Assembly (NCBI GenBank): GCA_003278425.1
Contig: QCFE01000003.1
Location: forward strand, 61,377-125,376
Source of the DNA: Prochlorococcus sp. AG-363-B11
GTDB taxonomy: Bacteria > Cyanobacteriota > Cyanobacteriia > PCC-6307 > Cyanobiaceae
Length of the DNA: 64,000 bases
Direction of reading: 5' to 3'
Below the pieces are notes generated by a model that had not been told where the DNA came from, did no database searches, and saw only the letters and a list, made by a program, of their open reading frames with translations. The translations under genes and the position numbers were made by a program. Below are positions 1 through 64,000 of the stretch, one piece after another. Position 1 is the first letter of the stretch; every line of letters begins with the position of its first letter.

Positions 1-157
1 TAGAATTTCAGGTAATTTGATCAAACAAATTTCTTCCGACCCTCGCGCTACTGTAATGGATTACAAGATGACAGACGGCGGAGGAGTAGGAGTTGTCTTA
101 AAGCTGGCAGATGGAACTAAGAATTGGTTCTTTGACAGTGAAGTTGGACGTGGGTGA
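1..157 (+). CDS. 3' end of a small conserved protein (partial; DUF2862-like) upstream of chlG
   Basis: Open frame ...GNLIKQISSDPRATVMDYKMTDGGGVGVVLKLADGTKNWFFDSEVGRG ending TGA at 155-157, overlapping the chlG GTG start (GTGA). Confidence 0.6.
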   Translation, partial: RISGNLIKQISSDPRATVMDYKMTDGGGVGVVLKLADGTKNWFFDSEVGRG

Positions 158-1119
158 GGAGCAGAAACGTGAGTGATACTCGTCAGCTCCTTGGAATCAA
201 AGGAGGTTCTGAAACAACCAACATCTGGAAGCTGCGTCTGCAGCTAATGAAGCCCATTACATGGATACCTTTGCTTTGGGGAGTGGTTTGTGGTGCTGCG
301 GCAAGTGGTAATTATCATTGGAATATAAGTAATTTCCTCGCGTCGCTAGCTTGTATGGTCATGAGTGGTCCTCTCCTAACGGGCTACACGCAAACAATTA
401 ACGACTACTATGACAGGGAAATTGATGCTATCAACGAGCCTAGTCGTCCCATACCCTCAGGTGCGATCTCTTTAACCCAAGTACGATTACAAATCTTGGC
501 TCTTTTAGGAGCAGGTCTTGCTTGTGCATATGGTCTTGATAAATGGGCAGGACATTCTACTCCAACTGTATTATTACTAGCTCTTGGTGGTTCTTTTGTA
601 AGCTATATATATTCTGCACCACCATTAAAACTCAAACAAAATGGCTGGTTAGGAAATTATGCCCTTGGCGCAAGTTATATAGCTTTACCTTGGTGGGCAG
701 GACAAGCCCTTTTTGGAGAACTCACATGGACAACGGCTTTTTTAACTTTGGCTTACAGCCTATCTGGCTTAGGTATCGCAGTAATTAATGATTTTAAAAG
801 TGTAGAAGGAGACAGAGCCTTAGGCTTGAACTCTCTCCCTGTAGTCTTTGGTATCAGGAACGCAAGTTTTATCAGTGCAGGAATGATTAATATTTTTCAA
901 TTGGCGATGGTTGGGGTCCTAATAATTATTGGACAACATCTAGCTTCCGTCATTTTAGTCTTATTAATTGTTCCACAAATCACCTTTCAAGACATCTGGT
1001 TGCTAAGAGATCCTCTAGCATTTGATGTAAAATACCAAGCCAGTGCGCAACCTTTTCTTATTTTAGGAATGCTTGTAACAGCCATAGCCATAGGGCATAG
1101 CTCACTTATCAATCTTTAG
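154..1119 (+). CDS. chlG: Chlorophyll synthase ChlG (UbiA prenyltransferase family)
   Basis: 321 aa; motif QTINDYYDREIDAINEPSRPIPSG and NDFKSVEGDRALGLNSLPV typical of chlorophyll a synthase. Confidence 0.95.
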   Translation: MRSRNVSDTRQLLGIKGGSETTNIWKLRLQLMKPITWIPLLWGVVCGAAASGNYHWNISNFLASLACMVMSGPLLTGYTQTINDYYDREIDAINEPSRPIPSGAISLTQVRLQILALLGAGLACAYGLDKWAGHSTPTVLLLALGGSFVSYIYSAPPLKLKQNGWLGNYALGASYIALPWWAGQALFGELTWTTAFLTLAYSLSGLGIAVINDFKSVEGDRALGLNSLPVVFGIRNASFISAGMINIFQLAMVGVLIIIGQHLASVILVLLIVPQITFQDIWLLRDPLAFDVKYQASAQPFLILGMLVTAIAIGHSSLINL

Positions 1120-2960
1120 TGCGCATAAAAATTAAAGCATGCTTCCTATTAGCAACAAGTGGGTTAATTTTAGGTTCATGTATAGCTATAACAGAGAATT
1201 TTGTAAGTAAGTCAATAGACTCGACACTTCCTCCTACTAGCAAGATCAGTAAATTTAATAGACCAGGGACGATCGAATTATTTGCTTCAAAAGGAGAAAT
1301 TATTCAAAAGCTTGGGCCAGTAACCCGTGAAAAGATGAGCTCAGGTGCAATCCCTCAAATAATTAAGAATGCTTTTATAGCTTCAGAAGATAGACGTTTC
1401 TATAAACACAAAGGCATTGACTTATGGAGTATAAGCAGGGCAATGATTACAAATATCAAAGAACGGGCAATCGTCGAGGGTGGGAGCACTATTACACAAC
1501 AATTGGCAAGAATGGTCTTTTTGAATCAGGACAAAACTATTCAGAGGAAAGTCAAAGAAATGGCTCTTGCATTCAAGCTTGAAAGGAATCTTACTAAAGA
1601 AGAAATCATCGAGCAATACCTAAATAATGTCTACCTGGGATCCAATGCCTATGGAATTTCAGATGCAGCATGGATTTACTTCAAGAAAACACCTGATTTA
1701 CTAACACTTGAAGAAGTTGCCCTAATTGCTGGATTAGCACCAGCACCATCTCTATACTCCCCTTTAGTAAATAGCGATCTAGCCCTCAAGCGTAGGTATA
1801 TTGTACTTCATAAAATGAGAATAGAAAACTTCATATCCAAGTCAGAATTGTCAGCGGCTTTAGACAAGCCATTAAAGCTTCAACCAGCAGCACCGAAATA
1901 CCTTAGAAGCAAAGCACCTTTCTTTACAGATTTTATAGAACAAAAGCTTCCTGAACTTTTATCTAAAGAGGATATAGAAGTTGGAGGATTGAAAATTAAA
2001 ACTAGTCTTTTTCTTGATTGGCAAGAAAAAGCTAAAGAGGTCATTAGTAAGCAAACACCAATCAATAGTGAGGTAGCAATTGTTTCTATTCAACCTAGTA
2101 GCGGACTAATCAGAGTACTTGTAGGTGGCAAGGATTATGGTAAAAATCAATTCAACAGGGCCACTCAGGCATTAAGGTCACCGGGTTCAACATTTAAGAT
2201 TTTCCCTTATCTCGCTGCAATCAACGAAGGTTATGAACCAGAAGATCTTCTCTATGATACGCCAAGATGTTGGTATGGGTATTGCCCTAAAAACTTTGGG
2301 AACTTATACCTAGGGGAAGTCTCCATAACAGAAGCATTTACACACTCATTAAATACAATTGCAGTTGACCTCCTAGCAAAGGTTGGTTTTGAAAAGGTAA
2401 TAGCAACTGCAAACAAATTTGGGATAGGAAATGAGCGCGAGCTCGAAAACTATTACCCTTTAGCCATTGGTGCATATGAAGAAACCGTTTTGAATATGAC
2501 TGCTGCTTATGCTGGTATTACAAATAGGGGGTTATATATTAGACCATCTGCGATTGAAGAAATAAGAGGTCCTGGTAATAAGATTCTTTGGAGTCATAAT
2601 AAAAATAAAAACAATACTAAAAGAGCTATTTCAACAAAACTAGCCGACAAGATGAATTGGATGCTACAACAAGTAATTTTATATGGTTCTGGCATAGCCG
2701 CCTCACTTGAAGATAGAGAAGTCGCGGGGAAAACAGGAACTTCAGAAGGCAATCGCGATCTTTGGTTCATTGGATCTATTCCTCAAATTACAACTGGGAT
2801 TTGGTTTGGGAATGACAACAACGAAGTAATACAAGGTACTAGTGGTGATGCTGCTTTAACCTGGAAGCAATTTATGGAAAAAATCACTATTGATATGGAA
2901 ATCAAAGATTTCCCAAAGAGTCCTTCCCAATCAATTCTCAAACCCAATGACAATGAATAA
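1119..2960 (+). CDS. Penicillin-binding protein 1A-type transglycosylase/transpeptidase
   Basis: 613 aa; EDRRFYKHKGID and GGSTITQQLARM (GT51) plus SPGSTFKIF, SLN and KTGTS transpeptidase motifs. Confidence 0.93.
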   Translation: MRIKIKACFLLATSGLILGSCIAITENFVSKSIDSTLPPTSKISKFNRPGTIELFASKGEIIQKLGPVTREKMSSGAIPQIIKNAFIASEDRRFYKHKGIDLWSISRAMITNIKERAIVEGGSTITQQLARMVFLNQDKTIQRKVKEMALAFKLERNLTKEEIIEQYLNNVYLGSNAYGISDAAWIYFKKTPDLLTLEEVALIAGLAPAPSLYSPLVNSDLALKRRYIVLHKMRIENFISKSELSAALDKPLKLQPAAPKYLRSKAPFFTDFIEQKLPELLSKEDIEVGGLKIKTSLFLDWQEKAKEVISKQTPINSEVAIVSIQPSSGLIRVLVGGKDYGKNQFNRATQALRSPGSTFKIFPYLAAINEGYEPEDLLYDTPRCWYGYCPKNFGNLYLGEVSITEAFTHSLNTIAVDLLAKVGFEKVIATANKFGIGNERELENYYPLAIGAYEETVLNMTAAYAGITNRGLYIRPSAIEEIRGPGNKILWSHNKNKNNTKRAISTKLADKMNWMLQQVILYGSGIAASLEDREVAGKTGTSEGNRDLWFIGSIPQITTGIWFGNDNNEVIQGTSGDAALTWKQFMEKITIDMEIKDFPKSPSQSILKPNDNE

Positions 2961-2968
2961 TTTCTTAT

Positions 2969-4303
2969 CTACATAAGTGAATCGATAATTGCAGCATAAA
3001 AGCCATCCCCTCCATGCACGTCACCTTGCCATAATTGTTTCTGATAGCTAACTAATAGATGCTCGTGATTTGAAATAAAATTATCTATTTGTTTTGAATT
3101 TTCGTCAGGGTTAATAGTGCAGGTCGAGTATACAATTTTTCCACCAGGTCTTAACAAAGGCAAGATTCCTTCCAAAAGCTTTTTCTGGAGCCGTATTAAT
3201 TGCTCTATTTTAGTAGGTGTCATCCGCCACCTTAAATCAGGGTTTCGTGCCAATGTTCCCAACCCCGAACATGGTGCATCTAACAAAATCTTGTGAAAGT
3301 AACCTTTCCATAATGGTTTATGAAACACCAGGGCTGACGAGTCCGCCAAAAGAAAAGCGGCGCCTTTTAATCCAAGACGGGTAATATTGACATTAGTTTT
3401 TTCTAATCTTTTACGAGAGTTATCGACAGCCCAAACTTCTCCTTCATCATTCATCAATTCCAAAAGATGACTCGTTTTCCCTCCTGGGGCTGCACACGCA
3501 TCAAGGATACATTCTCCTGGGTTAACTGATAGAAGCGGAGAGATCCATTGAGAGGAACGATCTTGAACAGACCATTCTCCTTCTTTATAGCCAGGCCATT
3601 CGCACAAATCACCTGTCCCAGATGTAATTCTCAACCCATAAGGACAGCCTTCTATCAAACTGCTCTCGATACCACTATCTTTTAATTTCTGCTGGACATT
3701 ATCAACATTGGATCGTCGGCAATTAACCCTTAAATCAAGTGTAGGTGTCTTATTTGAAGCAGCTGCAATCTGTATAGCAACTTGCTCACCTTTCCATCGA
3801 ATCAAATCATCAGCAAGCCAGAGAGGAATCGAATACTTTTGAGCCAACTGCTCTTTATGGCATTCTGGTAGTGGTAGTATTTCACCATTTACATGAGCCA
3901 AAGCTGCTTTCCTTAACAGAGCATTAACAACTGAAGTAAGACGTTTCAATTGATTCTCTTTAGCAATTTGCACTGTGGTATTAACAGCAGCCGAGACTGG
4001 AATTCGATCCATGTAGAAAATTTGATACAGTCCTATATGCAACAGCCAACGAAGCAGCGGGGGCTGCTTATTTGATGGCATCTTTGCTAAATAATCAATC
4101 CAAGAATCCAATTGCTGGCGCTGACGGATAGAGCCGCATACCAATTCAGTAACCAATGCTCTATCAAGTACACTCAAGTTATATTTATTGAATACACGTT
4201 CTATAGCCACATCAGAGAAAGTCCCACTAGCAACAAATTGAAGAGCTTTCCATGCTGCAGTTCTAGATAATGAGCCTTTAGTGAATTTCTCTTCAGAAAT
4301 AAT
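2969..4303 (-). CDS. rsmB: 16S rRNA (cytosine-967-C5)-methyltransferase RsmB/Sun
   Basis: ACAAPGGKTSHLLELM, DAPCSGLGTLARNPDLRW, YSTCTINPDEN. The listed ORF begins at 4210, but family N-terminal homology (RTAAWKALQFVASGTFSDVAIERVF) continues in frame upstream to a stop at 4318-4316; best start is ATT at 4303 with AGGAG 7 nt upstream. Confidence 0.88.
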   Translation of the reverse strand: MISEEKFTKGSLSRTAAWKALQFVASGTFSDVAIERVFNKYNLSVLDRALVTELVCGSIRQRQQLDSWIDYLAKMPSNKQPPLLRWLLHIGLYQIFYMDRIPVSAAVNTTVQIAKENQLKRLTSVVNALLRKAALAHVNGEILPLPECHKEQLAQKYSIPLWLADDLIRWKGEQVAIQIAAASNKTPTLDLRVNCRRSNVDNVQQKLKDSGIESSLIEGCPYGLRITSGTGDLCEWPGYKEGEWSVQDRSSQWISPLLSVNPGECILDACAAPGGKTSHLLELMNDEGEVWAVDNSRKRLEKTNVNITRLGLKGAAFLLADSSALVFHKPLWKGYFHKILLDAPCSGLGTLARNPDLRWRMTPTKIEQLIRLQKKLLEGILPLLRPGGKIVYSTCTINPDENSKQIDNFISNHEHLLVSYQKQLWQGDVHGGDGFYAAIIDSLM

Positions 4304-4496
4304 TCTTGTGCTCCTTTAAGAAAATCTATATTTACCAAGTTAATATTAAAGTAGTTCGATATAGATTCTTCTTGGAGAATGAATAATTGTCAGCAAGCTA
4401 TTACTTAAAATACCTTCTAGATTTTAAGAGATCTCCCCCCACCCCTTACAAAGCTGCTCTAGCTAAGAATGTTCTTTGAGAAACAATTTTAATTTC

Positions 4497-5186
4497 ATGC
4501 CTCTCCTACCACGGCGATTTGAAAAAATCAAATCAGTTTTAAAGCGTCGAATGTCCAACCTAACAATCCTAACTGAAGAGATAGAAAAGCCTCACAACCT
4601 TTCAGCAATTCTTAGAACATGTGATGCGGTAGGCGTTCTAGAGGCACATGCAGTTTTCAAAGAAAATAGAATCCCCACTTTCAATAGTACTGCTCAAGGA
4701 AGTCAGAAATGGGTCAAACTAAACAAACACGAAAGCATTGAAGCTGCAATCAAATCTCTAAAAGAAATGGGGTTCAAGCTATATGGAACTAATCTTCATA
4801 ATGATGCTAAGGATTATCGTATGTTTGATTACAGAGGAGCAACAGCATTTGTAATGGGAGCTGAGAAATGGGGGTTAAGCAAATCAGCATCAGCCTTAGT
4901 AGACGAGTCGATTTTTATACCGATGAGAGGCATGGTTCAATCTCTCAATGTATCCGTAGCCTCAGCTGCATTGCTCTTTGAAGCATTAAGACAACGTGAA
5001 GAAAGTGGGAATCATACAGATTCAAAGCAAAGTATAAATGAACATTTATACAAAAAAACCTTATTTGAATGGTGTTACCCTGAGGTGGCAGATTGGTGCA
5101 AAAGCAATGGTCGTGATTATCCGAATTTAAGTTCAGATGGAGAGATCATAGAAAATCTTCCTAGAACAAAAAAATTTCATTGCTAA
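4497..5186 (+). CDS. trmH: tRNA (guanosine-18-2'-O)-methyltransferase TrmH (SpoU family)
   Basis: MPLLPRRFEKIKSVLKRRMSNLTILTEEIEKPHNLSAILRTCDAVGV and MRGMVQSLNVSVASAALLFEALRQR. ATG at 4497 preferred over the TTG at 4476. Confidence 0.88.
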   Translation: MPLLPRRFEKIKSVLKRRMSNLTILTEEIEKPHNLSAILRTCDAVGVLEAHAVFKENRIPTFNSTAQGSQKWVKLNKHESIEAAIKSLKEMGFKLYGTNLHNDAKDYRMFDYRGATAFVMGAEKWGLSKSASALVDESIFIPMRGMVQSLNVSVASAALLFEALRQREESGNHTDSKQSINEHLYKKTLFEWCYPEVADWCKSNGRDYPNLSSDGEIIENLPRTKKFHC

Positions 5187-5231
5187 GATTTTTAAAAATC
5201 ACATGAATTTTAATATCTTCTTGAATATTTC

Positions 5232-6086
5232 CTAACTCTCACAAATTATATCTTCCAATGCTTCACCTAATAAAGACAAGGAAAGTACTAGTCCAAACAT
5301 GGCTATCCCCGGATAAAGCGCTGTCCACCAAATGCCTACCGGAACAGCATCTAAAGCCATATTCAAATCACTCCCCCATTCTGGAATAGTTTCAGGCAAC
5401 CCCAAGCCAAGGAAGCCAAGTCCACCCAACACTAAAACAGCATCAGCAGCATTTAAGGTCAATAGGACAGGAACAGAAGTAATGACATTCTTGAAAAGGT
5501 ATCTTCTCATAACCCACAGAGAACCTGCTCCCATTGCTCTAGCAGCTTCCACATATAGCTCTGTTTTTACTTGTCCAGTTTGATTCCTAACGACACGAAA
5601 ATACTGAGGGATATAAACAACGCATAATGCAATTGCTGCATTGAAGATTCCACGTCCCAATACAAATGCAATAACTACTGAAAGCAAAAGGACTGGGACT
5701 GTATAAAGAGTTTCCATTATTAAGACTAGTGTGCGATCTATAATGCCGCCTGCGTAACCGCTAAGAATTCCAACAGGGACGCCAATAAAGACGGCAAGTG
5801 TGACTGCTAAAAAAACCACCTGAAGAGCTACACCTGTACCCTGTAATGTTCTCGCACATACATCTCTACCTAAGCGATCAGTTCCACACCAATGTTCCAA
5901 TGAGGGTGGCGCATACATTGGACTATCCAAACCAAGCTGCCCATCATCTAAAAGACCTAAGCTAATCAAAAGTGGTGTAAGCAAAGCAACCATCAAGTAA
6001 GCTCCCAACAACCAGATCCCCCAAGTCGCCATTTTGACAGAAAGTTTTTTAGAGCCTTGTTTCCAAAATACAGACAAATATCTCAA
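5232..6086 (-). CDS. ABC transporter permease (DppC-like peptide/nickel type)
   Basis: 284 aa; HWCGTDRLGRDVCARTLQGT and the EAARAMGAGSLWVMRRYLFKNV EAA loop of binding-protein-dependent permeases. Confidence 0.85.
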   Translation of the reverse strand: MRYLSVFWKQGSKKLSVKMATWGIWLLGAYLMVALLTPLLISLGLLDDGQLGLDSPMYAPPSLEHWCGTDRLGRDVCARTLQGTGVALQVVFLAVTLAVFIGVPVGILSGYAGGIIDRTLVLIMETLYTVPVLLLSVVIAFVLGRGIFNAAIALCVVYIPQYFRVVRNQTGQVKTELYVEAARAMGAGSLWVMRRYLFKNVITSVPVLLTLNAADAVLVLGGLGFLGLGLPETIPEWGSDLNMALDAVPVGIWWTALYPGIAMFGLVLSLSLLGEALEDIICES

Positions 6087-6172
6087 ATTAAAAAGTCATA
6101 CTATAAAAATCATAATAAAAGGTAGAAAGCATTTTCCGCTAGCGCTTATATATATATAAATTAAAAATCAGC

Positions 6173-6337
6173 ATGACTTACAAGAACCAAGGGCTAACAG
6201 TTGGAGAATTGACTATAGCTGTAGCTGTACTAATCCTTATAGGTTTAATATGGTCAAATCTAGGGGAAAAAGAAAGTTCCAGAACCAGCTTCCTTCTCTT
6301 GCAACCTTCAATTTACCTATTAAACAGCCTTAATTAG
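6173..6337 (+). CDS. 54-aa putative pilin-like (type III prepilin signal) microprotein
   Basis: Manual translation MTYKNQGLTVGELTIAVAVLILIGLIWSNLGEKESSRTSFLLLQPSIYLLNSLN*. G|LTVGE(+5) followed by a hydrophobic helix. Not in the supplied ORF list (short). Confidence 0.55.
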   Translation: MTYKNQGLTVGELTIAVAVLILIGLIWSNLGEKESSRTSFLLLQPSIYLLNSLN

Positions 6338-6399
6338 AGTCAGCCTTATTTCTTTTCTCATTCTCAAAAAAATTAGAATTTTATAACATTTTAAGAGTC

Positions 6400-8214
6400 T
6401 TATGTTTGTTGGTTCAATTTCAGAACTGCCATAAAGGCCTCTTGTGGTACATCTACTTTCCCCATAGATTTCATCCTTTTCTTACCCTTCGCTTGTTTCT
6501 TAAGTAATTTTTTCTTACGTGAAATATCTCCTCCATAACATTTTGCTAGAACATCCTTACGCAAAGCGCTAATACTTTCACTAGCTATAACTCTGCTTCC
6601 AATAGAAGCCTGTAAAGGGATCTTAAACTGCTGTTTTGGTATGAGTTCCTTTAATTTTTCTACCAAGCCTCTACCTACACCATAAGCCTTCTCCCTATGA
6701 ACAATTGTTGTTAAGGGATCTGCTCGTTCCGCATTAATTAAAACGTCTAACCTTACGAGGTCATTCTTACGGTAACCAATTAAATGATATTCCATAGAAG
6801 CGTAACCCTTAGTACGACTCTTCATTTGATCAAAGAAATCTGTAACAACTTCCGCTAAGGGCATCTCGTAAATAAGAGTAACTCGATCAGTAGTTATAAA
6901 TTTCATATCAACAAAATCTCCTCGTCGATCCTGGCATAACCCCATTAAGGTACCGTTATAATCGTTGGGTGCATAAATCTCAATGCGAACGTAAGGTTCT
7001 TCTATAGATTCACGTTTCTGTGGGTCAGGCAATGTTGCTGGGTTATCAATTAAAAGAATTTCTCCGTCAATCATGTTGACCTGATAAATAACAGATGGAG
7101 CAGTAACTATTAAATCAAGATCATATTCACGTTCCAATCTTTCTTGAACTATTTCCATATGAAGCAACCCAAGGAATCCACAACGGAACCCAAAACCCAT
7201 TGCACTACTGGTTTCAGGCTCATACTTCAAAGCAGCATCTGAAAGTTGCAGCTTATCTAACGCTTCTCTTAAGTCTGGATATTGATCTGCGTCTGTAGGG
7301 AACAAGCCGCAAAACACCATAGGTTTTGCTTCTGTATATCCTGGCAAGGGCTCTTCTGCTGGCTGATTCAGTAATGTAATAGTGTCACCAACACGAGCAT
7401 CTGAGACAGCCTTTATTGATGCTGCTAAGTAACCCACTTCTCCTGCATGTAATTCACCTACTTTAACTTGATCTGGGGCCATTATTCCTATTTCATCAAG
7501 CTCATAGCTCTTTTTACTAGCCATGAGAAGAACTTTATCTCTAGATGCAATACTTCCGGCAAGTACACGAAAGTAAACAATTACGCCTCTATAGGGATCG
7601 TAATAAGAGTCAAAGATCAAGGCTTTAGTAGGTTCACTTAGTCGGTCTTGCGGAGGTGGAATCCGATCGACTACAGCCTGCAGAATGTCACTAACACCTA
7701 GTCCTGTTTTTGCAGAACATGCAATAGCATTAGATGTATCTAAACCAATAATTGATTCAATTTCCTGCTTAATCCGTTCAGAGTCAGAACCTGGGAGGTC
7801 AACTTTGTTTAAAACAGGAATAATTTCTAAATCATTTTCTAAAGCTAAATAAACATTTGCCAAAGTTTGAGCTTCAACACCCTGGCTTGCATCAACAACT
7901 AATAAGGCTCCCTCACAGGCTTGCAAAGATCGGCTTACTTCATAAGAGAAATCAACATGACCTGGCGTATCAATTAAGTTCAGGACATAATCTTCACCAT
8001 CATTGGCAGAGTAATTCATTCTTGCTGCTTGAAGCTTAATTGTAATTCCTCGCTCTCTTTCAAGATCCATATTGTCTAAGAACTGCTCCTGCATATCTCT
8101 AGAAGAAACAGTGCCTGTTTCCTGTAAAAGGCGGTCTGCCAATGTTGATTTACCATGATCAATATGGGCAATTATGCAAAAATTTCTCAATCGTGAAACG
8201 GGTACATCAGTCAT
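6400..8214 (-). CDS. lepA: Elongation factor 4 (LepA)
   Basis: 604 aa; [43 protein letters not shown]; LepA C-terminal domain. Confidence 0.97.
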
Positions 8215-8301
8215 GTGATTTCAATTAACTAAAATTGTTGCTGTAGCAATTTGTGGGATGAAGGAATAAATTTCCCATTTAAATAAGTCTTGACTAATCA
8301 C

Positions 8302-9792
8302 TTATCTCAATCCAAGCAGAGAATCACTCCGATGTCGAAGTTGATCCAACAAGCTTTCATCAGAGATAAGGTCCTTCCCAAAACTTGGCAACAGTTTTTT
8401 TAATCTCTTTTGCCAAATATCAGTAGACATTTTCTCAAGCCAACAACTTTGCAAAACTTCCAACATAATTGATACAGCAGTGCTGGCACCTGGTGAGGCC
8501 CCCAACAAAGCTGCTAAAGAGCCATCTGAAGAAGCAACTACTTCTGTTCCCAATTTCAACATTCCGCCATCTTTCGTCATCTTAATAATCTGTACTCTCT
8601 GCCCTGCAATAGACAATGTCCAATCATCGGAGTTTGCTTGGGGGAAGAACTCTTTCAATGCATTCATTCGAGCAGAATGGTCAAGCTGGAGCTGGCCAAG
8701 AAGGTAATTAATCAAATCGAAATTCTTAAATCCAGCTTGAATCATAGGGAAGGCATTAGAAAGTTTAATGGTCCTAAAAAAATCAAACCTTGAGCCGTTT
8801 TTCAGAAACTTAGTGTTAAAGCCGGCAAATGGTCCAAACAACAGCGACCTTTTACCTTTTATCCATCGCGTATCTAAATGTGGTACAGACATTGGAGGAG
8901 CACCTACTGCGCTTTTACCGTAAACCTTTGCATTGTGCATTTTTGTCAGACTTGGGTCATTACAAACAAGCCATTGCCCGCTTACAGGGAACCCTCCATA
9001 AGACTTACTTTCAGGAATGCCAGATTTCTGTAATAAAGACAATGCTCCACCGCCAGCTCCAAGGAAAACAAATGGTGTCTCCACAAAATACTCACCTTTT
9101 GTACCAGCTAAAGAAAGTCGCCATGACTTATCGTTAGACCTACTTATACTAATAACTTCAGTAGATAGTCTGAGTTCTACGGCTCCCGAAAGTTGTAATT
9201 CATTTAAATATGCAATAGTTAAAGCTCCAAAATCAATATCTGTACCTCGAGCAACACGTGTTGCTGCTACTTTCTGGCCTGAATCTCGAGCATTCATTAT
9301 TAAAGGCATCCATTCCTTGATCTCCTCCTCATCCTCGCTCCATTCCATGTCCTGAAAAGCATTTCTCACACTTAGATTCATATACCTTTGCCTTAGAAGT
9401 GCAATATTTGTTTCACTAGAGACAAAACTCATATGAGGCAAACTATGTAAAAAGCTTGCTGGTGAAATCTTCCCAAGTTCTGTCAATGAAGCCCAAAGTT
9501 CCAAACTTCTTTCAAAAGCAGAATTAATTGCCAAAGCCTGAGAGATTTCCAAGCTTCCATCTGGTTTTAAAGGAGTGTAATTAAATTCACAATTAGCAGC
9601 ATGTCCTGTACCCGAATTATTAATAGCAGCACTGCTTTCTAATGCGGGTGCTCCCAATCTCTCAATAATTAGGATTCGCATTTCTGGCTCTAGTTCATGA
9701 AGCAATAAAGCCAAAGTGGAACTCATGATTCCAGCACCAACTAATACTGCATCAAATCGAGCTTCAGAACCTATAGCGTCAGATACAACCAA
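8302..9792 (-). CDS. mqo: Malate:quinone oxidoreductase
   Basis: 496 aa; [57 protein letters not shown]. Confidence 0.95.
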
Positions 9793-9861
9793 AGTCTAGA
9801 TTTTTCCTATAAGGTCAATATATGATTAGGCTAATCCCAATTCTACGAAATAAACAACCTT

Positions 9862-10107
9862 ATGGAAAATGAAAGCATGGCACTTACTCATGAAAATGTT
9901 GAAAAAGTTCTAGATGAACTAAGACCCTTTCTTATGGCAGATGGAGGTAATGTAGAGATTGTAGAGATTGATGGTCCAATAGTAAAAGTTCGATTACAAG
10001 GTGCTTGTGGGAGCTGCCCTAGCAGCACAATGACACTGAAAATGGGTATAGAGAGAAAGCTAATAGAAATGATCCCTGAAGTAAGCGAAGTTATTCAAGT
10101 ACTTTGA
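9862..10107 (+). CDS. NifU-like Fe-S scaffold (NFU domain)
   Basis: 81 aa; [26 protein letters not shown]...[18 protein letters not shown] (CxxC of NFU domain). Confidence 0.92.
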
Positions 10108-10130
10108 TTTCTAATTATTCAAAGCGTTAA

Positions 10131-10394
10131 TCAAACTCCAGAATTGCCAGATTCTTTTTTGATAGCTGAATCAAAATCCAAACAATCTAAAGGTAGCCCT
10201 CTATTAATCGCAATCAAGAAGGGGCTCAAGATTCCTACTATAAAAATCAAGCGATATAAATCAGAAGAGCCTGACCTGGCAAAATATGTAAACAAGTACA
10301 CACTTGCAAGATATAGGTGAAAATAAAGAAATCTGCTTGGTTCGCTTCCCATCCATCGAATTGCTGATCCAAGAAAAAATAAAAAAGCTTTCAT
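10131..10394 (-). CDS. Hypothetical small membrane protein
   Basis: 87-aa ORF with two hydrophobic segments; no family recognised. Confidence 0.5.
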   Translation of the reverse strand: MKAFLFFLGSAIRWMGSEPSRFLYFHLYLASVYLFTYFARSGSSDLYRLIFIVGILSPFLIAINRGLPLDCLDFDSAIKKESGNSGV

Positions 10395-10582
10395 CTTCTA
10401 AGAGTTCTTTCTGAGGTAATTAAAATAACAATACTCACTCAGTGTGATTAGCCTAAAAACAATTCAGGAACTATAAGAATACTCGCATCCCATCCCAATG
10501 TAAAAAATATTAACTAAATCTATATTTTAACGTTGTCTGTATCACTATGAACTGCACTAAGAAATACGAGACACAATGATAG

Positions 10583-10657
10583 TTTATGTAGCAACAGCTA
10601 CATAGCGTTCACCCTTGAAAAACAGGGCGCAGTACCAGCCAGGCCAAGGAACGGGGA
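10583..10657 (+). promoter_or_regulatory. Candidate glutamine riboswitch-like leader (glnA / Downstream-peptide type)
   Basis: Hairpin TATGTAGC-AACA-GCTACATA, then CGTTCA-CCC...GGG-CGCAGTACC...CCAAGGAACG. CGTTC can pair with GAACG, CCC with GGG, and the AGTA/GGAA segments resemble the loop-E-like core. Sits directly upstream of a DUF4278 small ORF. Confidence 0.6.
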
Positions 10658-10681
10658 CCTGACAACTATCTGAATCTGCAA

Positions 10682-10849
10682 ATGCCAACTCTTACCTATC
10701 GCGGAAAATCCTACATTCAACAAAAAAAAGCAACCGAGAAACAGTTCATAGAGCTAACGTATAGAAGAAATGTTTATTCAAATAGGAAAACTGAAAGCTC
10801 AAGCAAGCATTCTCAATTAACTTATAGAGGCGTTTCATATCAAAAGTAA
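10682..10849 (+). CDS. DUF4278 small protein (PirA-like candidate)
   Basis: Manual translation MPTLTYRGKSYIQQKKATEKQFIELTYRRNVYSNRKTESSSKHSQLTYRGVSYQK*. Three LTYR(G/R)xxY repeats. Not in the supplied ORF list. Confidence 0.75.
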   Translation: MPTLTYRGKSYIQQKKATEKQFIELTYRRNVYSNRKTESSSKHSQLTYRGVSYQK

Positions 10850-11038
10850 TAAAGTTTTTGATTTAAATAAGCACTTTTAATCTAGGGAATAACTAGAGGG
10901 GATAGTTTTTTTAGTCATTCGAATGAGCTCTTTAAAGAACCTCTTAAAACCAGGCAAAAAAGATTTATATTTAAAAAAATATATGAATGATTGATATAGA
11001 AAAGGACTATGCTCGTCTTATTGCAAAGAAACTATTCA

Positions 11039-11266
11039 ATGGTTGAACTAACATTAATGATGCTTTTAAACAATGTAGGAGATCAATTTTGCAAATACCG
11101 TTTAGAAGGTAGTGATACTTATAAATCACTTCTTCTCGCATATAGCGATGCAAGTGAGAAGTATGGTGTAACGGAAGTCAAAAAAGTTATAGAAGAAGCA
11201 GATGCTTTAAACTTTTCTGCTGTTGCTGTAGCACTTTTAAAATGTCCTCAGCATCTTAATAATTGA
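11039..11266 (+). CDS. Hypothetical small protein
   Basis: ORF 11009-11266; internal ATG MVELTLMMLLNNVGDQF... looks the more likely start. Confidence 0.5.
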   Translation: MVELTLMMLLNNVGDQFCKYRLEGSDTYKSLLLAYSDASEKYGVTEVKKVIEEADALNFSAVAVALLKCPQHLNN

Positions 11267-11300
11267 TTTTTCATTCAGTAAACTCAGCCTCAAATTAATA

Positions 11301-12524
11301 TTGAGAAGGACTTTTAGATGGGAACTCTTAATGTGCCGCTTTAGATCTGATCTCCCAGCATTAAAAAATAAAGACTATTTCAACTATGGTGGGCAAGGGC
11401 CATTGCCTAAAACCTCTCTAGATGCCATTACAAATAGCTGGGAAACCATACAAGAGTTAGGACCTTTTACGAACGATGTTTGGCCATTCATAACTAATGA
11501 AATTAAAAGCACAAAAGACCTTATCGCAGAATTTTGTGGTGTAAGTAAACGACGTATTGCCCTAACCGAGAATGTTACGAGTGGATGTGTTCTGCCTCTT
11601 TGGGGTCTCCCATTTTCGAAAGGAGACCGGATTTTAATCAGCAACTGCGAACATCCTGGTGTCGTCTCAGCATGCAAAGAGATTGCAAGGCGAAAAGCAC
11701 TTCAGATAGATATATTAGATGTTCTAAGTATGCGCGGGGAAATAGACGGTGAGGGAGTGAATCAAAATGAAGTAATTAGAGCTATTGAAGACAGTTTAAA
11801 AGCAAGTACCAAGCTAGTCGTCTTATCTCACCTTCTTTGGAATACTGGGCAAATAATGCCGATAGAATTAATTGCAAAGCTACTTCTTAAACATCCAAAT
11901 GAACCTTTTTTCTTAGTTGACGCAGCACAAAGTTTCTGCCAAATCCCAATTAAAGATAGCGCTGCAAAAGTAGATATCTATGCTTTCACAGGTCACAAAT
12001 GGGCTTTTGGCCCAGAAGGCCTTGGAGCTGTAGTTCTATCCGAGAGGATTCTCAAAGAAGCTAATCCAACACTAGTTGGATGGAAAAGTCTAACTGCTGA
12101 ATCTAGTATTTACGCTAACGAAATCAGTCCTTTCCATAAAGATGCCAGACGGTTTGAAATTGCAACTTCATGTACACCTTTACTAGCCGGTCTCCGATGT
12201 TCACTGAACCTTCTTAAAGAGCAAGGAACTGATTTAGAAAGGATTAATAAGATTAAATTACTTAGTAAAAGACTATGGCTTGAGCTAAACAATATCACTT
12301 CTGTAAACCCTATCCTTCAAGGTCCCCCTCCAGCCGGACTTGTAAGTTTTACTCTTAACTCCAAGCAGTCTCCTAATCAAATAGTGAAACTACTTGCTCA
12401 GAAGTCTATTTTTATAAGAGTCCTCGAAGATCCCATATGGCTACGAGCATGCGTTCATATCACAAGCACTGAGAACGAAATAGCAAGACTTATAGCTGGA
12501 CTTAAAAAAATTGCGGCAAGTTAA
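11301..12524 (+). CDS. Class V aminotransferase / cysteine desulfurase family protein
   Basis: FNYGGQGPLPKTSLDAI, LVVLSHLLWNTGQIMPI, VDAAQSFCQIPI, AFTGHKWAFGPEGLGAVV (PLP lysine). Confidence 0.9.
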   Translation: MRRTFRWELLMCRFRSDLPALKNKDYFNYGGQGPLPKTSLDAITNSWETIQELGPFTNDVWPFITNEIKSTKDLIAEFCGVSKRRIALTENVTSGCVLPLWGLPFSKGDRILISNCEHPGVVSACKEIARRKALQIDILDVLSMRGEIDGEGVNQNEVIRAIEDSLKASTKLVVLSHLLWNTGQIMPIELIAKLLLKHPNEPFFLVDAAQSFCQIPIKDSAAKVDIYAFTGHKWAFGPEGLGAVVLSERILKEANPTLVGWKSLTAESSIYANEISPFHKDARRFEIATSCTPLLAGLRCSLNLLKEQGTDLERINKIKLLSKRLWLELNNITSVNPILQGPPPAGLVSFTLNSKQSPNQIVKLLAQKSIFIRVLEDPIWLRACVHITSTENEIARLIAGLKKIAAS

Positions 12525-12543
12525 ACGGTCTATCTCTCAAATT

Positions 12544-14055
12544 TCAACCATTTAATTTTAGAAGCAAAGCTTTCCTTGCAATATCTCTATCATCAAACTT
12601 GATTCTCTCTGCTCCTAGGATTTGATAATCCTCATGTCCCTTACCTGCAATTAAGACAATATCTCCTGGAAGAGCCATAGAAATAGCCTTTTGTATCGCA
12701 ATAGCTCTATCACTTTCAACAATCAGCTCTTCCATAATAGTTATTCCATCCATAATGTCATGAAGAATTTGCTGTTCATCTTCTGTTCGAGGGTTATCGG
12801 AAGTAAGAATGATAATGTCTGCAAATTTTTCTGCAATTTTTCCCATTTTTGATCTCTTGCCTCGATCTCTATCACCTCCACAACCAAATACACAGTAAAG
12901 ATTTCCCAATCCAAAAGAGCGCAACGTCTTTAGGACATTCTCTAGTCCATCTGGAGTATGAGCATAGTCAACTATTACGTTAGGCAAGTTACCTTCTAGA
13001 CGTATCTGTTCCATTCGTCCTGGAATACCTGGGAAATCTTTTATACAAGGCAAAATTCTATCTAATGGGATACCTCTTTGAAGCAATACCCCAACTGCCT
13101 CAAGCAAATTCATCAGATTAAAACTTCCAATCAAAGGGGTTTCGAATCTTCCTCTACCCATAGGGCTATGCAAAATACCCTCAACACTATTAGACGCAAC
13201 CTTAATTTCAGAAATAAAAAGCTCAGGCTTAATCGACTCGATAATATCCTTGTTTAGCGAAGCACGCCAACAAACCTCTTTTAAATCTTTCGATAGTCTG
13301 CATCCCCAACGGTCGTCAATATTAACTACAACCCTAGAATCGCCTTTTTCTAATAGAGGTGCCTGAAACAAGCGCGACTTAGCTTCAAAATATGCTTCCA
13401 TAGTCTTATGATAATCAAGATGATCCTGCGTGAGATTAGTAAAGATAGCTCCTGAGAACCTACAACCAGCAACACGTTTTTGTGCCAATGCGTGTGAGCT
13501 AACTTCCATAGTCGCTAAACAAGCCCCCGAAGTAACTGCCGCCGATAACTTGGATTGCAGAACATCTCCAAAAAGAGTTGTATGGCTAGCAGTTTCAGTA
13601 TGACCAGGCCAACGGTTCTCTAAAGTTCCAAACAATGCAGGGCGCAAGCCACACCTTGAACTTAGGTACTCTATTAAATGTGTAATTGTTGTTTTACCAT
13701 TTGTACCTGTAACACCTATCAACTCCATTTTTAATGAAGGCTTATCCCAAAAGACAGAGGCAATCTCACCCATCCAATAACCAACTTGATCAGGAACAAT
13801 AAAGACCATATCCTCGCTGTTAGGAGGATCTAGTGTTGCAGCATCTTTACTAATAATTGCAGCAACTGCACCACTAGAGATTGCCTGACGCCAGAAGAAT
13901 CCTCCATCAACTTTCTCTCCTGGTAGACCAAAAAATAAATCTCCTTTTTTGACTAAACGAGAATCACAACTAATGCTCTGAACTAGAACGTTTCCAAAAG
14001 CATTTGAAGCATCTATTCCTATTGCCTTTAAAAGAAAGTGAAGAGAGGTAGTCAT
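12544..14055 (-). CDS. murE: UDP-N-acetylmuramoyl-tripeptide synthetase MurE
   Basis: 503 aa; GVTGTNGKTTITHLIEYL, SSHALAQKRVAGCRFSGAIFTNLTQDHLDYH, TSDNPRTED, GKGHEDYQ. Confidence 0.96.
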   Translation of the reverse strand: MTTSLHFLLKAIGIDASNAFGNVLVQSISCDSRLVKKGDLFFGLPGEKVDGGFFWRQAISSGAVAAIISKDAATLDPPNSEDMVFIVPDQVGYWMGEIASVFWDKPSLKMELIGVTGTNGKTTITHLIEYLSSRCGLRPALFGTLENRWPGHTETASHTTLFGDVLQSKLSAAVTSGACLATMEVSSHALAQKRVAGCRFSGAIFTNLTQDHLDYHKTMEAYFEAKSRLFQAPLLEKGDSRVVVNIDDRWGCRLSKDLKEVCWRASLNKDIIESIKPELFISEIKVASNSVEGILHSPMGRGRFETPLIGSFNLMNLLEAVGVLLQRGIPLDRILPCIKDFPGIPGRMEQIRLEGNLPNVIVDYAHTPDGLENVLKTLRSFGLGNLYCVFGCGGDRDRGKRSKMGKIAEKFADIIILTSDNPRTEDEQQILHDIMDGITIMEELIVESDRAIAIQKAISMALPGDIVLIAGKGHEDYQILGAERIKFDDRDIARKALLLKLNG

Positions 14056-14079
14056 ATCAAAAAGCAGAATAACCTCCTA

Positions 14080-14391
14080 TTAATCCTTCCCAATCTTTCC
14101 TGCAATAATCTTCTGAAGCCAAAGCAAAAGAGCTTCTTCAGAAAGTCTTGGAGAAACTCTTGGTAATTCAAACTTTCTCAATGGAGAGCTTAATTCAAGC
14201 AATAACACAGGTACCTGCAATGAATAACTGGCCATCTCAGCATTTGTAACATCTTTGCTATCAATATCCCTTACACAGAGCTTAAGAGGAGTCTCAAGCT
14301 GGTCTAAAGAAAGTTTACTTAATCGTTCTTCTAGGCCTTCACATAAACAACAGCCTGCCCTGGTAAAAAGAATTAATTTATGTTCAATCAT
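14080..14391 (-). CDS. Glutaredoxin-like protein
   Basis: 103 aa; LFTRAGCCLCEGLEERL thioredoxin-fold CxxC and VPVLLLE. Confidence 0.85.
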   Translation of the reverse strand: MIEHKLILFTRAGCCLCEGLEERLSKLSLDQLETPLKLCVRDIDSKDVTNAEMASYSLQVPVLLLELSSPLRKFELPRVSPRLSEEALLLWLQKIIAGKIGKD

Positions 14392-14627
14392 TAGTCAGGT
14401 ACTGGGTCACAACCGCAAGGAGTCCAAGGGTGGCATCGACAGAGTCTTTTAAAAGTCAACCAACCTCCTTTCCAAGGTCCATGCTTAGCAACAGCTTCCA
14501 ATCCATACTCACTACAACTTGGAATAAAGCGGCATCTTGGGCCCCAAAGAGGAGATAAATACTTCCTATAAAAAGCAATTAAGACTAAAAAGAGTTTGCC
14601 AATAATTTTATTCAACTTCTGAATCAT
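14391..14627 (-). CDS. yidD: Membrane protein insertion efficiency factor YidD
   Basis: 78 aa; [49 protein letters not shown]. Confidence 0.95.
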
Positions 14628-14729
14628 GTTTCAAGATAGAATAAATAGCTAGTGAATGAAAAAGCACAAGCAGGATTAAAATTCCTACCTTAAGCTTTCA
14701 TCACAAATTGTCCCATTATTATTTGTTCT

Positions 14730-15338
14730 ATGTCTAGATACCGTGGGCCTCGACTGAGGATCACGCGTCGCTTGGGAGATCTACCAGGTCTCACCCGGAA
14801 GGCTGCAAAGCGGTCAAATCCACCAGGTCAGCACGGCAATGCCCGTCGCAAGCGCTCTGAATACGCGATCCGATTAGAAGAAAAACAAAAACTGAGATTT
14901 AACTACGGAATTTCAGAACGTCAACTTGTCCGATATGTCAAGAAAGCAAGAGCAATGGAAGGTTCTACAGGAACTAATCTCCTGAAATTATTAGAAAGCA
15001 GGCTAGACAACATTTGCTTTAGGCTTGGTTTTGGTCCCACTATTCCAGGGTCCCGACAACTTGTTAATCATGGGCATATAACCGTCAATGGGAAAGCACT
15101 TGATATAGCTAGTTATCAATGCAAACCTGGTGATGAAATTGCAGTACGCGAAAGAAAAGCTAGCAAGAAACTAGCGGAAGCGAATTTAGAATTCCCTGGC
15201 CTTGCAAATGTCCCTCCTCACTTAGAGCTAGAGAAATCAAAAATGACTGCAAAGGTTACTGGCAAGTGTGAGCGAGAGTGGGTTGCTATTGAAATAAATG
15301 AACTATTAGTTGTTGAGTACTACTCACGTAAGGTCTAA
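14730..15338 (+). CDS. rpsD: 30S ribosomal protein S4
   Basis: 202 aa; [24 protein letters not shown] and S4 domain [32 protein letters not shown]. Confidence 0.98.
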
Positions 15339-15391
15339 TTAAATCTAAAGATATCTTGCCAATTAATACTTAAAGGAATTGTTGGATTATA

Positions 15392-15421
15392 TAAAGCCTT
15401 CCTTGAAAGAGGAAGGCTTTA
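15392..15421 (+). terminator. Rho-independent terminator after rpsD
   Basis: Perfect inverted repeat TAAAGCCTTCC-TTGAAAGA-GGAAGGCTTTA about 50 nt after the rpsD stop. Confidence 0.8.
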
Positions 15422-15726
15422 TAATTATTGATCAAGAAAGAATGCTGTTCTCAAAGGGCTTCTAAATATTATATAACTTAATTCTTGAACCAATAAAATA
15501 TATTTAAGCAAAGTACAACTTGATATGACTTAACGAGCAATAAATTCTTTTAGATCTAAATCTCCTTCAGATCAAAAAAATCATTATATTTGCACACCTG
15601 TAAAATTACCTCTCGTATTTTCATAATCCAATTTTTCATTACAGCTGTTCCTATCCAAAGATTCTCCTATTTCTGCGCTTTTACAGATGAACTGTTAATT
15701 TAAATACTCATATATAAGAAAAAACA

Positions 15727-16032
15727 GTGGTTACTGACAAAGCTCTACTCAAAGAGGTGACAAAGGAGCTCTGGCAATCAGTCAAAAAACTTCGCCCTGA
15801 CCTAGGGAAGGACCCTCGTATGCAACTTGTCCTCAAAGCTCTTATTACCATTGGAGACCTTCCTAACCCCATAGAAGCGGCAATGGTAGTAGGAACTTGC
15901 CTGGAGATGGAAGAAGAAGATGAGCCCTCTAATCCTAAAAAGGGTGAGGCCTCAACAAGCAAGGTCAATTCCCAAACAGAAGCTTCTCAAGATGGTAGGA
16001 GGACTGTTCGAAGAAGATCCGCTGCCTCTTAG
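15727..16032 (+). CDS. Conserved cyanobacterial hypothetical (TIGR03894-like)
   Basis: 101 aa; LLKEVTKELWQSVKKLRPDLGKDPRMQLVLKALITIGDLPNPIEAAMVVGTCLEME. Confidence 0.65.
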   Translation: MVTDKALLKEVTKELWQSVKKLRPDLGKDPRMQLVLKALITIGDLPNPIEAAMVVGTCLEMEEEDEPSNPKKGEASTSKVNSQTEASQDGRRTVRRRSAAS

Positions 16033-16237
16033 TCTGAGAATTTTATTACCTTAAAACGAAGTTTTTTGGCTACGGCTAGGAAGCAAAGGTTTAACTAAAT
16101 AACACACCTAAATATCCTCGTGATCATAATTATATTAGAAGTTTCCAAGAATATATCTCCGAACTTAATCACTAAGGCTATAGATTTAAAACCATGGATT
16201 ATTAACTTCTGAACTTACATATATGAGCAAATTATCT

Positions 16238-16405
16238 TTAGTTTTCTTGAGTAGTGCTTAAAATATTACAAGAAAGCTCACATTCGGTTAATTCTTTATT
16301 AGTAAGCCTTTCTAAGATTCTTGCCTTATCTATAGCAGACAATTCTCCATCAGAGGTCCATTTTAAAGTGGTTTTCCTTTGTCGAGTGGTATTTTTCTTC
16401 ATCAT
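16238..16405 (-). CDS. Hypothetical small basic protein, second gene of a small-ORF pair
   Basis: Manual translation MMKKNTTRQRKTTLKWTSDGELSAIDKARILERLTNKELTECELSCNILSTTQEN*. Starts directly after the TAG of the upstream ORF, with GAGGAG upstream. Not in the ORF list. Confidence 0.6.
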   Translation of the reverse strand: MMKKNTTRQRKTTLKWTSDGELSAIDKARILERLTNKELTECELSCNILSTTQEN

Positions 16406-16588
16406 CTACTCCTCACTTTTTAGGTGCACTTCTACACATCGAGTAACGCACTCAACGCCTTCATTCTCGAGACTGCATGCAGTAACGCATTCAAAATATG
16501 AATCAATCGCATCTGTCTGATCTATTTGTAATGACTCGCTCATCCCTTTCGTCATTTTTTTAAATCGATTGGATGACACCTTTAGCAC
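16406..16588 (-). CDS. Small twin-CX3C protein
   Basis: ...MSESLQIDQTDAIDSYFECVTACSLENEGVECVTRCVEVHLKSEE. Likely starts at the internal MSES or MTKG methionine. Confidence 0.65.
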   Translation of the reverse strand: MLKVSSNRFKKMTKGMSESLQIDQTDAIDSYFECVTACSLENEGVECVTRCVEVHLKSEE

Positions 16589-16745
16589 AAATCAGCTTGA
16601 TTCTATTGGTTTCATTAATGAACATAAAGTACCTAAGCAATAATTACTAATAGCGAAGCTCCCTCTTTTGGTATTTAAGAGATATTGAATTTTTTTTTGC
16701 CAAAAATAAAATCAACGGCAAGATTAAGTAAAAGCTATAGACATC

Positions 16746-17681
16746 TTGTCAAAGGAACTAACAGAAACGGTAAAAGAGCTGAGGCTTCTTGGCTGGTCAG
16801 AAAAAGGGGCCAATGATTATACGGATTTAATCATGAATAACAAGCTCAATTTGTTTTCATCTAGTCAATATGGCTTACTTCTCACATTAACCTTACTATT
16901 CCTAATTTTTGTAATATCCATATCTACAATAGTACACTTAAACAAGAAAAAGAAGCCGCCAGTAACTGAGAAAAATACAAATAATCTTCAACCTAAGTAT
17001 AATCTTTCAGATGAAAAGCTTCTTCCTAATGAAAAAAAATCTATTTTAAAACGCATAAGCAGCGTAGAAAAGCAACTAACTGCAGTCCCTATAGTCAATA
17101 GAGACAAAATAAAAAAGTTAGTTAAAGCTATTGTACCTCTTAAAGAAAATAGAGAAATCGCTCCAAAAACTATAAAGAATGTCTCCCTAAGGAATCTAAA
17201 TAGCAACTTAAGAAAACTTATAAGTGAAACCTCTATAGACTTAGATAAAACTGCAGAAATCTTTATATTAGCATTTATTGTTATATATGATTTATCAATA
17301 AAGGTGATTAAATTTTTCACCAAAAGCTTGTTAAGAGAATTAGCTACAAATATTAATAAATCGAGCAATATTATGCCTAATCCAAAGTTAAATAAAGTTA
17401 ACAATATTGAAGTTAGGGGAAATATTTCAGGGGAGCAACTTCTTAATAGCCTTAGTAGAGATCAGTTGATCAAATTAATTGCTGCAACTCCATCAACATT
17501 AAAAAAACTTAATTTCAAAGAGAGGGAAGAAGAGTTGATGAAAAAAACAAATCTTGAACTTAAGTCGCTACTAAAAGGTGAAGTTAATATATCTAGGCTG
17601 AAAAAGAAAGAACTTGTCAGCAAGATCCTATCTATGGAAAAAGATAACCTTATTGGATCAAATTTGAAGAAATCTACATGA
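16746..17681 (+). CDS. Hypothetical membrane-anchored protein with C-terminal Rho-N/SAP-like helical motifs
   Basis: 311 aa; one N-terminal TM (LLLTLTLLFLIFVISISTIV), Lys-rich middle, C-terminal LSRDQLIKLIAATPS...TNLELKSLLKGEVNISRLKKKELVSKIL. Confidence 0.6.
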   Translation: MSKELTETVKELRLLGWSEKGANDYTDLIMNNKLNLFSSSQYGLLLTLTLLFLIFVISISTIVHLNKKKKPPVTEKNTNNLQPKYNLSDEKLLPNEKKSILKRISSVEKQLTAVPIVNRDKIKKLVKAIVPLKENREIAPKTIKNVSLRNLNSNLRKLISETSIDLDKTAEIFILAFIVIYDLSIKVIKFFTKSLLRELATNINKSSNIMPNPKLNKVNNIEVRGNISGEQLLNSLSRDQLIKLIAATPSTLKKLNFKEREEELMKKTNLELKSLLKGEVNISRLKKKELVSKILSMEKDNLIGSNLKKST

Positions 17682-17854
17682 AATCAAAATCAGAAAATCA
17701 ATATAATGAAGATCTCAAGAAAAGTCACTAGAGAGTGATTAATCTTGTAATTATATACAATGAGAAATATGACCTAGGGATTAAAAATCATTTCCAATAA
17801 TTTAGCTTTGTCTTCTAAGGAGACTTTTATACAATTTGAACTGAAGATTCAAAC

Positions 17855-19039
17855 TTGCTCTTTACCAAAGTGGCATTAATGCAACCAGACAAGAGCTTTA
17901 ACCCAGGCATTCAAACAAGGGCCATACATCATGGCAAAAGTTATGCAGATAATACTGGCACAGTTATGCCTCCTATTTTCCCAAGCTCAACTTTTACCCA
18001 TGGGAACCCTGAAGGATTTGATTACACTCGTTCTGGTAATCCAAACTTCCGAATATTAGAGGATGTTTTAGCCTCATTAGAAGAATGCAAATACTCAACA
18101 GTTTTTGCCTCGGGTGTAAGTGCAATTACAGCAATTGCTAGTTCTCTTCAATCAGGAGATCTTATCTTATGTGAAGAAAACCTTTATGGATGTACCGTAA
18201 GGTTATTCGAGCAAGTTTTTAGTAAATTTAAGCTTCAAACAAAATGGATAGATTTCTCAAATACAAACTCTCTCGCACTAATTGATGGTTTAAATCCATC
18301 TATGATCTGGCTGGAAAGTCCCACCAATCCTCTTTTAAAAATTATAGATATTAAAAGAATTTGTGATAAAGCAAGCGAGAATCAAATCCCTGTAGTAGTA
18401 GACAATACTTTTTCTACAGCTTTATTACAAAAGCCTCTTGACCTAGGAGCAACCTTATCGCTCACAAGTACTACTAAATACATCAACGGCCATTCTGATG
18501 CATTAGGTGGTGCAGTGTGCACCCAAGATGTTTATTGGAAAGATAGAATGGACTTTGCACAAAAGGCACTTGGGCTACAGCCATCTCCTTTTGATTGTTG
18601 GCTTATTACTAGAGGCATAAAAACTCTTCCTCTTCGCCTATCTAAACAAGTTGACAATGCATTGGCTCTTGCAAATGAATTAGGGAAACATCCATCCGTA
18701 GAATGGGTCCGTTATCCATTTAAGTTAGATCATCCACAATATGAACTTGCAAAAAAACAAATGGCAAGTGGAGGAGCCATAATTACAATTAGACTAAAAG
18801 CTGATCAAAAGAGAACATATACCTTTTGCAAAAATCTTAGATATTTCAATATGGCCGAAAGTTTAGGGGGCGTAGAAAGTCTTATTTGCCACCCTGCGAC
18901 TATGACTCATGCATCCTTAAGTACAGAAACAAAAAAAAAGTTAGGGATAGACGAATCGCTAGTTCGACTTTCAGTTGGTTGTGAGGACTTTGCAGATCTA
19001 GAGAAAGACCTCAATCAACAATTAAGTCAATTACTGTGA
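17855..19039 (+). CDS. Trans-sulfuration PLP enzyme (cystathionine lyase/synthase family)
   Basis: 394 aa; GTVMPPIFPSSTFTHGNPEGFDYTRSGNPN, LTSTTKYINGHSDALGG (PLP lysine). Confidence 0.9.
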   Translation: MLFTKVALMQPDKSFNPGIQTRAIHHGKSYADNTGTVMPPIFPSSTFTHGNPEGFDYTRSGNPNFRILEDVLASLEECKYSTVFASGVSAITAIASSLQSGDLILCEENLYGCTVRLFEQVFSKFKLQTKWIDFSNTNSLALIDGLNPSMIWLESPTNPLLKIIDIKRICDKASENQIPVVVDNTFSTALLQKPLDLGATLSLTSTTKYINGHSDALGGAVCTQDVYWKDRMDFAQKALGLQPSPFDCWLITRGIKTLPLRLSKQVDNALALANELGKHPSVEWVRYPFKLDHPQYELAKKQMASGGAIITIRLKADQKRTYTFCKNLRYFNMAESLGGVESLICHPATMTHASLSTETKKKLGIDESLVRLSVGCEDFADLEKDLNQQLSQLL

Positions 19040-20508
19040 CCAAACGAGATCTAATAAAAGACCCTTTCTGGGAAGCCTCTGATCTGGGTGAGGCAATACC
19101 TCAAAGTCCTCATGCAGTATCAGTCGCCTTGCCTCGTTGGGAAGATGTACTCGCCTATGAAGAGAAAGATCCTGCTTGCTTAAATGCTCTTCAATCAATT
19201 TACCCTCGTTTTGGTTTGAACCCTCTTGTCAAAGAGATTGCAGAAAAAGCAATTGAGCTTCATGGTGAGATCCTAAATAGTGCTTGGCCTTACCCAAACA
19301 TCAAAACAGCGCAAAAAGCTCAGAGGTTTTGCCAAAGAGTACATACAAAAAGCTATACAACTATTCATGAGGTTTCAGGGCTGCAATGCTTAATTGTTGA
19401 TGCACAAGCTACCTCTTCAGCAAAGGCTTTTTGGCAACATACAGGGTTGGGAGCTTCTTCTCGCCAAGCTGCTATAGCACTAAATAAAGAGAAACCTCCC
19501 TCTATTAATGCTGGAGAAGAAGCAAGAGAAGCTATCCGAAATCGACTGTCAAAGATTTATGGTTGTGACAAAAATTTAATTCAACTCCATCCCTCAGGGA
19601 TGGCTGCTTTAACAACAGCGCTTGAAGCCTTAAAGCAATTGAAACCAAAAAAATCAATTTTGCAATTGGGCTTCCCTTATGTAGATGTTTTAAAACTTCC
19701 CCAAGTCATTTTTGAAGGGAGTCAATTACTCCTAAACCCTGACCTTGCCGAACTAATAAATCAACTTAATAAACAAAAACCTGCCGCCTTAATTGTTGAA
19801 CTGCCCAGCAACCCAATGCTCCAATGCCTTGACCTACCTCTGATATCAAAACTTGCTCGAGATCGCGGCATTCCTGTCATTGCAGATGACACAATTGGCT
19901 CAGCTATAAACCTTGATTCACTTCCTTATGCAGATTTAGTTTTCACCTCACTCACAAAAAGCTTTGCTGGTAGTGGAGATATTCTTGCTGGATCTCTAGT
20001 AATTAGTCCAACATCACCATGGAAAGAATCATTAAAAGAACTAATCCCAGCAGTGTCTACTGCCGATTTATTTGGAGCAGATGCAATTGCACTGAAAAAA
20101 TCATGTAACGATGTCACTGATCGTATACATAAATTAAACGAAGCCTGTCTTTCGCTAAAGCTACGTTTAGAAAATCACCCTAATATTGCAAGAGTGCTAC
20201 ATCCTGAGCTATGTCCAAATTATAAATTCCTGATGAAACCTAAATCAGGTTTTGGATGCTTGCTCTCCTTTGAATTAAACGGAGGATTAGCTAAAACAAA
20301 AACGTTTTACAACTCTTTAAAAGTTTGCAAAGGCCCAAGCTTTGGTACAAATTTCACCTTGGCATGTCCATATGTGCTCTTAGCTCACTACCAAGAATTA
20401 AATTGGGTCTCCAAATGTGGTATCCCAACTGAATTAATAAGAGTTTCAGTAGGACTGGAAGAACCTGAAGATCTATGGGAACGCTTTAAAAAAGCCTTAA
20501 ACAACTGA
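19036..20508 (+). CDS. Cystathionine gamma-synthase-like PLP enzyme
   Basis: 490 aa; paralog of the preceding gene (FTSLTKSFAGSGDILAGS); start overlaps the preceding stop (GTGA). Confidence 0.82.
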   Translation: MTKRDLIKDPFWEASDLGEAIPQSPHAVSVALPRWEDVLAYEEKDPACLNALQSIYPRFGLNPLVKEIAEKAIELHGEILNSAWPYPNIKTAQKAQRFCQRVHTKSYTTIHEVSGLQCLIVDAQATSSAKAFWQHTGLGASSRQAAIALNKEKPPSINAGEEAREAIRNRLSKIYGCDKNLIQLHPSGMAALTTALEALKQLKPKKSILQLGFPYVDVLKLPQVIFEGSQLLLNPDLAELINQLNKQKPAALIVELPSNPMLQCLDLPLISKLARDRGIPVIADDTIGSAINLDSLPYADLVFTSLTKSFAGSGDILAGSLVISPTSPWKESLKELIPAVSTADLFGADAIALKKSCNDVTDRIHKLNEACLSLKLRLENHPNIARVLHPELCPNYKFLMKPKSGFGCLLSFELNGGLAKTKTFYNSLKVCKGPSFGTNFTLACPYVLLAHYQELNWVSKCGIPTELIRVSVGLEEPEDLWERFKKALNN

Positions 20509-20599
20509 AGTAAATATCTCAATCGTTTTTAGATCAACATCAGAATTGTGCACAAAGCAATTTCCCTAGCTAATTATTAATTGATTAAATATTTTCAAA

Positions 20600-21586
20600 A
20601 TGGCTCCAATATACGAAGATAACAGCCTCGCGATAGGCAAAACACCACTAGTAAGACTTAATTCTGTTACTAAAAACTGCAAGGCCACTGTCCTAGCAAA
20701 GATTGAAGGACGCAATCCTGCCTACAGCGTTAAATGCCGAATTGGGGCAAATATGATTTGGGATGCTGAAAAAAAAGGCCTTCTCACAAAAGAAAAAACC
20801 ATTATTGAACCTACTTCAGGCAATACAGGTATAGCGCTAGCTTTTACCGCAGCAGCAAAAGGGTACAAACTAATACTAACAATGCCGGAATCAATGTCTT
20901 TAGAAAGGCGCAGAGTCATGGCTGTACTAGGAGCACAGTTAATTCTGACTGAAGCTGCCAAAGGTATGCCTGGTGCCATTGCAAAAGCACAAGAAATTGC
21001 AGAGAGTGATCCCAAGAAATATTTCATGCCTGGACAGTTTGATAATCCTGCCAATCCTGAAATTCATTTCAAAACAACAGGTCCAGAAATATGGGATGAT
21101 TGTGGGGGAAAGATTGATGTATTGGTTGCAGGAGTAGGAACAGGAGGAACCATTACAGGTGTCTCGAGGTATCTTAAAAAAGAAAAAAGCAAGCAAATAC
21201 TTTCGGTTGCAGTCGAACCATCTCATAGCCCTGTGATTTCACAAACGCTTAATGGCGAAGCACTTAAACCAGGGCCACACAAAATCCAAGGGATTGGAGC
21301 TGGGTTTATTCCTAAGAACCTAGATCTATCATTAGTTGATCAAGTTGAGCAAGTAAGCAATGACGAATCAATCGATATGGCCCTTCGCCTTGCAAAAGAA
21401 GAAGGGCTCCTTGTGGGGATTTCATGTGGTGCTGCTGCAACAGCTGCTATTAGACTTGCAGAACAAGATCAATTTGCAGGCAAAACAATTGTTGTTGTAT
21501 TACCTGACCTCGCAGAGCGTTATCTCTCATCAGTGATGTTCTCTAATGTTCAAACAGGGATTATCGAACAACCCTCTAACAGCTAA
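20600..21586 (+). CDS. cysK: Cysteine synthase A (O-acetylserine sulfhydrylase)
   Basis: 328 aa; [45 protein letters not shown]. Ser-Val-Lys PLP lysine. Confidence 0.95.
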
Positions 21587-21594
21587 CTAACAAG

Positions 21595-22695
21595 TTAAAG
21601 GATAATTCTTTCCGGAGAAATAAACATTGCGTCCCCATACGAGAAAAATCTATACTGCTTTTCCATAGCCTTTTTATAAAATTTCAGCAAATTCTCTCTT
21701 CCGATTAAAGCACTGACAAGTAATAACAATGAGCTCTTTGGAAGGTGGAAATTGGTCAAAAGTCCATCAATAACGCCAAATTTAAAGCCAGGTTTTATAA
21801 CTAAATCAACTGAACCTTTAAATGGTTTCAACTCTCCTTGTCCTCTAAGGAAAGCGGCTTCAAGCGATCTAACCGTTGTTGTACCTACAGCAATAACTCT
21901 TCCGCCTCTAGAACGGCATTGTTCTATTGCAGAGACAACTTCTTCTTTCACCTCAACCCATTCACTATGTAAGCGTAAATTATTTAAATTTTCGTAATCT
22001 AATGGCCTAAAAGTTCCAAGCCCAACATGAAGCGTGACATACTCCTGACGAATACCTTGTAGAGACAATTTCTCCAACAACTGGTCACTTAGATGTAGGC
22101 CAGCAGTAGGAGCAGCTACAGCTCCAGGGCAAGAGGCATATCTTGTTTGATATCGATCAATATCGCTTTCATTATGTTTATGAATATAAGGTGGCAATGG
22201 CATCTCTCCATATGTCTTAAGAAGACTCTCTATTTTCTCACTATCGCTAAACTCTGAAGGGAACTGAATTATTCGGCCACCAGTTGTCTGATCTCTATCA
22301 AGTACTTTCAATAGAAAAGGTGCGGGCTCACTAGCATCAATAAATAGAGAGTCACCAGGTCGCATCTTTTTTGCAGGCCTTGCTAAACATAACCAACGTC
22401 CACCCCCTTGAGGCTTCAATAATAAAATTTCTGCCAAAGCACCATGTTTTAACCTGACTCTTAATCGAGCCTTTAAAACCCTGGTGTTATTCATTACCAG
22501 CAAATCACCTGCTTTCAATTGATCTGCCAGATCCCAAACCTTGAGATGCAATAGATCAGATGAAAATCCTTTTTTAGGTTGGACAACCATCATCCTTGCA
22601 TCATGCCTTGGCTCACAAGGCTTTTGAGCTATAAGAGATGGGTCAAGCTCATAGTTATAAGAGCTAAGTAAAAAGTCTTGTGAATCAGTAAGCAA
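21595..22695 (-). CDS. queA: S-adenosylmethionine:tRNA ribosyltransferase-isomerase
   Basis: 366 aa; [57 protein letters not shown]. Confidence 0.96.
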
Positions 22696-22755
22696 TTTGA
22701 ATGCCTAATTAATTAGAGAGAAGAATCAAAACCTTTTAACAAGAGCACGCAATCT

Positions 22756-24186
22756 TTAAGAAGCAAGACTTTCAGGGTCATTTTCAATTAAATTGGCAAG
22801 ATCTTTTAAAAATGCCGCACCATCAGCTCCATATACAACTCTATGGTCAGCAGTAAGGTTTACTTGCATTTGACGTTTAACTGCAATAGAACTGTCCTTG
22901 CCTGCAACAACAGATGGTAAAGATGCTGCTACTGCAAGAATTGCTCCAGTACCTGGAGGAAGAATTGCATCGAAACGATCTACTCCAAACATGCCCAAGT
23001 TTGACAGCGTAAAAGTTCCACTACTGTATTCATCAGGCTGCAGTTGTTTGGATCTAGAACGTTTAACTAAGTCAGCCCATCGTTTTGATAATTCAAACAA
23101 ATCAGTAATATCTGCATTCTTTAAAACAGGTGTAATGAGGCCTCCTTCTTCCATGGCCACAGCTACAGCTACATTCACTTCCTTAGGATATGTCATGCCT
23201 TTAGAGGTAAAAGCAGCATTAATCTGAGGATGCCGCGCGAGTGTTTTGCCTACGGCCTTAACCAACAAGGCAGTCATAGTTACTCCATTTGGTTTTACTT
23301 GCTTATAAAAGGAATCAAGCTTGTCAGTTGTAATTGAATAACCAACCCTAAAACATGGAACAGAGGTACTAGCATCCATATTGCGATTCACAGCTTGTTG
23401 GAGCGTATTAAAAGCAACAGTCTCACCCGGGGAACCAAAGCTCTTACCCTCTAAGGCTTCAACAGGCTTTAAGGAACTAGAAACAGTGTTTGTGTTAGAT
23501 GAACCTAAAGAAGACTGTTTACTTTGAGCCCCCTGTGCAGGTGCATTACTTTCCGCAATCCATGGGACTGTAATGGGTTGTCCTTGAGCTCTTTGAATAT
23601 CTTCTGCCTGAATCCTTCCATGTGGACCACTCCCCGTAACCGTAGAAAGATCAACCCCAAGTTGAGAAGCAAGTTTTTTAGCTCTTGGAGTTGCAATAAT
23701 TCGACCATAGTTTTTCACAACCTGAACAGGAGCAGGAGTATTGGGAACCTTGGCTTGAGGAGCTGGCTCAGGTTTTGATGATAAAGGTTGGTTATCAACA
23801 GATGTTCCAACTGAGTTTTCTAAAGAAGGAGATGCTTCTGATGAAATCAAGCCTGACTTAACAGGGTTATCTGCTTGAACAGAAGCAATTTCCTCTTCAG
23901 TCTCAACTATTAATCCAATCGTTTCTCCGACTGGAACAGTGCTTCCTGAGGGCATTAATACTGTCGCCAGATATCCATCTTGAAAAGACTCAACATCCAT
24001 ATCAGCCTTATCAGATTCAACAACAAGAACTGATTCCCCTCTAGATACCTTATCTCCTGGCTCCTTAAGCCATTCAACAATCTTCCCCTCAGTCATAGTG
24101 GAACTAAGAGCTGGCATAAAAATGTCGTGACTTGCCAATACCTTCTCCCTAAAGTCTTTCTCCAATCTTAAAGACCAATGGAGCAA
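22756..24186 (-). CDS. pdhC: Pyruvate dehydrogenase E2 (dihydrolipoyl acetyltransferase)
   Basis: Lipoyl domain VVESDKADMDVESF, peripheral-subunit-binding domain ATPRAKKLASQLGVDLSTVTGSGPHGRI, catalytic TADHRVVYGADGA. The true start is probably the internal LASHDIFMPALSSTMTEG (TTG). Confidence 0.94.
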   Translation of the reverse strand: MLHWSLRLEKDFREKVLASHDIFMPALSSTMTEGKIVEWLKEPGDKVSRGESVLVVESDKADMDVESFQDGYLATVLMPSGSTVPVGETIGLIVETEEEIASVQADNPVKSGLISSEASPSLENSVGTSVDNQPLSSKPEPAPQAKVPNTPAPVQVVKNYGRIIATPRAKKLASQLGVDLSTVTGSGPHGRIQAEDIQRAQGQPITVPWIAESNAPAQGAQSKQSSLGSSNTNTVSSSLKPVEALEGKSFGSPGETVAFNTLQQAVNRNMDASTSVPCFRVGYSITTDKLDSFYKQVKPNGVTMTALLVKAVGKTLARHPQINAAFTSKGMTYPKEVNVAVAVAMEEGGLITPVLKNADITDLFELSKRWADLVKRSRSKQLQPDEYSSGTFTLSNLGMFGVDRFDAILPPGTGAILAVAASLPSVVAGKDSSIAVKRQMQVNLTADHRVVYGADGAAFLKDLANLIENDPESLAS

Positions 24187-24204
24187 AGAACCAAAAACAA
24201 ATTT

Positions 24205-24648
24205 TTAGTCTTGATTAATAGATTCAACTACACCATCTCTAACAAGCAATGAAAGCTGCATCTTACTAACTAGATTATCCCCAACTTTAAGATCACAGAA
24301 ACTTTCAATTTGACCTTGTTCAACAATCTGCTCCATTTCTAATTCTCTAACTTGCGCTTGCTGTTGTAGCAAGTTCCTTTTCTGTTCTTCTAGTTCAGAA
24401 CGCTTTGCACCAACTTGTTGTTGCACTTGTGCAACTTGTTCTTGAACTCTTGGATCTAAAGGATTTGCACTTTGTGTCCTTAAGCCATCAACAACCTGCT
24501 GTCCCTCTTTTTCCAATTGGGCTAATTGCTGATCACTTGTTGCGATGGCACTACTTATTTCTCTTTCAGCCTCTTCTTTCCAAGAAGGTGTAACAACAGC
24601 ACGAATTGTGATGGAACGCTTAATTGAGATTGAACTTTCTACAGTCAT
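24205..24648 (-). CDS. YlqD-family protein
   Basis: 147 aa; IKRSITIRAVVTPSWKEEAEREI...coiled coil...CDLKVGDNLVSKM. Confidence 0.7.
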   Translation of the reverse strand: MTVESSISIKRSITIRAVVTPSWKEEAEREISSAIATSDQQLAQLEKEGQQVVDGLRTQSANPLDPRVQEQVAQVQQQVGAKRSELEEQKRNLLQQQAQVRELEMEQIVEQGQIESFCDLKVGDNLVSKMQLSLLVRDGVVESINQD

Positions 24649-24715
24649 TTTTAAACAGATGTTACTGCAAGGTTCTCAGTGAATGTGTAATAGGTCAAAT
24701 AAATTCCAAGAATAA

Positions 24716-26707
24716 TCAACGTCCAAAAATGTCTTCTATGGCTTTTTGGTCACGTTCTGTAATTTTATCCCTTCTTTGTTTAAGAGTCTGAGTCAACAAA
24801 CCATTCTGAATAGAGAATGGTTGCACTAAAGCCACACCAACTACTCTTTCATTTGAGCGTGAGCCTAAACGACGAGAAAGCAAATCATTAATTTCCCTAC
24901 GTAAAAGTATCCTCAACTGAGCATCACCCCAACAACCACCAAGATTCTCATTTAAACGAAGATTACGATTGCCAGCCCAAGCCAAAACATTCTCAATGTT
25001 AGGAACCAATAACACACCAAGTTGTTTCTCATCTTGACCAACCATCATCGCCTGTTCAACAAGAGAACTACTTAGTAACTCTTCTTCTAATGGAGCTGGT
25101 TCAATATTTTCACCACTACTTAGAACTATCGTATCCTTAGCTCGCCCTGTTAACACAATTGAGCCATCTTCTAGCAACATCCCAATGTCACCAGTATCAA
25201 ACCAACCATTAGAGTCAAGAACTTTTGCAGTCTCATTTGGCTTACGTAAATATCCATTCATCACTTGAGGGCCTCTAACCAAAACTCTCCCTTTTTCACC
25301 AAACTTCATAGATTGGCCATCTTTAAGGTCAACAATTCGAAACTCTGTTTCAGGCAAAGGTAAACCTGAGGTACCACGAATATTTCGCCAAGTCCTTCTA
25401 CAGCTAACAACAGGGCTAGTTTCAGTAAGGCCATATCCCACCAATAATTCAACCCCTAAAGCCTCAAAGAACTCATCAACATGAGGAGCTATTGCGCCCC
25501 CACCATTGATAGGAAAAATCAATTTTCCACCAGAAAGCTGTTTAAGAACCTTTGGCCAAAGCAAAAAAGATGAAAGTCTATGCAGTGGCCAGCGAATTAT
25601 CACCTCTCCAAAGGATATAAGTCTTATACGTTTTCTCACTTTTCTCAGGAGAAGATCTTTGGATTTTCTTAGTGCTAATTTGAATGCTCGACTATTGTTA
25701 AGAGCAACTTTTAAAATGATTTGACGTGAATGAGGCATTTTCATCAATGCATCATCAAATCCAGTCTTAACCCCCTCCCAAAGCCTGGGAACAGTAGCCA
25801 TAACAACAGGTTTAACAGTTTGTAAATCTTGTTTTAAATGCTTAATAGTAGTGTAATTCTGAGTACAACCACAGGAAAAGAAGTAATACTCTGCACTTCT
25901 TTCATATGAATGCCAAATAGGCAAAACACTTAACAAAGCTGTCCCTGGCATTGGTCTAGCGACACATGCCAAAGATCTCATTTGATGAAGTAAATTCTCA
26001 TGAGTAAGGGGTACGCCTTTTGGCCTACCTGTAGTTCCTGACGTATAAAGGATAGTCGCTATTGAAGAGTTTAAAGAAGAAGAATCCATAGCCTTTACAG
26101 AGTCTTCTAAGACAGCATTTTTCCCTCTAGCAAGGAATTCATCCCAACCAATAAGACCGTCCAACGGTTCACCATCAAGCTGCAAAATAAACTTAAATCT
26201 CTGTTTTTCTTCCTCATTTAAATCAAGATCTTTCCATAGTTTCGCTGATTGAACTATCAAAGCAGCTGATTGAGAATCGCTCAATATGTATCTAAGTTCT
26301 GAGACCGGAGCAGAACTTCCTCTCACTGCGTTCGATGCCCCGGCGCGCATTACACCTTGATCAGCAATCAACCATCTTGGACTATTTTCTGAAAACATTG
26401 CAACAACCTCACCATTGCTAATCCCCAAAGAATTAAAGGCAGCCGCTGCAATAGCAATCTTATCTGCCAACTCTTGATAGTTATAACTCTCGGGAGAATC
26501 TAGGTGAGGCGCCTTGACAGCCATAATTTGGCCATGATTTTTTTTTAACCATGGCCAAATTTGATCTACTCGATTAATTCCTTTTACGCATTGATGAGCA
26601 TTTAAAGCATTTTGCTCTTCTTCAGTTGGAGTCCAAATTGCATGTGCCAACGCTTCATTAGCATCATCGCTTGATTTGTTTATTTTTCCTGCAATGTTAA
26701 AGCCCAT
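24716..26707 (-). CDS. AMP-dependent synthetase/ligase (long-chain acyl-CoA or acyl-ACP synthetase)
   Basis: 663 aa; TILYTSGTTGRPKGVPLTHENL, GYGLTETSPVVSCR, GWFDTGDIGMLLEDGSIVLTGRAKDTIV. Confidence 0.93.
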   Translation of the reverse strand: MGFNIAGKINKSSDDANEALAHAIWTPTEEEQNALNAHQCVKGINRVDQIWPWLKKNHGQIMAVKAPHLDSPESYNYQELADKIAIAAAAFNSLGISNGEVVAMFSENSPRWLIADQGVMRAGASNAVRGSSAPVSELRYILSDSQSAALIVQSAKLWKDLDLNEEEKQRFKFILQLDGEPLDGLIGWDEFLARGKNAVLEDSVKAMDSSSLNSSIATILYTSGTTGRPKGVPLTHENLLHQMRSLACVARPMPGTALLSVLPIWHSYERSAEYYFFSCGCTQNYTTIKHLKQDLQTVKPVVMATVPRLWEGVKTGFDDALMKMPHSRQIILKVALNNSRAFKLALRKSKDLLLRKVRKRIRLISFGEVIIRWPLHRLSSFLLWPKVLKQLSGGKLIFPINGGGAIAPHVDEFFEALGVELLVGYGLTETSPVVSCRRTWRNIRGTSGLPLPETEFRIVDLKDGQSMKFGEKGRVLVRGPQVMNGYLRKPNETAKVLDSNGWFDTGDIGMLLEDGSIVLTGRAKDTIVLSSGENIEPAPLEEELLSSSLVEQAMMVGQDEKQLGVLLVPNIENVLAWAGNRNLRLNENLGGCWGDAQLRILLRREINDLLSRRLGSRSNERVVGVALVQPFSIQNGLLTQTLKQRRDKITERDQKAIEDIFGR

Positions 26708-26774
26708 TTTCCAAAATTTAAAATAAAAATTTGCTTATCCGATGACTAATTTTTATCGCTTATCGAAGTTTTGT

Positions 26775-27452
26775 TTAATAGGTCCATAACAATCCGAAAT
26801 GCTTTGCCAAGCATTTCTTCATTAAAGAGCGAACTTCTTCCGTTCTTAAACCAGGGAGCCATTTTTCCAGACACCCTATTGGATAAGTTTTCAACCCACA
26901 AGGAACAATGTCATTAAAACCAGAAAGGTCACAATTTACATTTAACGACATTCCATGTTGAGTGATCCATCTGCGACAACTAATCCCAATAGAACCTACT
27001 TTTTCGTTATTGCACCAAACACCTGTCATTCCATTAATCCGATAACCATAGAGACCTAATCCATCCAGGACATCGATTAAAACATTCTCTAGTTGCCTTA
27101 AATACCAGCCCAAATCTCTTTTATAACGGCCAAGATCTAATACTAAGTAAACAACTAATTGACCCGGCACATGGTGTGTGACTTCACCTCCTCGATCAAT
27201 TCTAAAAAGTTCAAAAGGTGGGTCCTCTATATCAAAATGCAAATTATTTTTAGTAGCACCTCTCCCAAGGGTATAGCAACAGGAATGTTCTAAGATCCAA
27301 ATAGCCTGCTTCTGAGTTGGGTCAGCAAAAAGTTTCTTTTGCCACTCTTTCTGCCAATCCCATGCAACCTGAAAATTAATTAATTCCTTAGGTTCAAAAA
27401 GAATCGTTGATGAACCTTCTTCCACTAAATCATTTTTGGCTAAATTATGCAT
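26775..27452 (-). CDS. lipB: Octanoyltransferase LipB
   Basis: 225 aa; RGGEVTHHVPGQLVVYLVLDL, KVGSIGISCRRWITQHGMSLNVNCDL, NDIVPCGL. Confidence 0.95.
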   Translation of the reverse strand: MHNLAKNDLVEEGSSTILFEPKELINFQVAWDWQKEWQKKLFADPTQKQAIWILEHSCCYTLGRGATKNNLHFDIEDPPFELFRIDRGGEVTHHVPGQLVVYLVLDLGRYKRDLGWYLRQLENVLIDVLDGLGLYGYRINGMTGVWCNNEKVGSIGISCRRWITQHGMSLNVNCDLSGFNDIVPCGLKTYPIGCLEKWLPGLRTEEVRSLMKKCLAKHFGLLWTY

Positions 27453-27478
27453 ATCTTCCTAGACACTGATAGGTAAAA

Positions 27479-28066
27479 ATGAAATTGCTGATTCATGGAC
27501 GAAACCTTGAGCTAACTCCAGCGTTACGTGAATACACTACGTCCAAACTTGAAAAAGCAATTCATCACTTTGGGGACATGGTAAAAGAAGCTGACGTGCA
27601 CCTATCCGTAGCAAAAAACCCACGAGTTCCACAACAAACTGCTGAAGTTACTGTTTTCGCTAATGGCACAGTCATTAGAGCACAAGAACGTAGCCAGAAT
27701 CTTTATGCAAGCATTGACCTTGTCGCAAATAAATTGTGCAGACAATTAAAAAGATACAAGGAAAGACATAGCGACCACCATCACAGTCACGGACATAGTG
27801 CCTCATCAACTCCTACTACAGAAGAAGTCTTAGAAGAAAAATCTATTGATGATTCCTTATTAAAGGGGAAAGAAGTCAAATTACCTGATCCTGGAATCCG
27901 CCGTAAATATTTTCCAATGCCACCAATGAGCATTGATCAGGCGCGGCATCAACTTGATCTCATAGACCATGATTTTTATTTCTTTAAAGAAACATCAAGC
28001 AACCAATTACAAGTTATCTATAGACGAAAGCATGGTGGATATGGTCTTATCCAGGCAAAGGACTAA
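27479..28066 (+). CDS. hpf: Ribosome hibernation promoting factor, long form (LrtA/HPF)
   Basis: 195 aa; MKLLIHGRNLELTPALREYTTSKLEKAIHHF, C-terminal KYFPMPPMSIDQARHQLDLIDHDFYFF. Confidence 0.95.
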   Translation: MKLLIHGRNLELTPALREYTTSKLEKAIHHFGDMVKEADVHLSVAKNPRVPQQTAEVTVFANGTVIRAQERSQNLYASIDLVANKLCRQLKRYKERHSDHHHSHGHSASSTPTTEEVLEEKSIDDSLLKGKEVKLPDPGIRRKYFPMPPMSIDQARHQLDLIDHDFYFFKETSSNQLQVIYRRKHGGYGLIQAKD

Positions 28067-28755
28067 TGCCTTACGAAGCAAGCAAAGATAATCCAAATGA
28101 CATTTGTTCCTTTATTCATCAGGCGGCATTAGAACCCCATCTTAACTTGGATTCACTAAATCAAATCTGCGATGCATGTAAGCATTTTAATTTTGCAGGT
28201 TTGTGTACAAATCTCATACGCCTGCCAGCAGCGCGAGAACGTCTTGGGAGCAATAAAATTACTAAACTTATTGCTGTTATAGATTTCCCCTTTGGGAACA
28301 ATCCTGGCTCAATCAAAATGTCTGAAGCAGAATGGGCTGCTGATAATGGAGCTGATGAACTTGATGTAGTACCTAATTTTCTGAAACTTCATGAAGGTGC
28401 AATAGAAGACTTTGCGGAAGAGCTCTCAACAATAAATTCCACAGGCATACCTTTCAGGGTGATACTTGACACAATGAATCTTCCGAAAGAGAAACTCCAG
28501 ATAGCTATAGATGCATGTATAGATTCTGGAGCAAGAGGTATTCAAACTGGCAATGGCTTTGGAACGGCTATTTGTCCTAAACATATTAAAGAATTAGCTA
28601 CACTAACAAAAAATCGTTGCTCTATTAAAGCTGCAGGGGGAATAAAAGAGATTACTCAAGTGCTAGCCCTAATAAATGCTGGAGTATCTTCAATTGGTAC
28701 ATCAAGAGGAGCAACGCTAATGAAAGAGATCAGATTGTCACCTAATCAACAGTGA
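28066..28755 (+). CDS. deoC: Deoxyribose-phosphate aldolase
   Basis: 229 aa; IAVIDFPFGN, GADELDVVPNF, VILDT, IKAAGGIKEITQVLALINAG. Confidence 0.94.
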   Translation: MPYEASKDNPNDICSFIHQAALEPHLNLDSLNQICDACKHFNFAGLCTNLIRLPAARERLGSNKITKLIAVIDFPFGNNPGSIKMSEAEWAADNGADELDVVPNFLKLHEGAIEDFAEELSTINSTGIPFRVILDTMNLPKEKLQIAIDACIDSGARGIQTGNGFGTAICPKHIKELATLTKNRCSIKAAGGIKEITQVLALINAGVSSIGTSRGATLMKEIRLSPNQQ

Positions 28756-29549
28756 GTATTCAGAGGAGAATTCGAGGTCTTGCTTTAAAAATAGGACCCC
28801 TGGGAGAAAATGATCGACTATTAACTATTTTGAGCTATGAAGAAGGCATCATTCGTCTAGCAATACCCGGAGCTAGACGCCCAAAAAGTAAACTTGCTGC
28901 CACCTCTGCACTAACTTTTCTAGAAATTCAACTTGGAGGGAAAAGCAATTTCCCCAGAGCAAGACAAATTAAGGTTTTGAAAAGTTTTAGCAAATTAGGT
29001 GAAAAGCTGGAAACACTAGCAACAGCACAATCATTAGTTGAGCTATCCATGTTACTGGTAGGAAGCAATGATCCTCAACCTGAGATACTAGAAGTCATTT
29101 TGATCCACCTTGAGCGCCTACAAGAACCCAAAATAGAAGCATTAGAAATTCTGGCTACTTGTGTCCAAGCATGTTTGCATTTACTTGCTCTTGGTGGCTA
29201 TGGTTTACCTCTTCACAAATGCTGTAGAAGCGGAAAAGAACTAGAACCTCCTATTGGGAACTGGAACTGGAGATGCAGTCTTATAGAGGATGAAGGATTT
29301 GAAATTGATAAAATCGATGATTCAAAACTTACTTTCAATGCTTCAGAACTAGCTCTTCTTCAACGTCTGCTGAAGCCTAATCTCCCACGTAAAAAAGAAT
29401 CAGGACAAATTCTCGGCCCCCTGGCCGTCTGGATTAAATTACTTGAATTAGTAGAAGTTTGGATCAAGACAAATCTCAAAAAAAATATCAACTCCATTGC
29501 TATACTGAGAAAATCCTACTTAAGCAACAATTCTTTAGGGATGGAATAA
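28752..29549 (+). CDS. recO: DNA repair protein RecO
   Basis: 265 aa; RRIRGLALKIGPLGENDRLLTILSYEEGIIRLAIPGARRPKSKLAA. Confidence 0.92.
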   Translation: MSIQRRIRGLALKIGPLGENDRLLTILSYEEGIIRLAIPGARRPKSKLAATSALTFLEIQLGGKSNFPRARQIKVLKSFSKLGEKLETLATAQSLVELSMLLVGSNDPQPEILEVILIHLERLQEPKIEALEILATCVQACLHLLALGGYGLPLHKCCRSGKELEPPIGNWNWRCSLIEDEGFEIDKIDDSKLTFNASELALLQRLLKPNLPRKKESGQILGPLAVWIKLLELVEVWIKTNLKKNINSIAILRKSYLSNNSLGME

Positions 29550-29608
29550 CTATTAATTGATCGACTTATCACCTGCTAACTTTCTAGAAGTTCAAAAATA
29601 ATCTTTAG

Positions 29609-30775
29609 GTGGCACATATAGCCTGGCTTGGCAAAAAATCACCATTTTGTGGCAATGTTAGTTATGGCTTAAGCACTACTAGAGCACTTAAAGAGAGAGG
29701 GCATCAAGTAAGTTTTATTCATTTCGACAACCCAAGTGACTCTGATATTTCAAAAACATCCCTTTTAGCAAATGATCCTGAAGTCAGTCTTCCATATCTC
29801 ATCAAATCTCAGGTTTATACAATTCCTTCTCCAAGAGCCCAACGTGAACTAAGGGAATCTTTAGAAAGATTAAAACCAGATCTTGTTCATGCAAGCCTTA
29901 CTCTTTCTCCTCTTGACTTTAGGCTCCCTGATCTGTGCCAACAAATCAGGGTACCCCTTTTAGCAACATTTCATCCACCGTTTGATGCAAAAATCAGAAG
30001 CCTTTCTGCTAGTACTCAACAGCTAACTTATCAATTATATGCACCATCTCTTGCTCGCTTCGACAAAGTAGTAGTTTTTTCAGAAATACAAGCTGAAGTA
30101 CTGCACAAGTTAGGGGTTAAAGAGAAAAGAATTGAAGTTATTCCTAATGGAGTTGAGGCAAGTCTCTGGACACCTCAGACTGAAAATTGCATCGATTCAG
30201 AGGAAACAAAAGTTCAAAAAAAACTAGGTAAAAAAAGAACTTTTCTCTACATGGGAAGGATTGCTGCAGAGAAAAATGTAGAAGCCCTGCTAAAAGCTTG
30301 GAAATCTATCAATACACATGGATGCCAACTTGTGATTGTAGGAGATGGCCCTTTAAGACCAACACTAGAAAACAATTTCTTATCAACTGATGATTGTGAG
30401 ATCCTCTGGTGGGGTTATGAAGCAAATTTAAAAACCAGAGTAGCTCTTCTCAAATGTACGGAAGTCTTCATTCTCCCAAGCTTAGTCGAAGGACTATCAA
30501 TAGCCTTACTTGAAGCAATGGCTACAGGAACAGCATGTATAGCTACTGATGCTGGTGCTGATGGAGAAGTTCTTAAGAATGGAGCAGGAATTACTCTAAG
30601 CACCGAAAGTGTAACATCTCAACTTAAGACTCTTTTACCTGTCCTACGAGAGCATCGGTTCCTAACTTCAGAACTAGGAAAAAGGGCCCGTAAAAGAGTA
30701 CTTGAACAATATACCCTGAAGGACAATATTGATTCGCTTGAAAGTCTTTACAAGAAACTCCTTAAAGTTCTTTAA
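29609..30775 (+). CDS. Family 4 glycosyltransferase
   Basis: 388 aa; IPNGVEASLWTPQ, YMGRIAAEKNVEALLKAW, PSLVEGLSIALLEAMATGTACIATDAGADGEVL. Confidence 0.9.
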   Translation: MAHIAWLGKKSPFCGNVSYGLSTTRALKERGHQVSFIHFDNPSDSDISKTSLLANDPEVSLPYLIKSQVYTIPSPRAQRELRESLERLKPDLVHASLTLSPLDFRLPDLCQQIRVPLLATFHPPFDAKIRSLSASTQQLTYQLYAPSLARFDKVVVFSEIQAEVLHKLGVKEKRIEVIPNGVEASLWTPQTENCIDSEETKVQKKLGKKRTFLYMGRIAAEKNVEALLKAWKSINTHGCQLVIVGDGPLRPTLENNFLSTDDCEILWWGYEANLKTRVALLKCTEVFILPSLVEGLSIALLEAMATGTACIATDAGADGEVLKNGAGITLSTESVTSQLKTLLPVLREHRFLTSELGKRARKRVLEQYTLKDNIDSLESLYKKLLKVL

Positions 30776-30777
30776 TT

Positions 30778-31605
30778 CTACGAGAGTTCCTTACTCCTAG
30801 TAGCAGCTAAAACAACAGCCTCGATCAATGCGGAACGAACGCCTTCTTTTTCGAGATGACGTAAAGCCCTAATCGTAGTTCCAGCAGGAGATGCAACCAT
30901 ATCTTTAAGCTGCCCTGGATGCAATTCTTTTTCCTTCAGCAATTGCACAGTTCCCTCGATAGTTGCGTGCGTTAGTGTATTAGCTAAATATCGTGGTAAA
31001 CCTGCTGCTACAGCACCATCAGCCAATGCTTCTGAAACCAGTGCTAAATACGCTGGGCCAGAAGAAGTTAAGGCTAAGAAAGCATCTAATTGCTCTTCAG
31101 GTAATTCATATACCTTGCTAATTGGCCGAAAAAGTTCCAATACTAATCTTTGCTGATCTACAGAAACCTCATCACCCCAAGAAAGACCTGTTACACCTGC
31201 ACTTACAAGAGCAGGTGTATTGGGCACAGCTCTAACACAGGCATGAGAAGGGAATAACGATTGCAATCTGTCCAACCTCACCCCAGCAAGAATAGAAATC
31301 AATAAAGGCTTTTGAGCAAATTCTGGGTTAGTTGAAGAGGTGCAGTTTTCTTTAATCTGACTTAACTGCTGTGGCTTGACTGCTAAAAGTTTTACCGGCA
31401 AATCCCAAACCCTATCTGACATAGGATCCTGGGCATCGACAATAGAAAAATCTGTTGAAAAATATTCTGCTGCTCTTTTAATACTCCCAGGTCGCCCAAC
31501 AACTCCTAACACTTCGTCAGACTTAAATTGATCTGCCTCAAGCAAACTGTGAAGAATAACCTGTGCCATTCTTCCTAAACCAATTACACCAAGAGACAAG
31601 GTCAC
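30778..31605 (-). CDS. proC: Pyrroline-5-carboxylate reductase
   Basis: 275 aa; LGVIGLGRMAQVIL, VRAVPNTPALVSAGVTGL, GSGPAYL-like TSSGPAYLALVSEALADGAVAAGLPR. Confidence 0.94.
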   Translation of the reverse strand: MTLSLGVIGLGRMAQVILHSLLEADQFKSDEVLGVVGRPGSIKRAAEYFSTDFSIVDAQDPMSDRVWDLPVKLLAVKPQQLSQIKENCTSSTNPEFAQKPLLISILAGVRLDRLQSLFPSHACVRAVPNTPALVSAGVTGLSWGDEVSVDQQRLVLELFRPISKVYELPEEQLDAFLALTSSGPAYLALVSEALADGAVAAGLPRYLANTLTHATIEGTVQLLKEKELHPGQLKDMVASPAGTTIRALRHLEKEGVRSALIEAVVLAATRSKELS

Positions 31606-31614
31606 TTAAAAGAC

Positions 31615-32196
31615 TTAAAGCACTGAAGCCACAGAATTACTAGTAGCACCCCAAGCTGGCTCCGGCGCACTAACGTTTTCCGAAGTACTACTTTCAGGAT
31701 CTTTGTTCATAACGTTTGAAGGAGAAGGCTCCTCTTGGAATGAATTTGTAACCGTTACACAACTAGGTGCAAAAAGGAAAATGCTTTCTCCAACACGTTC
31801 TTGATGACCATCAATTGCAAAAGTACCACCAGCAACAAAATCAACTGCTCTTTGAGCTTGATCAGGTTCCATCATTGTCAAATTTAAAATCACAGTTTTT
31901 CTCTCTCTCAAAGCCTGAATTGCTTTAGGCATTTCATCGAAACTCCTTGGCTCCATTAAACTTACCTCTGCTGTTGCAGTTGTAATTCCAGGCATCCCTA
32001 TCACGTTAGAAGAAGCTCCTCTGTTATCAAAAGGATTAGAAGCTGAGCGAGAAGCAAGCCCACTAGAGTAATCCCTCCCAGTTTCATTACCATTATTATC
32101 AAAATCATCTGCCATTTCGTAGTCGAGCTCATCGAAATCGCCATCTAAATAATCATCACCAGCGACAACGGCTCTAAGACGTGAAATAAGCGACAC
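31615..32196 (-). CDS. sepF: Cell division protein SepF
   Basis: 193 aa; [69 protein letters not shown]. Confidence 0.93.
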
Positions 32197-32363
32197 CAGT
32201 TAAATCCTCTCTGAATAATTTTGAGCTGTTTCGGTTAACACCGAATTCAGGAGTTTCCCCCTTGGAAGAAGAAAAATATATTCCTTATTTACCTAAATAG
32301 CGTTATTTAAAGATAGGGGCAAGGTTTTCAATTGGGTTTATTGATATCTCTCCGCAATTGGAT

Positions 32364-32987
32364 TTATCTCGAGCCAAATAAAGAAGTGCCCAACCTAATC
32401 CATGTAGCCCCACTCTCTACAGCCTCCTTCCAGTCTGCGCTCATTCCCATTGAACAATCCTCTAATCCCAAATTATCTGCAAATAATCTGCATTCTTTAA
32501 ATAAAGCTTTTCTTTGAGTTAAATCAAATGAAAGAGGAGAGATAGTCATAAGACCCACAAAATCCATACTTGGCAATTCTGTAAGTTCATTCCAAGAATC
32601 TATAAGCTCCTCACAGTTGAATCCACCTTTAGTTGGGTCATTTCGAAACTTAACTTGTGCCATCACACGTGGACTCTTTAATTCTTCAACAGCAATTCTT
32701 GAAATTCTTTTAGCTAGTTTCAAAGAGTCTACTGAATGAATTACATCAAAATTTCGCACAACTTGTCTGACCTTATTTGCCTGCAAGCTCCCAATAAAAT
32801 GCCATCGAATATCTTGTAGATCTTTTAATGAATCCAACTTTGGCAATGCCTCTTGGACTCTACTTTCCCCAAAATCAACTTGACCACTAGAAGCAAGTAA
32901 ACGAATTGCGCTGATTTCCTGGCCCTTACTAACTGCTAAAACTTTTACTTTACTTGGCAGCAAATTACGTAATTCTTCCAGATTCAT
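32364..32987 (-). CDS. pipY: YggS/PipY-family PLP-binding protein
   Basis: 207 aa; VLAVSKGQ, DFGESRVQEALPK, WHFIGSLQANKV, MGMSADWKEAVESGATWIRLGTSLFG. Confidence 0.93.
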   Translation of the reverse strand: MNLEELRNLLPSKVKVLAVSKGQEISAIRLLASSGQVDFGESRVQEALPKLDSLKDLQDIRWHFIGSLQANKVRQVVRNFDVIHSVDSLKLAKRISRIAVEELKSPRVMAQVKFRNDPTKGGFNCEELIDSWNELTELPSMDFVGLMTISPLSFDLTQRKALFKECRLFADNLGLEDCSMGMSADWKEAVESGATWIRLGTSLFGSR

Positions 32988-33005
32988 AATAATTGCAAAA
33001 ACCTA

Positions 33006-33329
33006 TTAAATAAAGGTCTGCTTGAACAATTTTTGCCAAACCTCTAGGTCTTGAGATCTATTTTTCCTACATCTTGAAATATTATTCTCCGCATAATAAC
33101 GTGCATCCATATAAGGGATAACCTCAAATTCAGCTCCATAAGACTCAAGAGTAACTAAGAAGAACATCTTTTGAGCATATAATGTTGCATAAATATCTCT
33201 CCCTTTGTCCGCAGGAGTTACCAAGTAAAGCATCCCAAAAGTAGGGTGATTAAGATAAGACTCAGAGTTTGAAAGCAATGTTAAACCAATGATAATAAAT
33301 TTATAAATAGAATACTTCGAACTGATCAA
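33006..33329 (-). CDS. pipX: PipX (NtcA co-activator, PII-interacting protein)
   Basis: SESYLNHPTFGMLYLVTPADKGRDIYATLYAQKMFFLVTL...DARYYAENNISRCRK; adjacent to pipY. The likely start is internal (TTG before LSNSESYLNHP). Confidence 0.88.
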   Translation of the reverse strand: MISSKYSIYKFIIIGLTLLSNSESYLNHPTFGMLYLVTPADKGRDIYATLYAQKMFFLVTLESYGAEFEVIPYMDARYYAENNISRCRKNRSQDLEVWQKLFKQTFI

Positions 33330-33421
33330 AATATTACTTTATGATATTAATCCTGATATTGAGCCTTAGCAAAATTAATTAATTTTAAAGATATAATTGA
33401 AATCTATTAGATCATTACTAA

Positions 33422-34309
33422 TCAGAATGCTCCATATTCTTTTCGCAGAATTAGAGTAACAAGAAGTATCGCGATAGCAATTGAATTAAGATACGCAGTC
33501 CTTCTCTTAATAAGACCTTTAGGCTTGAGAGAACCTGGGTGCAATATCAACCCATCATTACGAATTAGCAGGGCATCTGCGCCTTGTTCAGCTCTAAGTA
33601 AAACATTTGACAACAACCTTTCCCCTACAGAAAGTATTAGACCTAGAGATTTTTTAAACCCGAGTTCTTTAAAGTTTACGGCTCTATTAATTACTGACCT
33701 TAGAAGGTTCTGAAATTCTTCTTGGACCAAAGGAATAAACCGCAATGCCAAAAGCAACTGAAAGCTCATCCTATCTAATGGGAAACCTAATAATGCAATC
33801 GGTTGCAAATACCATCTCAATGTCCACATCAAATCCTCTGGAGACGTTGTACAAAGCATTAAGTTCACACTATGAACAACAGTAAAAATTAACGTCGAGG
33901 TATTAATACCTAATTCTGCTGATCGCCTATCTATAGCAAATGGACCGATCCTGATTATTTCCCAACTAATACCTGAGACAGTCAAACCAGGAAGTTCTTG
34001 GGGCGAACGAACTGTTAAGGCTGAAGTAATTTCACTTGTTGGCAATAAAGTTGCTAATAAACCAAATAAAGTCGAAAGTAGTATTAACAACAAAAGAGGG
34101 CGCCAAATAATCCTTAATGGCAAAGATCCAAGCAGAGTAATTAACAAAAGGGCTAGCGTCACACTTACTCTCCAAAGCGGACCTGCAAGCACGGGCGAGA
34201 CCAGAAACATTAGCACCCATGCAAATTTCAACCTTGGGTCCAAATTTCTTAGCCAACCTGTCCTTCCAGCTACATACTGGCCAATAGGGACATTTCTCAA
34301 AAACTCCAT
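33422..34309 (-). CDS. CbiQ/EcfT-type energy-coupling transporter transmembrane protein
   Basis: 295 aa; LRNLDPRLKFAWVLMFLVSPV N-terminus and LALRFIPLVQEEFQNLLRSVINRA coupling motif. Confidence 0.88.
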   Translation of the reverse strand: MEFLRNVPIGQYVAGRTGWLRNLDPRLKFAWVLMFLVSPVLAGPLWRVSVTLALLLITLLGSLPLRIIWRPLLLLILLSTLFGLLATLLPTSEITSALTVRSPQELPGLTVSGISWEIIRIGPFAIDRRSAELGINTSTLIFTVVHSVNLMLCTTSPEDLMWTLRWYLQPIALLGFPLDRMSFQLLLALRFIPLVQEEFQNLLRSVINRAVNFKELGFKKSLGLILSVGERLLSNVLLRAEQGADALLIRNDGLILHPGSLKPKGLIKRRTAYLNSIAIAILLVTLILRKEYGAF

Positions 34310-35683
34310 TTAAAAAGTTGAAGAGTTAATTTGTTGACGTCTCAAATCTCTTTCTACCTCTCGTTGTTGTTTCCCTCTCCAAAAAAGCTTTATAGGAGTT
34401 CCTTTAAAACCAAGACCATCTCTTAATTGGCGCTCTAAATATCTTCTATATGAATCACCAAAAAGCTTTGGGTCATTTACAAAAAGAGTAAAGCTAGGGG
34501 GAGAACTCGCCACTTGAGTTGCATAATAAAGCCGCCCCTGCCTGCCTCCTCTACTAGTTGGCGGACTTCTCCAACTTAAGGCCTCAGTAATAACTTCATT
34601 GACTACTGATGTAGGGACTCGTCTCCGATGCTGTTCTACAGCTAATGAAGCGACGCGGAAAATTGGATGTATTCTTTGCCTCATAAGTGCAGAAACGAAT
34701 AACATCTCAGCCCAGTTTAAAAAATATAATTTTGATCTGAGTTCCTTTTCCATCATTGGCATCGTATAGGTATCTTTTTCAACTGCATCCCACTTATTAA
34801 CAACAACTAAGCAAGCTCGCCCTTCCTGTTCGATTCTCCCTGCAAGGCGTTGATCTTGTTCTGTTACACCATCCAATGCATCTATAACCAAAACACATAC
34901 ATCACTACGTTGAATAGCTTTGAAGCTACGGTTAATCCCAAAAAACTCAGGTCCATAATCTACACTTTTACGTCTACGAATACCTGCGGTATCAACTAGT
35001 TTCCAAGCCTTATCTTCTCTTCTTAGCGAAGTATCAATAGTGTCACGTGTAGTTCCTCTAATGGAACTAACTATTGCCCGATTCTCACCACATATTGCAT
35101 TTAGAAGACTTGACTTTCCTACATTTGGCCTCCCAATAATTGCGAGCTGAATGGGCTCATCTTCATTTTCATGTATATCCTTAGGAGGAAGTAAGGAAAT
35201 CAACCGGTCAAGCAAATCTCCGGTTCCAGCGCCGTGAATAGCAGAAACTGGATAGGGCTCACCTAGGCCTAATCGCCAAAATTCTGCTGCCATCGCAAGT
35301 CCAAGTTCAGGAGATTCACACTTATTAACTGCTAAAAGGATCGAGCATTTGTAATTTCTAAGCCATTCGGCAATAGCCTGGTCTGAAGCAGTAATACCTT
35401 GCTGCCCATCAACAATCACTAAAGCTATTGCTGCCTCTGACAAAGCAAGGTTTACCTGTTCTCGTATCTCCGGAAGAAATTCACTCTCATCATCAAAAAC
35501 AAGACCACCAGTATCAACTAATTTAAATTCCCGATCTCCCCAAAACCCATCTTGATAACTACGATCCCTTGTAACGCCAGGCTGGTCATAAACTATCGCA
35601 TCCTTACTAAGGCATAATCTATTGACTAGAGTCGACTTCCCAACGTTAGGTCGGCCAATTATGGCGACGATAGGTCGCGCCAT
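34310..35683 (-). CDS. der: GTPase Der (EngA)
   Basis: 457 aa; two G domains [14 protein letters not shown] and [16 protein letters not shown]-like C-terminus. Confidence 0.97.
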
Positions 35684-35786
35684 TTTCTCCTGACATACTT
35701 CTTTATTGAGAATACTTAGTTAAAGAGCAATAAACCAACTTTTATTTCGCAAAGGAAGCAAGGGTAACCTTATCTCAAATCAGAAT

Positions 35787-36248
35787 TCATTCAATAGCTT
35801 GGTCTCCAGGATGACCAAGCACAGGATTATCAGGGGGGTTCAACAATATCGGCAAAGGTCCTCTAGCAGGAATAACTTCCCCTCTGCTTAACGACCAGGC
35901 TAGAAGCCAATTAACGGCAGTAGCCCTACGTGTTCTTCTAGGATAAAGTTCATTAATGCCATATCCCTTAAAATTTAAGGAGCTTTTAAGAGCTTGTTTG
36001 TATTTCTTTGGTATAGACCTAGTTAGGTGCACAGAAGCTGATCTCTTAGAAATTACTTGAGGTGCTTCAGGGAACTTCTCTCTCCAATATTCAGGTGTAT
36101 TTGGTCCAGCCAAAAGAATAGCCGATTCATTTTCCATAGACTTGTAATCAAGCCTTTCCCAAATAAGGTTGCAAACGAAAGCATCACTTGTCCTATCAGC
36201 AAGGATTTCTTTAAGTAACTCTCTACTAAGTAGCCAAGGAGTCTTCAT
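35787..36248 (-). CDS. Conserved hypothetical (DUF1823-like)
   Basis: 153 aa; LSRELLKEILADRTSDAFVCNLIWERLDY...AVNWLLAWSLSRGEVIPARGPLPILL. Confidence 0.7.
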   Translation of the reverse strand: MKTPWLLSRELLKEILADRTSDAFVCNLIWERLDYKSMENESAILLAGPNTPEYWREKFPEAPQVISKRSASVHLTRSIPKKYKQALKSSLNFKGYGINELYPRRTRRATAVNWLLAWSLSRGEVIPARGPLPILLNPPDNPVLGHPGDQAIE

Positions 36249-36375
36249 GAGAATAAAATATTTACTGCCCAGTCCTTTATAATAGGTTAATATATTTTCC
36301 TTAATTAAACTAAAAGTTTAGGCTACGATTAGCAATAGGAAAATCTTTTAGCAATTAAGGTAAGCGTCTACCAAA

Positions 36376-37164
36376 CTAGTCAAAAAATTCAACTCTCCTC
36401 CTAATAATTAACAACGAAAAATAAGGCGCAATTAGCTCCTTCATATCACTTGCCTTAACAATTATTTGATCAGAGAATCCAACTCTTTGTGCAAATAATG
36501 TATCATTCAACAAATTTTTATCTTCCAAAATATTTCGAACCCATTCCCACCTCTTTCCTAATTTCAGCAATACCAAAACTTTTCTTGAACTCCTAAAATC
36601 TTCTAACATCAATTTGAAAGCCTCAGGATCATCAGGCACACATGAGACTAGAAGATCCTCTTTTTGTAAAGACAATGGCAATTGTGCAATTGCAGCTACA
36701 GCGTTGAACGAAGAGATTCCTGGGATAACTTTTAAAGGACACATAGGGTAATTCAATTTTATATGCAACAAAATATATGAGCTTGTTGCATATAAAGAAG
36801 GATCACCTTGGCAAAGTAAAACAACTTTTTCCCCACCCCTAACTGCTTTTATCAACTGAATACTTGCAGCTTCCCATGCATCCTTTAATGCATCAATTTC
36901 AACAATCATTGGGAATAATATTGGCAAACACTTCTTCCCTTTAATAAATTTAGAAACTATTTGTTTTGCTATACCTTCAGAGCCTATCTTAGATACTGGG
37001 TATGCAACTAAACTGGCATTCTCAATAGCTTTAACTGCTGCAATAGTTAAAAGCGAAGGATCTCCAGGTCCAACTCCTACGAGAGTCAAACCTGCTTCAG
37101 GCAAATTATTCTTAATTAAACTTGGAAAAGAAAAAAATTTCTTTAAAGACTTAAAGAGAGCCAT
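36376..37164 (-). CDS. cobI: Precorrin-2 C20-methyltransferase
   Basis: 262 aa; LVGVGPGDPSLLTIAAVKAIENASLVAYPVS, LLCQGDPSLYATSSYI, VIPGISSFNAVAAI. Confidence 0.92.
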   Translation of the reverse strand: MALFKSLKKFFSFPSLIKNNLPEAGLTLVGVGPGDPSLLTIAAVKAIENASLVAYPVSKIGSEGIAKQIVSKFIKGKKCLPILFPMIVEIDALKDAWEAASIQLIKAVRGGEKVVLLCQGDPSLYATSSYILLHIKLNYPMCPLKVIPGISSFNAVAAIAQLPLSLQKEDLLVSCVPDDPEAFKLMLEDFRSSRKVLVLLKLGKRWEWVRNILEDKNLLNDTLFAQRVGFSDQIIVKASDMKELIAPYFSLLIIRRRVEFFD

Positions 37165-37166
37165 AT

Positions 37167-37781
37167 CTAGCTATGCATTCTCGGTTCAGGGTGGAGTTTT
37201 GAAAGAATCTTTGCTTCAACTTCTGCAAGCTGTTTTAATCGCATAAGAATTACAGGTTTATCAAAACGTTCTTCCGCTAAGGTCAAATAAATAGAAAAAT
37301 GGCGTCCTTCACTATGAAGCAAATCAGCATATAAATCCCTTAATTCTTCATCTGGACTATGTAATGAAAGCAAAGCCATACGTTCATGACTTCTCGCTTC
37401 GATTAAACCAGCCACTAAAAAGCTATCCAGCATACGTAATGGTTCTTCTTTCCGAATACTTTTAGCTAATAAAGACCCATAAGGTGGCGCCTGTAATGGT
37501 TCAAGATAACGACCTCTTGATTCAAGAATCTTTAACACACGTTCAAAGTGTTCTAACTCCTCTCTTGCAAGAGGACTCAGAACCTCTGCTAAACCTGGTT
37601 CACATAAATATCTAAACATCATTTGAATCGCAACACCAGCTGCTTTTCTTTCACAATTAGCGTGATCTATAAGTATTTCGAAAGGGTGACTAATTGCCTG
37701 TTCTAACCAGCTTACGCTTGATGAACTGTTTAGCCATTTAATCTTTATAGGAGCCTTTGGATTTTCGGACACTACTTCCAT
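37167..37781 (-). CDS. miaE: tRNA-(ms2io6A)-hydroxylase MiaE-like
   Basis: 204 aa; ILIDHANCERKAAGVAIQMMFRY, LAREELEHFERVLKILESRG, EARSHERMALL (diiron ligands). Confidence 0.9.
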   Translation of the reverse strand: MEVVSENPKAPIKIKWLNSSSSVSWLEQAISHPFEILIDHANCERKAAGVAIQMMFRYLCEPGLAEVLSPLAREELEHFERVLKILESRGRYLEPLQAPPYGSLLAKSIRKEEPLRMLDSFLVAGLIEARSHERMALLSLHSPDEELRDLYADLLHSEGRHFSIYLTLAEERFDKPVILMRLKQLAEVEAKILSKLHPEPRMHS

Positions 37782-38230
37782 TACTTCCTTTCTTGATGCA
37801 TTAAAAATGCAATAATTCCATCAAAAGCCAATTGATAGCTCATTGGTCCAAAGCCACTAATCACACCAACTGCTCGGTCTGCCAATAAAGACTTATGTCG
37901 AAAAGATTCCCGTGCAAAAGTATTGCTGAGATGTAATTCCACATAAGGAATCTCTGAACTAAGCAATGCATCCCTTAAAGCTACAGAAGTGTGCGTATAA
38001 GCTCCTGCATTGATCATGATCGCATCTACTTTAGATATTGCCTTCTGAAGACGATCTACCAAAGCTCCTTCAGAATTACTCTGAAAAGTTTCAAGTTTAA
38101 TTCCTTGCTTCTCAGCTTTCTTATGAAGCTCAGCTTCAATTGCTTCTAAAGTTTGAACTCCATAAATAGAAGGCTCTCTTTGCCCAAGGAGATTAAGGTT
38201 AGGACCATTAATTAGCAATAAATTAATCAA
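37781..38230 (-). CDS. aroQ: 3-dehydroquinate dehydratase type II
   Basis: 149 aa; [55 protein letters not shown]. Confidence 0.97.
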
Positions 38231-38335
38231 TGCTTAAAAGTCGAGTGCTCCACAAATCGTATACACCTCAGAATAAAACGCCCAACATTTTTGAGAAATT
38301 TCGTCGCTTTAACTGTTAATGTCCTTAGGTGGTTA

Positions 38336-38417
38336 GGGTCGGTGCCCGAGTGGTTAATGGGGGCGGACTGTAAATCCGCTGGCTCTGCCTACGTTGGTTC
38401 AAATCCAACCCGGCCCA
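38336..38417 (+). tRNA. tRNA-Tyr (GTA)
   Basis: GGGTCGG...GGACTGTAAATCC...CCGGCCCA; acceptor pairs, long variable arm, anticodon GTA. Confidence 0.95.
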
Positions 38418-38427
38418 CCTTCCACAA

Positions 38428-38499
<72 letters not shown>

Positions 38500-38639
38500 C
38501 TGTCCTCAACCTCTTCCAAGAGAAAGCCTCTCAGGCACCAGAGGTTCTAAAAGACAGAAAGTGGACGTCCACTTTTTAGTCCACTTTTGCTCTCCTGATC
38601 ATTCTTGCTTGATGCATCTGACCTGATGCAATTCAAGAC

Positions 38640-38702
38640 ATGGCAACCATTAGAAGGAGCGGCAAAGGCTGGCAAGCCTTAATTAGATTCATTTATAATT
38701 GA
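38640..38702 (+). pseudogene. Integrase (tyrosine recombinase) N-terminal remnant
   Basis: Mini-ORF MATIRRSGKGWQALIRFIYN* resembling the N-terminus of phage-type integrases, 140 nt downstream of tRNA-Thr. Confidence 0.6.
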
Positions 38703-38706
38703 TAAT

Positions 38707-39468
38707 ATGAAAAACAATTTTCTAGAGAAGCTCTTAACATTTTCATTTCTTCTAGGTTCAGCTCCTGTCCTAGCAGATGAAAAACCAATTATTCAATCAA
38801 ATCTACCAAGTTTTGAACTTGCTGCAAACGCTGCAGAAATCAAAAAGTTGATTAAATGCGAAGCCAAATTAAGAACTCCTCCTGATAGCGATGATGAGGT
38901 CGAATTAATCTTTACTGAATCTTGGGGTGTCCCAAAGTACGCATATAACGACCCTTTAACCAAAATAATTGAAGATGAATATAGTGATGAAGTTGTCAGT
39001 GAGGACTGTCAAGGAGTTAATAAAGAAGAAACAGAAAAATCTCTTTTAGCAATCAAGAGTACTTACGATATCAAGTTTAAAGTTGTAGAAAATAGACCAA
39101 TTATTCAATCATCACTGACAAATTTCGACCGTGCAATAGGAACTTCTGCATTCAGAAAGGGGTTAGAATGCCAACGTAAACTACCAGGTTCTTCTTTAAA
39201 AGATGCTAATCTTGAATTTATACTTAAGGCACATCTTGTATTACGTGGCCAAAAAAATAGTATAAAAATGTCCGAATTTAATGACCCTTTAACTAAATTA
39301 ATTACTGACAATTATAGTGATGATGTTATGGGTAAGGACTGTATAACTTTAGATCCAGATGCATTACAAAGAACTTTGAACCCAATTAGGTATAATTATG
39401 ATATCAGATTTAATATAAAGCCAAAGTCAAAAGAAATAAATTTCTTTCCCTTGGAAGGCATTAAATAG
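38707..39468 (+). CDS. Hypothetical secreted protein with tandem internal duplication
   Basis: 253 aa; signal peptide MKNNFLEKLLTFSFLLGSAPVLADE, then two homologous halves (PIIQSNLPSFELA.../PIIQSSLTNFDRA...; NDPLTKIIEDEYSDEVVSEDC/NDPLTKLITDNYSDDVMGKDC). Confidence 0.7.
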   Translation: MKNNFLEKLLTFSFLLGSAPVLADEKPIIQSNLPSFELAANAAEIKKLIKCEAKLRTPPDSDDEVELIFTESWGVPKYAYNDPLTKIIEDEYSDEVVSEDCQGVNKEETEKSLLAIKSTYDIKFKVVENRPIIQSSLTNFDRAIGTSAFRKGLECQRKLPGSSLKDANLEFILKAHLVLRGQKNSIKMSEFNDPLTKLITDNYSDDVMGKDCITLDPDALQRTLNPIRYNYDIRFNIKPKSKEINFFPLEGIK

Positions 39469-39757
39469 TCCTAATACAAATAGACTCTAGATAATTTTAG
39501 ATTCGCTTAAATCTAATTTGATCGCTGCAAATATAGTCTAATTTTATTAATATAACTTTAAGTTTCGAAAAGCTCAGCAAACTTTTATACATCACAATGG
39601 CTAATTACTTACTAAAGGCAGGTAAGAGTAATCACGATAAAATGTAATTAACTTAAACTTGTCGCATTTATCACTAATTAGTCAAAAAAAAGTCACCTAG
39701 TAAAAGCAGATGGGTATAAAGATAGAAAATAATTATTTACAGCTTTTAATCTGAAAA

Positions 39758-40060
39758 ATGCTTTTAAAGACGTTAATTGTATTAGCTCCCATTCTCATTG
39801 CAGCAACATCTACAATCTTTTGGCTATCTTTTTGGGGAGTACTTAATTGGAACGAAGGTGCTCTACCTGGTGTCCCATTTCTAGAAAATTATCAAGACTG
39901 GGAAGATAGTGGAATAGTTCCTGACAACAGGCCAAAGGGAGGGTACCCAGTTTTTACGGTTAGGACTCTGGCTGTAAATGCATTAGGCATTCCAACTGTA
40001 TTCTTTCTAGGAGCAATATTTGCCATGCAATTCATCAGAAGAGGCTTCTTTAATGCATGA
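39758..40060 (+). CDS. PsbF-like (cytochrome b559 beta-like) two-TM protein lacking the heme-ligand His
   Basis: 100 aa; C-terminal [38 protein letters not shown] matches the PsbF pattern [26 protein letters not shown](Q/R)R with H replaced by N (AAT); extra N-terminal TM. Confidence 0.75.
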
Positions 40061-40175
40061 TAAAGAAAATTATCAATCAATAAAAGCAATTGATAATGTC
40101 ATTTTCTTTCTTATATCTATTTCTTCATTTTTGTGGATATCAGTTAACCTAACAGGGTTCTATCTATACAAGTGA
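40053..40175 (+). CDS. 40-aa single-TM peptide overlapping the PsbF-like gene
   Basis: Manual translation [40 protein letters not shown]; 8-nt overlap with the upstream ORF (ATGCATGA). Not in the ORF list. Confidence 0.45.
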
Positions 40176-40353
40176 CACATCATAGACTTATAGATTTGAG
40201 GCTAAGTTTAGAAGGAATTCAAAATAATATTATTACCTATTTCTGAACATAAGGCTACGTTTAATTGCACTAAATTATCTATTAAATAGAAAAATCTTTA
40301 ATTTAAAGCTTAAGATTAATTGAGATAATAAATGGCATATTTAACTTATAAAA

Positions 40354-40542
40354 ATGGAAGTATCAAGTTCCAACCCTGCACCATTCATTTTAATAGGAAT
40401 GACCCTAATGTTCCTATTTGGCTAAGTGGCTTATGGAATGTACAATTCATTTGGCCCAGGTGCTAATGGTTTAAAGGATTCAATTAATGAGCATGCACGT
40501 ATGCATGACTTATGGATTGCTCATACTCATGGAGGTAAATAA
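40354..40542 (+). pseudogene. PsbN-like small membrane protein with one in-frame TAA
   Basis: Frame reads MEVSSSNPAPFILIGMTLMFLFG*VAYGMYNSFGPGANGLKDSINEHARMHDLWIAHTHGGK*; the second part resembles PsbN (GFG.YTAFGP....L.DP..(D/E)H). TAA at 40423-40425. Confidence 0.5.
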
Positions 40543-40717
40543 TAGGTACATAATAAATATTTATTTCTCAACTGAAATCAAAGCAAGCATAAGCGAATAT
40601 GGATTAAATCAATTGCAAAGTGAACTAAGAGATAGAAAGATGCCAGATTCACTTCCAAAAGGATGTGCTTTCAAGTTCAAGTACAGTCACCAGGCCAAGT
40701 CATTCGAGGATGAATAA
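40529..40717 (+). CDS. Hypothetical small protein overlapping the PsbN-like frame
   Basis: ATG at 40529 inside the supplied ORF 40487-40717: MEVNNRYIINIYFSTEIKASISEYGLNQLQSELRDRKMPDSLPKGCAFKFKYSHQAKSFEDE*. Confidence 0.5.
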   Translation: MEVNNRYIINIYFSTEIKASISEYGLNQLQSELRDRKMPDSLPKGCAFKFKYSHQAKSFEDE

Positions 40718-40719
40718 CC

Positions 40720-40871
40720 CCAGCCAATAGAAGTTGTTGATGTCTGAAAGTTGAAATCCATTTTCATGTCCGCTTTTAGTCTTCAAGCCTTCATTTGACT
40801 GAAAAATAAGGCCTTTAGCCTTTCACCCAATTGCGACTATCCGCAAGGGATGGCAACTCTTGCAAATCTAG
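40720..40871 (+). repeat. Decayed element-repeat copy 2 with integrase-like trace
   Basis: CAATAGAAGTTGTTGATGTCTGAA...ATGTCCGCTTTTAGTC...ATTGCGACTATCCGCAAGGGATGGCAACTCTTGCAAATCTAG (IATIRKGWQLLQI*). Partner copies are near 38530-38700 and 42885-42985. Confidence 0.5.
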
Positions 40872-41550
40872 AAAAGAATGGCTTGGAGGTTTTCTCCATC
40901 TATCTAAGAGATTAGCAACCTAACAGAACTAGCAAGTTTTATTGCCTCTCTTGCTAAACAATTGCGATTACTCAGAATACAAGCACAAAGCTAGCGCTAC
41001 CCATCTAAAAAACTAAGAACTGATTAGAAAGAAGAAGTGCCAGGGAGTAAAGAAAAACATGAAAAATGGACTAAAAATAAATCGCAGGACATCCTAAAAA
41101 TTCTACTCCTCGCTTAATATTTCAATGAGCAATTCTGTATATCAGGCTACTTTTCCACAAGGACTGATCATATCAGTTTGATTAGATTCCCTAGAAGAAG
41201 AAGAATGAAAACCTGCTAATTAATTTGAATCAAGACAGCTACATGCCTAGTCAGAAGAAACCCTCTCAAATAGTTTTTAGTACATCTTCCTCAGTTCAAA
41301 ACTACAAGAACAAAAGGTTGCCTAAATCTTGAGATAGCCTCACTTCAATGGCTCTAGAGAAATAATGACTCCGCAGAAGCAGCAGGCTCAGTACATAGGT
41401 ATTGCTAATTTGAAATTTTCAAAATTAAAGTCAATCTGCTTAATTTCGCCTTCTTATAGAATTTGATGAGACAAATAGAGATTCTTATATATATGATCAG
41501 AAATTTTAATCACTCAATTTCAGCCAATTTTTCCCTAACAAGCTAAAGCC

Positions 41551-41614
41551 TTTTCCACAAGTTCTCCACAGTTGCCATATTTTTTTTGTCTTCATCACTA
41601 GGGCATGTGGAGAA
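41551..41614. promoter_or_regulatory. Cluster of DnaA-box-like sites
   Basis: TTTTCCACA (41551-41559), TTCTCCACA (41562-41570), inverted TGTGGAGAA (41606-41614); a further TTTTCCACA at 41151-41159. Confidence 0.4.
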
Positions 41615-41794
41615 GACAGGCTAAAGGCTCACGTTGCAATTAAAAAGTCACTTTTTATACAACAAAGTCTAATCCCTCTTGACATCGTTACAAGCCAAAG
41701 AGTCTCATATTGAGATCGGTTAAGATACGTGGTTCCTAAAAGTTTGACTGCATACCAAAAATATGAGCTACTAGTAATTCGTAGAGAGGATTGA

Positions 41795-42076
41795 ATGCAA
41801 AACCTGGCAAAAGAAATGATGGAAACTCTTAAGAGTGAGAAGACTCCAAATGCAACTAATGACGTTTCTCTAATAAGTTTCCTTGCAGAAGTTCCTCCTT
41901 CTATCAAGGAGGCTATGGAAACTTTTATTGATGATCATCCTAACTGGGATCAATACCGTTTAATTCAAGCCGCTCTATCAGGCTTTCTGATCCAAAATGG
42001 TGTCGACTCCAGACCAATCAACCGTCTTTACTTTCAAAATATGTTTTCTAAAAAAGGGTTTGGGAAAAGCCTATGA
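41795..42076 (+). CDS. DUF2811-like protein
   Basis: 93 aa; DVSLISFLAEVPPSIKEAMETFIDDHPNWDQYRLIQAALSGFLIQNG. Confidence 0.7.
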   Translation: MQNLAKEMMETLKSEKTPNATNDVSLISFLAEVPPSIKEAMETFIDDHPNWDQYRLIQAALSGFLIQNGVDSRPINRLYFQNMFSKKGFGKSL

Positions 42077-42291
42077 GTTTAGGAACAGAAGTGCCTGAGA
42101 TTCTTTTCCAGGAAATGAGAGAATTTATTTTGTCCAACACAACCTGGGATCAATCCAGTCTTCTTAGCTCAGCTCTAACAAAATCCTTAGAACGAAATTG
42201 CAAGACCTGGAAGTCAAATAAAAATTTATCTGATCCCTTTTCTTATCAGATAGATCATTCAATATATGTTGAGAAAAATCAGTTGAGGTAA
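42073..42291 (+). CDS. Second, divergent DUF2811-like protein
   Basis: 72 aa; TEVPEILFQEMREFILSNTTWDQSSLLSSALTKSLERN aligns with the preceding gene; ATGA overlap. Confidence 0.6.
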   Translation: MSLGTEVPEILFQEMREFILSNTTWDQSSLLSSALTKSLERNCKTWKSNKNLSDPFSYQIDHSIYVEKNQLR

Positions 42292-42352
42292 TTATTAACT
42301 CTCTTACGAACTCGATTAAGTAAATTGAGTTTAGTTTGAAAGGCTTTGTAAA

Positions 42353-42634
42353 TTGCCATTAAAAAATAAAAGCTCAAAGAAAGTTCCATGGGAGCTCACA
42401 ACAGAGGATAAAAACTTCCAAGAGCAACCTTGGAAATTAAAAAAAGGTAAATCCCAAATAATTATTCAAAAAGACAAGCACGATCGCAGTAATTTCCATT
42501 TAAAAAAGGATGACGAAAGAGTCCTTTCACTCCAAGAAGAACAAGCTCGAATGACTTACCATCAATTAATAGAATTTGGATATAAGCTTCAAAAAAAAAA
42601 AGCCGACTCAATAAAATTGGGGCAAAAGTTCTAA
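42353..42634 (+). CDS. Hypothetical small Lys-rich protein
   Basis: 93-aa ORF from TTG start; no family recognised. Confidence 0.35.
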   Translation: MPLKNKSSKKVPWELTTEDKNFQEQPWKLKKGKSQIIIQKDKHDRSNFHLKKDDERVLSLQEEQARMTYHQLIEFGYKLQKKKADSIKLGQKF

Positions 42635-42884
42635 AAGTTTAGTTGAAATCAGATTCCAGCACTCCCTAAAAGAGATTGATTATCTCTAACTAACTTGGCC
42701 TATATTTCCTGAGTATTAAGCAGCTAGCTGACTTGCAAAGACTTTTTAGCAATCCAATTCAAACAACCTTCTTCAAATCGAAGTATCTGAATGCTATAGC
42801 ACTCTCTTTCAAGAGATCAGTGAGTGAGCTTTAAGCCAGTGTCCTAATAAGTTTTTGTGAGCATCTTCAAAAGGACTAGTCTCA

Positions 42885-42985
42885 GACAATAGAAGTTATT
42901 GACATCTGAATAATGGGTATCTATACAGTTACGTCTGCCTTTACTGAATCACTCGTTCAATATATTATGACGCATCTGATCTGAA
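42885..42985 (+). repeat. Decayed element-repeat copy 3
   Basis: CAATAGAAGTTATTGACATCTGAA matches copy 2 (CAATAGAAGTTGTTGATGTCTGAA, 21/24); downstream GACGCATCTGATCTGAAG resembles copy 1 GATGCATCTGACCTGATG. Confidence 0.45.
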
Positions 42986-43296
42986 GTATAAAATAAATTA
43001 AAAAATATTCCAATAAGACACCTGATTAAGATAATTCAAAAATTAAACCAATCAACCTAAAAAGAAAATAAACAAGGCCTAAGTGTAGACTTAAAAAGCT
43101 ATTTTACATTAATGAAAACTTTTCTAGACTTAGCCAACAACGTTGAGAGGAACCTGAGAGGTCAAAGAAAACATTGGAATACATCATTAAGTATTACTCC
43201 CTCAATCATCGTAGCATTAAATATAGTTATTAAAAGATCAGCAATTGATCCATGTATTTATTTATTTAAACCGTTTTCAAATGAGCTAATCAAGGA

Positions 43297-44463
43297 ATGA
43301 TTAATAATAAATTAAAAATATTTTCTTTAGTTAATAAGCTTCTAAAGAAAATAATTAAAATTATACCATTACTGGACAGATGGTTAATCTCTGAGATTTT
43401 GCCTCCACTAATATTTGCAGCATCCTCATTCATAGTACTTTGCTTATCTTTTGGTGAATTACTATATTTAATTCATATGGTCATAAGCTCCCCTTTACCA
43501 TGGACAATAGCTATTGAAGTTTTATTGTTAAAGCTTCCTGGGTATCTAACCATAGCTTTACCTATGGCCACATTACTTGGATGTCTACTTGCATTCTCTA
43601 AGCTTAATCATAATAGCGAGGTGAAAGCACTAACAAGTTTAGGTATTAGTTATAGAAGAATACTTTTATCGGCTATATCTATTGGTCTACTAATGTCTTT
43701 AATTACATTTAGCTTCAGTAATTATATTGCACCAAACTCAAATTTAAAATCTGAGTCAGCCTTTAGAAGAGGGCTCGGTAGATCGTCAGATATTTCTTAC
43801 AAGAAAGATATAATTTACAGTCAGTTCGATCGTGAGAGGAATTTAGAGACACTATTTTATGCAAAAGAGTATAAAGACAATGCAATGCATGACCTCACAT
43901 TAGTTGATTATGAAAATGGTAATCAAAACAGATTGATTATAGCCAAAGAAGGTAAATGGGTTAAGGAAAAGGAAAGTTGGCTATTGATTAATGGGAGTAT
44001 GTTTCTTCTTAACAAAGACCAAACTTCATCAAAAGAAAATTTCTCAGAATATTCTTATAATTTAAGCTATGGACCTTTCATGGTTGCACAAATACCAAGT
44101 AATTCCAATAATATGAGTTTAACCCAAGCTTACAATGCATTAAAGCTCTACAATTTATCAGGTAACCTTAAAGAAGAGAATAGATTAAAGGTAAGGATTC
44201 AGGAGAAATTTACAGTTCCTTTGTCTTGCTTAGTCTTCTCAATAATAGGAAGTACATTAGCTATTAGGAAAGCAAAAACAAGTGGGAGTGGGCAATCATT
44301 AGCATTTGGCATGAGTATTATTTTGATACTTACTTACTATACGGTTTCATTTCTATTTAGTTCGCTTGGAGTCTCAGGTACTTTGCACCCTTTTATTGCA
44401 GCATGGACACCGGTTGGAATATTTCTAGTTGGCAGTGAATACTTAATCCGTCAATCTTCTTAG
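43297..44463 (+). CDS. LptF/LptG-family permease (YjgP/YjgQ)
   Basis: 388 aa; LLDRWLISEILPPLIFAASSFIVL, LPGYLTIALPMATLLGCLLAFSKLNHNSEVKALTSLGISYRRIL, C-terminal HPFIAAWTPVGIFL. Confidence 0.88.
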   Translation: MINNKLKIFSLVNKLLKKIIKIIPLLDRWLISEILPPLIFAASSFIVLCLSFGELLYLIHMVISSPLPWTIAIEVLLLKLPGYLTIALPMATLLGCLLAFSKLNHNSEVKALTSLGISYRRILLSAISIGLLMSLITFSFSNYIAPNSNLKSESAFRRGLGRSSDISYKKDIIYSQFDRERNLETLFYAKEYKDNAMHDLTLVDYENGNQNRLIIAKEGKWVKEKESWLLINGSMFLLNKDQTSSKENFSEYSYNLSYGPFMVAQIPSNSNNMSLTQAYNALKLYNLSGNLKEENRLKVRIQEKFTVPLSCLVFSIIGSTLAIRKAKTSGSGQSLAFGMSIILILTYYTVSFLFSSLGVSGTLHPFIAAWTPVGIFLVGSEYLIRQSS

Positions 44464-44692
44464 TCATTACAAGTCTTTAAACAAGAAATTATCACTGCAA
44501 GTCAAAATTTCTTTAAAACTATTCCTGCTAATTATGCAAATCCATTATCAAGTCATACTTTGGATCTTCACAAGGTGCATATTTGAATTGTAAGAACTTG
44601 GGTATTTGGTCACACCTTCCTCATCGCTTCAAGTCCTTGCTATGACTAGCTTAATCAGATAGGTTTGTATCAAAGTAGCTTATTAAAAGTCA

Positions 44693-44869
44693 ATGGCATC
44701 TACATCCACGAAGTCAAAATATCAATGTAAGGACTGTGTATACGCATACGATCCATTAAAAGGTGATCCTTCTCAAGGTGTCCCTCCTGGCACACTATTC
44801 GAAGACTTGCCAAGCTCATGGCTTTGCCCAATTTGCAAAGCAAGTAAAAAGAGATTCAAGCCCCTATAA
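44693..44869 (+). CDS. Rubredoxin (divergent)
   Basis: Manual translation MASTSTKSKYQCKDCVYAYDPLKGDPSQGVPPGTLFEDLPSSWLCPICKASKKRFKPL*; two CxxC knuckles. Not in the ORF list. Confidence 0.85.
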   Translation: MASTSTKSKYQCKDCVYAYDPLKGDPSQGVPPGTLFEDLPSSWLCPICKASKKRFKPL

Positions 44870-44985
44870 GTTGATAAGTTAAAGAGTTAAAAGATCAATT
44901 ATCAAAGATCCCATCAATATCTTAAAAATTAGAAAACTATTTTTTCTTAATTAATCTAGGTATAATTATGATATTTTCCAAGGAA

Positions 44986-45771
44986 CTAAGCTCTATAAGT
45001 TCTCTTAAGGAATTGAGTTAATATTCCAATTCCAAATATTGCAAGAATAGTTGCTATGAATATTATTAAATAATGCCCTTTAAGAGCCTGAACTTCACCA
45101 TTTAATAACTGGCTAATGGTAACTCCTTTAAGTCCCCTTAGGGTATAACCACCAGCCACAAACGGGATATCTGAGATTACAATGCTTATTATCAAAGCTG
45201 GTATAAATTTCTTCCAAGATACCTTTGTTAGGCCAACTGCATAACATACAAAATCAAAGAATTGTGTCATCAAAAAGCCTGTCATTAAAAAAATATTGCT
45301 CTCTAAATACCTTTGACTTATATTTTCAACTCTTAGCATTTGCCTTGGCCCTAAAAGTCTTTTAACGAATTTCCTCCCAAATCTTCTTGATAAGAAAAAA
45401 GAAGAGGAGCAAGATATTAAGTCAGCTAAGAAAATCAAGATCAATCCAGTTTTAACTCCATAAATGTAACCTGCAATTACAGAGCAATAAGTACCTGGTA
45501 TAACTGGTATAACGATGCTAATACTTCTTAATATGAATATCAAAAAAGCTGCAGAAAAGGCTTTGCTTCCTATAATACTTTTAGACTCATCGAATAAGTT
45601 ATTAATCATATCAATAGTAAAAAATTTATTGATAGTAACTAGAAAAAAAATTAAACAAGCAGCTAATAGATATTTTGAAGCCGCTTTAATATCTCGAGCA
45701 ACTTTCATAAGTAAATTGGAGCAAGTTTTGATTTTGCACCTTTTCTTTCCAGTAGTCAAGCTTATGATCAA
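44986..45771 (-). CDS. TVP38/TMEM64 (VTT domain) membrane protein
   Basis: 261 aa; RSISIVIPVIPGTYCSVIAGYIYGVKTGLILIFLADLISCSSSFFLSRRFGR. Confidence 0.8.
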   Translation of the reverse strand: MIISLTTGKKRCKIKTCSNLLMKVARDIKAASKYLLAACLIFFLVTINKFFTIDMINNLFDESKSIIGSKAFSAAFLIFILRSISIVIPVIPGTYCSVIAGYIYGVKTGLILIFLADLISCSSSFFLSRRFGRKFVKRLLGPRQMLRVENISQRYLESNIFLMTGFLMTQFFDFVCYAVGLTKVSWKKFIPALIISIVISDIPFVAGGYTLRGLKGVTISQLLNGEVQALKGHYLIIFIATILAIFGIGILTQFLKRTYRA

Positions 45772-46052
45772 AAGTTTTTGTAAACTTAAATGGAGCTTCC
45801 TATTATAAATTCAAAGAGATTTGATGTATCTTTTATCATTCTAAGACCTGCTCAACAATTCTACTAATTTTCAGGCTGAAAGCTAATCACTACAGACCTA
45901 TATTTAGGCTAAATTAAGGAAGCAAGACAAAGCGTGAGCATTCTTTCAATAATTTTTCGAATCCCATATTTTATGAGAATTTTAATAGTATAAGCACGTG
46001 AAGTCTCTTTTTCTAAAAGCAACATGAGTTTAAAAAACGAATTACATTTAAG

Positions 46053-47324
46053 TTGCCAATAAGGATCGAGATCCAATTGGAAGAATTATTTAATTTGATA
46101 GTAGTTGGGGGTGGTGCCTCAGGTTTTATGGCTGCAATTACAGCTGCTGAAGAAGGTAGTACTTCAATTGCTGTACTAGAGCAAACGACAAAAATGCTTG
46201 AGAAAGTTCGCATCAGTGGTGGAGGAAGGTGCAATGTTACAAATGCATGCTGGGAAACACGAGAGCTTGCATCAAACTACCCTCGAGGGAGCAAAGCTTT
46301 ATTAGGCGCATTTAGTCGTTTCTCTACTGGAGACGCAATGGATTGGTTTCAAAAAAGAGGGTTAGAGTTAAAGATTGAAGAAGATGGAAGAATTTTTCCT
46401 AAATCAAATTCTTCCAACGAAGTCATCAAATGCCTAGAAGAAACTGCTAATTCTTTAGGAGTTCAATGCTTAAAAGCATTAAAGGTCAAAACGATTAAAA
46501 AGCTTAACAATGAAACTTTTAAACTAGAGTGTCAAAATAACAAAGTTTTTCTTGCTAAGAGAGTTTTAATCGCTACAGGTGGAAGCCTAGCTGGAAAAAC
46601 AATTGCCCATGATCTTGGTCATCAATTAATCAAGGCAGTTCCATCTTTGTTCACTTTTAAGATAAATGCACCATGGTTGACATCATGTTCTGGTATTTCA
46701 GTTGACAGAGTAAATCTAAAATTAATTGCTAATAATAAACAGTTTAAGCAATTTGGTCGTATTTTAATTACACATTGGGGTCTAAGTGGTCCTGCTATAT
46801 TAAAGCTATCTGCATTTGCTGCACGCGATTTAAATCTAGACAATTACAAGTCTAATTTATTTCTTAATTGGGTTAACAATGAATTTGAAAATGTCAAAAA
46901 TATCTTAGAGTATTATAGATCTAATTTTCCAAATAATAGTATAAAAAAGCACTATCCTTTTAATAGTCTTCCTAGACGGTTATGGATTTCTTTTTTAGAT
47001 AATGTTGATATAGAGCCTGACTCAAAGTGGTCAAGCTTATCGAACTCAAAGAAAGAGTACTTGAGCAGAGTCTTAACCAAAAACCATCACTTAATAATAG
47101 GCAAAGGTCCCTTTGGCGAAGAATTTGTAACCGCTGGAGGTATAAATCTCAAGGAAATCGATTTTAAGTCAATGGAGAGTCGTATTTGTAAAGGACTTTA
47201 TTTCGCAGGGGAAATATTGGACATTGATGGTGTCACTGGTGGGTTTAATTTCCAAAACTGTTGGACAAGTGGCTGGATTGCAGGGAGAGCAATTGCTCAT
47301 AGCGAGAAACCCAATCAAGGATAG
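46053..47324 (+). CDS. HI0933-family flavoprotein (NAD(P)/FAD-dependent oxidoreductase)
   Basis: 423 aa; LIVVGGGASGFMAAITAAEEG, VRISGGGRCNVTNA, THWGLSGPAIL, GLYFAGEILDIDGVTGGFNFQNCWTSGWIAG. Confidence 0.92.
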   Translation: MPIRIEIQLEELFNLIVVGGGASGFMAAITAAEEGSTSIAVLEQTTKMLEKVRISGGGRCNVTNACWETRELASNYPRGSKALLGAFSRFSTGDAMDWFQKRGLELKIEEDGRIFPKSNSSNEVIKCLEETANSLGVQCLKALKVKTIKKLNNETFKLECQNNKVFLAKRVLIATGGSLAGKTIAHDLGHQLIKAVPSLFTFKINAPWLTSCSGISVDRVNLKLIANNKQFKQFGRILITHWGLSGPAILKLSAFAARDLNLDNYKSNLFLNWVNNEFENVKNILEYYRSNFPNNSIKKHYPFNSLPRRLWISFLDNVDIEPDSKWSSLSNSKKEYLSRVLTKNHHLIIGKGPFGEEFVTAGGINLKEIDFKSMESRICKGLYFAGEILDIDGVTGGFNFQNCWTSGWIAGRAIAHSEKPNQG

Positions 47325-47444
47325 CTTCCTTAATGACATTAAATTAATTTTAAGCAACGAATATCAACCACTAATGCAAGAAGTAGTGCAAGAGATTAAT
47401 TTAAAGTATTCTTCTAAATGAACTTAATCTAAGAAAGATTCCTA

Positions 47445-47834
47445 ATGAGCGAGCACCAATATCTTATTGCTCTTGCATTAATTGATCAAGAAGGCAAAAG
47501 ATTCATGCCTTTAGGTGGAAAGTCAATTGGCAAATCTATCGATCTAAGTAGCAACAAAGACTTAACTGCTAAAAGTCTTGTTGCAGAATTACTCCTCAGA
47601 GTCTTTCAAAAAAGTGAATCGGGATCAGTAAGAAGAGGCAATGGAGATCAAAGTCTTCTTATAATTCAGTTGCCGATGGAATCAATGCAAGAAAAAATCC
47701 CCTTAATTAAATCCCAATGGATCAATTCAGGAGATAGCAAAAAACTTCTTGGTGACCTTCAAGTCATTTGCAATGATATTTGGAGTGTAATCTTCAATAG
47801 AGAAAATGGAATGCATTTTTCTAAAGTAACCTAG
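47445..47834 (+). CDS. Conserved hypothetical
   Basis: 129-aa ORF immediately upstream of rpsU. Confidence 0.6.
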   Translation: MSEHQYLIALALIDQEGKRFMPLGGKSIGKSIDLSSNKDLTAKSLVAELLLRVFQKSESGSVRRGNGDQSLLIIQLPMESMQEKIPLIKSQWINSGDSKKLLGDLQVICNDIWSVIFNRENGMHFSKVT

Positions 47835-47908
47835 AAAAACCTTTCGGAAAAAAATCCCCCTTACATTCCTACTGATAGAATAACCGTCTTTAGTTTAAGA
47901 ATTTTCTT

Positions 47909-48085
47909 TTGACACAAGTAACTGTTGGCGAGAACGAAGGAATTGAATCAGCTCTTAGGCGTTTTAAACGCCAAGTTTCAAAAGCTGGAATTTTCGGAGA
48001 ACTAAAGCGTCTTCGCCATCACGAGACCCCTGTAGAAAAATACAAAAGGAAGCTTCAACAAAGAAGAAGAAGTCGTAGACGTTAG
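47909..48085 (+). CDS. rpsU: 30S ribosomal protein S21
   Basis: Manual translation (TTG start) [57 protein letters not shown]. Not in the ORF list. Confidence 0.95.
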
Positions 48086-48135
48086 GGATTTCAATATCGT
48101 TCCCTTATCTAAAGCCTTGTCTCAAATAGTCTCAA

Positions 48136-49506
48136 TTGGAAGCATTTAAAATCGACGGTCTGCGAAACAAGGTACTCGAAGGTCACACAAGACCTGAAAC
48201 CTGGCGCAGAATTCAACTCAACAGGATAAAAAAGCTACTTGAAGAAAATGAACAAAAAATTATCCAAGCATTAGCTGATGACTTACAGAAGCCTTCTGCA
48301 GAAGCCTTCTTTGAGATCCTTGCTTTAAAACAAGAGCTCCAGATTGCTTATAAAAACCTGTCAAACTGGATGCAACCAAGGGGAATAAAAGTTCCTTTAT
48401 GGCTAAAGCCAGGAACAGCCAGTGTAGTAGCAGAGCCATTAGGCTGTGTTCTGATTATTGGTCCATGGAACTATCCTTTCATGTTAACCTTGCAGCCCCT
48501 TATCTCTGCACTAGCAGCAGGCAATACAGCTATCCTTAAGCCCTCAGAATTTGCTCCCTCCACATCAGGGTTAATAGCAAAACTGATTAAAGATTTCTTT
48601 CCAAATGACGTTGTTCAGGTTTTACAAGGAGATTCAAAATTTGCAGCAAGTCTATTAGAGCACCGGTTTGACCATATTTTTTTTACAGGTGGTAGCGAAA
48701 TTGCAAAAAAGGTTATGAGGTCTGCATCAAACTATTTAACACCTGTAACCCTGGAACTTGGTGGTAAAAATCCTGCCTTAGTTATAGAAGGAGCCAATTT
48801 AGATATAACTGCCAAACGAATTATATGGGGCAAAAGTATAAACTCCGGACAAACTTGTTTAGCGCCTAACCATCTTTTAGTGCAGGAGGGATTACATGAT
48901 GAATTAATTTCTAAACTGAAGTTAAGTATAAACAATTTCTATGGGGATAAGCCAGAGTTTTCGAATGATCTCGCAAAGATAAATGACAGGCAGTTCAACA
49001 AGATTGTTAGTATAATCAAAAAAGCCAATGAAGCAAATCAAATTATATTTGGTGGCTCAATAAATTATTCAGATCAGAAAGTTTCGCCAACATTAATAAG
49101 AATAGACAGTATTAATGATTCAATAATGTCAGATGAGATTTTCGGCCCTATTTTACCTATCCTAACTATAAAAAACCTTGATTCAGCATTGAATATAGTG
49201 AATAATGGAGCAAAGCCTCTTGCTATTTATATGTTCGGGGGTAAAGGACAAGAGAAGCAGAAAGTAATTAATGCATCAAGCTCTGGGGGGGTCTGCTTTA
49301 ATGATGTAATAATCCAGGCAGGGATACCTGAACTCCCTTTCGGAGGAGTAGGGCTAAGTGGCACAGGACGCTATCACGGCAAGGCAGGTTTTGAAACTTT
49401 TTCACACATAAAGTCCGTATTAAAAAGGCCCTTTTGGTTAGATATAAAATTCAGGTACCCACCTTATAAAGTAGATATATCGTTTATTAATAAGCTAATA
49501 AATTGA
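48136..49506 (+). CDS. Aldehyde dehydrogenase family protein
   Basis: 456 aa; IIGPWNYPFMLTLQPLISALAAGNTAILKPSE, TLELGGKNPALV, NSGQTCLAPNHLLV. Confidence 0.94.
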   Translation: MEAFKIDGLRNKVLEGHTRPETWRRIQLNRIKKLLEENEQKIIQALADDLQKPSAEAFFEILALKQELQIAYKNLSNWMQPRGIKVPLWLKPGTASVVAEPLGCVLIIGPWNYPFMLTLQPLISALAAGNTAILKPSEFAPSTSGLIAKLIKDFFPNDVVQVLQGDSKFAASLLEHRFDHIFFTGGSEIAKKVMRSASNYLTPVTLELGGKNPALVIEGANLDITAKRIIWGKSINSGQTCLAPNHLLVQEGLHDELISKLKLSINNFYGDKPEFSNDLAKINDRQFNKIVSIIKKANEANQIIFGGSINYSDQKVSPTLIRIDSINDSIMSDEIFGPILPILTIKNLDSALNIVNNGAKPLAIYMFGGKGQEKQKVINASSSGGVCFNDVIIQAGIPELPFGGVGLSGTGRYHGKAGFETFSHIKSVLKRPFWLDIKFRYPPYKVDISFINKLIN

Positions 49507-49582
49507 CAAGCTCATATTGAAATAATTCAGCAAACAAGCTAGCATTTCAACAAAGAAATACCATCAAAATTGATAATAAAGA

Positions 49583-50419
49583 ATGAATAAATATACTTTA
49601 TCAATGCTTGTCACCATATCCTTTCTAGCGCAGGTATCTTCATTGGCAAATGAGATAATAGTTAAACCTGGTGAAACACTTTCAAGTTTAGCAAATTATT
49701 ATAATGTCAGCATAGAGTCATTAATTAATGCCAATAATCTTGACAATCCAGATAACTTAAGAATAGGTCAAAAACTAATTATAACAAATAAAGTGTCAAA
49801 AGATAAGAAGCCTATGAGCGTAAAGCATACCATTAAAAAAGGTGAAACTATTCAATCAATATCTGTCTTATATAAGATAAGTAAAAGAGATATTATCAAA
49901 GCAAATAACCTTCAAAACCCAAGTCTAATTTTAGAAGGTCAATCAATTTTAATACCAAGTGCTCAAGCTGTTGAACAAGATAGTAAAGAAAAGTACCATT
50001 TTCTGCGATCAGGAGAAACTCTTTATGGAGTTTCAAGGAAATACAATGTGCCTGTTAATAGTATTATTGAGTTAAACCAAATCGAGGACCCAAATAATCT
50101 CAGGGCAGGTTTAAAAATTCTTTTAGCGCGCAATATTGTTGAAGAACCAATCAAGTTAGTAGTTTCAAATAAAGAAGCTGATTGGCGTGAGTATGGTGAT
50201 CTAAAAATAAACTGGACTTCATGGAAGAAAGTTGAAAGTAATTCAATTGCTTTGAGTTTGAATAAAAAAGGCAAGCCCTTATATTTAGCAGTAAATTGTT
50301 ATTCAACTAAGCTCAATTGGAAAAAAGTCAATGGGCAATGGAATCAATGGTTTGCACCTAAAAATGATTTTGAATTTAATTTACTAGATGACCTATGTGA
50401 AAATTCTAGTGAGATTTAA
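49583..50419 (+). CDS. Secreted LysM-repeat protein
   Basis: 278 aa; signal peptide plus three LysM units (VKPGETLSSLANYYNVSIESLINANNL..., IKKGETIQSISVLYKISKRDIIKANNL..., LRSGETLYGVSRKYNVPVNSIIELNQI...). Confidence 0.88.
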   Translation: MNKYTLSMLVTISFLAQVSSLANEIIVKPGETLSSLANYYNVSIESLINANNLDNPDNLRIGQKLIITNKVSKDKKPMSVKHTIKKGETIQSISVLYKISKRDIIKANNLQNPSLILEGQSILIPSAQAVEQDSKEKYHFLRSGETLYGVSRKYNVPVNSIIELNQIEDPNNLRAGLKILLARNIVEEPIKLVVSNKEADWREYGDLKINWTSWKKVESNSIALSLNKKGKPLYLAVNCYSTKLNWKKVNGQWNQWFAPKNDFEFNLLDDLCENSSEI

Positions 50420-50432
50420 CACTTTTAAAAAC

Positions 50433-51482
50433 CTAGCTTAGCTTTCTAATCTCAGGTGGTTCTATATGATCAGCTTGTTCTTCTACTATTTGTAATCTAA
50501 TTTTTTTCCCCCCATAAATTTCCCCCAAGGAAACTCTCATTGTTGCTCCGCTAAGAGTCTGAAGTGCATTAAGTACATCCCTTAGATAAGGAGTACTACT
50601 GCCACTTTCTACCCACAATCTATCATTCATATCTCCCAGCCTCCGCCAAGAAGAATGCAACCTTAGGACAGACGCTTCAATATTTTTTGCCTGTGTTAAG
50701 GCATCTGCCAAATACCCTAAAGCATCAATTCGTTGAGCTTCTTGAGTTGCCTTATCTAAATCCAAGTCATCACGCTGTAGAACTCTCAAAGACAATGATG
50801 CATCATTTGATTTTCCTATAAATCTTGCTGCAGCAGTGACCTCCTTAATAGACTCAACATCAGGCGATTCCTTTAAAATACTACGTAAATCCTGTTGCAA
50901 ATTATCAGGAAGTTTCGATAATTCTTTTGCTAAAGGAGCCACAATTTTAGGAGGAAGGAGATTCTCCTGTGTACGTTGTCGAATTTCGTCAGGTAAAAGA
51001 GGACTAGTCGCTGATGTGAATTCATCAGATAATCTTCTGACTTCTTTACGAGTTATCTCATTCCCTTTATTGGCAGCTTCAGCAATCATTTGCTGTACTT
51101 CAGGAGAAGACTGAGCAGTTTCTATAAAAGATCTTCTTGAAAAATTATTTACACTTTTTTCATCAAGGATACCTTCTACAACCAGCTCGTCAGCTGATTC
51201 TGCTAGTTGAATTAATGCATACCCTCTTGTTTTACTAATATCCATCTCTCTCAACCATTGCAAAAAACCAGCACCTCTAGCTTCTCCTCCTCGTTTCTCC
51301 CTATCTCGAATTGCACGTAATATTCTTCCTCTCCATATATCAGTATGTAGATCAAATCTTTCGCAAATCGTCCAAGCCTTTTGCAGTCGGTCTGAGAACT
51401 CAATTGAACTAATATCATCCTGCTCCGGATCAGGTAAATCTAACTTAAAGTTCGAAAGATCTGGGCTAACTAACTTGTCCAC
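50433..51482 (-). CDS. Conserved hypothetical (349 aa, helical)
   Basis: Long ORF with AWTICERFDLHTDIWRGRILRAIRDREKRGGEARGAGFLQWL; no domain confidently assigned. Confidence 0.6.
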   Translation of the reverse strand: MDKLVSPDLSNFKLDLPDPEQDDISSIEFSDRLQKAWTICERFDLHTDIWRGRILRAIRDREKRGGEARGAGFLQWLREMDISKTRGYALIQLAESADELVVEGILDEKSVNNFSRRSFIETAQSSPEVQQMIAEAANKGNEITRKEVRRLSDEFTSATSPLLPDEIRQRTQENLLPPKIVAPLAKELSKLPDNLQQDLRSILKESPDVESIKEVTAAARFIGKSNDASLSLRVLQRDDLDLDKATQEAQRIDALGYLADALTQAKNIEASVLRLHSSWRRLGDMNDRLWVESGSSTPYLRDVLNALQTLSGATMRVSLGEIYGGKKIRLQIVEEQADHIEPPEIRKLS

Positions 51483-51602
51483 AAAAAATCAAATCTAAAA
51501 ATATTACCAATCCAAGCAGAAAGGGACGACATTCTGTGACGCTAAGGCGAAAATTTACTTATCCCACGATAATCTTATAATTGAAATAACGGATTAAAAA
51601 AA

Positions 51603-51812
51603 ATGGCTATTTCAAGAGGAGACAAGGTTAGAGTCAAAAGGCCTGAATCCTATTGGTTCAACGAAGTTGGGAAAGTAGCATCAGTTGACACTTCTGGGAT
51701 CAAATACCCAGTAGTAGTTCGTTTTGAAAAAGTTAATTATGCTGCTTTCAGTGGTGTAGATGGTGGCAACAACACTAATAACTTTGCTGAAAATGAGCTT
51801 GAGGCAGTGTAA
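51603..51812 (+). CDS. psaE: Photosystem I subunit IV
   Basis: 69 aa; [67 protein letters not shown]. Confidence 0.97.
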
Positions 51813-51817
51813 CTCGA

Positions 51818-52669
51818 TTGCCAGAGCTCCCAGAAGTAGAGACTGTCCGAAGAGGACTAGAGGATAAATTAAAATATTTCCTTATACAAGATATAGAAAT
51901 ACTTTCAGCTAGGACTATATCCAGTGAAGGTGGTGTAGATGTTTTCATCAAAAACATAAAAGGCCTAATTTTGGGCAATTGGGAGCGAAGAGGCAAATAT
52001 CTAATTTGCTATCTTCAATCTCAATATGATTCCAAACACTCTGGATGGTTAGTAGTTCATTTAAGAATGACTGGTCAGTTTCAATGGTTACCCTCTACAC
52101 AAATTCCTTGTAGTCATACTCGTGTTCGTTTTTGGAATAACGAAGGGCGTGAGATTCGTTTTGTTGATACTAGAAATTTTGGTCAAATGTGGTGGATCTC
52201 TCCTAAGCATCTTCCAAGAGAACAAATCAATGGTTTAAATAAACTTGGTCCAGAACCTTTTAGTACTGATTTCAACCCTGTTTACCTTAAAAACTCACTT
52301 AGAAATAGGAAAAGGTCAATCAAAGCATCCTTATTAGATCAAACTGTGGTTGCTGGAGCTGGGAATATATATGCTGATGAAAGTCTTTTTGATGCAGGAA
52401 TTATTCCAACAAAGGAATCAAGAAATTTAAGTGAGGTTGAAATAAGCAAATTATATTCTTCACTTACAAGAATATTAAAAATCAGTATTGGGAAAGGAGG
52501 AACAACCTTCAAAGACTTTAGAGATTTAGAGGGAATTAATGGAAACTATGGCGGTCAAGCTTGGGTTTATGGAAGAGGGAATAAATCATGTAAAAAATGC
52601 GGTTCTAAAATTATAAAAACAAAAGTCTCAGGCAGAGGAACTCACTATTGTCCGATCTGCCAAAAATAA
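51818..52669 (+). CDS. mutM: Formamidopyrimidine-DNA glycosylase
   Basis: 283 aa; MPELPEVETVRRGLE, C-terminal zinc finger CKKCGSKIIKTKVSGRGTHYCPICQ. Confidence 0.96.
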   Translation: MPELPEVETVRRGLEDKLKYFLIQDIEILSARTISSEGGVDVFIKNIKGLILGNWERRGKYLICYLQSQYDSKHSGWLVVHLRMTGQFQWLPSTQIPCSHTRVRFWNNEGREIRFVDTRNFGQMWWISPKHLPREQINGLNKLGPEPFSTDFNPVYLKNSLRNRKRSIKASLLDQTVVAGAGNIYADESLFDAGIIPTKESRNLSEVEISKLYSSLTRILKISIGKGGTTFKDFRDLEGINGNYGGQAWVYGRGNKSCKKCGSKIIKTKVSGRGTHYCPICQK

Positions 52670-52696
52670 AACCCTTCCTTAAAGAAGGAAGGGTTT
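52669..52696. terminator. Bidirectional terminator between mutM and the rRNA operon
   Basis: AAACCCTTCCTT-AAAG-AAGGAAGGGTTT perfect hairpin between convergent genes. Confidence 0.8.
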
Positions 52697-52738
52697 AAAG
52701 CAATATATTTCTAATAAAAAATTTATAAAAATGTTTTA

Positions 52739-52855
52739 CCTGGCATTGAGCTATTTTCTCAGGGGGCTTCCCCCCAAATATCGTCGCCGCTGATGCGTTT
52801 CACAACCGAGTTCGGGATGGATCGGAGTGGGGCCACATCGCGATGAACACCAGGA
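52739..52855 (-). rRNA. rrf: 5S rRNA
   Basis: Complement of CCTGG...GGTGTTCATCGCGATGTGGCCCCACTCCGATCCATCCCGAACTCGGTTGTGAAACG; position after 23S. Confidence 0.9.
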
Positions 52856-52956
52856 AAACATTTTCATGTTCAAGGGTTGAACCTTGAGAACTGCATAGGA
52901 AATTCCTAAGAAAGCTCTAAAAAAACAAAGACAATTAATTTGTTAGATGAAGAAGA

Positions 52957-55828
<2,872 letters not shown>

Positions 55829-56184
55829 CATTAATCCATTAACTTAACTAAAATTAATTAGCAAATCACTTACTTCTAAGAGAATTTAAGTAATGGAAAA
55901 TTTGCTCTAACTCAAGAATTGAACATAGAAATATAATCATTAAAAATGAAAAACACTTCTATGCATCTATGAGATGCTTTATTTTTCTAGATTTTCCTAT
56001 GCAGTTGTCAAGGTTCTGCTGAAAAACTGAATATTCCAAAAAAGAACATTCAGTGAGCCCAGCGTCTTATCAGCCTAAAATTAATTCAGGGGTGACAGGA
56101 AGCTAGGTTCATTCAGTTGAACAACATCTAAATCACATTAAACAAATCACAATCTCCAAACTGAGTTATCAGGTAGTTGATCAG

Positions 56185-56257
56185 TGGAGGTAAGCGGACT
56201 CGAACCGCTGACATCCTGCTTGCAAAGCAGGCGCTCTACCAACTGAGCTATACCCCC
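56185..56257 (-). tRNA. tRNA-Ala (TGC)
   Basis: Complement GGGGGTATAGCTCAGTTGGTAGAGCGCCTGCTTTGCAAGCAGG...TACCTCCA. Confidence 0.95.
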
Positions 56258-56266
56258 AACAACGAA

Positions 56267-56340
<74 letters not shown>

Positions 56341-56516
56341 AGGAGAAAGTTAATTGGGTGTGACCTAGACAAGTTTAGGAACTGAAATTAAAGACTAGTG
56401 AAAATTGATCTCTCAATTTCTAAGTTAATAATCTGAGGTACCGATCGACCTAAGGTGACAGGATTACGGCCTAAATTTATAAATCAGACATCATAATCAG
56501 TTTATGTCTCCCTGTT

Positions 56517-57998
<1,482 letters not shown>

Positions 57999-58688
57999 TA
58001 GATCAGGCCCTATTGCAAAAAGCTTTTTAAAAGCTTTCTACTCAGTCTGACTTGCATAATCCACTCATCTAGCACTGGCGCACTAAAAAGTAGTTTTAGC
58101 CTCCTTAATTTATTAAGGGTTCAAAGAGTGCACTAAAGAAATATTTCCTTGTGACTTTCCGAGATCTCAGATCCGGTTATTGCCATTACCAGTATCAAAA
58201 TTCATAAAGAGCTGGACGTGAACTCCAAGTCTGAATGAAATGAACATGGCTTAGCAATTAATTTTTGACGGGACCTCACACTTCTATCGCATTTACATTC
58301 ACAGAAGCAAAAAGCACCATGAACGCGACAAAAGCGTCAGTTCCTAAACTTTAAGTTGTCCAGGTTCTGCTTAGACTCTCTAACTTTCATTAAAGAGCTT
58401 CAGCATTGTGATCAAAAGATCACCCTAGAAACCTACACCAGCGAATGGATTTCTCCTTTGTTGATGTAAGGGCTCACTAACATAACGTTTGAAAACAATC
58501 GCTTTATTAGAGAACTATGAAACGGTTTGATCCCGAATCACATCCAGTCCTCAATTTTAGACCACAAAGCTATTTATGCGCAACAGGCAAACATAGAAAA
58601 CTTCTTCTAGATGATCTTCTTTTTCCTATCTATTATAAAAACAGCTTGCCCCAACAAGCCTTTTAGAATTGCATCAAAAAACACATAA

Positions 58689-60137
58689 ATGGCAGAACGA
58701 TTTAGCCAAGAGCGTCAAAGAGTGCGCCCAAATTCCAATGAACAGGCCGTCATCAAAAGAGCTCAAGAGCATTTTGAACGTTCTTTAATTAAAATTGATG
58801 GCCAGTTAGCTGGGAGTGTTGCAGCTCTAGAACATCCTGCTAATAATGATGCGCTCAACTATGGAGAAATTTTCTTAAGAGACAATGTCCCAGTAATGAT
58901 TTACCTCCTTACACAAAAACGCTATGACATTGTCAAAAAATTCTTAACTGTATGCCTGGACCTTCAAAGTACAAGTTACCAGACTAGGGGAGTCTTCCCC
59001 ACAAGTTTTGTTGAAGAAAACAATGAACTTATAGCTGATTATGGTCAAAGGTCTATAGGAAGAATAACTTCAGCTGATGCAAGCTTATGGTGGCCGATAC
59101 TATGCTGGCTCTACGTAAGAAAAAGTAAAGATACAACATTTGGCATTAGCCAAAAAGTTCAAAGGGGACTCCAACTCCTGTTGGATTTAGTTTTGCACCC
59201 TACTTTTGAAGGGACCCCAGTACTTTTTGTTCCGGACTGCTCCTTCATGATTGATCGTCCTATGGATGTATGGGGAGCACCTTTAGAAGTAGAAGTACTG
59301 CTTTATGCATCTCTCAGTAGTTGCATTGAGCTAATGGATTTAAGCAGTAAACATCAGGTAAGTCGTCTACTAGATCAAAGGCTTCTGCTTACTAGACAAT
59401 GGGTTCATGACCTACGGCAATTTCTCTTAAAGCATTACTGGGTAACGAGTAAAACCATGCAAGTGCTTAGAAGGCGCCCTACAGAACAATATGGTGAAGA
59501 TCAACACCAAAATGAATTTAACGTCCAACCTCAAATAGTTCCTCCCTGGCTTCAAGATTGGCTTGAGAATCGAGGTGGATATCTTATTGGGAACATTCGA
59601 ACTGGGAGACCCGATTTCCGTTTTTACAGCCTAGGGAACTCACTGGCATGCATGTTTGGAGTCTTAACAGCTCCTCAGCAAAGAGCTCTTTTTCGGTTAG
59701 TGCTTCATAACCGAACACATTTGATGGCACAAATGCCAATGAGAATTTGTCATCCTCCAATGGAAGTAGATGAATGGCAAAACAAAACCGGTTCAGATCC
59801 AAAAAACTGGCCTTGGAGCTACCATAATGGAGGGCATTGGCCAAGTATTCTTTGGTTTTTTGGTGCATCTATTATTCTTCATGAACAAAGATATCCTAAA
59901 GCTGATGTCTTATTGATGGGCCAAATGAGATCTCTATTGGAAGAGTGTTATTGGAGTCAACTAAATCAACTTCCTAGACAGAAATGGGCTGAGTACTTTG
60001 ATGGTCCCACAGGAACCTGGGTAGGACAACAATCAAGAACTTACCAAACATGGACGATTGTTGGATTTCTTCTAATGCACCATTTTTTGAAAGTTAATCC
60101 TAAAGATGTATCAATGATGGACTTGCATCAAAAATAG
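58689..60137 (+). CDS. Alkaline/neutral invertase (glycoside hydrolase family 100)
   Basis: 482 aa; NYGEIFLRDNVPVMIYLL, GRITSADASLWWPILCWLYVRKS, WPWSYHNGGHWPSILWFF. Confidence 0.93.
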   Translation: MAERFSQERQRVRPNSNEQAVIKRAQEHFERSLIKIDGQLAGSVAALEHPANNDALNYGEIFLRDNVPVMIYLLTQKRYDIVKKFLTVCLDLQSTSYQTRGVFPTSFVEENNELIADYGQRSIGRITSADASLWWPILCWLYVRKSKDTTFGISQKVQRGLQLLLDLVLHPTFEGTPVLFVPDCSFMIDRPMDVWGAPLEVEVLLYASLSSCIELMDLSSKHQVSRLLDQRLLLTRQWVHDLRQFLLKHYWVTSKTMQVLRRRPTEQYGEDQHQNEFNVQPQIVPPWLQDWLENRGGYLIGNIRTGRPDFRFYSLGNSLACMFGVLTAPQQRALFRLVLHNRTHLMAQMPMRICHPPMEVDEWQNKTGSDPKNWPWSYHNGGHWPSILWFFGASIILHEQRYPKADVLLMGQMRSLLEECYWSQLNQLPRQKWAEYFDGPTGTWVGQQSRTYQTWTIVGFLLMHHFLKVNPKDVSMMDLHQK

Positions 60138-60143
60138 AAATCT

Positions 60144-60626
60144 TCAGAAAAGACCTAAAGTCAAAGACTTGTCTATAGGTAGACAAGCACCTATCCCTAA
60201 ATAAATTGTCAAGGCAGTTCCAAACAAGAAAAAGCCCATAGCGATAGGTCTCCGGAAAGGGTTATTAAATTTATTTACGTTCTCTATAAATGGAATCAAC
60301 ATTAAGCCAAGTGGTATAAGTGTTTGCAAAGCTATCCCAAGAAGCTTATTGGGGACAACGCGAAGAATTTGAAAAACTGGGTATAAATACCATTCTGGAA
60401 GAATTTCCAATGGGGTTGCGAAAGGGTTCGCTTTATCACCAAGGAATGCAGGATCTAAAACTGCAAGACCTACAACACATGCAATAGTCCCAAGAATTAC
60501 AACTGGGAAAATATAAAGAAGATCATTTGGCCACGCAGGCTCACCATAATAGTTATGGCCCATGCCTTTTGAAAGTTTAGCTCTTAGCTTGGGATCAGAT
60601 AAATCAGGCTTTTTAAGAGTCGACAT
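60144..60626 (-). CDS. petD: Cytochrome b6/f complex subunit IV
   Basis: 160 aa; [46 protein letters not shown]. Confidence 0.98.
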
Positions 60627-60702
60627 AAGAGAAGATTAAAGTTGGATGGAAATCATTAATTACAAAAACAAGTCAATTTTTCATTTGTTTTTGAAAATTC
60701 AA

Positions 60703-61359
60703 TCACAAAGGTCCTGATATACCTTGCTTCCTAATCATAAGAAAATGCATAAGCATAAACACCGCAAGAGACCAAGGGAGCACAAAAGTATGCAAGCTAT
60801 AAAAGCGAGTGAGGGTAGTCTGACCTACACTTTCGCCTCCTCTTAAAAGCTCAACCATAAAGTCTCCTACTACTGGGATAGCAGCGGGAACACCTGAAAC
60901 AATTTTTACCGCCCAATAACCAACTTGATCCCATGGTAAAGAGTAACCAGTAACACCAAAAGCAACTGTAATTACAGCCATTACTACTCCAGTAACCCAA
61001 GTAAGTTCTCTTGGTCTTTTAAAACCTCCAGTCAAATAAACCCTAAAAACATGCAAAATCAACATAAGTACCATCATCGAGGCACTCCATCGATGAACTG
61101 ATCTAATTAACCAACCGAAGCTCACATCAGTCATTAAGTAACTGACAGAGTTGTAGGCCTCAGTCACAGTAGGCTTGTAATAAAAAGTCATTGCAAAGCC
61201 CGTTGCAAATTGAATCAAGAAGCAGACAAGTGTGATGCCTCCAAGACAATAAAAGATGTTTACATGTGGAGGTACGTATTTTGAAGTGACATCATCTGCG
61301 ATGTCTTGTATTTCAAGCCGTTCCTGGAACCAGTCGTAGACAGGTGAGGAGTTCGCCAT
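60703..61359 (-). CDS. petB: Cytochrome b6
   Basis: 218 aa; [44 protein letters not shown], heme His motifs. Confidence 0.98.
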
Positions 61360-61416
61360 TTAATCAGATGACTTGATAATTAATAAAAACAGTCTACTGA
61401 ATGTGCCCCATGGTTC

Positions 61417-62751
61417 GTGCAATTAGTTAATCCAATGCTCTCAACTGTAAAAACCTGTTCAAAAAATTTCCGGCGATTCATTGCCGGAATAATCAGTTTT
61501 GCGCTTATTTTTTTAATAGGTACAGAGCCTCTTTTAGCTCTAAATGACGGACAGCAACTGATTCTAGAAACTTGGAATATCGTAAACGAAGGATTTTTAA
61601 ATCCTGACAAATTTAACGAGGTCCAATGGAAAAAACTCAGGCAACAAGCATTGGAAAAATCAATTACAACTTCAGATGAAGCATATTCCGCTATTGAAAC
61701 AATGCTTTTGCCCTTAGGGGATCCATATACAAGACTTTTAAGACCTGATGATTTTGCAGCTTTAAAAGGAAGCAACATAGGCAGCGAAATAAATGGAGTA
61801 GGCCTTCAATTAGGAGCAAGGAATGAAGATGGTGAAATTGTTGTAATAGCTCCGCTTGAAGGATCCCCAGCTGCAGACGCAGAAATAGTTAGCGGTTCTA
61901 TCCTCTTAAAAGTAGATAATGATTCTCCCAAAAGACTTGGATTAGAAGCAACAGCCTCAAAACTTCGCGGAGAGACAGGTTCAAAGGTATTGCTTACTCT
62001 TAAAACCCCAGATGATCAATCTAAAGAAATCACACTAGAGAGAAGAAGTGTTGATTTGAGACCAGTCAGAACAAGACGAATAAGAAATGAAAATCACACC
62101 CTTGGATATCTGCGAATAACACAATTTAGTGAAGGGGTACCAGAAAAGGTTAAAGAAGCTATAAAAGAACTTTCCGAAAAGGATGTTGAAGGGATTGTAT
62201 TGGATTTAAGAAATAATTCTGGGGGACTTGTTAGCTCAGGTCTTGCCGTTGCAGATGCCTTCCTAAGTGAGGGACCAATTGTTGAAACTAAAAACAGAGA
62301 TCAAATCAATGACCCTATTCCTTCAAATAAAGAAACTCTTTACGACGGTCCTTTAGTGACATTAGTTAATGGTGGAACGGCAAGTGCAAGTGAAATTCTT
62401 GCAGGTGCTCTCCAGGACAATCAAAGATCACTCTTATTAGGCACACGTACTTTTGGGAAAGGCTTAATTCAATCTCTCACAAACCTAAGCGACGGCAGTG
62501 GACTTGCAGTCACAGTAGCAAGCTACCTGACACCATCCGGGAGAGATATTCAGAATCTAGGAATAGAGCCTGACCGAAATCTAGAACTACCTGAGCCTCT
62601 AAACCCAGGGGGACCTGAGGATCGCTGGCTCCAAGATGCAGAGCTTCTGATGGAAGCCAATTTAGATCTTCAAAGTATTGAAGAAGAAGATGAAGAGCAG
62701 GCTCTTACTCAAAAAGACGTAAATGGTGAAAAAAGCGCAGAAAATAACTAA
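61417..62751 (+). CDS. ctpA: Carboxyl-terminal processing protease (PSII D1 processing type, S41)
   Basis: 444 aa; PDZ plus VEGIVLDLRNNSGGLVSSGLAVADAFL and LVNGGTASASEILAGALQDNQRSLLLGTRTFGKGLIQS. Confidence 0.93.
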   Translation: MQLVNPMLSTVKTCSKNFRRFIAGIISFALIFLIGTEPLLALNDGQQLILETWNIVNEGFLNPDKFNEVQWKKLRQQALEKSITTSDEAYSAIETMLLPLGDPYTRLLRPDDFAALKGSNIGSEINGVGLQLGARNEDGEIVVIAPLEGSPAADAEIVSGSILLKVDNDSPKRLGLEATASKLRGETGSKVLLTLKTPDDQSKEITLERRSVDLRPVRTRRIRNENHTLGYLRITQFSEGVPEKVKEAIKELSEKDVEGIVLDLRNNSGGLVSSGLAVADAFLSEGPIVETKNRDQINDPIPSNKETLYDGPLVTLVNGGTASASEILAGALQDNQRSLLLGTRTFGKGLIQSLTNLSDGSGLAVTVASYLTPSGRDIQNLGIEPDRNLELPEPLNPGGPEDRWLQDAELLMEANLDLQSIEEEDEEQALTQKDVNGEKSAENN

Positions 62752-64000
62752 TGGCAATCCGAACCTATTATGACCCTCTCCATCAAGGGATTGCTCTAGA
62801 TGACAATTTACCTGAAGAAAAAATGGTCATAAATTTAATCGACTCATCTCCCTTTCAAAGACTAAGAAGAATTAAACAGCTAGGGCCAGCATCTCTAACT
62901 TTTCATGGAGCAGAGTCTAGTAGATTCAGTCACTCTATTGGGGTATTACATATTGCGCGTAGAGCTTTTAACAAGCTTCTAAAATTAAATTCCAAGTTAA
63001 AGAGATATCAGGGTTTATTATATGCATCGGCCTTATTACATGATATTGGACATGGTCCATTAAGTCATACTAGTGAGGGAATGTTTGGTATCAAGCATGA
63101 AGAATGGTCATCAAAGATAATTAGAGAGCACCCTATTATTTCAAAAGAGATTGATCAATTAGATAATGGCTTAAGCATAGAAGTTTCGAATTTAATAGAA
63201 GGTAAATTACCAGTTAATAAACTCATTAAAACATTAGTTAGTAGCCAGTTAGATTGTGATCGTCTTGATTATCTAATGAGAGATAGCAATAGTATCGGTA
63301 CTAGTTATGGACAAATAGATTTAGAGCGGATCCTTTCAGCATTAACATTGGCTCCAGACGGTGATCTTGCTATAGATCCAAAAGGTTTAATGGCTGTTGA
63401 GCACTATTTAGTAGTTCGTAATCTCATGTATAGAACCATTTATAATCATAGATTAAATGAGGTCTCGAACTGGCTACTAGAGAAAATAATTGAAACAGCC
63501 AGGCAACTAGGTCCAAAAAAATTGTGGGTTGACAATTGCTTATCTCAGTGGATATGGGAATCAGAAGCAATGGACATTGGTTTATTTCTCGCTAATGATG
63601 ATATAAGAACTCTCTATCATGTCTCAAGATGGAGGGATGATTCACCCGAGCCATTAAGAAGCTTATGTACAAATTTTCTGAACAGAAAACTTCTTAAGGC
63701 TACAAATATTGATGATCTAGAATCAGAAATTCAATTAGAAGCACTAGTTATCTCAAGAAATCTTGCTGAGAAATTAGGTAAAGACCCTTCTTTCTGTTGC
63801 GGTCTTCGTCATAACAAATTCGTTGGTTATCAACCTTATAAAAGTGGTCTAAGAATATGGGATGGATCAGAAATGCAAGCTATTGAGAAAGGCTCACTAT
63901 TAATAGATAGATTAATAAGTCCATCTAAGACAGCTTGGTTAATCTACCCTAAAGAAATACATCTCGATTTAAAAAATAAGCTATTCCTATTAAGGCAATC
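62751..64000 (+). CDS. HD-superfamily phosphohydrolase (partial, runs off the window)
   Basis: ATG at 62751 overlapping the ctpA stop: MAIRTYYDPLHQGIALDDNLPEEKMVINLIDSSPFQRLRRIKQLGPASLTFHGAESSRFSHSIGV...LLHDIGHGPLSHTSE (HD motif); no stop before the window end. Confidence 0.9.
   Translation, partial: MAIRTYYDPLHQGIALDDNLPEEKMVINLIDSSPFQRLRRIKQLGPASLTFHGAESSRFSHSIGVLHIARRAFNKLLKLNSKLKRYQGLLYASALLHDIGHGPLSHTSEGMFGIKHEEWSSKIIREHPIISKEIDQLDNGLSIEVSNLIEGKLPVNKLIKTLVSSQLDCDRLDYLMRDSNSIGTSYGQIDLERILSALTLAPDGDLAIDPKGLMAVEHYLVVRNLMYRTIYNHRLNEVSNWLLEKIIETARQLGPKKLWVDNCLSQWIWESEAMDIGLFLANDDIRTLYHVSRWRDDSPEPLRSLCTNFLNRKLLKATNIDDLESEIQLEALVISRNLAEKLGKDPSFCCGLRHNKFVGYQPYKSGLRIWDGSEMQAIEKGSLLIDRLISPSKTAWLIYPKEIHLDLKNKLFLLRQ

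Follow-up and report, generated by a model that had tools for sequence, protein, structure and literature searches.

A PsbY-PsbF Fusion Without the Heme-Ligand Histidine as a Likely Alternative Photosystem II Subunit in Prochlorococcus

Introduction

The assembly of photosystem II (PSII) is nucleated by cytochrome b559 (PMC12661325) and needs both PsbE and PsbF (PMC9214863; PMC4709441). In PSII structures, cytochrome b559 is adjoined by PsbY (PMC4823308), which is required, in Arabidopsis, for the high-potential form of the cytochrome (PMC9214863). The T. elongatus PsbE mutants H23A and H23M have only apo-b559, yet they show wild-type levels of active PSII (PMC9214863). As for Synechocystis, its b559 ligand mutants mostly fail, and photoautotrophic growth is lost when the beta-subunit His22 is substituted (by residues among L, M, E, Q, Y, K, R, C; PMC4709441). 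Among solved structures, chain F of 7ymi and 7ymm, deposited as “Photosystem II protein Y”, is a 99-aa single chain made of a His-bearing PsbF followed by PsbY. These two entries presumably represent the PSII of Acaryochloris, and the existence of such a natural chain implies that PsbF and PsbY helices can form one polypeptide.

Here, we report on a gene of Prochlorococcus sp. AG-363-B11 in which helices of these two types are joined in the opposite order, and in which the residue matching the heme-ligating His of PsbF is Asn. All positions below refer to the window, i.e., the whole stretch of 64,000 nucleotides that was analysed. The fusion gene and its surroundings were compared with other Prochlorococcus and marine Synechococcus genomes. 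The protein family itself is already catalogued by NCBIfam, as “cytochrome b559 subunit beta, long form” (NF002717 / NF002720). We found no prior description of a His-less PsbF or of a PsbF-PsbY fusion in Prochlorococcus in the open-access papers searched. Though the family is catalogued, both the natural and fixed loss of a b559 ligand and the substitution of a single chain for two PSII subunits are apparently undescribed.

Results and Discussion

Identity and Parts of the Fusion Gene

The fusion gene (39758..40060, forward strand) encodes 100 amino acids and was identified from its translation, its match to NF002717, the invariant Asn in the family alignment and its dN/dS. The first-pass annotation had described its C-terminal end as nearly a PsbF transmembrane helix, a resemblance that proved to be far beyond chance: the protein scores 63.5 bits against the NCBIfam model TIGR01333 (cyt_b559_beta; cut-off 61.15), 37.1 bits against the Pfam model Cytochrom_B559 (PF00283; cut-off 30) and 171.4 bits against NF002717 (E 3.7e-51; cut-off 153; residues 1-100 on profile positions 1-97), while PsbF chains of the PDB match it with E-values down to 7e-12. 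Fusion members from high-light (HL) strains score slightly under the TIGR01333 cut-off. The PsbF-type helix corresponds to residues 62-95 (39941..40042, forward strand) and differs from PsbF by W to T, H to N, A to G and A to F/L on one face. Within it, codon 74 (39977-39979, forward strand) is indeed AAT, so that Asn74 stands at the column of the heme-ligand His, as had been read from the sequence at the outset.

The N-terminal part consists of a PsbY-type transmembrane helix (approximately residues 1-31; 39758..39850, forward strand) and of a linker (approximately residues 32-61; 39851..39940, forward strand) that is variable in length across the family but in which N44, W48, E49 and D50 are conserved in the alignment. 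The AF2 model of the fusion is of low confidence: only helices 2-25 and 68-99 are credible and the linker is unstructured. The gene lies outside psbEFLJ, as had been noted from the start. That operon, psbE-psbF-psbL-psbJ with its own His-bearing psbF (L131), was located on another contig of the genome (G000:C2), in answer to the question of whether a canonical copy existed, and a normal psbY (L199) is present as well. Sigma-70 promoters near the fusion ORF do not exceed the number expected by chance.

Conservation of the Ligand Loss

Homologs were aligned with PsbF, as the first-pass annotation had suggested, and they form a conserved family. Across all loci fetched, Asn occupies the ligand column in 28/28 distinct peptide variants from many genera; at the DNA level, 102 distinct sequences encode this PsbF helix. 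None of these 102 sequences has His at this column, whereas the canonical PsbF copies caught by the same motif have it in every case; homologs retaining His, which would have pointed to a local mutation, are thus missing from this set. A sequencing error at the Asn codon is ruled out by the same 102 sequences. The Trp to Thr change is found in all variants but one, and the FTVR motif keeps its Arg. The changed positions (W to T, H to N, A to G, A to F/L) cluster on the helix within an arc of 60 degrees (p 0.012, in comparison with four random transmembrane positions), and the remainder of the PsbF helix is almost frozen. When computed over six members of equal length (the window gene and five relatives), dN/dS of the window gene against its relatives is about 0.05, and about 0.02 when the PsbF part is taken by itself.

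The fusion occurs in 9/14 genomes of the window's genus (its own genome counted, several of the others being incomplete) and in most Prochlorococcus genera examined. Within the marine Synechococcus genus g57, it is found in seven genomes among those listed and is absent from most of those sampled. No phage homolog was recovered from 50,697 phage records or from IMG/VR.

Probable Origin of the N-Terminal Half in PsbY

The first-pass annotation had considered the first 60 residues or so as an unrelated segment with its own transmembrane helix; the helix is there, but it is of PsbY type. HL homologs start with MDFRVLLVIAPI and match the Pfam PsbY model weakly (15.7 bits), while the first residues of the window fusion match NF009711 (PsbY) at E 0.0026 and 17.2 bits, below the cut-off of 48; the fusion itself thus remains below the cut-offs of the PsbY families (PF06298 / NF009711). 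A profile built from 24 family members matches 7ymi chain F twice, once on its His-bearing PsbF helix and once, with a weak i-Evalue of 4.4, on the PsbY helix that follows. Standalone relatives of the N-terminal half, 35-44 aa long, exist in four genomes (G014, G024, G032 and G033). The G024 relative (L196) scores above the threshold of the Pfam PsbY model (27.3 against 24), and the relative in G014 (L195) aligns with the N-terminal region of the long-form model. A gene of the pentapeptide-repeat type adjoins the standalone copies in G014, G024 and G032, and the fusion has one of the same type at its side in G025, G088 and G071. As judged from these sequences, the simplest history would be that a psbY paralog acquired a copy of psbF at its 3' end. 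The change from His to Asn probably predates that from Trp to Thr, since the form found in G025 has kept the heme-face Trp and already has Asn.

Loss of psbF and psbY

A search with TIGR01333 revealed a canonical psbF along with the fusion in the genera g1, g62, g76, g17 and g57. In contrast, the fusion is the only PsbF-type match in six complete genomes of the genus g79, which we tentatively take to be the NATL-type low-light (LLI) Prochlorococcus, and in the complete genome G016 (genus g4). Over the whole of g79, it is the sole confident match in 30 of the 41 genomes, the other 11, most of them 50-77% complete, having either no match or one marginal partial match; in g4, the fusion stands alone in two of the three genomes. 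In both g79 and G016, psbE, psbL and psbJ are intact and the operon reads psbE-psbL-psbJ, with psbE and psbL separated by 29 nt in g79 and 34 nt in G016, versus about 160-172 nt holding psbF elsewhere. Genome G286 lacks psbF but also psbE, and was excluded from the psbF losses.

Regarding psbY, no canonical copy was found in the 10 g79 genomes tested (10/10), in G016 or in G095, where NF009711 matches only the N-terminus of the fusion. In the remaining genera tested, a canonical psbY scores above cut-off, except in the incomplete genome G025, in which the fusion alone was matched. The fusion is therefore the sole PsbF and the sole PsbY only in g79, G016 and G095, and not in the window genome. 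Because the assembly of PSII needs PsbE and PsbF, the fusion must act as PsbF, and presumably as PsbY, in the organisms devoid of psbF.

The PsbE proteins of the psbF-less genomes have kept their ligand His but share T27A, I33V and T41S (7/7, versus 0/11 of the psbF-containing genomes read). T27, three residues past the ligand His, is equivalent to T26 of T. elongatus, a residue chosen for mutation in studies of the heme site (PMC4709441). These co-changes likely arose on one branch rather than through repeated events, and the psbF-less genera may be sisters.

Gene Neighbourhood and Companion Proteins

The end of the fusion gene overlaps by 8 nt (ATGCATGA) with gene B (40053..40175, forward strand), which encodes a 40-aa protein with a single transmembrane helix, as supported by the ORF list, synteny and alignment, and which is the conserved 3' partner of the fusion in most lineages of our synteny table. 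Other companions are likewise small membrane proteins: across the family, B has about 32-53 aa, C has 37-53 aa and an HPP motif, and two transmembrane helices each are found in D (about 115-160 aa) and E (about 137-202 aa), while HL strains have in addition a second PsbY-like protein of 61 aa (Y2). Their order shifts between clades, even though linkage is kept in many of them. No Pfam or NCBIfam family matched B, C, D or E, profile searches of the PDB returned no convincing homolog of C, D or E, and the AF2 model of D is of low confidence, with only its helices credible. In the HL genus, D and E accompany the fusion in all 27 genomes that bear it (27/27), whereas D is absent from 15 of the 16 genomes without it (Fisher p 1e-10). 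In the window genome, D and E are located on another contig than the fusion, and the g57 Synechococcus genomes have the fusion without D or E.

Several observations were made in passing on these genes and their surroundings. Each of the two helices of E has an RF.(A)IWVLP motif that recalls the RWLAVH motif of PsbF. Loci of the B to E families include L037, L038, L040-L063, L066-L110 and others. The complete HL genome G397 carries the whole C-D-A-Y2-B-E cassette twice (L144 and L145), about 360 kb apart. In G228 (HL; L202), D, E, B and C are present, whereas Y2 and the fusion are gone, apparently through a deletion of about 500 bp, while only a remnant of E is left of the companion set in G128. 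In the window, tandem genes for tRNA-Tyr and tRNA-Thr (38336-38500, forward strand) lie just 5' of the fusion region, followed by an ORF of 253 aa (38707-39468) that looks secreted, has two similar halves and matches no family. Downstream, a PsbN-like gene of 62 codons (40354-40542, forward strand) has an in-frame TAA at codon 24; the part beyond it matches PF02468 (E 0.004) and NF009650 (E 4e-4), and its relatives L034, L132 and L134 are intact, with a conserved EHARMHELGIAHTH tail.

A Proposed Role in Photosystem II

According to our preferred reading, which we regard as likely, the fusion is an alternative PSII subunit that replaces PsbY and PsbF beside PsbE and that does not form a normal bis-His cytochrome b559, as an isoform in most lineages and constitutively in g79 and G016. 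PsbF runs from stroma to lumen and PsbY is thought to run the opposite way. Owing to these opposite orientations, the helix of the psbY paralog, joined to the PsbF copy through the linker, would yield a membrane hairpin with a stromal linker, whose two helices would occupy, beside PsbE, the sites of PsbY and PsbF; the Acaryochloris chain would have the same pair of helices with a lumenal linker. With Asn in the beta subunit and changed residues on the heme face, the pair formed by PsbE and the fusion would lack the normal bis-His site and would most likely be apo-b559, a weakly bound or His/Asn-ligated heme being less likely. That active PSII forms in the T. elongatus mutants H23A/H23M with apo-b559 indicates that the loss of the b559 heme can be tolerated, while the loss of photoautotrophy in Synechocystis beta-His22 mutants means that compensating changes would be needed for the fusion. 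In lineages that have kept normal psbF and psbY, including the window genome, the fusion would probably be a condition-dependent isoform, for which iron shortage is a plausible condition given the gene neighbourhood. Where psbF and psbY have been lost, as in g79 (the presumed NATL-type LLI genus) and G016, it would have become constitutive, and low light may make the loss of a photoprotective heme affordable while iron is saved. Judging from gene content, PSII apparently works in g79 and G016 without a normal bis-His cytochrome b559 heme site.

Other explanations deserve to be weighed. A decaying or phage-derived psbF duplicate without function, an option raised in the first-pass annotation, might be suspected from the position of the gene outside psbEFLJ and from the in-frame stop of the neighbouring psbN-like gene, but strong purifying selection (the low dN/dS), conservation across the genus, the lack of a homolog in the 50,697 phage records and IMG/VR and the status of the fusion as sole PsbF in g79 make it extremely improbable. 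The same annotation had also proposed a role in PSII, which our results support, although its wording (an assembly placeholder or a dormancy factor) was too modest for a protein that in g79 and G016 has no other PsbF or PsbY beside it in the genome. More serious is the possibility that, where psbF and psbY are kept, the fusion acts in assembly or repair, or in a separate membrane complex with B to E: it is co-inherited with D and E, which have no PSII homologs, and cytochrome b559 is the nucleus of PSII assembly (PMC12661325). Yet it is this very protein, its conserved residues unchanged, that stands in for psbF and psbY in g79 and G016, and g57 Synechococcus has the fusion with neither D nor E, so that we hold this explanation to be doubtful.

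A heme could also persist in the PsbF site, held by the PsbE His together with Asn74 or water, which would give a b559 of altered potential. Asn can in principle ligate heme, and the loss of the cofactor is for this reason only inferred; moreover, both the PsbE His and the FTVR Arg, a partner of the heme propionate, are retained in the fusion and the psbF-less genomes, and the strict conservation of Asn rather than of a hydrophobic residue suggests a specific role. However, the W to T and A to F/L changes at the heme face and the change of PsbE T27 suggest closure of the pocket, and Asn-heme ligation is, to our knowledge, rare, which makes a mixed-ligand heme unlikely, somewhat more so than a role in assembly. 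Finally, iron starvation may induce the fusion, so that PSII would spare its heme iron. In 5/5 genomes of the window's genus, the genes pcb (antenna), C (a 47-aa transmembrane protein), D (two transmembrane helices) and isiB (flavodoxin) follow each other (at 697-3196 of L206, on contig C7 of the window genome, and in the same order in L209, L210, L211 and L216), the D-isiB pair adjoins the fusion divergently in g79 and g4, and isiA-isiB is the classical operon of iron stress (PMC8635728). Against this, scans for a Fur box in the 5' regions of the fusion gene and the pcb-C-D-isiB cluster gave scores within the shuffled range, the fusion lies outside that operon in the window's genus, acclimation to low light fits equally well, and the Synechococcus carriers have neither D nor E; nor was a low-iron niche confirmed for these carriers, two fusion-bearing single cells coming from North Pacific stations at 28-33 N and not from an iron-poor upwelling. 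An iron link is plausible on genomic grounds, while induction by iron starvation as such is a tentative proposal, to which we give less than an even chance.

Coming back to the alternative subunit, we lean slightly towards its strongest form, namely that the NATL-type lineage and a related one have abolished the bis-His site and run a PSII without a functional b559 heme, while their relatives would swap between heme-bearing and heme-less PSII. Prochlorococcus is not known to have a PsbV cytochrome, and its PSII would then be devoid of any heme, at a lower cost in iron, with two of its subunits replaced by one fused chain. The annotation that names this protein a cytochrome subunit would have to be corrected, and a lineage living without the beta-subunit His would be a natural experiment on a question raised in PMC12661325.

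Comparison with Known Systems

With respect to PsbF (PF00283, TIGR01333), the C-terminal helix of the fusion derives from PsbF, whose FTVR motif and 12-residue core it shares, but the axial His is replaced by Asn and, in all variants but one, Trp by Thr, a PsbY-type helix is added and the gene stands outside psbEFLJ. With PsbY (PF06298, NF009711), it shares the N-terminal helix and the start motif, as well as the standalone relatives, whereas it extends into a linker and a PsbF helix and scores under the PsbY cut-offs. The name of the NF002717/NF002720 models gives no hint of the lost ligand, of the PsbY half or of the replacement of psbF and psbY. Chain F of the Acaryochloris PSII (PDB 7ymi/7ymm) likewise unites PsbF and PsbY in one polypeptide, yet in the reverse order, with PsbF first and its His ligand retained. 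Finally, the apo-b559 mutants of T. elongatus (PsbE H23A/H23M) resemble the fusion in having active PSII without a ligated b559 heme, insofar as the heme has indeed been lost from the latter; those mutants are artificial and concern the alpha subunit, whereas the fusion is natural, affects the beta subunit and is fixed in a lineage.
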